Assembly (NCBI GenBank): GCA_027592925.1
Contig: JAQCJO010000012.1
Span: forward strand, 1-32,023
Direction of reading: 5' to 3'
From: Actinomycetota bacterium
Lineage (GTDB): Bacteria; Actinomycetota; Acidimicrobiia; Acidimicrobiales; Ilumatobacteraceae
DNA length: 32,023 bases
Below are positions 1 to 32,023 of the stretch, one piece after another; the stretch's first letter is position 1; every line of letters starts with the position of its first letter. The notes below the pieces were generated by a model. That model was given only the letters and a program-made list of their open reading frames with translations, did no database searches and was not told where the DNA came from. A program made the translations under genes and the position numbers.

Positions 1-1155
1 GATGAGCACTGGATAGACCTAGTGGCCGGAAGCCCTGCGATACTTGAAGATGGTCGACTCGCGATGTGTTGCGAACGCAATGGTGTGAGAGCGCTCACCA
101 TTGACGATCATGTTGTAACTAGCAGTGAAATACAAGTGCGAAACATCATCGCGACGACGCCGACTGCAATCTATTTTGGAGCAAACCCAATTACCGATCC
201 AACGGTGCTGCACGTGATGCAGTGCAACCTCCAGCGCCTGACCACCAGTTGGCTTACCACTGACACTGGCGTGCACACTGCTGCAGTTGGTGGCGACACA
301 GTCGTTATTCGCAGCGCCACGTTGAACGAAGTGCACACCGCTACACGCGTGAACGGCAAACATCAGATTGCAAACAATGCCGAGACATGCCTGCTTACCC
401 CAAATGTGACACTGCACCGTGTTGGTGCAAACAAGATTGCTACTGCAATTGTGCTGCCCAACAATCACGATGGCTCACCATTGCCCGTTTTGTTCGACCC
501 ATATGGCGGGCCGCACGCGCAGCGAGTGTTGTCAGCATCGAGCGCATACTTTGCTTCGCAGTGGTTTGCCAATCAAGGCTTTTGCGTTGTTATTGCCGAC
601 GGACGTGGCACACCGGGGCGTGGCACGCAGTGGGAACGCGACGTGCACCATGACCTCGCCGCCAAGATCCTTGACGATCAAATTGCAGTGCTGCGCGAAC
701 TTCCGACATTGGTGCCGTGCGCCGACACAACACGAGTAGGTATTCGTGGATGGAGTTTCGGTGGATACTTGGCTGCACTTGCGGTGCTTCGCGCACCCGA
801 CATGTTTCATTGCGCGGTTGCTGGTGCACCCGTCACCAAATGGGATCTGTACGACACTCACTACACCGAGCGCTACATGGGCAACCCTCACATGCATGCC
901 GCCGACTACGAAGCGACTTCACTTGTTGCCCACGCACATTTGCTGGAGCGTCCACTACTACTCATTCACGGACTTGCAGACGACAACGTGCTTGCAGCGC
1001 ACACACTGCAGTTTTCAACTGCACTGCTGCATCACGGCAAAGTGCACGAGTTGCTTGCCCTCAGTGGAGTTACACACATGACACCACAAGAAGTGGTTGC
1101 AGAGAATCTGTTACTGCACCAACTTCAATTTTTGCAGCGACACCTCGCAAAATAG
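1..1155 (+). CDS. S9 family peptidase (prolyl oligopeptidase / dipeptidyl-peptidase IV-like), 5' end cut by window
   Basis: A serine peptidase that would release dipeptides or cleave after proline in short peptides. The frame is open from base 1 with no stop, so the gene begins to the left. A GTG at 22 is only an internal valine, and the first ~130 visible residues look like the tail of a DPP IV-type beta-propeller. The C-terminal half is an alpha/beta hydrolase. The nucleophile motif GWSFGGY has its Ser at 754-756, the acid motif HGLADDNV has its first Asp at 979-981, and the catalytic His lies in GVTHMTP near 1075. The order Ser-Asp-His is right for S9. The YGGPHAQ stretch before the hydrolase core also fits. 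It converges on prmC, with 6 nt between the stop codons. Family is certain; the exact substrate class (DPP IV versus acylaminoacyl peptidase) is not. Confidence 0.9.
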   Translation, partial: DEHWIDLVAGSPAILEDGRLAMCCERNGVRALTIDDHVVTSSEIQVRNIIATTPTAIYFGANPITDPTVLHVMQCNLQRLTTSWLTTDTGVHTAAVGGDTVVIRSATLNEVHTATRVNGKHQIANNAETCLLTPNVTLHRVGANKIATAIVLPNNHDGSPLPVLFDPYGGPHAQRVLSASSAYFASQWFANQGFCVVIADGRGTPGRGTQWERDVHHDLAAKILDDQIAVLRELPTLVPCADTTRVGIRGWSFGGYLAALAVLRAPDMFHCAVAGAPVTKWDLYDTHYTERYMGNPHMHAADYEATSLVAHAHLLERPLLLIHGLADDNVLAAHTLQFSTALLHHGKVHELLALSGVTHMTPQEVVAENLLLHQLQFLQRHLAK

Positions 1156-1161
1156 AGGGCA

Positions 1162-2037
1162 TTAGCCAAGTAGTTGGCCGACCGCAATGCGGTCGCGGCC
1201 AGACAAATCTTGTTTAATCTCTGCGTCAACGAAGCCAGATGCGGTCATCATTGCGAGCACATCTGCACCTTGTTGATACCCGATCTCGAGCACCAGCCAA
1301 CTCGATTGCTTTAGCCACAGAGATGCGCCTTCAATCACTGTGCGCAAATCTGCAAGCCCATTGTCATGCGCATACAAAGCCGAGTGCGGCTCATACATAT
1401 GAACATCTGGCGCAACTTCGCTTGAAGCATGGGCGATGTATGGCGGATTGCAAATAGCAATATCGATCATTCCTGCCAAGTCTTGAGGCAATGCATTCCA
1501 CCAACTGCCATGCGCAATGCGCACGTTTGCTGCTGCCCTGCCAATACCAATCATGTTTGCGCGAGCAACATCGAGTGCATCAACCGATGCATCGGTGAGC
1601 CACACATGCGCTGCGTCGACTCCAAGTTCGAATGCCATCGACAGGCCAATCACGCCACTGCCAGTGCCCAGATCGACAACCTGCAAAGGAGTTTTGCCCG
1701 ACCGTGTTCGTGCAATATCAAGCGCAACCTGCACCACCTGCTCGGTCTCTGGACGAGGAATCAACACACGCTTGTCAACCATGATGTCGAGGTGCCGAAA
1801 AGCCCAGCGCTTCATCACATATTGCAACGGCACTCCACTCAGTCGATCTTGCACCATTGCCTGCAAACTTTTTGCGCACGCCACAGTCACAAACTGATCT
1901 TGCTCTAAAGAAAACTCGGCAGAATCCATGCCACTCGCGTGCTCGCACAACCAACGCGCCTCTTGAGCATTGTCCACCTGCTGTGTTGTTGACGCAAGCA
2001 TCTCACGCCACGAAACGTTGTCTGTCGCGTCGGCCAC
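1162..2037 (-). CDS. prmC: PrmC, release factor glutamine N5-methyltransferase
   Basis: Methylates the glutamine of the GGQ motif of release factors using S-adenosylmethionine. The 291-aa protein has an N-terminal helical domain that binds the release factor. A SAM-binding motif VDLGTGSGVIGLS lies near residues 121-133, and the catalytic NPPY motif is at about 187-190, followed by IAHASSEV as in HemK/PrmC proteins. Length is normal. The start is a GTG at 2037, 15 nt after the prfA stop, so the enzyme and its substrate are probably cotranscribed, the usual arrangement. No good Shine-Dalgarno is visible before the GTG, so a downstream start cannot be excluded, but homology appears to begin close to it. 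Confidence 0.95.
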   Translation of the reverse strand: MADATDNVSWREMLASTTQQVDNAQEARWLCEHASGMDSAEFSLEQDQFVTVACAKSLQAMVQDRLSGVPLQYVMKRWAFRHLDIMVDKRVLIPRPETEQVVQVALDIARTRSGKTPLQVVDLGTGSGVIGLSMAFELGVDAAHVWLTDASVDALDVARANMIGIGRAAANVRIAHGSWWNALPQDLAGMIDIAICNPPYIAHASSEVAPDVHMYEPHSALYAHDNGLADLRTVIEGASLWLKQSSWLVLEIGYQQGADVLAMMTASGFVDAEIKQDLSGRDRIAVGQLLG

Positions 2038-2052
2038 TGGGGGTCTACTCGT

Positions 2053-3129
2053 TTAGTGAACTTCGACGGAAGCGCCAGCCAACTGTTCGATCTCGAACTG
2101 CGCGGTCAGCGCATCAATCACTGGATCAAGATTGCCTATCAACACCTCTTGCAATTGGTACAAGGTAAAGCCAATGCGATGGTCGGTGATGCGATTTTCT
2201 TTGAAGTTATAGGTACGAATCTTTTCGCCTCGCCCGCCCTTGCCAACCTGGGCCTTGCGTTGCGCCGACATCTTTTCGGCTTGCTCGTCATCGCGCAACT
2301 TGAGCAAGCGCGAACGCAAGACAGTCATTGCTCGCAAGCGGTTTTGCAACTGGCTGCGCTCGTCTTGCATTGCAACGACCAAACCAGATGGTTTGTGCGT
2401 GATGCGCACCGCAGAGTCGGTGGTGTTGACACCCTGACCGCCAGGGCCGCTTGCGCGATAGACGTCAATATGTAAATCTTTTTCGTCGATTTCAACATCG
2501 ACTTCTTCTGCTTCGGGCAACACCATCACGGTTGCAGACGAAGTGTGAATGCGGCCTTGTGCTTCGGTGACTGGCACGCGTTGCACTCGGTGTGGTCCGG
2601 CCTCAAAGCGCATCCTTGTCCACACTGTGTCGCCTTTGGCCGACACAGTGATCTGATTGATGCCACCCATTGGCGAGTTGTCGCGCGACAACACTTCCCA
2701 TGCCCAACCCTGCCTTGCTGCATATGCGGTGTACATCTCAAACAAGTCGCCGGCAAAAAGGTTTGCTTCTTCGCCGCCTTCAGCGCCACGAATTTCGATG
2801 ATGATGTTTTTGCCATCATTCGGATCGGATGGCAACAGCAACACCTTGAGTCGTTCTTCCAACTCGGACAGCTTCATTACGCCAACATCAATCTCGGCTT
2901 GCAGTTGCTCGCGGTCTGCACCATCAGCATCGGCCAACAACTCGCGTGCGGCCTCGGTATTGCCTTGCGTATCGAGATATTCGCGAATGCACGACACCAG
3001 CGGTGTTTGCTGCTTGTAGCGACGCGATGCATCACGCAACTTTGCTTGATCGCTCAACACTTCTTGGCTAGCCAAACTTTCTTCAAGTGCCCGGTAATCG
3101 GCATCAATTTGAACGAGTCTGTCTAACAC
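2053..3129 (-). CDS. prfA: Peptide chain release factor 1
   Basis: Reads UAA and UAG stop codons in the ribosomal A site and triggers peptide release. The 358-aa length is typical of RF1. The codon-recognition tripeptide is PVT (about residues 186-188, in VPVTEAQGRIHTS), of the PxT type that marks RF1 rather than the SPF type of RF2. The GGQ motif lies at 230-232 in SGPGGQGVN, followed by the conserved HKPSGLVV. The start is a GTG at 3129. The hexamer TAGCCT (3137-3142, minus strand) ends 7 nt before it, so a leaderless internal promoter is possible besides read-through from rho. The gene lies 21 nt after an unknown gene and 15 nt before prmC. Confidence 0.97.
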   Translation of the reverse strand: MLDRLVQIDADYRALEESLASQEVLSDQAKLRDASRRYKQQTPLVSCIREYLDTQGNTEAARELLADADGADREQLQAEIDVGVMKLSELEERLKVLLLPSDPNDGKNIIIEIRGAEGGEEANLFAGDLFEMYTAYAARQGWAWEVLSRDNSPMGGINQITVSAKGDTVWTRMRFEAGPHRVQRVPVTEAQGRIHTSSATVMVLPEAEEVDVEIDEKDLHIDVYRASGPGGQGVNTTDSAVRITHKPSGLVVAMQDERSQLQNRLRAMTVLRSRLLKLRDDEQAEKMSAQRKAQVGKGGRGEKIRTYNFKENRITDHRIGFTLYQLQEVLIGNLDPVIDALTAQFEIEQLAGASVEVH

Positions 3130-3150
3130 GACTCTTAGGCTACGACTTTT

Positions 3151-4143
3151 TTAGCGAACAACGGGTGCGACTTCAACGAAACGTGCTGGAATACGCAGCG
3201 ATTTTGCCAACTTTCCCAACGACGGCGTGACATTGTTGGTGTGGGTTGCGATCACAAGTTGCGCATCGGGTGCAATACGAGCACGCGCATCTGCTGCAAA
3301 TGAAACAACATCTACATCAACAGATGCTGTGCACACAACAACAATTTGCTGACTGTCATCGGTCATGCCCACTGCACAACAAGGCACCGCATCTTTGACG
3401 TTGAGACGTTGTACTGGTGGCTCGGTTGCTAGTAGCGACGAAGCACCGACCAACTGTGGCTCAACAATCACACGATGCCTCAGCAAACGTTCGGCAGCAA
3501 GTCTGTTGAGTGGGTGATGCTCTGAACCACTTTGACGATGCCCACGCACGATGTTGACAACCTTGATCAACGACTCGACTGTGGCAACTTTGCCGTGCAA
3601 CATCTGGAATGTTTCGCGGTCGTGAGCGCCAACACCGATCTCGAGACGAGGAGTGTTGTCATTTTCGTCAACAACAACTCTGCACACTTCAAGCCCCATT
3701 ACTTCGCCGCTCAACACGCCGTGTTCGCGAACAATATCGGCACCAGACTCACCAATGATCGACGCAAATTGCTCATGCGTGGTGGGTACTGCTGATGACG
3801 GCATCACAGGATCGGATTCAGCGCGAGCAACTTGTTTGTCGGCAACAAGCCACACACGAATGTCTCGATCAAACAACTGTGCACGCCGCGACACAAGACC
3901 CGCATCAGATGCAACGAAGATGTCGAGAGATGTGGCATCAAACTTTTGTGCCCACAACAACACCGGGCCAAGCGAGCGCTCGCATTGTTCGAGCACCACA
4001 ACCCATGCATGGTTTGCGCTCACGGCACCTGCACCAAGTGCAAAATCGACAAACTCTGGTTGCTCGACAGCACCGATGCTTGACATTGCACTACACAGAG
4101 CCAGTTGCGCCACACGACTTTTCTGATTGTTGTTTTCACTCAT
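3151..4143 (-). CDS. Conserved-looking protein of unknown function between rho and prfA (330 aa)
   Basis: I do not recognise this protein. It starts at an ATG 44 nt after rho and ends 21 nt before prfA, so it is very likely part of that transcript. There is no signal peptide or membrane segment, so it should be cytoplasmic. The N-terminal ~120 residues alternate short hydrophobic strands and polar loops (VFVASDAG- and VWLVADKQ-like strands). The middle (about 165-230) contains LEIGVGAHDRETFQMLHG, then RGHRQSG and HHPLNRLAAERLLRHR, rich in His and Arg and possibly a ligand or nucleic-acid site. The C-terminal third again looks alpha/beta (QIVVVCTAS, AQLVIATHTNN). In many actinobacteria the slot between rho and prfA holds rpmE (ribosomal protein L31), which this protein does not resemble. 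A role in translation or termination is suggested only by position. Confidence 0.8.
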   Translation of the reverse strand: MSENNNQKSRVAQLALCSAMSSIGAVEQPEFVDFALGAGAVSANHAWVVVLEQCERSLGPVLLWAQKFDATSLDIFVASDAGLVSRRAQLFDRDIRVWLVADKQVARAESDPVMPSSAVPTTHEQFASIIGESGADIVREHGVLSGEVMGLEVCRVVVDENDNTPRLEIGVGAHDRETFQMLHGKVATVESLIKVVNIVRGHRQSGSEHHPLNRLAAERLLRHRVIVEPQLVGASSLLATEPPVQRLNVKDAVPCCAVGMTDDSQQIVVVCTASVDVDVVSFAADARARIAPDAQLVIATHTNNVTPSLGKLAKSLRIPARFVEVAPVVR

Positions 4144-4187
4144 GCGAGAGAAAGCCGGCTAAGTAGTGAGCAATACGTAGTTGGTGA

Positions 4188-5921
4188 TTAGGCGTTTGGT
4201 TGCTTGGCGATTTCAGACAAGAACTCATCGTTGTTCTTAAACGTCTTCAATCGATCGATCAACAACTCGAGACCAGGAGCAGCGTTGCCACCCTCGGCCA
4301 AACCGCTCAACACTCGGCGCAGTTTCCACACCATCTGTAATTGCTTGCGATCAAACAACAACTCTTCGTGTCGAGTTGATGATGCATCAACGTCAATGGC
4401 TGGGTAAATACGGCGCTCCGAGATCTTACGATCGAGACGAAGCTCCATGTTGCCCGTGCCTTTGAACTCTTCGAAAATTGCATCGTCCATGCGGCTGTTT
4501 GTCTCGACCAATGCTGTTGCAAGAATCGTGAGACTGCCACCCTCTTCAACGTTGCGAGCCGAACCAAAGAATTTCTTTGGCGGATACAAAGCACCCGCGT
4601 CGATACCACCTGACATGATGCGCCCAGTAGCCGGAGCCGACAAGTTGTATGCACGAGACAAACGAGTAATGCCGTCGAGAATAATGACGACGTCTTCGCC
4701 CATCTCGACCATGCGCTTTGCTTTTTCAAGCACGAGCTCGGCCACCTGTGTGTGCTCTTCGGACGGACGATCGAAAGTTGAAGCAATAACTTCGCCCTTC
4801 ACCGTGCGTTTCATATCGGTCACTTCTTCGGGACGCTCGTCGATCAACAACACAATCAATTTCACTTCTGGGTGATTGCGCTCGATTGACGTTGCAATCG
4901 TTTTCATGATCGTCGTTTTACCGGCCTTTGGAGGCGACACGATCATTCCACGTTGACCTTTGCCGATTGGCGAAATCAAGTCGATGATGCGTGCAGTCAT
5001 GTTGTTTGGGTCTGCAGAGTTTTCGAGACCAAGTTTGGAGTCTGGAAACAATGCAGTCAGGTCTTCGAAACGAGGACGCGCCTTGACTTTGTCTGCCGCA
5101 ACACCATTGATCGTTGCAACATCAAGCATTGCTGGGTTCTTCTCATTGCGTCCGGCTGGCTTGCACATTCCTGTGACGTGATCACCCTTGCGCAGACCAA
5201 ATTGACGGGTCAAACGAACGGCCACATATGCGTCGCCTGCACTTGCCAGATATCCATTGACGCGCAAGAAGCCGTAGCCCTCGTCGCGCAGATCGAGATA
5301 ACCAGAAACCAATACTGGCTCAGTCGAAATCGGCTCGTTACTTACTTCTGGCTCAAACGACTCGTAGCGATCGTTGCCCTGTGGGCCTTCATCGCGTGGA
5401 CCTTTTCCACGTCGTCGACGATTGCGGTTGCGATTGCGGTTTGGACCACCCTCGGCTCCGTTTTGCTGAAAACTATTTTGGCGATCTTGTCCGCGATCAT
5501 TGCCTTGGTTGCGATCTTGATTGCGATTTGGACCGCGATCATGATTGCGATCGTTGTTTTGATTGCGATTTGGGCCGCGATCAGAACCAGTTGGTCGCTC
5601 GCTCGCACGACGTGCATCGGGTGCAACTGGCGTTCCTTCGTGTTCGGCCAATTCAATTTCCCAATCGGCAAGTGGTTCGCCACCTGCACCAAGTGCTGCT
5701 TGCGCAGCGGCTGGGGCTGCGGTCTTTGCAGCAACTCGCGACGTTGGCTTGGCAGCAACCGGTGTTGGTGCAGCAGGCTTTGTTTGCTCAAGGATCATGT
5801 CGATGAGTTCTGACTTTTTTGCACGCGATGCCGACTTAACGCCGAGTGCCGACGCAATTGCTGTCAGTTGCTCGCGGTCTTTGGCTTCTAATGCGGTTTT
5901 TTTAAGGGCTCCACTGGCCAT
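4188..5921 (-). CDS. rho: Transcription termination factor Rho with N/R/D-rich insertion
   Basis: Hexameric RNA-dependent ATPase that ends transcription. An N-terminal Rho_N (SAP-like) helical domain spans residues 1-45. An Ala/Pro-rich stretch follows, then an Asn/Arg/Asp/Gln/Gly-rich low-complexity segment (about 113-180) with repeated GPNRNQ and RNQ/DRG units and a basic [13 protein letters not shown] end. The cold-shock-type RNA-binding domain comes next ([22 protein letters not shown]), then the ATPase core with Walker [10 protein letters not shown], Walker [16 protein letters not shown], and the Q/R-loop region. Insertions here are usual in actinobacterial Rho, but the Asn richness is notable. 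I place the start at the ATG at 5921, preceded by GTAGGACC. An in-frame TTG at 5936 lacks a ribosome-binding site. The 5' leader is about 115 nt if the promoter at 6042-6071 is used. Confidence 0.96.
5517..5583 (-). repeat. In-frame repeat inside the rho insertion (25-bp unit, period 42 bp)
   Basis: Two copies of a 25-bp unit at 5517-5541 and 5559-5583 differ at one base. Degenerate relatives of the same TTGCGAT-rich unit lie on both sides (about 5424-5515). On the minus strand they encode the repeated RGPNRNQ-type peptide. Copies 42 bp (14 codons) apart keep the frame, so length change by slippage would be tolerated. Confidence 0.8.
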
Positions 5922-6010
5922 TGGTCCTACTTTCAAGGGCGTTCACACAAATGTGAGTTGCCCATCTGACCGCAGATGCGTCACGCGAAAATCAACGTCG
6001 CAGGTTTGCG

Positions 6011-6052
6011 GGGGCTTCACTCGGGAATCCGAGCCATATTCAGAGTAGCCCC
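6011..6052 (-). other. Nested inverted repeats upstream of rho
   Basis: An inner perfect stem CTCGG/CCGAG with a 4-nt loop (6020-6033) sits inside an outer pair GGGGCT/AGCCCC (6011-6016 with 6047-6052). No T-run follows on either strand, so it is not a classic intrinsic terminator. If transcription starts near 6035, only the inner hairpin would be in the rho leader. The whole gap 5922-6105 holds no gene that I can see. Confidence 0.4.
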
Positions 6053-6071
6053 AGTCGCTCGCTATTTACAA
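6042..6071 (-). promoter_or_regulatory. Candidate rho promoter
   Basis: On the minus strand, TTGTAA (6066-6071) and TACTCT (6042-6047) are separated by 18 nt in the 184-bp gap between thrC and rho. Transcription would start near 6035 and give a leader of about 115 nt before the ATG at 5921. Both hexamers are imperfect, so this is a plausible rather than a secure call. Confidence 0.4.
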
Positions 6072-6105
6072 CATGCAATGTAGATGGGGCTCATTAATGG
6101 GCTTG

Positions 6106-7476
6106 TTAGCCACGCTGCCGTGCGGCAACAAAAGCCTCGACAGCCTGCAAATCATTAGGCAGATCAACAATTCGCTCAGTCCGTTGCATCAGGTCTGACA
6201 GGTGCTCGGGCAACGCTGGCTGTACCCCAGTTGCCAACTTGACCGCATCCGAAAACTTGGCTGGATGCGCAGTGGCCAAGGTAATTGTGGGCATACCGGG
6301 CTCGGCACAATGCTCTGCTGATGCAATGCCAACTGCAGTGTGCGGATCGACAAACATGCCGTGATCTTGATGCATGCGCTTCATCACCGACAACGTTTCG
6401 GCATCATCACTTCGATGCGCACGGAACGTCGGCGCAATCCACGATGCGTATTGATCTGGTTCAACCGACAACTTGCCCTTGGCACGAAACGCGTCGAGTT
6501 GTTGCGCGGTTGCTCCCCCATCGCGATCGTTCATCTCAAACAACAAGCGCTCAAAGTTGGACGACACCTGAATGTCCATACTTGGGCTGAGTGTTGGCAC
6601 AACAGATGTCATTTGCATCGCATGCGTATCAAAGAATCGGGTGAGAATATCGTTGCTGTTTGATCCAACAATCAGTTTCTCAATCGGTGCACCCATCTGT
6701 TTTGCGATCCAGCCTGCAAGCACGTTGCCAAAGTTGCCAGTAGGCACGCTAAATGAAGCGCTGCTGCCTAGCGCTTGAAGCGCTGTGAAGTAATAGACAG
6801 TCTGAGCCATGACGCGCGCCCAGTTGATGGAGTTGACTGCGGACAAATTGTTGGCCTCACGAAATGGTGCGTCATTAAACATGGCCTTGACCAAATCTTG
6901 GCAATCATCAAACGTGCCGTCGATGGCAACGGTGTGCACATTTGGTGCGTTAACTGTGGTCATTTGCCGACGTTGCACATCACTCACCCGACCACGCGGA
7001 TACAAAATCACAATGTCGACATTGTTGCACGACTTGACGCCATCAATTGCTGCACCACCTGTGTCGCCGCTGGTTGCACCAACGATCATCACTCGCTGAT
7101 TGCGTTGGCTCAGTACATGATCGAATAATTTGCCAATAAGTTGCAACGCCACATCTTTAAACGCAAGCGTTGGGCCGTGAAATAGCTCGAGCAAGTAATG
7201 CTCGGGTGCAATTTGCACAATTGGCACTACATCTGGATGCCTAAATGACGAATATGCCTCGCGGCTGAGGCGCACCATGGTTGGTGCATCAATCTCGGTG
7301 CCAATGAACGGCTGCATGATTGCTGCAGCACGGTCGGCATAACTGCCATGAGTTGGTGCGCTTACGGTTGGCCATGTTTGCGGCACATACAAACCGCCAT
7401 CTAGAGCTAGGCCAGCCAAGAGCGCGTCACAAAAACCCAACTCTGGGGCACGACCGCGTGTAGAGATGTAACGCAT
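6106..7476 (-). CDS. thrC: Threonine synthase
   Basis: Converts O-phosphohomoserine to threonine using pyridoxal phosphate, the last step of threonine synthesis. The 456-aa protein has the N-terminal RYISTRG...LALDGGLYVP typical of the longer ThrC class. The PLP lysine is in GPTLAFKDVA (K107), and SGDTGGAAIDG and SVPTGNFGNVLAGW give the phosphate-binding regions. It starts 12 nt after hom, so the two are almost certainly cotranscribed. Homoserine kinase (thrB), which makes its substrate and often follows thrC in actinobacteria, is not present; the next 184 bp hold no gene. Most of the length matches the E. coli/yeast-type ThrC, which is longer than the short Bacillus-type enzyme. Confidence 0.96.
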   Translation of the reverse strand: MRYISTRGRAPELGFCDALLAGLALDGGLYVPQTWPTVSAPTHGSYADRAAAIMQPFIGTEIDAPTMVRLSREAYSSFRHPDVVPIVQIAPEHYLLELFHGPTLAFKDVALQLIGKLFDHVLSQRNQRVMIVGATSGDTGGAAIDGVKSCNNVDIVILYPRGRVSDVQRRQMTTVNAPNVHTVAIDGTFDDCQDLVKAMFNDAPFREANNLSAVNSINWARVMAQTVYYFTALQALGSSASFSVPTGNFGNVLAGWIAKQMGAPIEKLIVGSNSNDILTRFFDTHAMQMTSVVPTLSPSMDIQVSSNFERLLFEMNDRDGGATAQQLDAFRAKGKLSVEPDQYASWIAPTFRAHRSDDAETLSVMKRMHQDHGMFVDPHTAVGIASAEHCAEPGMPTITLATAHPAKFSDAVKLATGVQPALPEHLSDLMQRTERIVDLPNDLQAVEAFVAARQRG

Positions 7477-7488
7477 ACCAAAAATATT

Positions 7489-8775
7489 TTAGTCGGCGAT
7501 GACCCGCAGGAGGCCACCCACATGCGTGACCACGTCAAGTTTTTTCAATTCGCTAATGCAAGCTTGCATTGCCGCCTCACCTGCATTGTGTGTAAGAAAC
7601 ACGAGTCGTGCGCCGTGGCCAATGCCGTCTTGCTCGGCCGCACGGATGCTCACATTGTGACGAGCAAAAACACCAGTAACTGCGTGCAATACGCCTGGTT
7701 TGTCGGCAACCTCGAGTGGCAACAAATACTCACACGATGTGTCGGACATTGGCTGCAACTTTGGAGCACTCAACACTCCGAGTGTTGCATGCGCGCCCTT
7801 GTTGAGATTAATTGATGCGTCGATCACGTCGCCGAGTATCGAAGATGCCGTTGGGTCACCGCCCGCGCCGCGACCATAAAACATGAGTGAGCCCGATGCT
7901 TCGCCGTCGACCACGACCGCATTAAATGCTTCACGTACCGACGCAAGAGGATGCTGCATCGAAACGATTGCAGGGTGCACGCGTACCGACACCGCACCAG
8001 ATGCTTTGTCAAACTCGGTGACGCCCAACAACTTGACTGCATAACCCAATCGCTTTGCAATTGCAATGTCTGCTGCCGTGATCTTGGTGATGCCTTCGCT
8101 ATACACGTCGCCCGCAACAACGTTGCAACCAAATGCGATACTCGCGATGATCGAAATCTTTGCCGCGGCATCCAGCCCCTCGACATCGGCTGTCGGGTCA
8201 CTTTCTGCATAACCAAGTTGTTGCGCGCTGGCCAGTGCGTCTTCATAACTCGCGCCGTCTTCGCTCATCTTGGTGAGAATGTAATTTGTAGTTCCATTGA
8301 CGATGCCGAGCACTCGCCTGATTGGCTCGCCACGCAAACTTTCGCGCAATGGACGAATAAGTGGAATACCTCCGCACACTGCAGCCTCAAACAACAAGTC
8401 GATGCCTGCATTGTCGGCTGCCGCAAACAACTCTGCGCCATGGGTCGCGATCAATGCCTTGTTGGCTGTGACGACAGGCTTGCCATTTGACAAAGCCTTC
8501 AAGATCAAGCCGCGGGCTTGGTCGATGCCGCCCATCACTTCAACGACAAGGTCGACGGTTGGGTCGTTGACCACAAACTCTGCATCGGTTGTCAGCACAT
8601 CTGCAGCCAGCGAATTTTTATGCGCATCAATGTTGCGAACCGCCACTCGTGCAATCACAAGTTGCACGCCACTGCGGGCGGCAATTGCGGAAGCTTGTTG
8701 CTTGACGAGCCGTACAAACGCGGCACCAACCGTGCCATGGCCAATTACTCCGATGCGAACTTGAATTGCAGCCAT
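7489..8775 (-). CDS. hom: Homoserine dehydrogenase with C-terminal ACT domain
   Basis: Reduces aspartate semialdehyde to homoserine with NAD(P)H, at the branch toward threonine and methionine. The Rossmann motif GVIGHGTVGAAF begins near residue 9. NGTTNYILTKM (about 165-175) and GLDAAAKISIIASIAFG are the conserved catalytic-domain signatures. An ACT domain covers about residues 350-428 (LPLEVADKPGVLHAVTGVFARHNVSI), which usually gives threonine feedback inhibition. The start ATG at 8775 is directly preceded by GAAGGA, and TAGCGT ends exactly 6 nt before the ATG, so it may be read from its own leaderless promoter as well as from the argS-lysA transcript. It lies 33 nt after lysA and 12 nt before thrC. 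Confidence 0.97.
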   Translation of the reverse strand: MAAIQVRIGVIGHGTVGAAFVRLVKQQASAIAARSGVQLVIARVAVRNIDAHKNSLAADVLTTDAEFVVNDPTVDLVVEVMGGIDQARGLILKALSNGKPVVTANKALIATHGAELFAAADNAGIDLLFEAAVCGGIPLIRPLRESLRGEPIRRVLGIVNGTTNYILTKMSEDGASYEDALASAQQLGYAESDPTADVEGLDAAAKISIIASIAFGCNVVAGDVYSEGITKITAADIAIAKRLGYAVKLLGVTEFDKASGAVSVRVHPAIVSMQHPLASVREAFNAVVVDGEASGSLMFYGRGAGGDPTASSILGDVIDASINLNKGAHATLGVLSAPKLQPMSDTSCEYLLPLEVADKPGVLHAVTGVFARHNVSIRAAEQDGIGHGARLVFLTHNAGEAAMQACISELKKLDVVTHVGGLLRVIAD

Positions 8776-8787
8776 TCCTTCACGCTA
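8776..8787 (-). promoter_or_regulatory. Candidate leaderless promoter / SD of hom
   Basis: On the minus strand TAGCGT (8782-8787) is followed by GAAGGA and then the hom ATG. The first fits a -10 box with transcription starting at the start codon; the second is an SD-like sequence, but with no spacer to the ATG. I see no convincing -35. Confidence 0.4.
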
Positions 8788-8808
8788 TTGGCTCTACGGC
8801 CCTGATTT

Positions 8809-10083
8809 CTAGCGAATATCGAGCCTGGTCAGATCTTCATTGGTTTCACGGCGTACAACAAGACGGGCTTTGCCATTGCTCACAAAAACCACTGGAGGTC
8901 GAGTCACTTTGTTGTAATTAGACCCCATCGAATGACCATATGCACCCGTTACCGGAGTCGCGAGCACATCACCGATAGCAAGGCCGGAAGGCACAAGTGC
9001 CTCATTGATCAACACATCGCCGCTTTCGCAATGCTTGCCAACAAGTCGCACAACTTCGGTGCGATTGGCATTGGCTCGTGCTGGCAAAAATGCTTCATAA
9101 CCGCTGCCATACAACACAGGTCGTGGATTGTCACTCATGCCGCCATCGACTGCAACATACGTGCGCACACCAGGAATGTTCTTAATAGTGCCAACCGAAT
9201 ACAACGTGACAGCAGCGGAAGCAACGATGGATCTGCCTGGCTCGACAAACACCGTGATGCCTTTGTTGAGATGAGCCGTTGCGCTGTGCAAGTGACCAGC
9301 CCACTCGGTGATGGTCGGCGCATTTTCCGACTCGACATATGCAACGCCAAGTCCACCGCCAAGCGTGACTTCGTCTATGGCGAGTTCGTTTGCCAAGTCA
9401 ACCATGATTTTTGCAGCCAGCGTAAAGTTTTCGGCAGCAAACACATTTGACCCGATGTGACAATGAATGCCAACGAGTTGCACCGACGAAGAATCACGTG
9501 CGCGTTGAGCAGCCTTGCGAGCATCTCCATTACCAAGATTGAAACCAAACTTCGAGTCGTCCTGCCCTGTCGACACAAATTCGTGCGTGTGCACATACAC
9601 GCCAGGCGTTATGCGCAACTGCACACGCGGTGCTGGCAGGCCTTGAGCATGCAGCGCATCCAGACGATCGAGTTCGTCAAAATTGTCTACAACGATGTGT
9701 CTCACGCCAGCAGTGATGGCCTGACGTAATTCATCTTCACTTTTGTTGTTGCCGTGCATCACACAGTGACTTGCCGGTACACCCGCATTGAGCGCCACAA
9801 ACAACTCGCCACCTGTAGCAACATCGAGCAACAAATCTTCTTCATGTGCGAGGCGCGCCATTGCAGTACACAAAAATGCTTTTGTTGCATACACCACTCG
9901 TTCACGACCAAAAGCTGTTACCGCTTCGCGACAACGAGCACGCAGATGCTCCTCGTCATACACAAATACTGGTGTGCCAAACTCGGCTGCAACATCTGTC
10001 AGTGCGCATCCACCAACACTCATCCGACCATCGGGATCAATGACAGCATTATCTGACAACAAGTGCTTGGCAACTACAGTCAC
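8809..10083 (-). CDS. lysA: Diaminopimelate decarboxylase
   Basis: Decarboxylates meso-diaminopimelate to lysine with PLP, the last step of lysine synthesis. The fold-type III barrel carries the PLP lysine in YATKAF (K68), the glycine-rich LGGGLGVAY phosphate loop, and the active-site CESGD motif near the C terminus. The frame extends upstream to 10152 inside argS. The real start is more likely the GTG at 10083: it overlaps the argS stop by 4 nt (GTGA) and has GGAG 5 nt upstream. This gives 424 aa, normal for the family, and argues for translational coupling to argS. The argS-lysA pair is conserved in actinobacteria. Confidence 0.96.
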   Translation of the reverse strand: MTVVAKHLLSDNAVIDPDGRMSVGGCALTDVAAEFGTPVFVYDEEHLRARCREAVTAFGRERVVYATKAFLCTAMARLAHEEDLLLDVATGGELFVALNAGVPASHCVMHGNNKSEDELRQAITAGVRHIVVDNFDELDRLDALHAQGLPAPRVQLRITPGVYVHTHEFVSTGQDDSKFGFNLGNGDARKAAQRARDSSSVQLVGIHCHIGSNVFAAENFTLAAKIMVDLANELAIDEVTLGGGLGVAYVESENAPTITEWAGHLHSATAHLNKGITVFVEPGRSIVASAAVTLYSVGTIKNIPGVRTYVAVDGGMSDNPRPVLYGSGYEAFLPARANANRTEVVRLVGKHCESGDVLINEALVPSGLAIGDVLATPVTGAYGHSMGSNYNKVTRPPVVFVSNGKARLVVRRETNEDLTRLDIR

Positions 10084-11819
10084 ATTTGCTCCGGTGTTTC
10101 GATGCCCAACAACGCAAGACCCTGCGACATTACGCGCGCCGTAAAGTCGCACAATGCAAGGCGGCTCGTGCGCTGCTCATCATTTTCTGCGCGCATCACT
10201 GGGCATTGCTCGTAAAAGGCGCTGAATTCACTGGCCAAATCATACAAATAGGTGCACAACCGGTGCGGGCTGTATTTGTCGAGTGTGTCCCACAACGCAG
10301 TGTCAAACTGCAACAACCGCAGCACCAGTGCGCGCTCGGCTTCGTGTTCAACAAGCGGTGTTACGCCCCGAACGCTCGCGCGATCTACACCAGCCTTGCG
10401 GAAAATGCTGCAGATTCGAGCATGCGCATATTGCAAATACGGCGATGTGTTGCCATCAAACGAGAGCATGCGCTCCCAATCAAATACGTAATCCTTGATC
10501 CGATCCGTCGACAAGTCGGCGTACTTGATGGCGCCGATGCCGACCTGCTTGGCAATTGCATTGTGTTGAGCATCCGACCAATCAGGGTTCTTTGCTTGCA
10601 CCGCATCTTTGGCGCGCTCAACAGCTTCCGTTAAGAGTGCATCAAGTTTGACAACTTCTCCATTGCGACTCTTCAAAATCTTGCGATCACTGCCAAGCAC
10701 GTTTCCAAATGCAACGTGCACCATCTGCGTCTTTTCTGGGACCCATCCGGCATTGCGCGAGACAACACCAACCATCTCGAGATGTTGGGCTTGTGGTGCG
10801 CCAACGATATACAAAATAACCGTTGCGCCAAGGCGTTCGACACGATCAATCACGCATGCCAAATCGCTTGTCGCGTAGTTGTAGCCACCATCCGTTTTGC
10901 GAATGATCAGCGGCAACGGTTCATTGTCGCGGTTCACAAAACCATCAACAAATACAACTTCTGCGCCGTCACTCGTCTCAAGCATCTTTGCTGCGTCAAG
11001 TCGTTCGACCACTTGGGCCAACAAGTGGTTGTACGCACTCTCGCCCATGATGTCATCAGCAGTGAGCAAAACGTCAAGCGATCTATAGACGCGATCGAAA
11101 TAGCGAGTGCTCTCGCCCACCAACAACTTCCACATGCGCAATGTTTCTGCATCGCCACCCTGCAACAGCACCACACGTGCACGTGCACGTTCTTTAAAAC
11201 TTTCATCGGCATCAAACTTTGTGCGCGCTTGTTTATAAAACGAATCGAGGTCGCCAACCGAGAGTTCGTTTGCGGCTTCAGTTTCGCCAAGATCAATCAA
11301 ATGTTCAATGAGCATTCCAAACGGCGTGCCCCAGTCACCAATGTGATTTTCGCGAATGACTTTGTGCCCCACAAACTCGAGCATGCGCACCAACGCATCA
11401 CCGATCACTGTTGAACGCAAATGCCCAACGTGCATTTCTTTGGCCACATTTGGTGCCGAATAATCGATGACCACAGCTTGTGTCTCGGTTGCGCTCGATA
11501 CACCGAGTCGTGGATCGGCTGCTGCGCGGGCGAGTTCGGCTGCCAAAAACTCTGGTGCAAAAGTGATGTTGATAAAGCCTGGCCCTGCAATCTCGACACT
11601 GCTGCACACACTCGACAAATCTGCTTCGTCGAGCACAAGTTGAGCAATTTCACGCGGGGTCTTGCCAAGCTGCTTTGCAAGCGCCAACGACCCGTTGACC
11701 TGAGCATCTGCACGATCACTTCTACGAACGACCGCGTCAGCATCGGCTTCCGAAATGCCACCGATGCGCGCAAACGTCGGCTTCAGCCGTTGCGCAATGG
11801 TGATAATTGGATCGGCCAT
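10080..11819 (-). CDS. argS: Arginyl-tRNA synthetase
   Basis: Class I synthetase that charges tRNA-Arg. An N-terminal Arg-tRNA synthetase additional domain spans about 1-110, then DYSAPNVAKEMHVGHLRST gives the HIGH-type motif HVGH (130-133). The KMSK region is replaced by GSDRKILKSRNGE, usual for ArgRS. The C-terminal DALR anticodon domain ends in MSQGLALLGIETPEQM. I place the start at the ATG at 11819 because AGAAGGA precedes it. An in-frame GTG at 11846 would add nine residues with no ribosome site. The 579-aa length is typical. It diverges from a tRNA-Arg gene about 90 bp away and its stop overlaps the lysA start. Confidence 0.97.
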   Translation of the reverse strand: MADPIITIAQRLKPTFARIGGISEADADAVVRRSDRADAQVNGSLALAKQLGKTPREIAQLVLDEADLSSVCSSVEIAGPGFINITFAPEFLAAELARAAADPRLGVSSATETQAVVIDYSAPNVAKEMHVGHLRSTVIGDALVRMLEFVGHKVIRENHIGDWGTPFGMLIEHLIDLGETEAANELSVGDLDSFYKQARTKFDADESFKERARARVVLLQGGDAETLRMWKLLVGESTRYFDRVYRSLDVLLTADDIMGESAYNHLLAQVVERLDAAKMLETSDGAEVVFVDGFVNRDNEPLPLIIRKTDGGYNYATSDLACVIDRVERLGATVILYIVGAPQAQHLEMVGVVSRNAGWVPEKTQMVHVAFGNVLGSDRKILKSRNGEVVKLDALLTEAVERAKDAVQAKNPDWSDAQHNAIAKQVGIGAIKYADLSTDRIKDYVFDWERMLSFDGNTSPYLQYAHARICSIFRKAGVDRASVRGVTPLVEHEAERALVLRLLQFDTALWDTLDKYSPHRLCTYLYDLASEFSAFYEQCPVMRAENDEQRTSRLALCDFTARVMSQGLALLGIETPEQM

Positions 11820-11892
11820 AGTCCTTCTATTGTTGCCGACCGCCACCCACTACAACGACTACTTATCGTAAAAGTGCACAACTGCTCACCGC

Positions 11893-11898
11893 TAACCT
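11893..11898 (+). promoter_or_regulatory. Candidate -10 box of tRNA-Arg
   Basis: TAACCT lies 10 nt before the mature 5' end of the tRNA. That would put transcription start a few bases upstream of the tRNA, as is common for tRNA genes. No clear -35 is visible. Confidence 0.35.
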
Positions 11899-11908
11899 TC
11901 ACCGTGAG

Positions 11909-11981
11909 GCCCTCGTAGCTCAGTGGATAGAGCGTCGGTTTCCGGAACCGCAGGTCGCATGTTCGATTCATGCCGAGGGCA
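11909..11981 (+). tRNA. tRNA-Arg (anticodon CCG)
   Basis: A cloverleaf of 73 nt. The acceptor GCCCTCG (11909-11915) pairs with CGAGGGC (11974-11980). The D arm is GCTC...GAGC, and the anticodon arm is TCGGT-TTCCGGA-ACCGC with anticodon CCG (first pair mismatched). The T arm is GCATG-TTCGATT-CATGC. The discriminator base is A, and CCA is not encoded. It would decode the CGG arginine codon. It sits divergent from argS, whose product charges it. Confidence 0.93.
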
Positions 11982-12006
11982 CTGGGTCATGCCGAGGGCA
12001 CTGGGT
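11969..12006 (+). repeat. 19-bp tandem duplication of the tRNA-Arg 3' end
   Basis: A 19-bp unit (11969-11987), made of the 3' T-stem strand, the 3' acceptor strand, the discriminator and six following bases, is repeated perfectly at 11988-12006, and a further CAT follows. The second copy contains another CGAGGGCA able to pair with the acceptor 5' strand. It looks like replication slippage; a tRNA-targeted integration scar is less likely because the copies abut with nothing between them. Confidence 0.9.
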
Positions 12007-12015
12007 CATGCACTC

Positions 12016-12477
12016 CTAGCCAAGTGCAGATTTAACAAGTGCAGCGATTTTTTGGCCGTCGGCACCAGACCCAACTCGTTCGCGCACCGCCTTCACCACT
12101 GCACCCATTGCTTTGCCACCGGTGGCACCAGCGGCTGCAGCATTGGCAACTTCCTCTGCAACGATCTTCGCAACATCGTCATCCGACATTGCTGCTGGCA
12201 AATATGCCTCGATCACTGCGCATTCAGCACGCTCTTTTGTTGCAGCATCTGTGCGACCAGCGTCTGCATAGATCTGTGCACTTTCAGCGCGCTTTTTTGC
12301 TTCAGCGCGTAAAACCGCAATCGCCTGATCATCGCTCAACACAATCGCCTCGTCACCAGCCACCTCGGCATTTTGAATTGCCGACAACACCATGCGCAGT
12401 GTCGAAAGTCTCAATTCGTCGCGTGCCTTCATTGCCTCGCTGATATCGGCTTTAATGCGTTCTTTAAATGTTGTCAC
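12016..12477 (-). CDS. yqeY: GatB/YqeY domain-containing protein
   Basis: A small cytoplasmic protein of the YqeY family, related to the C-terminal tRNA-binding domain of GatB; the precise role is unsettled, with a link to tRNA amidation suspected. The 153-aa frame from a GTG at 12477 matches the family in full: FKERIKADISEAMKARDELRLSTLRMVLSAI at the N terminus, a helical middle, and AEEVANAAAAGATGGKAMGAVVKAV near the C terminus. The open frame runs up to 12594, but the extra residues are unlike the family and overlap the divergent membrane gene. CAGAAT followed by AGAAGG precedes the GTG directly. Confidence 0.93.
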   Translation of the reverse strand: MTTFKERIKADISEAMKARDELRLSTLRMVLSAIQNAEVAGDEAIVLSDDQAIAVLRAEAKKRAESAQIYADAGRTDAATKERAECAVIEAYLPAAMSDDDVAKIVAEEVANAAAAGATGGKAMGAVVKAVRERVGSGADGQKIAALVKSALG

Positions 12478-12489
12478 CCTTCTATTCTG
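12478..12489 (-). promoter_or_regulatory. Start-proximal element of yqeY (CAGAAT-AGAAGG)
   Basis: On the minus strand CAGAAT lies exactly 6 nt before the GTG, and the intervening AGAAGG abuts the start codon. The same arrangement occurs before the acyl-CoA dehydrogenase gene (18915-18926). It fits a leaderless -10 box with an imperfect first base; as a ribosome site AGAAGG would be too close to the start. Confidence 0.4.
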
Positions 12490-12514
12490 CCCGATCTCTA
12501 GACTGAGACGGGTC

Positions 12515-13057
12515 ATGAATAACGAGACATTTGAACTGTTTTTTGCCATGCTCAGCGTGGCACTACTTGCGGGAACAGTTGTTGTGCTCGTCACTCGTTT
12601 GTCGTCAGGTTCACAGTCGTGGGCTCAAAACACTCTCACGGCCTTTTCTCCATTTGCACGACCACTCGCCGCCGCAATTGCCACCACCTGCATGCTCGGC
12701 AGTCTGTACTTTTCGGAAATCGTTAACTACAAGCCTTGTCGCCTGTGCTGGTATCAACGTTTCGTCATGTATCCACTCGCAATCATTCTGATCATTACGT
12801 TGATCCGCCGCACCAAAAGCATCTGGAAAATTACTGTTCCACTTGCCACAATCGGCTGCGGAATTTCGGCCTACCACTGGTTTTTGGAACGATTCCCCAA
12901 TCTGGACGCTGGCGTGTGTGATGTCGAAGTGCCATGCGAGTTTGTTTGGTTTGAACTCTTTGGTTTTGTAACGTTGCCATTCATGGCCTTCACGGGTTTT
13001 CTTGCAGTCATTGTCTTTACTACCCTTCCTACACCACAGCAAACGGAGAATGTATGA
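12515..13057 (+). CDS. BdbC/DsbB-type disulfide bond formation membrane protein
   Basis: A membrane thiol oxidase that would pass electrons from a periplasmic-side thioredoxin to quinone. The 180-aa product has about five hydrophobic segments. The first active Cys pair is in NYKPCRLCWYQR (C75, C78), the diagnostic DsbB/BdbC motif, and a second pair is at C135 and C141 in the loop before the last membrane segment. I start at the ATG at 12515 (MNNETFELFF). The longer frame from 12392 would overlap yqeY and adds non-family residues. TAGACT lies 10 nt upstream. Its stop overlaps the next start by 4 nt (ATGA), so oxidase and thioredoxin partner are translationally coupled. Confidence 0.9.
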   Translation: MNNETFELFFAMLSVALLAGTVVVLVTRLSSGSQSWAQNTLTAFSPFARPLAAAIATTCMLGSLYFSEIVNYKPCRLCWYQRFVMYPLAIILIITLIRRTKSIWKITVPLATIGCGISAYHWFLERFPNLDAGVCDVEVPCEFVWFELFGFVTLPFMAFTGFLAVIVFTTLPTPQQTENV

Positions 13058-13710
13058 GCACATCAAAGAAAAATTCAACCTCGGGTAATCGCAACGCTTG
13101 GATAGTTGGTGGTGTGATCGCCGCTGTCATTGCAATTGCGGCAATTGCTGCAATTAGTGCTTCCAGCAAAAAAGACTCGACCGCCGTTGGATCATTACAA
13201 GAATTTAGTGAAGTCACGGTGACTGGCGATGTGCTTCCAGCATTTGACTCAGCCGCAAATCCAGATCCTGCTGTTGGAATGCTCGCACCCGTGTTGTCGG
13301 GCAAAGGTTTCACTGGCAATGTTGTGACGACCGAATCAACTGGCACGCCAACGTTGCTCGTGTTTCTTGCACATTGGTGTCAATACTGCCAACGCGAAGT
13401 GCCGTTGCTCGTTGAGTGGGAAAAATCGGGCAATATGCCAGCAGGCTTCGACATCCTCGCGGTAACTACTGGCACTGACCCAGCAAATCCCAACTTTCCG
13501 CCATCCGAGTGGTTGACCCGCGAAAACTTTCCAGCCACCTGGCCAGTCATGGCAGACTCAAAAGACGCGGTTGGTGCCGACGCTTTCGGTCTTGCCGGAT
13601 ACCCATACTTCGTGCTTGTTGGTGGCGACGGCAAAGTGCTTTGGCGTGCGAGCGGCGAAATCCCGATGGACGAACTGACCGCCACAATTCTCGCGCTCAC
13701 AGGAGCCTAA
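13054..13710 (+). CDS. Membrane-anchored thioredoxin-like protein (TlpA/ResA type)
   Basis: A thiol-disulfide protein outside the membrane, likely the redox partner of the upstream BdbC-like oxidase. A single N-terminal membrane anchor (about 15-37) precedes a linker and a thioredoxin fold with LVFLAHWCQYCQREVPLL; the active CxxC is C109-QY-C112. The cis-proline region is FGLAGYPYFVLV. The 218-aa length suits tethered TlpA-like proteins. The anchor has no lipobox Cys. Start ATG at 13054 overlaps the upstream stop. Whether it oxidises proteins or reduces apocytochromes cannot be told from sequence; pairing with a DsbB-like enzyme favours oxidation. Confidence 0.9.
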   Translation: MSTSKKNSTSGNRNAWIVGGVIAAVIAIAAIAAISASSKKDSTAVGSLQEFSEVTVTGDVLPAFDSAANPDPAVGMLAPVLSGKGFTGNVVTTESTGTPTLLVFLAHWCQYCQREVPLLVEWEKSGNMPAGFDILAVTTGTDPANPNFPPSEWLTRENFPATWPVMADSKDAVGADAFGLAGYPYFVLVGGDGKVLWRASGEIPMDELTATILALTGA

Positions 13711-13718
13711 AACCCAAG

Positions 13719-13753
13719 TTGGGAATCATTCTCAATAGTGATACATTCACATT
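13719..13753 (+). promoter_or_regulatory. Leaderless promoter of znuA
   Basis: TTGGGA (13719-13724) and TACATT (13742-13747) are spaced by 17 nt, and TACATT ends 6 nt before the znuA ATG. The transcript would start at the A of the start codon. There is no Shine-Dalgarno. The -35 overlaps one Zur-like box and the start codon overlaps the other. Confidence 0.65.
13720..13734 (+). promoter_or_regulatory. Zur-like operator 1 of the znu operon
   Basis: TGGGAATCATTCTCA is an imperfect 15-bp palindrome that I judge close to the actinobacterial Zur-type TGAAAATnATTTTCA pattern. It covers most of the -35 hexamer, so binding would block RNA polymerase under zinc-replete conditions. Confidence 0.65.
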
Positions 13754-14698
13754 ATGAGAATCATTCCCAAAATACTTATTGGAATTTGTCCTGCCCTGTT
13801 TGCTCTTTCCGCATGCTCATCCAGCGGCACCACAACTGCGGCAGATTCCGATCGGCCAACCGTTGTAGTCACCTACTCCGTGCTTGGCAGCATCGTGGAA
13901 CAACTTGTTGGCGACGCCGCAACAGTGACCACTCTCATCCCAGACGGTCAGGACCCCCACGAATTTGAGCCATCGGCGAAAGACATCGAGTCATTAAACA
14001 ACGCGAGCATTGTTGTATCGAACGGTCTCGACTTTGAAGAAGGTTTGGAAGAGACACTCGAAAATGCAAAGACTGCTGGAGTCAGCGTCTTTATGGCTGG
14101 TGACCACGTCACCGTTCGCGAACTCAGCGATGAGGATAATCACGCCGACGAAGCAACTACGGACACGACTGTGCTTAAGGAAGAGGAACACGATCACGAA
14201 GCATCTGACCCACACCTGTGGCTTTCGCCTGCAGCGATGCTGGAAATGTTGCCAGAGCTTTCCAAAGCAGTTGGTGCCGCAATTGGTGCAGACCTCTCGG
14301 CGCAGTTGGAGACACTTGTTGCCGAACTGACCGCATTGGACTCCGAAATTCAAGAAATAATTGGTGGTATCAAGTGCGAGCTGGTGAGTGGGCATGACGA
14401 AATGGGTTACTTCGCCGATCGTTACGGTTGCGAAGTGATTGGCGCGATCATCCCATCGTTTTCAACCACATCGGAAGCGAGCGCCGGCGAACTTGCCGAC
14501 TTGAAGGCCGAAGTTGAATTGCACGATGTTAAAGCAGTTTTTACTGGCCTTGGAACATCTCCAGATGTTGCCGAACAACTTGCAACCGAATTGGGTGTGA
14601 AAGCGGTGACCCTGTCGACACATTTCCTTGATGGTGCGGAGACTTATCGGGAGTTTATGCTGCGAATGGTCAACCAAATCGCGGAAGCGCTCGGCTGA
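13754..14698 (+). CDS. znuA: Zinc (or manganese) ABC transporter substrate-binding lipoprotein
   Basis: Captures zinc outside the membrane and hands it to the ZnuB permease. The 314-aa precursor has a lipoprotein signal with lipobox LSAC (C21). The cluster A-I fold is marked by VTYSVLGSIVEQLVGD and DPHEFEPS. Metal ligands are likely H69 (DPHEFE), H154 (DPHLWLS) and H214 (SGHDEMGYF), with H290 or D293 near the C terminus as the fourth. An acidic, His-containing loop (about 125-150, with EEEHDHEA) is the zinc-collecting loop typical of ZnuA and argues for zinc over manganese. The start codon has a -10 box 6 nt upstream and Zur-like boxes on each side. AztC-type naming is an alternative. Confidence 0.9.
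   Translation: MRIIPKILIGICPALFALSACSSSGTTTAADSDRPTVVVTYSVLGSIVEQLVGDAATVTTLIPDGQDPHEFEPSAKDIESLNNASIVVSNGLDFEEGLEETLENAKTAGVSVFMAGDHVTVRELSDEDNHADEATTDTTVLKEEEHDHEASDPHLWLSPAAMLEMLPELSKAVGAAIGADLSAQLETLVAELTALDSEIQEIIGGIKCELVSGHDEMGYFADRYGCEVIGAIIPSFSTTSEASAGELADLKAEVELHDVKAVFTGLGTSPDVAEQLATELGVKAVTLSTHFLDGAETYREFMLRMVNQIAEALG
13755..13769 (+). promoter_or_regulatory. Zur-like operator 2, within the znuA start
   Basis: TGAGAATCATTCCCA is the reverse complement of operator 1 except at the central base. It overlaps the start codon and first codons of znuA, directly downstream of the predicted transcription start. Confidence 0.6.
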
Positions 14699-14725
14699 AC
14701 CGCCGCGTTCACATATCCTTGATGT

Positions 14726-15619
14726 GTGGAATGGTTTGACAACAACGTGTTCATCGAACCATTCCTCAACAATGAGTTTCTGCGCTACGCGCTAGCCGGA
14801 GGAATACTCGTTGCGATTACGTGCGCCGTTGCCGGAACTTTCGTGGTGTTACGTGGCCTTGCATTTGTTGGTGACGCGCTCGCACACGGCGTGCTTCCCG
14901 GAATAGCGACAGCGCTACTTTTAGGCGTGTCTGGAATCGTTGGCGCTGCAGTAGGCGCAGTGGCGATGATGGGTGGAGTGAGCCTGGTAACTCGTCGCTT
15001 TCGACTTTCGGGTGACACGGCAATCGGCTTGTTATTCGTGGGCATGCTGGCACTTGGTGTCATCATTACCTCGCGAAGCGATGCATTCGTTGGCGATCTC
15101 ACACGCATTTTGTTTGGTGAACTGCTTGGTGTCAGCCGATCAGATTTGTTGTCGCAACTGTGTGCACTTGCCCTGGTTGGCTTAATCGCTTTCATTGGCC
15201 GTCGCCCGTTTCTGTTGCTTTCTGTAGACGAGGGGCTTGCTCGCACCTCAGGTTTCTCCATTCGCCTCTTTCACAATGCAATGCTGACCATGGTTGCCAT
15301 CACTGTCGTTGCCAGTTTTCAAACGGTAGGAACACTGTTGGTGCTAGGTATGTTGATTGCACCCGCTGCAACTGGTGCGCTCTTTGCGCGACGAATCTCC
15401 AGCATGATGACTATTGCCGCCCTTGTCGGAACTCTTTCTACATATATAGGACTACTGCTCAGCTACCACTTTGACATTGCCGCTGGCGCAACCATCGTGT
15501 TTACGGCCGTTATGTTCTTTGCTCTGACCGCAGTGTTGACCGAAATACGGAAGGCACTCAGCAAACCGAGCGATGGCGAACACGAGCATCCTCACGCACA
15601 CGGGCGCGTACACATCTGA
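14726..15619 (+). CDS. znuB: Metal ABC transporter permease
   Basis: Membrane channel of the zinc importer. The 297-aa protein has about eight to nine hydrophobic helices and the ABC-3 family signature region (AGTFVVLRGLAFVGDALAHGVLPGIATALLLG), where the His and Asp line the metal path. The tail HEHPHAHGRVHI is His-rich and may bind zinc on the cytoplasmic side. The start is a GTG at 14726, 27 nt after znuA. TATCCT ends 6 nt before it, so a secondary leaderless promoter is possible. The ATG at 14722 is in another frame. Its stop overlaps the znuC start by one base. Confidence 0.92.
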   Translation: MEWFDNNVFIEPFLNNEFLRYALAGGILVAITCAVAGTFVVLRGLAFVGDALAHGVLPGIATALLLGVSGIVGAAVGAVAMMGGVSLVTRRFRLSGDTAIGLLFVGMLALGVIITSRSDAFVGDLTRILFGELLGVSRSDLLSQLCALALVGLIAFIGRRPFLLLSVDEGLARTSGFSIRLFHNAMLTMVAITVVASFQTVGTLLVLGMLIAPAATGALFARRISSMMTIAALVGTLSTYIGLLLSYHFDIAAGATIVFTAVMFFALTAVLTEIRKALSKPSDGEHEHPHAHGRVHI

Positions 15620-16356
15620 TGGCTGCACTAACCGCTGCAGTGCACTCTCCGATTAGTGCCGATCACCTCTGCGTTGGATATGGCAAACGCCCTGTCGTCG
15701 AAGGAGTAACTCTCGACATGCAGCCGGGTGAACTCTTGGTGCTCATTGGCACAAATGGTTCGGGCAAATCAACATTACTCAAGACTCTTGCAGGACTCAT
15801 CAAGCCAGTGCATGGGGACTTACATTTGCTTGGCGAACATGCTGGGCAATTACCGAAGCGCGTTGGTTATCTTCCACAACATCCAGTGTCGTCACACACA
15901 CTTCCATTATGTGTGCGCGACATGGTTGCTATGGGCCGCTATGCACATCTCGGATTAGTGAAGCACGCAAGTGCACATGATCGAGAAATTGTTGAAGAGT
16001 CGATGGTGCGCGTCGGCATTGATGCTCAGGCTGCTCTGCCTATTCGAGATTTGTCTGGCGGCCAACAACAACGCACCCACTTGGCACAAGTGCTTGCCCG
16101 CCAAGCAGAAGTGCTTTTGCTTGACGAACCAACTGCCGGCCTTGACCTCAACGGTCGCAAACTCGTTGCGGATCTTGTTTCAGCCGAGCGCGCACGCGGA
16201 GTCACCGTGGTGATGGCGACACACGAACTGAGCGATGCCGAGCAAGCGACATCGGTGATGTTGCTCGCCCAGCGAGTTGTATCTATGGGCCCACCCAATG
16301 TTGCTTTGCGCGATGAATACCTACGCGAATGCTTCGGTTTTACTCAGCCTCACTGA
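15619..16356 (+). CDS. znuC: Metal ABC transporter ATP-binding protein
   Basis: ATPase that drives the zinc importer. Walker A GTNGSGKST (44-52), a Q-loop near QHPVS, the ABC signature LSGGQQQR, Walker B VLLLDEPTAG and the switch His in MATHELSD are all present. The 245-aa length is normal. The ATG shares its A with the znuB TGA stop, so translation is coupled. Its last 17 bases overlap the end of the convergent methyltransferase gene. Confidence 0.95.
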   Translation: MAALTAAVHSPISADHLCVGYGKRPVVEGVTLDMQPGELLVLIGTNGSGKSTLLKTLAGLIKPVHGDLHLLGEHAGQLPKRVGYLPQHPVSSHTLPLCVRDMVAMGRYAHLGLVKHASAHDREIVEESMVRVGIDAQAALPIRDLSGGQQQRTHLAQVLARQAEVLLLDEPTAGLDLNGRKLVADLVSAERARGVTVVMATHELSDAEQATSVMLLAQRVVSMGPPNVALRDEYLRECFGFTQPH

Positions 16357-16837
16357 CGCCCTCAAGCGCCAGTAACTGTTTTTTCATCTTTAATCCTAGG
16401 GAATATCCACCGAGAGAGCCATCGCTGGCCACAACTCGGTGACATGGCACGATGATGGGGATTGGGTTTTTGCCATTAGCGGATCCAACTGCACGAAACG
16501 CTTTGGGCTTCTTGATATTGGACGCTTGTTGACCATACGAAATAGTTTTCCCAAACGGAATGCGGCATAGTGCGCGCCACGCCTGCACTTGAAACTCGGT
16601 GCCAACAAGATCAAGAGCAACATCAAACGAAGTGCGTTTGCCTGCAAAATACTGCTCGAGCTGCTTTTTGGTTTTAAACAAAATCGCCTGAGCAGAGGCA
16701 TCTTTTGCAGTCATGAGTTGCTTCGCATTATTACGAACGTCAATCGCAACAAGACCTTTACTCGAGGCCACGAGCGTCAGTTTTCCAACAGGTGATGACA
16801 TGACAAGTGTGTTGCGCACTGTTTGATTACTTGTCAT
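16340..16837 (-). CDS. ogt: Methylated-DNA-protein cysteine methyltransferase
   Basis: Suicide repair protein that takes alkyl groups from O6-alkylguanine onto its own Cys. The active site is PCHR (C132 from the chosen start) in IPIIVPCHRVVASDGSLGGYSLG; RAVGSANGKNPI provides the DNA-contact and Asn-hinge region. Possible starts are TTG 16855, ATG 16843 and ATG 16837. I prefer 16837, giving 165 aa, because TATATT ends 7 nt before it and leaves a leaderless promoter. It overlaps the 3' end of znuC by 17 nt and diverges from methylglyoxal synthase. Confidence 0.93.
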   Translation of the reverse strand: MTSNQTVRNTLVMSSPVGKLTLVASSKGLVAIDVRNNAKQLMTAKDASAQAILFKTKKQLEQYFAGKRTSFDVALDLVGTEFQVQAWRALCRIPFGKTISYGQQASNIKKPKAFRAVGSANGKNPIPIIVPCHRVVASDGSLGGYSLGLKMKKQLLALEGVSEAE

Positions 16838-16850
16838 GCACATGAATATA
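16838..16850 (-). promoter_or_regulatory. Candidate leaderless promoter of ogt
   Basis: TATATT (16845-16850, minus strand) ends 7 nt before the ATG at 16837. No recognisable -35 at 16-18 nt. Confidence 0.4.
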
Positions 16851-16894
16851 ACCAATGAATCTCATACGCCACGGCAACCTGTCACACTGGAGAG

Positions 16895-17338
16895 ATGACC
16901 ACAACAATCATGATGGACATTGAAAGCCCAGCGAAAAAGCGCATAGCCCTTGTTGCTCACGACAACATGAAAGACGAAATGCTGGAATGGACAGTACATC
17001 ATCGCACTGAATTGTCTCGCCACGTACTCGTAGGCACTGGCACCACTGGTCGGCTTGTGCAAGAACACACGGGACTCGAAGTGGAGCGCCTGCGTTCTGG
17101 GCCACTTGGTGGCGACCAACAAATGGGCGCGCGCATTGCTGAAGGCAAGATTGACATCTTGATGTTTTTCTGGGACCCACTAGAACCACAGCCACACGAC
17201 CCAGACATCAAAGCACTCTTGCGTATTGCTGCGGTGTGGAATATTCCAGTTGCATGCAACCGTGCGAGCGCTGACTTTATTATTTCTTCACCACTGATCT
17301 CACAGGTGTATCAGCGACGAGTGCCCGAATATTTATAG
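16895..17338 (+). CDS. mgsA: Methylglyoxal synthase
   Basis: Converts dihydroxyacetone phosphate to methylglyoxal and phosphate, a bypass that relieves sugar-phosphate stress. The 147-aa protein carries IALVAHD (H22, D23), SGPLGGDQQMGARIAEGKID (D74 as catalytic base), and FFWDPLEPQPHDPDIKALLR (H101, D104), matching the E. coli enzyme residue for residue at these sites. The start ATG at 16895 has GGAGAG directly upstream and CACACT 6 nt before; ATG 16913 is an alternative. Nothing next to it handles methylglyoxal. Confidence 0.95.
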   Translation: MTTTIMMDIESPAKKRIALVAHDNMKDEMLEWTVHHRTELSRHVLVGTGTTGRLVQEHTGLEVERLRSGPLGGDQQMGARIAEGKIDILMFFWDPLEPQPHDPDIKALLRIAAVWNIPVACNRASADFIISSPLISQVYQRRVPEYL

Positions 17339-17352
17339 TCGCTGCTACTACA

Positions 17353-17673
17353 TCAAAAAGCTGGCGGTGCTGGCGGGCCGTACTCATTCATGTCGGGATC
17401 ACTTTGCTGAAGAGCAAAGATAAAACCGACAATCGGAATAATTGACCACCAACCTCCACGGTTGGTGTCGTGCATACGGCGCCAGCCAACAGCAATTGAC
17501 GGAATGATCATCGCTATTGAAAAGAGAGCACCGATTGTTGAAAAAATTGCCGACGAAAGGTTGGCAGCAATAAGTACAAACAATTGCCAAAACCAATAGG
17601 CAGAGCGAGAGGATCTGCCATTGAAGTTTGCATAGTTTTTAAACCCAGACTTAATGGCGGTTTGAAAATTCAC
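17353..17673 (-). CDS. DUF805 family small membrane protein
   Basis: Inner-membrane protein of unknown function. The 106-aa product starts FQTAIKSGFKNYANFNGRSSRSAYWFWQLF, the typical DUF805 opening, with two to three hydrophobic helices and the family marker GWRRMHDTNRGGWW. The C-terminal tail is proline-rich. The GTG start overlaps the stop of the acyl-CoA dehydrogenase by 4 nt (GTGA), so it is coupled to it, although no functional link is known. Confidence 0.9.
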   Translation of the reverse strand: MNFQTAIKSGFKNYANFNGRSSRSAYWFWQLFVLIAANLSSAIFSTIGALFSIAMIIPSIAVGWRRMHDTNRGGWWSIIPIVGFIFALQQSDPDMNEYGPPAPPAF

Positions 17674-18914
17674 TCTTTGTCGCCCTGTGGCTTTGGCTCT
17701 TTTGGAAGCCCAAGCACACGCTCACCCACAATGTTGCGTTGAATCTGGCTTGTGCCACCCCAGATGGTTTCAGAGCGCGAGAAGAAGAACGTCGACATCA
17801 TCGAGCTGACTGGGTACCCATCGCGGCGCTTGTCGCGCAATGCACCTGGCCAGTTGCCATCTGCTGGACCAGCATTGATCAACATCGAGTTGGCACCATT
17901 GATGTCGAGTGCGAGTTCCATTGCACGTTGGTGCATTTCGCTCCAAAACATCTTGTTGCTTGCACCAAGTGCAAGTACGCCCATGTCTTTCTTGTTTTCG
18001 AGTGTTGCACTCAACGAGCGCAGACCGTTGTAACGCAAGATCTGAATTTTGGAGTAAAACTGCATCAAGCGTTGACGAATGGTGTCGTCATTGATTGATC
18101 CATTTTCTTTTGCTGCAGCCGACATCAAACGAAACTCTTCTTCAAATCGGCGATAGCCAGTGGTCGCACTCATGCCGCGCTCAAACGCGAGAGTGCTGTT
18201 GGCTACCTTCCAGCCATTGTTGACTCCACCAACCACGTTGTTCTTCGAGCAACGCGCATCGGTAAAAAACACTTCACAAAACTCTGCTGTGCCGTCTGGC
18301 TGCACAATGCCGCGCACTTCAACGCCCGGCTGACGCATTGGCACCAACAAGTAGGTGATGCCCGCATGCTTTACCCCCGACGTGTCGGTGCGCGTAAGCA
18401 AGAAGCAATAGTCGGCGTGGTGACCACCAGTTGTCCAGACTTTTTGTCCGTTGATCACCCACTCTTCACCGTCGAGCACTGCAGTGGTCTTGAGGCTTGC
18501 CAAATCACTGCCGCTGTTTGGTTCGCTAAAGCCTTGGCACCAGCGCATCTTGCCATTCAAAATCTGTGGCAGAAATTCCTTTTTTTGTTCTTCTGTGCCC
18601 CATTGCAACAACGTTGGGCCAACAAGTGTGGCACCAAAGAAATCTGCGCGCATTGGAGCCTTCGCATTTGCAAACTCTTCTGCCAGCACCACACCCTGCA
18701 ATGTTGACAAACCTTTGCCACCGTATTCGACTGGCCACGTTGCACAAATCCAGCCACCTTCAAACAACTTTGTTGGCCAATCTTCGTTAAATGCTTTGCG
18801 ATCAGCCGACGACATCTCGAAACCTTTGTCGAACCAACCCTTTGGAAGGTTTGTCTTCAGCCATGTCTGTACTTCGGTTCTAAAGGCTTCTGCCTCGGGG
18901 GTGTATTCGATCAT
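17670..18914 (-). CDS. Acyl-CoA dehydrogenase (FadE-like)
   Basis: FAD enzyme that introduces a trans-2 double bond into acyl-CoA, passing electrons to ETF (encoded at 26730-28485). The order is an N-terminal helical domain, a beta domain with WCQGFSEPNSGSDLASLKT and WVINGQKVWTTGGHHADYCF, and a C-terminal helical domain ending IWGGTSQIQRNIVGERVLGLPKEPK. I start at the ATG at 18914 (MIEYTPEAEAF), giving 414 aa. The frame extends to 19133 but would cross the divergent antiporter gene. CAGAAT-AGAGGG lies directly before the ATG. Substrate chain length cannot be told. Confidence 0.93.
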   Translation of the reverse strand: MIEYTPEAEAFRTEVQTWLKTNLPKGWFDKGFEMSSADRKAFNEDWPTKLFEGGWICATWPVEYGGKGLSTLQGVVLAEEFANAKAPMRADFFGATLVGPTLLQWGTEEQKKEFLPQILNGKMRWCQGFSEPNSGSDLASLKTTAVLDGEEWVINGQKVWTTGGHHADYCFLLTRTDTSGVKHAGITYLLVPMRQPGVEVRGIVQPDGTAEFCEVFFTDARCSKNNVVGGVNNGWKVANSTLAFERGMSATTGYRRFEEEFRLMSAAAKENGSINDDTIRQRLMQFYSKIQILRYNGLRSLSATLENKKDMGVLALGASNKMFWSEMHQRAMELALDINGANSMLINAGPADGNWPGALRDKRRDGYPVSSMMSTFFFSRSETIWGGTSQIQRNIVGERVLGLPKEPKPQGDKE

Positions 18915-18950
18915 CCCTCTATTCTGCCCGCTCACGAGCACTCCAGTCCA
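18915..18950 (-). promoter_or_regulatory. Candidate leaderless promoter of the acyl-CoA dehydrogenase
   Basis: On the minus strand TGGACT (18945-18950) and CAGAAT (18921-18926) are 18 nt apart, and CAGAAT ends 6 nt before the ATG. The 13-bp core around CAGAAT is shared with the yqeY start region. Confidence 0.45.
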
Positions 18951-19005
18951 AGCGCACGTCACGCCAACGCAGTACGGCGTTAACAGAACCGTGACAATTG
19001 ACTCG

Positions 19006-19017
19006 TATAATTGATGC
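19006..19017 (+). promoter_or_regulatory. Leaderless promoter of the antiporter-GlnD fusion gene
   Basis: A perfect TATAAT (19006-19011) ends 6 nt before the ATG. A TTAACA at 18980-18985 is 20 nt upstream, longer than usual, so the -35 is uncertain. No Shine-Dalgarno precedes the ATG. Confidence 0.6.
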
Positions 19018-21660
19018 ATGTTCAATGTACTTCTCGGTAGTGCTTCCGAGACGCTCGATATTGGGCGCATTCTGCTGGATCTGACAATCATTTTGATCGT
19101 GGCAAAAGCAGCCGCCGAGGTCTCTGAACGCATTCACGTGCCAGCGGTTATTGGCGAAATTTTTGCCGGAATCTTGATTGGACCATCAGTCTTGGGTCTC
19201 GTTAATACCGGCGACATGCTGTTCTTTCTCGCCGAACTTGGCGTCATCTTGCTGCTCATCCAAGTTGGGCTCGAAACCGACATTGTCGAGCTCAAAAGTG
19301 TTGGTCGCGCCAGCCTCTTGGTGGCAATCATCGGAGTCGCGTTGCCAATGGCACTTGGCTTTGGAGTCGGCTCAATGCTTGGTGAATCAGTTAATACTTC
19401 CCTCTTTATAGGTGCAACACTCACGGCGACATCAATTGGCATCACCGCTCGAGTGTTTGGAGACTTGCGAGCACTTGCAACTATTGAGGCGCGCACAGTT
19501 CTTGGTGCAGCAGTTGTCGACGACGTGCTCGGCCTGATCATTCTCACAGTCGTCACTCGTATTGTCGAGCAAGGCAGTGTGGGCATTGGCACGATTGCAT
19601 CAACCATCGGACTCGCAGTTGGTTTTCTTGCCGTCACGAGCACCGTTGGTTTCACCATCTTCCCCCAACTCTTTGCACGTATCACACAAGTTGCGCGTTC
19701 AACATCCACAGTGTCTGTGGTCGCAATCGGTATCGCGCTTGGTTTTTCGGTGCTTGCCGAGAAAGCACACCTCGCGCCGATCATTGGCGCGTTTGTGGCC
19801 GGTCTTGCTTTGCGACGCATCACTACACACGAACGCGTTGAACGCGATGTTTCATCACTCGCGCAAATATTTGTTCCAATCTTTTTCTTAAACATCGGCA
19901 TCTCAACCAACATCCGTGCGATGGCAGATGCACGAGTAATCGGAGTCGCATTATTGATTTCGGTTGTTGCAGTCGTAAGTAAAATTGCAGCAGCATTCGG
20001 GGCAATTGGATCACGCGGCGACAAGTGGACAATTGGTTTCGGAATGTTGCCTCGCGGCGAAGTCGGTCTAATTTTTGCGAGCATTGGTCTCAGTGTTGGG
20101 GCATTCTCAGAAGAGCTCTACGGGTCAGTACTTGTTGTCGTGCTCATCACAACACTGATCGCGCCGCCGTTACTGCGATGGAGACTTGGAACCCAAGCGC
20201 AGGCTATTGAAGACTCAACCGCTCTTGCAATGAGACCACTTGAAGGTTGGGTCACGAACATTGATGGGCAAATAGTTCTCAATGGCGCTCCCCCTGTACG
20301 TTCACTTGTAGAAATTGGTTTAGCCTCAGCGTCGCTCGCAATAGATGCACAACCAAGTAGCCAATTACTCGACTGGTTTGCTCTCCATCGCAACGCAACA
20401 TTGAGCTGGGATGATGATGCAACGATTGGTTTGCTGCGTGTGTTGCGACATGGTTCGGCCCGTTCGTGGAGATTCCTAGAAACCATCGGTTTCGTTCAGC
20501 GCGCGCTCCCTGAAGTGTCTGAGGCAATGGCTGCACGAGCAAGCGATTCAACCGAACTTGACCCAACACACTCGTTGCAGTTCCCCACTGTTGAAGCAAT
20601 TTGTTTAACATCACACGCAAGCACTGACGATCTCGTGCTTGCAGCATTTGCAAAAGATATTTCAGATTCTGGAGCCTATGGGCAAGGCGCAATTGCGCGA
20701 CTCGGGCTTGATCTCGCGACTAGTAAGTCGGTTTTGATGCTTCTTGAAGGTTCACAACTCTTACGTAACATTGTGCAAAGCGAACCGTTGCAGATCACGC
20801 CACGATTACTCGCACAAATTGCAAATCATCTCAAGAACCCTCTGCTAGTTGAGCAATGTCGTCAGCTTGTTAGCGCACGACAAGATTTGAGTGATACTCA
20901 AAATTTGGCATTAATTGGCATAGTTGCCGATGTTCAAGAAGTACTCGCACACCCAGACCTCGTTGATTCTGAATCAAACACGCTTGTAGAGAGTCGGTTG
21001 CAGGCAGCACTTGCACTCACTACAGATGATTCAATTCGCGCACGCATCACCCATGCGCCAGCAAGTTACGCCCTTACTCACTCTCCAAAACAGATGCTTG
21101 ACCATGCACTACTTGTCGAACCGATACCACCTTCGGGTGATGCACGAATTGTTGTGTCGCCTACGCCGATAAACGATCAGTGGTTGGTCAACATTGCGTG
21201 CCGCGACAGGTCTGCATTACTCGCACGACTTTCTGGTGCGTTGTCGTCACTCAACCTCAACGTAATCAATGCCGAAATTGCTACATGGGCAGATGGCGCA
21301 GTGCTCGACATATTTACAGTGCAATCAGCAGTCGAGCCACAACTGCGTGCTCTTACCGATGCAGTGCAGCAATCTCTACAGTCGCGAAACGTCAAGACTT
21401 CTGAGAGTCCATACGAACTAACCGTTCAGCTTGATCATTCGGCACACCCATGGCACTCGATCATGCGTGTAGAGGGCGAAGACCGCACTGGTCTGTTGCG
21501 CGACATCGCTGCGACACTCACCAAACTCAAGGTTGTCATCCACCATGCGCAAATTGGCACCGACCAAGGTCTTGTGCACAACCTGTTTGAGATATCCGAT
21601 GCGCATGGCAGAAAACTTTCCGAACAAGCGTCAAACAAGATCATTCGCGCGCTTCGCTAG
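19018..21660 (+). CDS. CPA2 cation/proton antiporter fused to a GlnD-like regulatory tail (degenerate HD + two ACT domains)
   Basis: An 880-aa membrane protein. Residues 1-385 form the antiporter, about 12 hydrophobic helices with ILIGPSVLG, the ion-binding double Asp in AAVVDDVLGL (D168, D169) and GMLPRGEVGLIF. CPA2 relatives often continue into a TrkA/RCK domain with a nucleotide motif; here there is none. Instead residues about 440-645 follow the order of the linker and HD region of PII uridylyltransferase GlnD: LLRVLRHGSARSWRFLETIGFVQRALPEV is cut here to its GlnD-like features, then DPTHSLQF (H518), and AKDISD (546-550) where GlnD has an LHDIGKG-like motif. HD residues are lost (H to K546, RHH to RN584), so hydrolase activity is unlikely. 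Two ACT domains follow (about 722-790 with CRDRSALLARLSGALSSLNLNVI; 812-880 with EDRTGLLRDIAATLTKLKV). The GlnD nucleotidyltransferase domain is absent. Inference: ACT-bound amino acids gate transport. Confidence 0.88.
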   Translation: MFNVLLGSASETLDIGRILLDLTIILIVAKAAAEVSERIHVPAVIGEIFAGILIGPSVLGLVNTGDMLFFLAELGVILLLIQVGLETDIVELKSVGRASLLVAIIGVALPMALGFGVGSMLGESVNTSLFIGATLTATSIGITARVFGDLRALATIEARTVLGAAVVDDVLGLIILTVVTRIVEQGSVGIGTIASTIGLAVGFLAVTSTVGFTIFPQLFARITQVARSTSTVSVVAIGIALGFSVLAEKAHLAPIIGAFVAGLALRRITTHERVERDVSSLAQIFVPIFFLNIGISTNIRAMADARVIGVALLISVVAVVSKIAAAFGAIGSRGDKWTIGFGMLPRGEVGLIFASIGLSVGAFSEELYGSVLVVVLITTLIAPPLLRWRLGTQAQAIEDSTALAMRPLEGWVTNIDGQIVLNGAPPVRSLVEIGLASASLAIDAQPSSQLLDWFALHRNATLSWDDDATIGLLRVLRHGSARSWRFLETIGFVQRALPEVSEAMAARASDSTELDPTHSLQFPTVEAICLTSHASTDDLVLAAFAKDISDSGAYGQGAIARLGLDLATSKSVLMLLEGSQLLRNIVQSEPLQITPRLLAQIANHLKNPLLVEQCRQLVSARQDLSDTQNLALIGIVADVQEVLAHPDLVDSESNTLVESRLQAALALTTDDSIRARITHAPASYALTHSPKQMLDHALLVEPIPPSGDARIVVSPTPINDQWLVNIACRDRSALLARLSGALSSLNLNVINAEIATWADGAVLDIFTVQSAVEPQLRALTDAVQQSLQSRNVKTSESPYELTVQLDHSAHPWHSIMRVEGEDRTGLLRDIAATLTKLKVVIHHAQIGTDQGLVHNLFEISDAHGRKLSEQASNKIIRALR

Positions 21661-21693
21661 TTGTGCCGCCTCGCCAGCGAGCAGGCCATGCCG

Positions 21694-21705
21694 TAGAGTA
21701 TTTCC
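21694..21705 (+). promoter_or_regulatory. Leaderless promoter of the FrhB-like gene
   Basis: TAGAGT (21694-21699) ends 6 nt before the ATG at 21706. TCGCCA at 21671-21676, 17 nt upstream, is a weak -35 match. This suggests the gene is transcribed apart from the antiporter that ends 45 nt upstream. Confidence 0.5.
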
Positions 21706-22896
21706 ATGACCGTTACCGAAACAGCCCCTGCAGGACTCGAGCGCTGGACGCACCAGTGGAAAGAGCTGTACGAAGAAGTCATCAATACAGGCCTGTGCAC
21801 CGGATGTGCTGGCTGCGTTATTGCATGCCCATACGAAGTGATCGGCTACAAACACGAAGAAGGTCACTACAAGCCGTTCCACATCGAAGAAGAATTGGGT
21901 CTTGACAATTGTGGTCACGGCGAAAAGGGTTGCACCAGTTGCACACGAGCATGCCCCCGCTTTCGCACTTGGGAGCCAGAGGCCGACATGCAGTTATTTG
22001 GTCGGACGCGAAAAGACGATGAAATGTACGGCCAATACCGTCAGCTGCTCTTGGTGCGCGCAAGCGACAAAGAAGTCCACGAAAAAGGTCAAGACGGTGG
22101 CTTTGTGGGCGCGATGCTCATCTGGTTGATGAAGCATGACTACATTGACGCAGCACTGACCAGTTTTATGGAAGGCGACGGCACATCGTGGAAAGCGCGG
22201 CCGGGTTTGGCTCGCACCCCTGAAGAAGTGCTGCAAAGTTCGGGTAGTCGCTACACCTTTTCCGCAAACACACTGGCGATGAAAGAAGCACAAGAGGCAG
22301 GCATCAACAGACTCGCGTTGGTTGGAATGAGTTGTCAGTCATCAGCGCTTCCAATTATGTGGAAACGCAAAGTTGGCAAGATCGCCAAGCCATTCTTATT
22401 CAACATCGGGTTGTTGTGCTCCAAAACATTTGATGATGCAATCTTTGAAGAACTTTTCTTGGCCAAGTATGGCCTGAAAAAAGAAGAGATGGTCAAGATG
22501 AACATCAAAGGCGTCTTCCAGATTTGGATGAAGGACGGCGCATACCACGAGATTGATCTCAAGGAATGTCACCAGTGGACGCGCGAAGGTTGCAAGATGT
22601 GCCCAGACTTTGCTGCCGAACACGCTGATATCTCGACAGGTGGAATCGGAGAAGACAACGCATGGACACTGTGTGTTGTGCGCACCGAGCTTGGCGAAGA
22701 AGTGATGAACCGCATGATTGCCGACGGCAGCGTGATTGCTCGCCCGGCCGAGACTGATGCAACTGCAATGAAGTTATTGCGACTACTGAGCATCGTTAGT
22801 CGTCGACGCTGGCCCGAATTTGGCGACAAGAACCCAAGTGTGGGTGTGCCACCGCCGAAGAAAAAAGCTGACGGAACGGTCCCCGCGCCCCACTAG
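21706..22896 (+). CDS. Coenzyme F420 hydrogenase/dehydrogenase beta subunit (FrhB/FdhB) family iron-sulfur flavoprotein
   Basis: A cytoplasmic flavoprotein that in this family moves electrons between F420 (or NADPH) and iron-sulfur clusters. The 396-aa product starts with a two-cluster ferredoxin domain: C31/C34/C37/C41 (CTGCAGCVIACP) and C76/C79/C83 (CTSCTRACP) with C69. The FrhB domains follow, with GGFVGAMLIWLM, GMSCQSSALPIM, FNIGLLCSKTFDD and CKMCPDFAAEHADISTGGIG. The C-terminal tail is Lys/Pro-rich. It stands alone: no hydrogenase, formate dehydrogenase or glutamate synthase subunit adjoins it, so its partner is unknown. F420 use fits actinobacteria but is inferred from family. Confidence 0.88.
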   Translation: MTVTETAPAGLERWTHQWKELYEEVINTGLCTGCAGCVIACPYEVIGYKHEEGHYKPFHIEEELGLDNCGHGEKGCTSCTRACPRFRTWEPEADMQLFGRTRKDDEMYGQYRQLLLVRASDKEVHEKGQDGGFVGAMLIWLMKHDYIDAALTSFMEGDGTSWKARPGLARTPEEVLQSSGSRYTFSANTLAMKEAQEAGINRLALVGMSCQSSALPIMWKRKVGKIAKPFLFNIGLLCSKTFDDAIFEELFLAKYGLKKEEMVKMNIKGVFQIWMKDGAYHEIDLKECHQWTREGCKMCPDFAAEHADISTGGIGEDNAWTLCVVRTELGEEVMNRMIADGSVIARPAETDATAMKLLRLLSIVSRRRWPEFGDKNPSVGVPPPKKKADGTVPAPH

Positions 22897-22911
22897 TACA
22901 CGAGCGTCCCG

Positions 22912-23592
22912 CTATTTGTTAGCTAAGCGCACCGCTTTCGCAAACACATCGTCCAGCATTTTTTCGGTGAGCTTGCCAGTAAACGTATTTTGCTGGCTCG
23001 GGTGATAACTGCACACAAGTGAGTACTTCCCAGCCTGCACGACGACACCGTGACCAAACTTTGGTCGTGGCTTCACGCCCAACTCGTCACACGCGGCCTG
23101 CAGCGCGAATGCACCGAGGCAAACAATGACTTTTGCGTGTGTGAGCAACTCGAGTTCTTGTTGTAAAAAAGGCGAACACTTCACACGCTCGGCTGGTGTT
23201 GGCTTGTTTTGAGGTGGTGCGCACTTGACCGCCGCAGTTACCCACGCATCGTTGAGCAAGAGTCCATCATGCACATCTACCGAAGTTGGTTGATTGGCCA
23301 AACCCGCGGTGTGCATTGCGCGATACAACCAATCGCCACTGCGATCACCAGTAAAAACTCTGCCAGTGCGATTGGCGCCGTGGGCACCTGGGGCCAGGCC
23401 GAGCACAATGATGCGCGCATTCTTGTCGCCAAAACCCGAGATCGGTTTGCCCCAATAGATGTCGTCGCGATACGCGGCTCGTTTTTCGACCGCCACCTTG
23501 CGACACCACTTGACCAGGCGCGGACACTTTTCACATGCGTGCACTTGCGCCTCTAGATCGCGCAATGTGGGGCTGCTGGCAGGTCGTGACAC
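22912..23592 (-). CDS. Uracil-DNA glycosylase, family 5 (UdgB type)
   Basis: Removes uracil and other deaminated bases from DNA. The motif GLAPGAHGANRTGR (65-78) with no acidic catalytic residue is typical of family 5; C20, C23, C124 and C139 would hold the [4Fe-4S] cluster; SYHPSQQNTFTGK is the C-terminal DNA-contact motif. The frame is open far upstream (to 24150), but that part is antisense to the phosphatase gene and unrelated to the family. I start at the GTG at 23592 (226 aa). TATCGT ends 8 nt before it. The gene diverges from the phosphatase with 27 nt between starts. Confidence 0.9.
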   Translation of the reverse strand: MSRPASSPTLRDLEAQVHACEKCPRLVKWCRKVAVEKRAAYRDDIYWGKPISGFGDKNARIIVLGLAPGAHGANRTGRVFTGDRSGDWLYRAMHTAGLANQPTSVDVHDGLLLNDAWVTAAVKCAPPQNKPTPAERVKCSPFLQQELELLTHAKVIVCLGAFALQAACDELGVKPRPKFGHGVVVQAGKYSLVCSYHPSQQNTFTGKLTEKMLDDVFAKAVRLANK

Positions 23593-23600
23593 TGCATCGC

Positions 23601-23610
23601 ACGATAGTTT
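23601..23610. promoter_or_regulatory. Overlapping divergent -10 boxes
   Basis: The 10-bp ACGATAGTTT contains TAGTTT on the plus strand (9 nt before the phosphatase ATG) and TATCGT on the minus strand (8 nt before the glycosylase GTG). The two boxes share bases, so the promoters probably compete. Confidence 0.4.
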
Positions 23611-23619
23611 GTGAGTGTC

Positions 23620-24264
23620 ATGACTCGCGCAAAAAGCACCAAACCAACCCTCATTTTGATGGTTCGACATGGCCGCACCCCCACAACAGGCAAGGTCTTG
23701 CCAGGCCGCGCAAAGGGTTTGCATCTTGCCGAAAGCGGTGTAGCAGAAGCCAACCGAGTCGCTGAACGCTTGTCCGAGATCAAGGGCATCACCGCCGTCT
23801 ATGCGTCGCCACTCGAGCGCGCACGAGAGACTGCTGCGCCGATCGGCAAGATTCTCAAGCACAAAGTGCAGATCCATCAAGGACTGCTTGAATGTGATTT
23901 TGGTAAATGGACTGGCGCGCAATTGACTGCACTCATGAAAAAGCCAGAGTGGACGACAGTGCAAAAGGCTCCGAGCATTTTCCGTTTCCCAAATGGTGAA
24001 AGTTTTACCGAGATGCAATCGCGCATGGTCGGAGCACTCGACGACATTCGCGCAAAGCATCCTGGCGAGATTGTTGTGTGCGTCAGTCATGCCGACCCAA
24101 TCAAGGCTGCAGTTGCTCACGCAATGGGCACACACCTCGACTTGTTTCAACGCATTGTGATCAGTACATGCTCGGTGAGTGCTGTTGCTTATTCGATGAG
24201 CGGGCCAGTTGTACTCACTGTCAATTCGACTGGCGGGTCACTGAGCGAGTTGCGCCCGTCATGA
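23620..24264 (+). CDS. MSMEG_4193-family histidine phosphatase (phosphoglycerate mutase-like)
   Basis: Phosphatase of the branch-1 histidine superfamily. LILMVRHGRTPTTG gives the RHG motif (R16, H17, G18), YASPLERARETA the second Arg, and VVCVSHADPIKAAVAHAMG the second His. The 214-aa frame from the ATG at 23620 is typical; a GTG at 23611 in frame is possible but sits right after the -10 box. Its stop overlaps the next start (ATGA). The grouping with DUF3090 and SCO1664-family proteins identifies the actinobacterial MSMEG_4193 subfamily. The substrate is unknown. Confidence 0.9.
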   Translation: MTRAKSTKPTLILMVRHGRTPTTGKVLPGRAKGLHLAESGVAEANRVAERLSEIKGITAVYASPLERARETAAPIGKILKHKVQIHQGLLECDFGKWTGAQLTALMKKPEWTTVQKAPSIFRFPNGESFTEMQSRMVGALDDIRAKHPGEIVVCVSHADPIKAAVAHAMGTHLDLFQRIVISTCSVSAVAYSMSGPVVLTVNSTGGSLSELRPS

Positions 24265-24767
24265 GTGCGTTTTACGAATTTGATCAAGCCGATGCTTTTA
24301 CAAGCGGAGCAATTGGCGAGCCGGGTTCGCGACTGTTTGTCATTCAAGTGCGAGCCGATGGACAACGCGTGACGATGAAGTGTGAAAAGCAGCAAGTGGC
24401 AGCACTTGCGCAATACATGCGCCAACTGCTCGCTGACGCGCCAGCCGCATATGACAGACCAATTAATGATGCGATGCAACTCTCTTCCCCTATCGACATC
24501 GAGTTTGTTGTTGGCACAGTGGGCATCGCCTACGACTCACGCAACGATCGCATGGTCGTGCAGATTGAGGAACTCGTGCCCACCAACGACGACAATGAGC
24601 CGATCGGTGATGCAGACCCAGGCCGTTTGCGGGTGCAAATGAGCCGTGGTCAGGCAGCAGGATTTTGTGAACATTCAGACGAGGTGGTGGCAGCCGGACG
24701 TCCTCCGTGCATTTTTTGCGGCCACCCGATTGATCTTGACGGTCACGCATGCCCACGAATGAACTAA
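24261..24767 (+). CDS. DUF3090 family protein with C-terminal zinc-knuckle-like motif
   Basis: A 168-aa cytoplasmic protein of unknown function restricted largely to actinobacteria. The body starts SAFYEFDQADAFTSGAIGEPGSRLFVIQ and includes FVVGTVGIAYDSRNDRMVVQIEEL. The end PPCIFCGHPIDLDGHACPR (CxxC...H..C) would bind zinc. The ATG at 24261 overlaps the phosphatase stop, and its 3' end overlaps the kinase-like gene by 19 nt, so the three are one translation unit. Nothing in the window defines the pathway. Confidence 0.93.
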   Translation: MSAFYEFDQADAFTSGAIGEPGSRLFVIQVRADGQRVTMKCEKQQVAALAQYMRQLLADAPAAYDRPINDAMQLSSPIDIEFVVGTVGIAYDSRNDRMVVQIEELVPTNDDNEPIGDADPGRLRVQMSRGQAAGFCEHSDEVVAAGRPPCIFCGHPIDLDGHACPRMN

Positions 24768-25450
24768 TAGAAATCCTGCTTCATGGGCAGGTCGAAATTG
24801 TTTCGCGCATGTCGCACAGCAGCAATGCAACTTTCCTAGTAACTGTTACTTGCAATGACAACGAAGTTCGCGGAATTTACAAGCCACTCAAAGGCGAACG
24901 CCCGTTGTGGGATTTTGAACCAGGTTTGCATCGCAACGAGGTTGCTGCTTACCGACTCTCTGAAGCAATGGGTTTAGGGATTGTGCCGCCAACGGTTTTG
25001 CGTGACGGCCCATTTGGCGAAGGCTCTGTGCAGCTTTTTGTTGATGTGGATGTGCAACAGCACTATTTCACTATTTTTGAGCAACGCGAAGATCTGCATG
25101 ACCAACTGCGAGCGGTGTGTGCATTTGACATTGTTGCGAACAACACCGACCGCAAAGGTGGGCATTGCCTCATTGATGCAGAGGACCACATTTGGGCGAT
25201 CGATCACGGCGTGTGCTTCTCCCCCGACTTCAAACTGCGCACAGTGATTTGGGAATTTGGTGGAGAAGAACTACCAGATAATCTTCGTACCGTCATTGAG
25301 CCGCTCATTGAGACTGTTCCTCTTGACATTGCCGCACTGCTCGGTAGCGAACAAGTTGGCGCTTTGCAAGAACGCGCACAGTGGATCTGTGAAGGCGGAG
25401 CATTTCCTATCGATCGCAGTGGCACGCGATATCCGTGGCCAATCCTTTGA
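24749..25450 (+). CDS. SCO1664-family protein (PI3/4-kinase-like fold)
   Basis: A 233-aa protein distantly like phosphatidylinositol 3/4-kinases. GIYKPLKGERPLWDF contains a likely ATP-binding Lys, HRNEVAAYRLSEAMG the helix C-like region, AFDIVANNTDRKGGHCL the catalytic loop (Asp/Asn pair), and IWAIDHGVCF the metal-binding DHG motif in place of DFG. All key kinase-like residues are kept, so it may be a small-molecule or protein kinase; the substrate is unknown. The ATG at 24749 lies inside the DUF3090 gene, and its own stop overlaps the next start by 16 nt. Confidence 0.9.
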   Translation: MPTNELIEILLHGQVEIVSRMSHSSNATFLVTVTCNDNEVRGIYKPLKGERPLWDFEPGLHRNEVAAYRLSEAMGLGIVPPTVLRDGPFGEGSVQLFVDVDVQQHYFTIFEQREDLHDQLRAVCAFDIVANNTDRKGGHCLIDAEDHIWAIDHGVCFSPDFKLRTVIWEFGGEELPDNLRTVIEPLIETVPLDIAALLGSEQVGALQERAQWICEGGAFPIDRSGTRYPWPIL

Positions 25451-26439
25451 GCGAGATCAATCAACTCATCGACCGCAGTGATCTCGATGGTTTGGTGCGC
25501 GCGGTAGACGACTTCTGTTCAAGCCGCGATTGGTCATCACTCTTGCAATTGCGCAACTCGTGCAGGCTCGCAACCGCAAGCGGCAAGCAACTGTGGCCGG
25601 CTTCGACGCTTGCCGAATACCGCCTTGCCTTGATCGCCCCTGCACACATCGCAGCCCAGGTGGTCGTAGAGGGTTCTGGAAGGTTTACTCTCGGACCACT
25701 CACTGAAGTAATTGCTCAAAACCATCAGTGGTCAGAACTGCAACACGAGTTGCCGCATTCGCCAATTGCGTCCTTCGTTGCACACGAGTGTGCATTGCGC
25801 GGTCAGCACATCGAAAACCCTGCTGATGTTTTTGATGCTCTCGAAACTCCGCTGGAATTACAGAATTGGGAGCCCAACTACGAACTAGCCGTCTATCGCG
25901 ACAACTCTGCAGAGTTTCCGTCGCCCGAACTTCCACCAACGTCAACAGGTCGTGTTGTAACTGCTGCTACTTCATCAGAGATAGCAATTGTTCAGGACAA
26001 TGTTGTCGCAGATGCAGTGCACCAGCTCGTTGGTGCTTGGACAACGTCATCCAATGGAAAACTGCAGGTTGGTGCAGCACGCGGTGACGAAACTCATGCA
26101 CTTGCATCTCTGAGCATTACATCGGCAACACCGCGCGCGCTTCAACCAACTCATGCTCTGTCATTATTGGCTTGGGCCGGCGCAAGTGGTGGCGCATTTG
26201 GTCGGCGTCGTGGTGCTGCCGCAGGGCGTGACAGTGCATGGTGGTTGCTTGGCGCACTCTCCGGGCGGGCAGATCAATGGCCTCTCAAAAACGATGAGAT
26301 TGGCGACGTGCTGCATTCGTTGAAGTGGTGGTGGTTCGATGCAGACCAGAGCCCAACTGGCTGGCAACTGCAACTTGTGATCGTTGACGAGCAACGCGGT
26401 TTATCCTGGGCGATCAATGCTCGAGATTCGGTTGCTTGA
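25435..26439 (+). CDS. Unknown protein downstream of the SCO1664-family gene (334 aa)
   Basis: I do not recognise this protein. The GTG start at 25435 overlaps the preceding gene by 16 nt, so it is the fourth member of the operon. No signal peptide or clear membrane helix. The N-terminal ~150 residues look helical (EINQLIDRSDLDGLVRAV, LLQLRNSCRLATASG, STLAEYRLALIAPAH), reminiscent of a helical-repeat scaffold. The middle has a short Pro/Thr linker. The C-terminal part is Trp- and Ala-rich: LLAWAGASGGAFGRRRGAAAGRDSAWWLLGAL and LKWWWFDADQ, a pattern with an Arg-rich glycine loop. Those are descriptions only; no function is claimed. A consensus -35 of the next gene overlaps its stop codon. Confidence 0.8.
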   Translation: MANPLSEINQLIDRSDLDGLVRAVDDFCSSRDWSSLLQLRNSCRLATASGKQLWPASTLAEYRLALIAPAHIAAQVVVEGSGRFTLGPLTEVIAQNHQWSELQHELPHSPIASFVAHECALRGQHIENPADVFDALETPLELQNWEPNYELAVYRDNSAEFPSPELPPTSTGRVVTAATSSEIAIVQDNVVADAVHQLVGAWTTSSNGKLQVGAARGDETHALASLSITSATPRALQPTHALSLLAWAGASGGAFGRRRGAAAGRDSAWWLLGALSGRADQWPLKNDEIGDVLHSLKWWWFDADQSPTGWQLQLVIVDEQRGLSWAINARDSVA

Positions 26440-26466
26440 CAACTAGAGCACGACCTGTGTAACACT
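26436..26466 (+). promoter_or_regulatory. Promoter of the small coiled-coil membrane gene
   Basis: A perfect TTGACA (26436-26441), overlapping the upstream stop codon, lies 18 nt before TAACAC (26460-26465), which is 7 nt before the GTG at 26473. It supports independent, near-leaderless expression. Confidence 0.5.
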
Positions 26467-26472
26467 CAAAAC

Positions 26473-26712
26473 GTGGACGATGTAATTCAAAAAAACTTAG
26501 ATACGCGGTTTGATGAAATCGACAGGCGTTTCGATGCCATTGACCTTCAATTTGTCGAATTTCGTAACGATATGAACGAAGGTTTCAACCGAATTGAATA
26601 CTTCCTCACCCATCACTGGACGAGCAATTTCAGTTTGATGATCGCCACCAACATCGCAGTCTTTGGCACTGTCATTGCCTCGCTGGCATTCCTCTCTAGC
26701 TACCTCAAATAG
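26473..26712 (+). CDS. Small membrane protein with N-terminal coiled coil (79 aa)
   Basis: The first ~50 residues carry regular hydrophobic spacing (NLDTRFDEIDRRFDAIDLQF then VEFRNDMNEGFNRIEYFL), a short coiled coil of Phe/Ile heptads. One membrane helix follows (about 54-76, MIATNIAVFGTVIASLAFLSSYL). The chain should sit with the coil in the cytoplasm. Similar short coil-plus-anchor proteins are common next to phage or surface genes, but I know no specific family for this one. The GTG start and the promoter with perfect -35 make it a likely real gene despite its size. Confidence 0.7.
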   Translation: MDDVIQKNLDTRFDEIDRRFDAIDLQFVEFRNDMNEGFNRIEYFLTHHWTSNFSLMIATNIAVFGTVIASLAFLSSYLK

Positions 26713-26729
26713 GTAGTTGCCCTAAAGCA

Positions 26730-27698
26730 CTAGCCGCGTGATTTGAGCAGCTCGATGAGCTGTGGCAACACTTTGTGCACGTCGCCCACGATGCCAAGGT
26801 CTGCAACACCGAAGATCGGTGCTTCTTTGTCCTTGTTGATGGCAATGATGTTCTTTGAACCCTTCATGCCCACCATGTGCTGAGTTGCACCTGAGATGCC
26901 TGCTGCGATGTAGACAGTTGGCTTCACGACCTTGCCGGTCTGACCAACTTGGTAGCTGTAGGGAACCCAGCCGGCGTCGACGATTGCGCGCGATGCACCA
27001 GGTGCACCCTTGAGCAATGTTGCAAGCTCTTCAACAAGTGAATACTTGCCTGCTTCGCCCAAACCGCGACCACCTGAAACAACGATTGCTGCTTCGTCAA
27101 GCTTTGGACCACTGCTTGCCTCAACATGCACTGCCAAGACTTTTGCGCTGCCTGCAATACCAAGGTCAGGAATTGGTGCTGCAACAACTGGTGCTGCTGC
27201 TCCACCTGCCGACTCGGCAACGAAGCTCTTTGGACGGAACGACACCAAGTGTGGGCCGCTTCCTGTGAAGGCTGTGGCTACGAGTGAGTTACCACCAAAA
27301 ATTGGTGTTGTTGCAATCACACCGTCTGCAGACTCTGCAATGTCGGTGTTGTTTGTGAGCACTGTGCGATCAAGCTTGACCGACAAACGGGACATGATGT
27401 CGCGACCTTCGTAGTTCTGCGGAAACATGATCACGTTTGGTGTGTCGCCGCCGTCAATGATGGCTTTCATTGCACCCGAAACTGCTGGGCCCGACAATTT
27501 GCCAGCCAAGTCTCCGGTTGCATACACCTTTGTTGCGCCGTGCTCGCCGAGAGCACCAGCGATTGCTGTTGCGTCACCACCCACGAATGCTGTTACTGAT
27601 GCACCGATTGCGCGTGCCTTTGCAAGCAACTCGAGGGTGCCAGTTGTTGGCACATCACTGTTGGCTTGAGCGAATACCCAAATGTTGTTGATTGTCAT
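26730..27698 (-). CDS. etfA: Electron transfer flavoprotein alpha subunit
   Basis: FAD-binding subunit of ETF, which accepts electrons from acyl-CoA dehydrogenases such as the one at 17670-18914. The 322-aa protein ends with the FAD domain: SGRGLGEAGKYSLVEELATLL, RAIVDAGWVPYSYQVGQTGKVVKPTVYIAAGISGATQH is split here by function into the conserved VGQTGK and GISGA motifs, then KDKEAPIFGVADLGIVGD. The ATG at 27698 has a good Shine-Dalgarno (GAGGA, 8 nt). It lies 10 nt after etfB, so the pair is cotranscribed. No linked ETF-quinone oxidoreductase is in the window. Confidence 0.95.
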   Translation of the reverse strand: MTINNIWVFAQANSDVPTTGTLELLAKARAIGASVTAFVGGDATAIAGALGEHGATKVYATGDLAGKLSGPAVSGAMKAIIDGGDTPNVIMFPQNYEGRDIMSRLSVKLDRTVLTNNTDIAESADGVIATTPIFGGNSLVATAFTGSGPHLVSFRPKSFVAESAGGAAAPVVAAPIPDLGIAGSAKVLAVHVEASSGPKLDEAAIVVSGGRGLGEAGKYSLVEELATLLKGAPGASRAIVDAGWVPYSYQVGQTGKVVKPTVYIAAGISGATQHMVGMKGSKNIIAINKDKEAPIFGVADLGIVGDVHKVLPQLIELLKSRG

Positions 27699-27708
27699 GA
27701 TGTTGTCC

Positions 27709-28485
27709 TCAAATCACTTTCAAGTTCTCAAGAAATACAACTATTTTTTCAAATGCTGTGCCGTCATCTTCAACGACATCACCGGCTTGACGTGCTTCGG
27801 CTTGCGTTACCGAAACAATTTTTTGTCCGGCACCGGCCCATCCAGTTGGTGTGACACCAAGGTCAGATGCAGTAAAAGTTTCTACTGGCTTTGACTTTGC
27901 AGCCATGATGCCTTTGAAGCTTGGGTAGCGAGGCTCGACCACACCAGCGGTAACGCTGATGAGTGCAGGCAGTTGACATTCGACTTCGTCATAACCTGCT
28001 TCGCTCTGGCGATTTACTTTCAAGGTTGTGCCAGACACTTCAACTTTTTTTGCAAACGTGATTGACGGCATGCCGAGCAACTCTGCAATTTGTTCTGGCA
28101 CAGTGCCCGTGTATCCATCGGATGATTCGGTTGCGGCGATGATCAAGTCGACTGCACCCATCTTCTGAATTGCTGCTGCAAGAATTTTTGCTGTGGTCAA
28201 CGCATCAGAACCCGCAAGTGCTGGATCGCTCACGAGAACACCCTTGGCTGCGCCCATTGCAAGCGCAGTGCGCATGCCGGACATTTCGCCGTTAGGCGCC
28301 ATCGACACAACCATCACTTCGCCACTGCCTGCAGTGGTGACAAGTTGCAACGCCATCTCGACGCCGTAACCATCAGACTCATCCAAGATGAGTTTGCCGT
28401 CACGCTTGAGTGCGTTGGTGGCGCTATCGAGAGCACCTGGGGTGGCTGGGTCGGGAATTTGCTTGACGCATACGACGATGATCAT
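27709..28485 (-). CDS. etfB: Electron transfer flavoprotein beta subunit
   Basis: AMP-binding subunit of ETF. Starts MIIVVCVKQIPDP, with DESDGYGVEMALQL and the ETF beta signature region (VNRQSEAGYDEVECQLPALISVT). The frame extends to 28641, but that segment covers the divergent promoter region and is unlike the family. The ATG at 28485 gives 258 aa, normal length, with GGAGG just upstream and TAACAA 7 nt away. The ending VFLENLKVI fits. Diverges from the lipid kinase gene. Confidence 0.95.
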   Translation of the reverse strand: MIIVVCVKQIPDPATPGALDSATNALKRDGKLILDESDGYGVEMALQLVTTAGSGEVMVVSMAPNGEMSGMRTALAMGAAKGVLVSDPALAGSDALTTAKILAAAIQKMGAVDLIIAATESSDGYTGTVPEQIAELLGMPSITFAKKVEVSGTTLKVNRQSEAGYDEVECQLPALISVTAGVVEPRYPSFKGIMAAKSKPVETFTASDLGVTPTGWAGAGQKIVSVTQAEARQAGDVVEDDGTAFEKIVVFLENLKVI

Positions 28486-28572
28486 GCCTCCATTGTTACC
28501 GATGCGTAAGGCTTTTACCCAACCCGAAACCACGGAATATGTGGCTGTGACACGAGTTACCGCAGGCACTGG

Positions 28573-28585
28573 TAAAATTTCTCTC
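28573..28585 (+). promoter_or_regulatory. Leaderless promoter of the lipid kinase gene
   Basis: TAAAAT (28573-28578) ends 7 nt before an in-frame TTG (28586). No good -35 at 16-18 nt. The placement supports the TTG as start. Confidence 0.45.
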
Positions 28586-29506
28586 TTGCGTATTCTGCTG
28601 ATTGTCAACTCATTTGCCTCGTCGGTAACGCCCCGCAACACCGTGCTCGTGCATCAGCACTTGGCCAAGTACCACGATGTGCAGGTTGTCGAAACCAACG
28701 AGCGCGGTCACGCCACCCGTTTTGCCCAAGATGCAGCCGCCCATGGCCTCGACTGCGTGGTCGCATTTGGTGGCGATGGCACCTTGAACGAAGTAGCCAC
28801 TGGCTTGGCTGACAGCAACACCGCGCTCGCCATGTTGCCGGGCGGATCGACAAATGTGTTTGTGCGCTCGCTTGGCATCGCCAACGAACCTATGGTTGCG
28901 CTCACTCAATTGACCACCGGCATTGAGCGCAACGAAATCGAGCGCGTCAGTCTTGGCAAAGCAAATGGTCGCTACTTTTGCTTTCACGCTGGAATCGGAT
29001 ATGACGCAGCAGTTGTCGAGCAAGTCGAGCGAAGGTCATCGCTCAAGAGACTTGTTGGTCAGCCGCTGTTTGCGTATGCCGCAATGCAGACATGGTTTGT
29101 CTCGTACAACCGCAAGTACCCGCACTTCACTCTCGACATTGACGGCCGACATATCCCCAACGCGTTCTTTACCGTGGTGCTCAACACCAACCCTTACACC
29201 TTCGTTGGCAAACACGCCATCAACTTGGCGCCTGCTGCTGCGCTAGAAAAGAAACTCACGGTTGTCACGTTTCGCAAGATGACAACACCGCTCTTGATGC
29301 GGGCAATGTACAGTGCGATACGTGGCGATGGAGTTCACACCTCGTCGGGCATTGATGTGGCAACCGATGTCGAAAAAGTTTCGTTAAGTTTTCCCGCGCC
29401 GTTTCCTTATCAACTCGACGGCGATTACTTGGGCGAGACAACTTCGCTTGAGATTGAGCACTGCCCTGCGGCGCTGTTGCTCGTGCGACCAACTGTTGAT
29501 TTCTAG
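28586..29506 (+). CDS. Diacylglycerol kinase-like lipid kinase
   Basis: Phosphorylates a lipid or sphingoid-type acceptor with ATP, in the DAGK catalytic family (YegS/DgkB relatives). LRILLIVNSFAS opens the fold, VVAFGGDGTLNEVATGL is the nucleotide-binding GGDGT motif, and AMLPGGSTNVFVRSLG the second ATP site. The C-terminal beta domain ends with LDGDYLGETTSLEIEHCPAALLLV. I start at the TTG at 28586 (306 aa), where homology begins and where a -10 box sits 7 nt before. The longer frame from 28388 is antisense to etfB. It converges on the glycerophosphodiesterase gene. Confidence 0.88.
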   Translation: MRILLIVNSFASSVTPRNTVLVHQHLAKYHDVQVVETNERGHATRFAQDAAAHGLDCVVAFGGDGTLNEVATGLADSNTALAMLPGGSTNVFVRSLGIANEPMVALTQLTTGIERNEIERVSLGKANGRYFCFHAGIGYDAAVVEQVERRSSLKRLVGQPLFAYAAMQTWFVSYNRKYPHFTLDIDGRHIPNAFFTVVLNTNPYTFVGKHAINLAPAAALEKKLTVVTFRKMTTPLLMRAMYSAIRGDGVHTSSGIDVATDVEKVSLSFPAPFPYQLDGDYLGETTSLEIEHCPAALLLVRPTVDF

Positions 29507-29520
29507 TGAGCGATTTCTAG
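29498..29520 (+). repeat. 9-bp direct repeat at the kinase stop codon
   Basis: GATTTCTAG occurs at 29498-29506, ending the kinase gene, and again at 29512-29520, just before the convergent gene's stop. A local duplication of no clear role; no terminator hairpin is present in this gap. Confidence 0.6.
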
Positions 29521-30273
29521 TTATTGACTTTTAGCGATTACTTCAAGCGCCACGTCAGGCTTGTTCGTGCACAAGCCGTCAACACCCCATTCCAGCAGCT
29601 CGGTCATTCGCACAGGATTATCAATCGTCCAGGTGTTGACACTCAGGCCATGCAGGTGCATGGTCGTGATCACGTGCTGCGTGAGAGTTTTGACATAGGG
29701 GTGAAGCGCACTATGCCCGCTTGCTCGCAGGTCTGCAGCCACATTTTCGGCTCGTGCATCATCAACAGTCATGGTCAGCCATGCCGTTGGCAACTCTGGC
29801 CACAGTGCATGCACAGCGTCGATTGTTTCGCGCCTAAACGACGAGATCAGCCACTGATTTGGTGCGCCACGGCCGCGCAGCATCGCAACCATCTTGCCCG
29901 CCAGTATTTCGGCTGGATCAAAATCGGGCTCGCTCGCATCATTTTTGATCTCGATATTGACCCACATGCCTTCGCAGGCGTCCAACGCTTCTTCAAGCGT
30001 GCAAATATGATCTGGCAACTCATCCTTATCGAGCACGATAATCTGCCGACCGTTTGCAAGAACCGAATTGTGATGCACAATCATTTCGCCGCTCTTACAT
30101 AAACGAACATCAAGCTCTACTGCGTGCGCGCCCATTGCTTTTGCTCGGCGAAATGCCAGCAGTGTATTTTCGGGTTCGACCGCGGATGCTCCGCGATGCG
30201 CAAGAACTTGAGGCGCACCTAATGAGTCATAGGGCTTCCAATAATTACCCACCAGACCGCAGGGTACAGCCAC
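29521..30273 (-). CDS. Glycerophosphodiester phosphodiesterase family protein
   Basis: Hydrolyses glycerophosphodiesters to glycerol 3-phosphate and an alcohol. LAHRGASAVEPENTL carries the His and Glu-Asn-Thr motif, AVELDVRLCKSGEMIVHHN the Glu and Asp metal ligands and catalytic His (the usual VHHD is VHHN here), and VNIEIKND a further Glu. The C-terminal NTWTIDNPVRMTELLEWGVDGLCTNKPDVAL is typical. I start at the GTG at 30273 (250 aa), with TATTTT ending 6 nt before it. An in-frame TTG at 30318 would add a very AT-rich hydrophobic stretch (FYFYLYLYF) that could be a membrane anchor; I think it is the promoter instead. The gene converges on the lipid kinase. Confidence 0.82.
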   Translation of the reverse strand: MAVPCGLVGNYWKPYDSLGAPQVLAHRGASAVEPENTLLAFRRAKAMGAHAVELDVRLCKSGEMIVHHNSVLANGRQIIVLDKDELPDHICTLEEALDACEGMWVNIEIKNDASEPDFDPAEILAGKMVAMLRGRGAPNQWLISSFRRETIDAVHALWPELPTAWLTMTVDDARAENVAADLRASGHSALHPYVKTLTQHVITTMHLHGLSVNTWTIDNPVRMTELLEWGVDGLCTNKPDVALEVIAKSQ

Positions 30274-30285
30274 TAATGCAAAATA
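30274..30285 (-). promoter_or_regulatory. Leaderless promoter of the glycerophosphodiesterase gene
   Basis: On the minus strand TATTTT (30280-30285) ends 6 nt before the GTG at 30273, with an A/T-rich tract upstream to 30312 that may aid RNA polymerase binding. Confidence 0.45.
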
Positions 30286-30323
30286 CAAGTACAAATAAAA
30301 ATAAAAAATAATTGCCAAGACTC

Positions 30324-30352
30324 TTGAAATTGCCCTCTGCCCTGCCTATCGT
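30324..30352 (+). promoter_or_regulatory. whiB promoter
   Basis: TTGAAA (30324-30329) and TATCGT (30347-30352) are exactly 17 nt apart. Start of transcription near 30359 gives a leader of about 30 nt. The region also separates whiB from the divergent phosphodiesterase. Confidence 0.6.
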
Positions 30353-30388
30353 GACAACGTCTCACTGGCCTACTCAACGAAATCACAG

Positions 30389-30700
30389 GTGATCAACTTG
30401 TCAATACTTGCTACCAGTCTTGCTCTCGGATCCGCTGATTACTCGTGGCGCAACGAAGCGCTTTGTCGAGACACCGACCCAGAATTGTTCTTCCCAATTG
30501 GCACAACTGGCCAAGCTCTCTTGCAAATCAGTGAAGCAAAGAATGTTTGTTGCGAGTGCACCGTCAAGCGCGAGTGTCTAGAGTTCGCCATCGAGACCAA
30601 CCAAGACTGCGGTATCTGGGGTGGTTTGTCAGAAGACGAGCGACGTGATGTTCGACGCAAAATGGCTGCAGAGCGTCGCGCAGCCCGCGCAACTGCCTAA
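30389..30700 (+). CDS. WhiB-family iron-sulfur transcriptional regulator
   Basis: An actinobacteria-specific [4Fe-4S] regulator. The 103-aa protein has WRNEALCRDTDPELFFP (C26), CECTVKRECLEFA (C54, C57, C63 in the C-x2-C-x5-C spacing), the GIWGG turn (75-79) and a basic C-terminal DNA-binding tail RRDVRRKMAAERRAAR. It resembles WhiB1/WhiB2-type proteins. The start is a GTG at 30389; the 15 residues before the WRNEALC motif are hydrophobic and atypical, so a later start is possible. The promoter 36 nt upstream supports a separate transcript. Confidence 0.93.
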   Translation: MINLSILATSLALGSADYSWRNEALCRDTDPELFFPIGTTGQALLQISEAKNVCCECTVKRECLEFAIETNQDCGIWGGLSEDERRDVRRKMAAERRAARATA

Positions 30701-30727
30701 CCCCCACTTCACGTAAGATCACTTCTC

Positions 30728-32023
30728 GTGGTCTCTAGTGTGCGGAAGTATTGGATTCTCTGGTTCGTATTCCTAGCCGTACCAGGTTCAGGATTCCTGA
30801 GATTTGATGGCATTCCATTTAGTTCTAAAACCGAGTTTGCGGTTCTTGCAGTCTCTGTTGTCGGGGCACTACTGCCTGCCGTGCGCCTCACACTTAAAAA
30901 ATTCGTGCAGGGAAGAGATGGTCTTAACGGACAGTTAGCAACACTGATACTTGCATGCGCCATCGTTGCCAAGCTCTTTACTTTTGTATTGCTACCACTC
31001 GGTGACGGATTCGAAGCGTGTTACCGAAGTATCTATGCGCCGCTGACTTCCGGTAAGTGTGAGAAGTCATTCGAAGCACCATTTCTGACTTACGACCTCA
31101 TCAACGTGCAGGGCTCGATTACGCGAATGGAACCAACCATAGATTTTGGCTCACTGGTTTCCAAAATGAGTCTTATTGGCGCCTCTAAGACGTCATGGAA
31201 ATTACCGTTCGCCAACGATTTTCCTCGACTATCCGCACCGTGGTTAGACAGACTTCCGTTCACCGCGCATTTTGGAACAATGGTAAGCGTCAAAGCACGG
31301 TCAGTGATCCCAATCGAATACATTGGCGAACTCAAGGTTGATGTTGATGGCAAGATTTACTCGGGAATCTCCTACAAAAGATTAGAGACTCTTTGGGTAC
31401 CAGTTCAGGCTGGAAAAAATAGTTTACGAATCATCTACAAGTTCGCAGAAGACAACACATCCATAGTCCCCGACATTGCGCCCGTAATTCAGGGTCCGTG
31501 GGCCCACCTCTTTGTTGGTGAGCCGATTTCACTGAAAGATGCGCGATCAAATCTGCAAGTACACATTAAGGGCTGGGTCGTAAACTTGGAGCAAAAAAGC
31601 GCTCCGAAATTTGTGGAACTACGAAACGAATCGGGTGCACGGGTGGGCAGATTTGCGACATACGCGCGTCCTGACCTAGCTGGATTTTTTCCTGATCAGT
31701 CACTCTCAAATTCTGGATTTGATTTAGTGATTCTTGCCGACAGCCTTGCACCCGGAGTGACGAAATTGACTCTTGTAGATCCAGTCGGTGGCACTCCAAT
31801 TGCAAATATCTCTCTAGATTTTGATCCTTCGTTAAGAAAACTTCAAGCAACACCTGTAATGATTGGAGAGGTTGGTCGAGGTAGCGCGTTTGATTCGACA
31901 ATGACGCTATTAAAGAATCGTTCCCCACTCGCCCCCGGCAGAATGATTGAGCCGACTAAAATACAACAAGCACTTTTATTGCTCATTGACAGCCTCGTCA
32001 TAGTGCTTCTCGCGGCGGTGAGT
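30728..32023 (+). CDS. Large membrane protein with extracytoplasmic beta domain, 3' end cut by window
   Basis: A plus-strand frame runs open from a GTG at 30728 to the last base (432 codons, no stop). Three hydrophobic helices (about 5-25, 37-55 and 68-92) are followed by about 310 residues without membrane segments, then another helix at about 412-432. The external part contains IEYIGELKVDVDGKIYSG and LETLWVPVQAGKNSLRIIYKF, a pattern like the PA14/carbohydrate-binding beta sandwiches found in membrane glycosyltransferases; that likeness is weak. TAAGAT lies 8 nt before the GTG. Codon use is AT-richer (more TTA, ATA, AGA) than in the rest of the window, hinting at transfer or a surface-polysaccharide region. 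The function is unknown. Confidence 0.75.
   Translation, partial: MVSSVRKYWILWFVFLAVPGSGFLRFDGIPFSSKTEFAVLAVSVVGALLPAVRLTLKKFVQGRDGLNGQLATLILACAIVAKLFTFVLLPLGDGFEACYRSIYAPLTSGKCEKSFEAPFLTYDLINVQGSITRMEPTIDFGSLVSKMSLIGASKTSWKLPFANDFPRLSAPWLDRLPFTAHFGTMVSVKARSVIPIEYIGELKVDVDGKIYSGISYKRLETLWVPVQAGKNSLRIIYKFAEDNTSIVPDIAPVIQGPWAHLFVGEPISLKDARSNLQVHIKGWVVNLEQKSAPKFVELRNESGARVGRFATYARPDLAGFFPDQSLSNSGFDLVILADSLAPGVTKLTLVDPVGGTPIANISLDFDPSLRKLQATPVMIGEVGRGSAFDSTMTLLKNRSPLAPGRMIEPTKIQQALLLLIDSLVIVLLAAVS

Follow-up and report, generated by a model that had tools for sequence, protein, structure and literature searches.

In most known cases, the coupling between nitrogen status and the balance of ions and pH runs through separate regulators, e.g., PII and PTS-Ntr proteins. 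The locus described here raises the question of whether such a link can be built into a single polypeptide, a membrane antiporter continuous with a tail derived from GlnD, and what this tail would sense. The window, i.e., the whole 32,023-nucleotide stretch of DNA analyzed, is a contig of a 1.66-Mb genome of 98% completeness.

Gene Architecture

The gene forms one uninterrupted open frame of 880 aa with the domain boundaries shown in Table 1. Near relatives contain full or near-full copies of the fusion with 85 to 90% identity, and the copies of other relatives show identities of 38 to 68%.

Table 1. Features of the fusion gene and the adjoining gap (positions in the window; residues of the 880-aa product)
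Feature	Position	Strand	Description or basis
Whole fusion gene, 880 aa	19018..21660	+	NapA-type antiporter, linker, degenerate GlnD HD region, two ACT domains
Antiporter domain, residues 15-388	19060..20181	+	PF00999 E 5e-62; NapA E 1e-69; model compared with NapA 5bz2
CPA motif positions 1-4, ATSI (residues 137-140)	19426..19437	+	Alignment of 42 fusion ORFs
Ion-binding aspartate pair D168/D169	19519..19524	+	Aligned with DD of NapA; invariant 42/42
K322, counterpart of the NapA TM10 lysine (CPA motif position 8)	19981..19983	+	Alignment
Short antiporter-tail linker, residues 389-404	20182..20229	+	Model confidence low here
GlnD-derived linker and degenerate HD region, residues 405-712	20230..21153	+	HHalign of the HD part
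HD-motif remnant, K546 D547 replacing His-Asp	20653..20658	+	His lost 34/38 fusions, Asp kept 33/38
E577-G578-S579 at the GlnD R-H-H position	20746..20754	+	Alignment
ACT domain 1, about residues 718-785	21169..21372	+	Pfam ACT-like match; HHalign against GlnD ACT pair; model
ACT domain 2, about residues 802-880, with DRTGLL ligand loop	21421..21657	+	PF01842; D822, G825; HHalign
45-bp gap, occupied by PII-Amt(-Amt)-PII genes in same-family relatives	21661..21705		Synteny

Antiporter Domain

The N-terminal half is a CPA2 antiporter of the NapA type according to sequence membership tests, which establish homology; transport activity is inferred. Pfam detects Na_H_Exchanger at residues 26 to 387 (E 5e-62), and NCBIfam gives a CPA2 model match. 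Among proteins of solved structure, the nearest is NapA (E 1e-69), the CPA2 Na+/H+ antiporter of Thermus thermophilus (PDB 4bwz/5bz2), with 38% identity across the whole transport domain. Compared with NapA 5bz2, the full-length model gives a TM score of 0.92 (target) and an rmsd of 2.5. In the alignment, the aspartate pair of NapA corresponds to D168/D169 and its TM10 lysine to K322. The two proteins have the fold, the aspartate pair, and the lysine in common; unlike the fusion, NapA carries no GlnD-derived cytoplasmic tail. The CPA2 assignment with a double aspartate had already been made in an initial annotation of the stretch and held by Pfam, NapA alignment, and fold.

Across an alignment of 42 fusion ORFs, in which a few genomes are represented twice, A137, T138, S139, D168, D169, and K322 are invariant (42/42), and CPA motif position 4 (residue 140) is a nonpolar Val or Ile in all 42. 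All eight CPA motif positions fit the Na+-type, electrogenic NapA pattern. Because of the pattern formed by residues 137 to 140, D168/D169, and K322 under the rules for ion type and electrogenicity by Masrati et al. 2018 (PMC6181914), the antiporter is predicted to be Na+ selective and electrogenic, moving ∼1 Na+ out per 2 H+ in. Neither transport nor the ion has been shown.

The glutathione-gated K+ efflux systems KefB and KefC are similar in outline, as their CPA2 antiporter likewise carries a regulatory part in the cytoplasm that senses a ligand. They contain an RCK domain and no ACT domain, in contrast to the fusion, which gives no RCK/TrkA match in Pfam up to an E value of 10 and whose transport domain is nearer to NapA. 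The KefC match of the fusion is confined to the transport domain. With no RCK domain found, a Kef-type identity is rejected, and an RCK/USP-type tail is rejected by Pfam as well. The proposal in the initial annotation that the tail replaces the usual RCK control needs correction: no RCK domain is present in these searches, but RCK control belongs to the Kef antiporters, and NapA has no RCK tail. Other antiporters of the relatives bear unrelated tails, which appear USP-like by eye only.

GlnD-Derived Tail

The C-terminal tail is a homologue of the HD-ACT-ACT part of GlnD lacking the nucleotidyltransferase. NCBIfam detects UTase_glnD over residues 650 to 878 (E 5e-23), and the TIGR01693 score of the fusion, 81 bits, stays below the curated cutoff of 519. 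No nucleotidyltransferase domain is matched in the fusion protein by Pfam or NCBIfam, and the HD domain remains unseen by Pfam in every fusion scanned. In HHalign, profiles built from the HD regions of 35 fusions and of 15 true GlnDs match with 99.4% probability (E 1e-21, 202 columns), the ACT pairs of fusion and GlnD match at 99.8%, and a mismatched control reaches 0.3%. The structural model of the tail is confident (pLDDT 85), with two ACT folds after a mostly helical region; the placement of the tail relative to the membrane domain is uncertain in the full-length model (pTM 0.49). A Foldseek search of the tail against the PDB returns ACT matches and nothing convincing for the HD part, so that the HD homology rests on the profile comparison.

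The HD active site is destroyed throughout the fusion family, as is evident from alignment with GlnDs. The His of VDxH is lost and the GDHS loop is deleted in all 38 fusions aligned. The HD-motif His is lost in 34 of these and kept in 4, with the Asp of the motif kept in 33; 36/38 lack the second His of HH, and 37/38 lack the Asp of ADxxATG. These catalytic residues are all kept in the 16 GlnDs of the class (16/16). The fusion is not a GlnD, although its tail descends from one, because both the nucleotidyltransferase and the HD active site were tested for and are absent. GlnD itself combines a nucleotidyltransferase with catalytic HD residues, in contrast to the fusion, which is without both and attached to a membrane antiporter.

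The ACT domains of GlnD are regarded as glutamine sensors (PMC3173338). In the second ACT domain of the fusion, the ligand-loop residues D822 and G825 are each kept in 41/42 fusion ORFs, and W757 and A844 are nearly or fully invariant across the whole family. The loop glycine of the first ACT domain is replaced by Ala733 in the window's genus and by Ala in 14/42 fusion ORFs. Given this exchange, the first ACT domain might bind ligand differently; there are no binding data. Plant ACR proteins resemble the fusion in having ACT repeats of the GlnD type without the GlnD catalytic domains (PMC3173338) but have no membrane transporter attached.

Most of what the initial annotation stated about the tail held. 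The order linker, HD, ACT, ACT without a nucleotidyltransferase is confirmed by the profile-profile comparison with its negative control, and this similarity to GlnD, together with the lack of any RCK/USP domain, answers the objection that the tail might be of another type. K546 does replace the HD-motif His, and D547 remains. N584 had been placed at the RHH-type position, which fails, since the alignment puts E577/G578/S579 there; the loss of the motif still holds. The claim of a sensor rather than an enzyme holds family-wide for the dead HD site, and sensing remains inferred.

Distribution and Origin of the Fusion

The fusion occurs in 30 of 395 genomes sampled from the class, spread over many families, and a few of these copies are truncated or split. 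Three more strong matches in the class sample (G064, G075, and G079) are true GlnDs. A phylum-wide sample of 396 genomes adds two more fusions outside the class, both in family f83. A search for the same architecture in Acidimicrobiia, suggested with the initial annotation, therefore finds it in many families and, beyond this class, in a single family of a second actinobacterial class.

The full-length fusion ORFs number 37 after removal of redundancy. A branch with 100/100 support separates the fusion tails from the GlnDs, and the antiporter halves form one clade against eight nonfused antiporters (SH-aLRT of 97, quick tree). Pairwise distances of the two halves correlate (r=0.90, 666 pairs), with the tail diverging faster (mean distance of 0.62) than the antiporter (0.41). 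One old fusion event is apparently the simplest reading. A GlnD subtype of family f46 (L068, L070, and L071), a candidate tail donor by score, is rejected; the tree groups all GlnDs and singles out none.

Several variant forms accompany the full-length fusions. In genome G035 (L114, contig C183, about 7650 to 9083), the tail is encoded with no antiporter attached and immediately precedes a true GlnD gene; PII and Amt genes lie within a few kilobases, and the outer genes are the acyl-CoA dehydrogenase and FrhB genes that flank the fusion in the window. This standalone tail nests inside the fusion clade, and the antiporter was therefore lost or split off in G035. A single in-frame TGA at the linker splits the antiporter and tail ORFs of L061 (G168:C120), reflecting a sequencing error or real fission. 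The fusion ORFs L065 (G223), L066 (G160), and L063 (G142) end within the HD-like region and have no ACT domains, which may reflect frameshifts, errors in the contigs, or genuine loss. A 535-aa protein with a degenerate HD region and two ACT domains but neither antiporter nor nucleotidyltransferase occurs in another family of the phylum (L128, G476:C20:18105-18914), with no Amt or antiporter nearby.

An assembly error or frameshift joining two genes, named in the initial annotation as a possible refutation, is all but excluded. The stop between the halves in G168 and the tail alone in G035 could be read in its favor. Against it stand the 37 full-length ORFs, the single clade of each half, and the correlated divergence; the same full-length fusion recurs in dozens of independent genomes, far beyond chance, and the artefact is rejected on this ground.

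Linkage to Amt and PII

Of the 33 genomes outside the window's genus that have the fusion, 22 carry an Amt gene, a PII gene, or both directly beside it, generally on the same strand. These genomes contain about two Amt genes each in about 3 Mb, and the chance expectation is therefore well below one adjacent case. Both fusions of the second class have Amt alongside. In 10/33 genomes, several of them in family f61, neither gene adjoins the fusion. PII genes near the fusion were found by tblastn, as greedy ORF calling missed PII in GC-rich contigs, and 29 of the 33 genomes have PII. The adjacent Amt mostly represents a longer subfamily with the motif YMVAFMDTxATIPTG and the twin His kept (L090-L105, L115, L119, L120, and L125), distinct from the Amt paired with PII elsewhere in the same genomes. 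This conserved linkage supports the nitrogen link independently. The initial annotation had proposed that ion flux is set by nitrogen status; the linkage agrees with the nitrogen part, and gating by a ligand, glutamine especially, is still inference. PII and Amt genes are often adjacent, as in the GlnK-AmtB pair (PMC3831643), and here both adjoin the fusion. In that pair, a separate soluble PII protein regulates the ammonium channel, unlike in the regulation proposed for the fusion.

Comparison of the window and L086-L091 with L106-L113 shows how the window's genus departs from this arrangement. Relatives of the same family have the order acyl-CoA dehydrogenase (reverse), fusion, PII, Amt, PII, and FrhB, followed by the next genes of the window. 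The window and eight relatives of its genus show acyl-CoA dehydrogenase, fusion, and FrhB with identical outer genes. The PII-Amt cassette was lost cleanly in the window's genus, and the fusion was retained.

Apparent Absence of PII and GlnD from the Genus of the Window

The genus comprises 23 genomes of free-living, small-genome actinobacteria. Family searches of the window's genome give no match to PII or PF08335. The latter domain occurs in GlnD and, as we infer from ORFs of about 950 aa that match it twice, in GlnE as well, so that GlnE is probably absent too. An Amt gene is located on another contig of this genome. None of the 23 genomes has a GlnD over the cutoff, the genus as a whole probably lacks GlnE, and 22 have no clear canonical PII, with one weak match in the remaining genome. 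In addition, G103 and G053 (96 to 97% complete) contain the fusion and Amt with PII undetected. Draft gaps can hide genes, but the concordance of 23 genomes makes them an unlikely whole cause.

The tail is under purifying selection in this genus. Values of dN/dS are 0.03 to 0.07 for the HD region, 0.07 to 0.11 for ACT, and 0.04 to 0.07 for the antiporter, with some dS near saturation. Persistence of the tail without PII favors direct small-molecule sensing, since a tail serving only for PII docking would not be expected to persist.

Proposed Mechanism and Alternative Explanations

The preferred reading, held by a modest margin, is a NapA-type antiporter set by a built-in, GlnD-derived amino-acid sensor. 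Architecture, homology, the single clade, the dead HD site, gene context, and purifying selection are shown; ligand identity, gating and its sign, the transported ion, and the purpose are inferred, without biochemical evidence. In this model, the two ACT domains would bind a small amino acid reporting nitrogen status, most likely glutamine, and the dead HD region would act as a scaffold relaying the ACT state via the linker to the transporter core. Nitrogen is proposed as the signal because the tail descends from GlnD ACT domains and the Amt/PII linkage recurs in two classes. The ancestral gene would have been clustered with that of an Amt ammonium channel and in many cases with PII. Such control could plausibly serve to keep pH and Na+ in balance as ammonium enters or nitrogen becomes replete: NH3 entry would raise the internal pH, and Na+/H+ exchange would bring protons in. 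The window's genus would have lost both the PII/GlnD machinery and the neighboring PII-Amt cassette while retaining the fused sensor. A bolder version, judged slightly less likely than not, sees a glutamine-gated Na+/H+ antiporter through which nitrogen status would directly control an ion gradient by means of a captured, catalytically dead GlnD sensor. This sensor would be the only GlnD-derived one remaining in a single streamlined genus after PII/GlnD loss, with nitrogen sensing moved from a regulatory cascade onto a transporter.

Four other explanations appear unlikely. The tail could be a PII receptor, in which the dead HD region, the handler of PII-UMP in GlnD, only binds PII or PII-UMP, so that the antiporter follows the PII modification state. 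PII genes adjoin the fusion in several same-family genomes, and the presence of PII in 29/33 fusion genomes outside the window's genus fits this idea. However, the window's genus keeps the whole tail under purifying selection with no GlnD over the cutoff and no clear canonical PII in 22/23 genomes (one weak), and G103 and G053 have fusion and Amt without detected PII. It is similarly doubtful that the tail senses another ACT ligand, an amino acid or metabolite, with a merely historical Amt link. ACT domains bind many ligands, sequence by itself does not reveal the ligand residues, and 10 genomes, including most of one clade, lack Amt or PII beside the fusion; descent from GlnD ACT domains and the Amt/PII linkage in two classes nevertheless point to nitrogen.

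Alternatively, the transported ion might be NH4+ (or K+) instead of Na+, with the protein acting alongside Amt as a valve that releases ammonium. Some CPA2 proteins exchange NH4+ or K+, and Amt is a recurrent neighbor. This is improbable given the Na+-type NapA pattern of the eight CPA motif positions, with position 4 nonpolar in 42/42 (rules in PMC6181914), and would alter the ion, not the sensor idea. Finally, the tail could be a structural relic, aiding folding or dimerization without sensing. The dead enzyme site and the faster divergence of the tail (0.62 versus 0.41) agree with such a role, but there is little to recommend it in view of the nearly or fully invariant ACT2 ligand loop and W757/A844 family-wide, the low dN/dS of the tail, and the retention of the tail alone, beside GlnD, in G035.

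Relation to Previous Work

The open-access literature searched contains no description of an antiporter with ACT/GlnD, with PII/GlnK, or with Amt and glnD, and nothing relevant on NH4+/H+ antiporters; subscription papers were outside the scope. This is consistent with the initial annotation, which knew of no described example. New here are the conserved Amt/PII neighborhood of the fusion and the cassette loss in the window's genus. The nitrogen-ion link seems to be built into one polypeptide and kept through a wide actinobacterial radiation, mostly beside ammonium channels, and by inference bacteria with the fusion probably tune membrane ion flow directly to the cell nitrogen level. The fusion isolates the HD-ACT-ACT module of GlnD from its enzyme, and lineages without PII and GlnD provide a natural experiment on this module acting alone. 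The system is compact and testable, consisting of a single protein with a predicted ligand and with transport as its readout.

Flanking Genes

The mechanical ORF of the acyl-CoA dehydrogenase (window 17670 to 19133, reverse strand) extends into the first codons of the fusion. The conserved dehydrogenase protein begins near 18914, divergent from the fusion gene, and the overlap is not required. On the other side, 45 bp 3' of the fusion and on the same strand, lies the gene for an FrhB/FdhB-type F420 oxidoreductase subunit (21706 to 22896, forward strand), a right-hand neighbor kept across the family. Farther upstream, positions 13754 to 16356 (forward strand) hold a likely zinc/manganese ABC uptake cluster of a His-rich binding protein, an ABC-3 permease (Pfam), and an ATPase.
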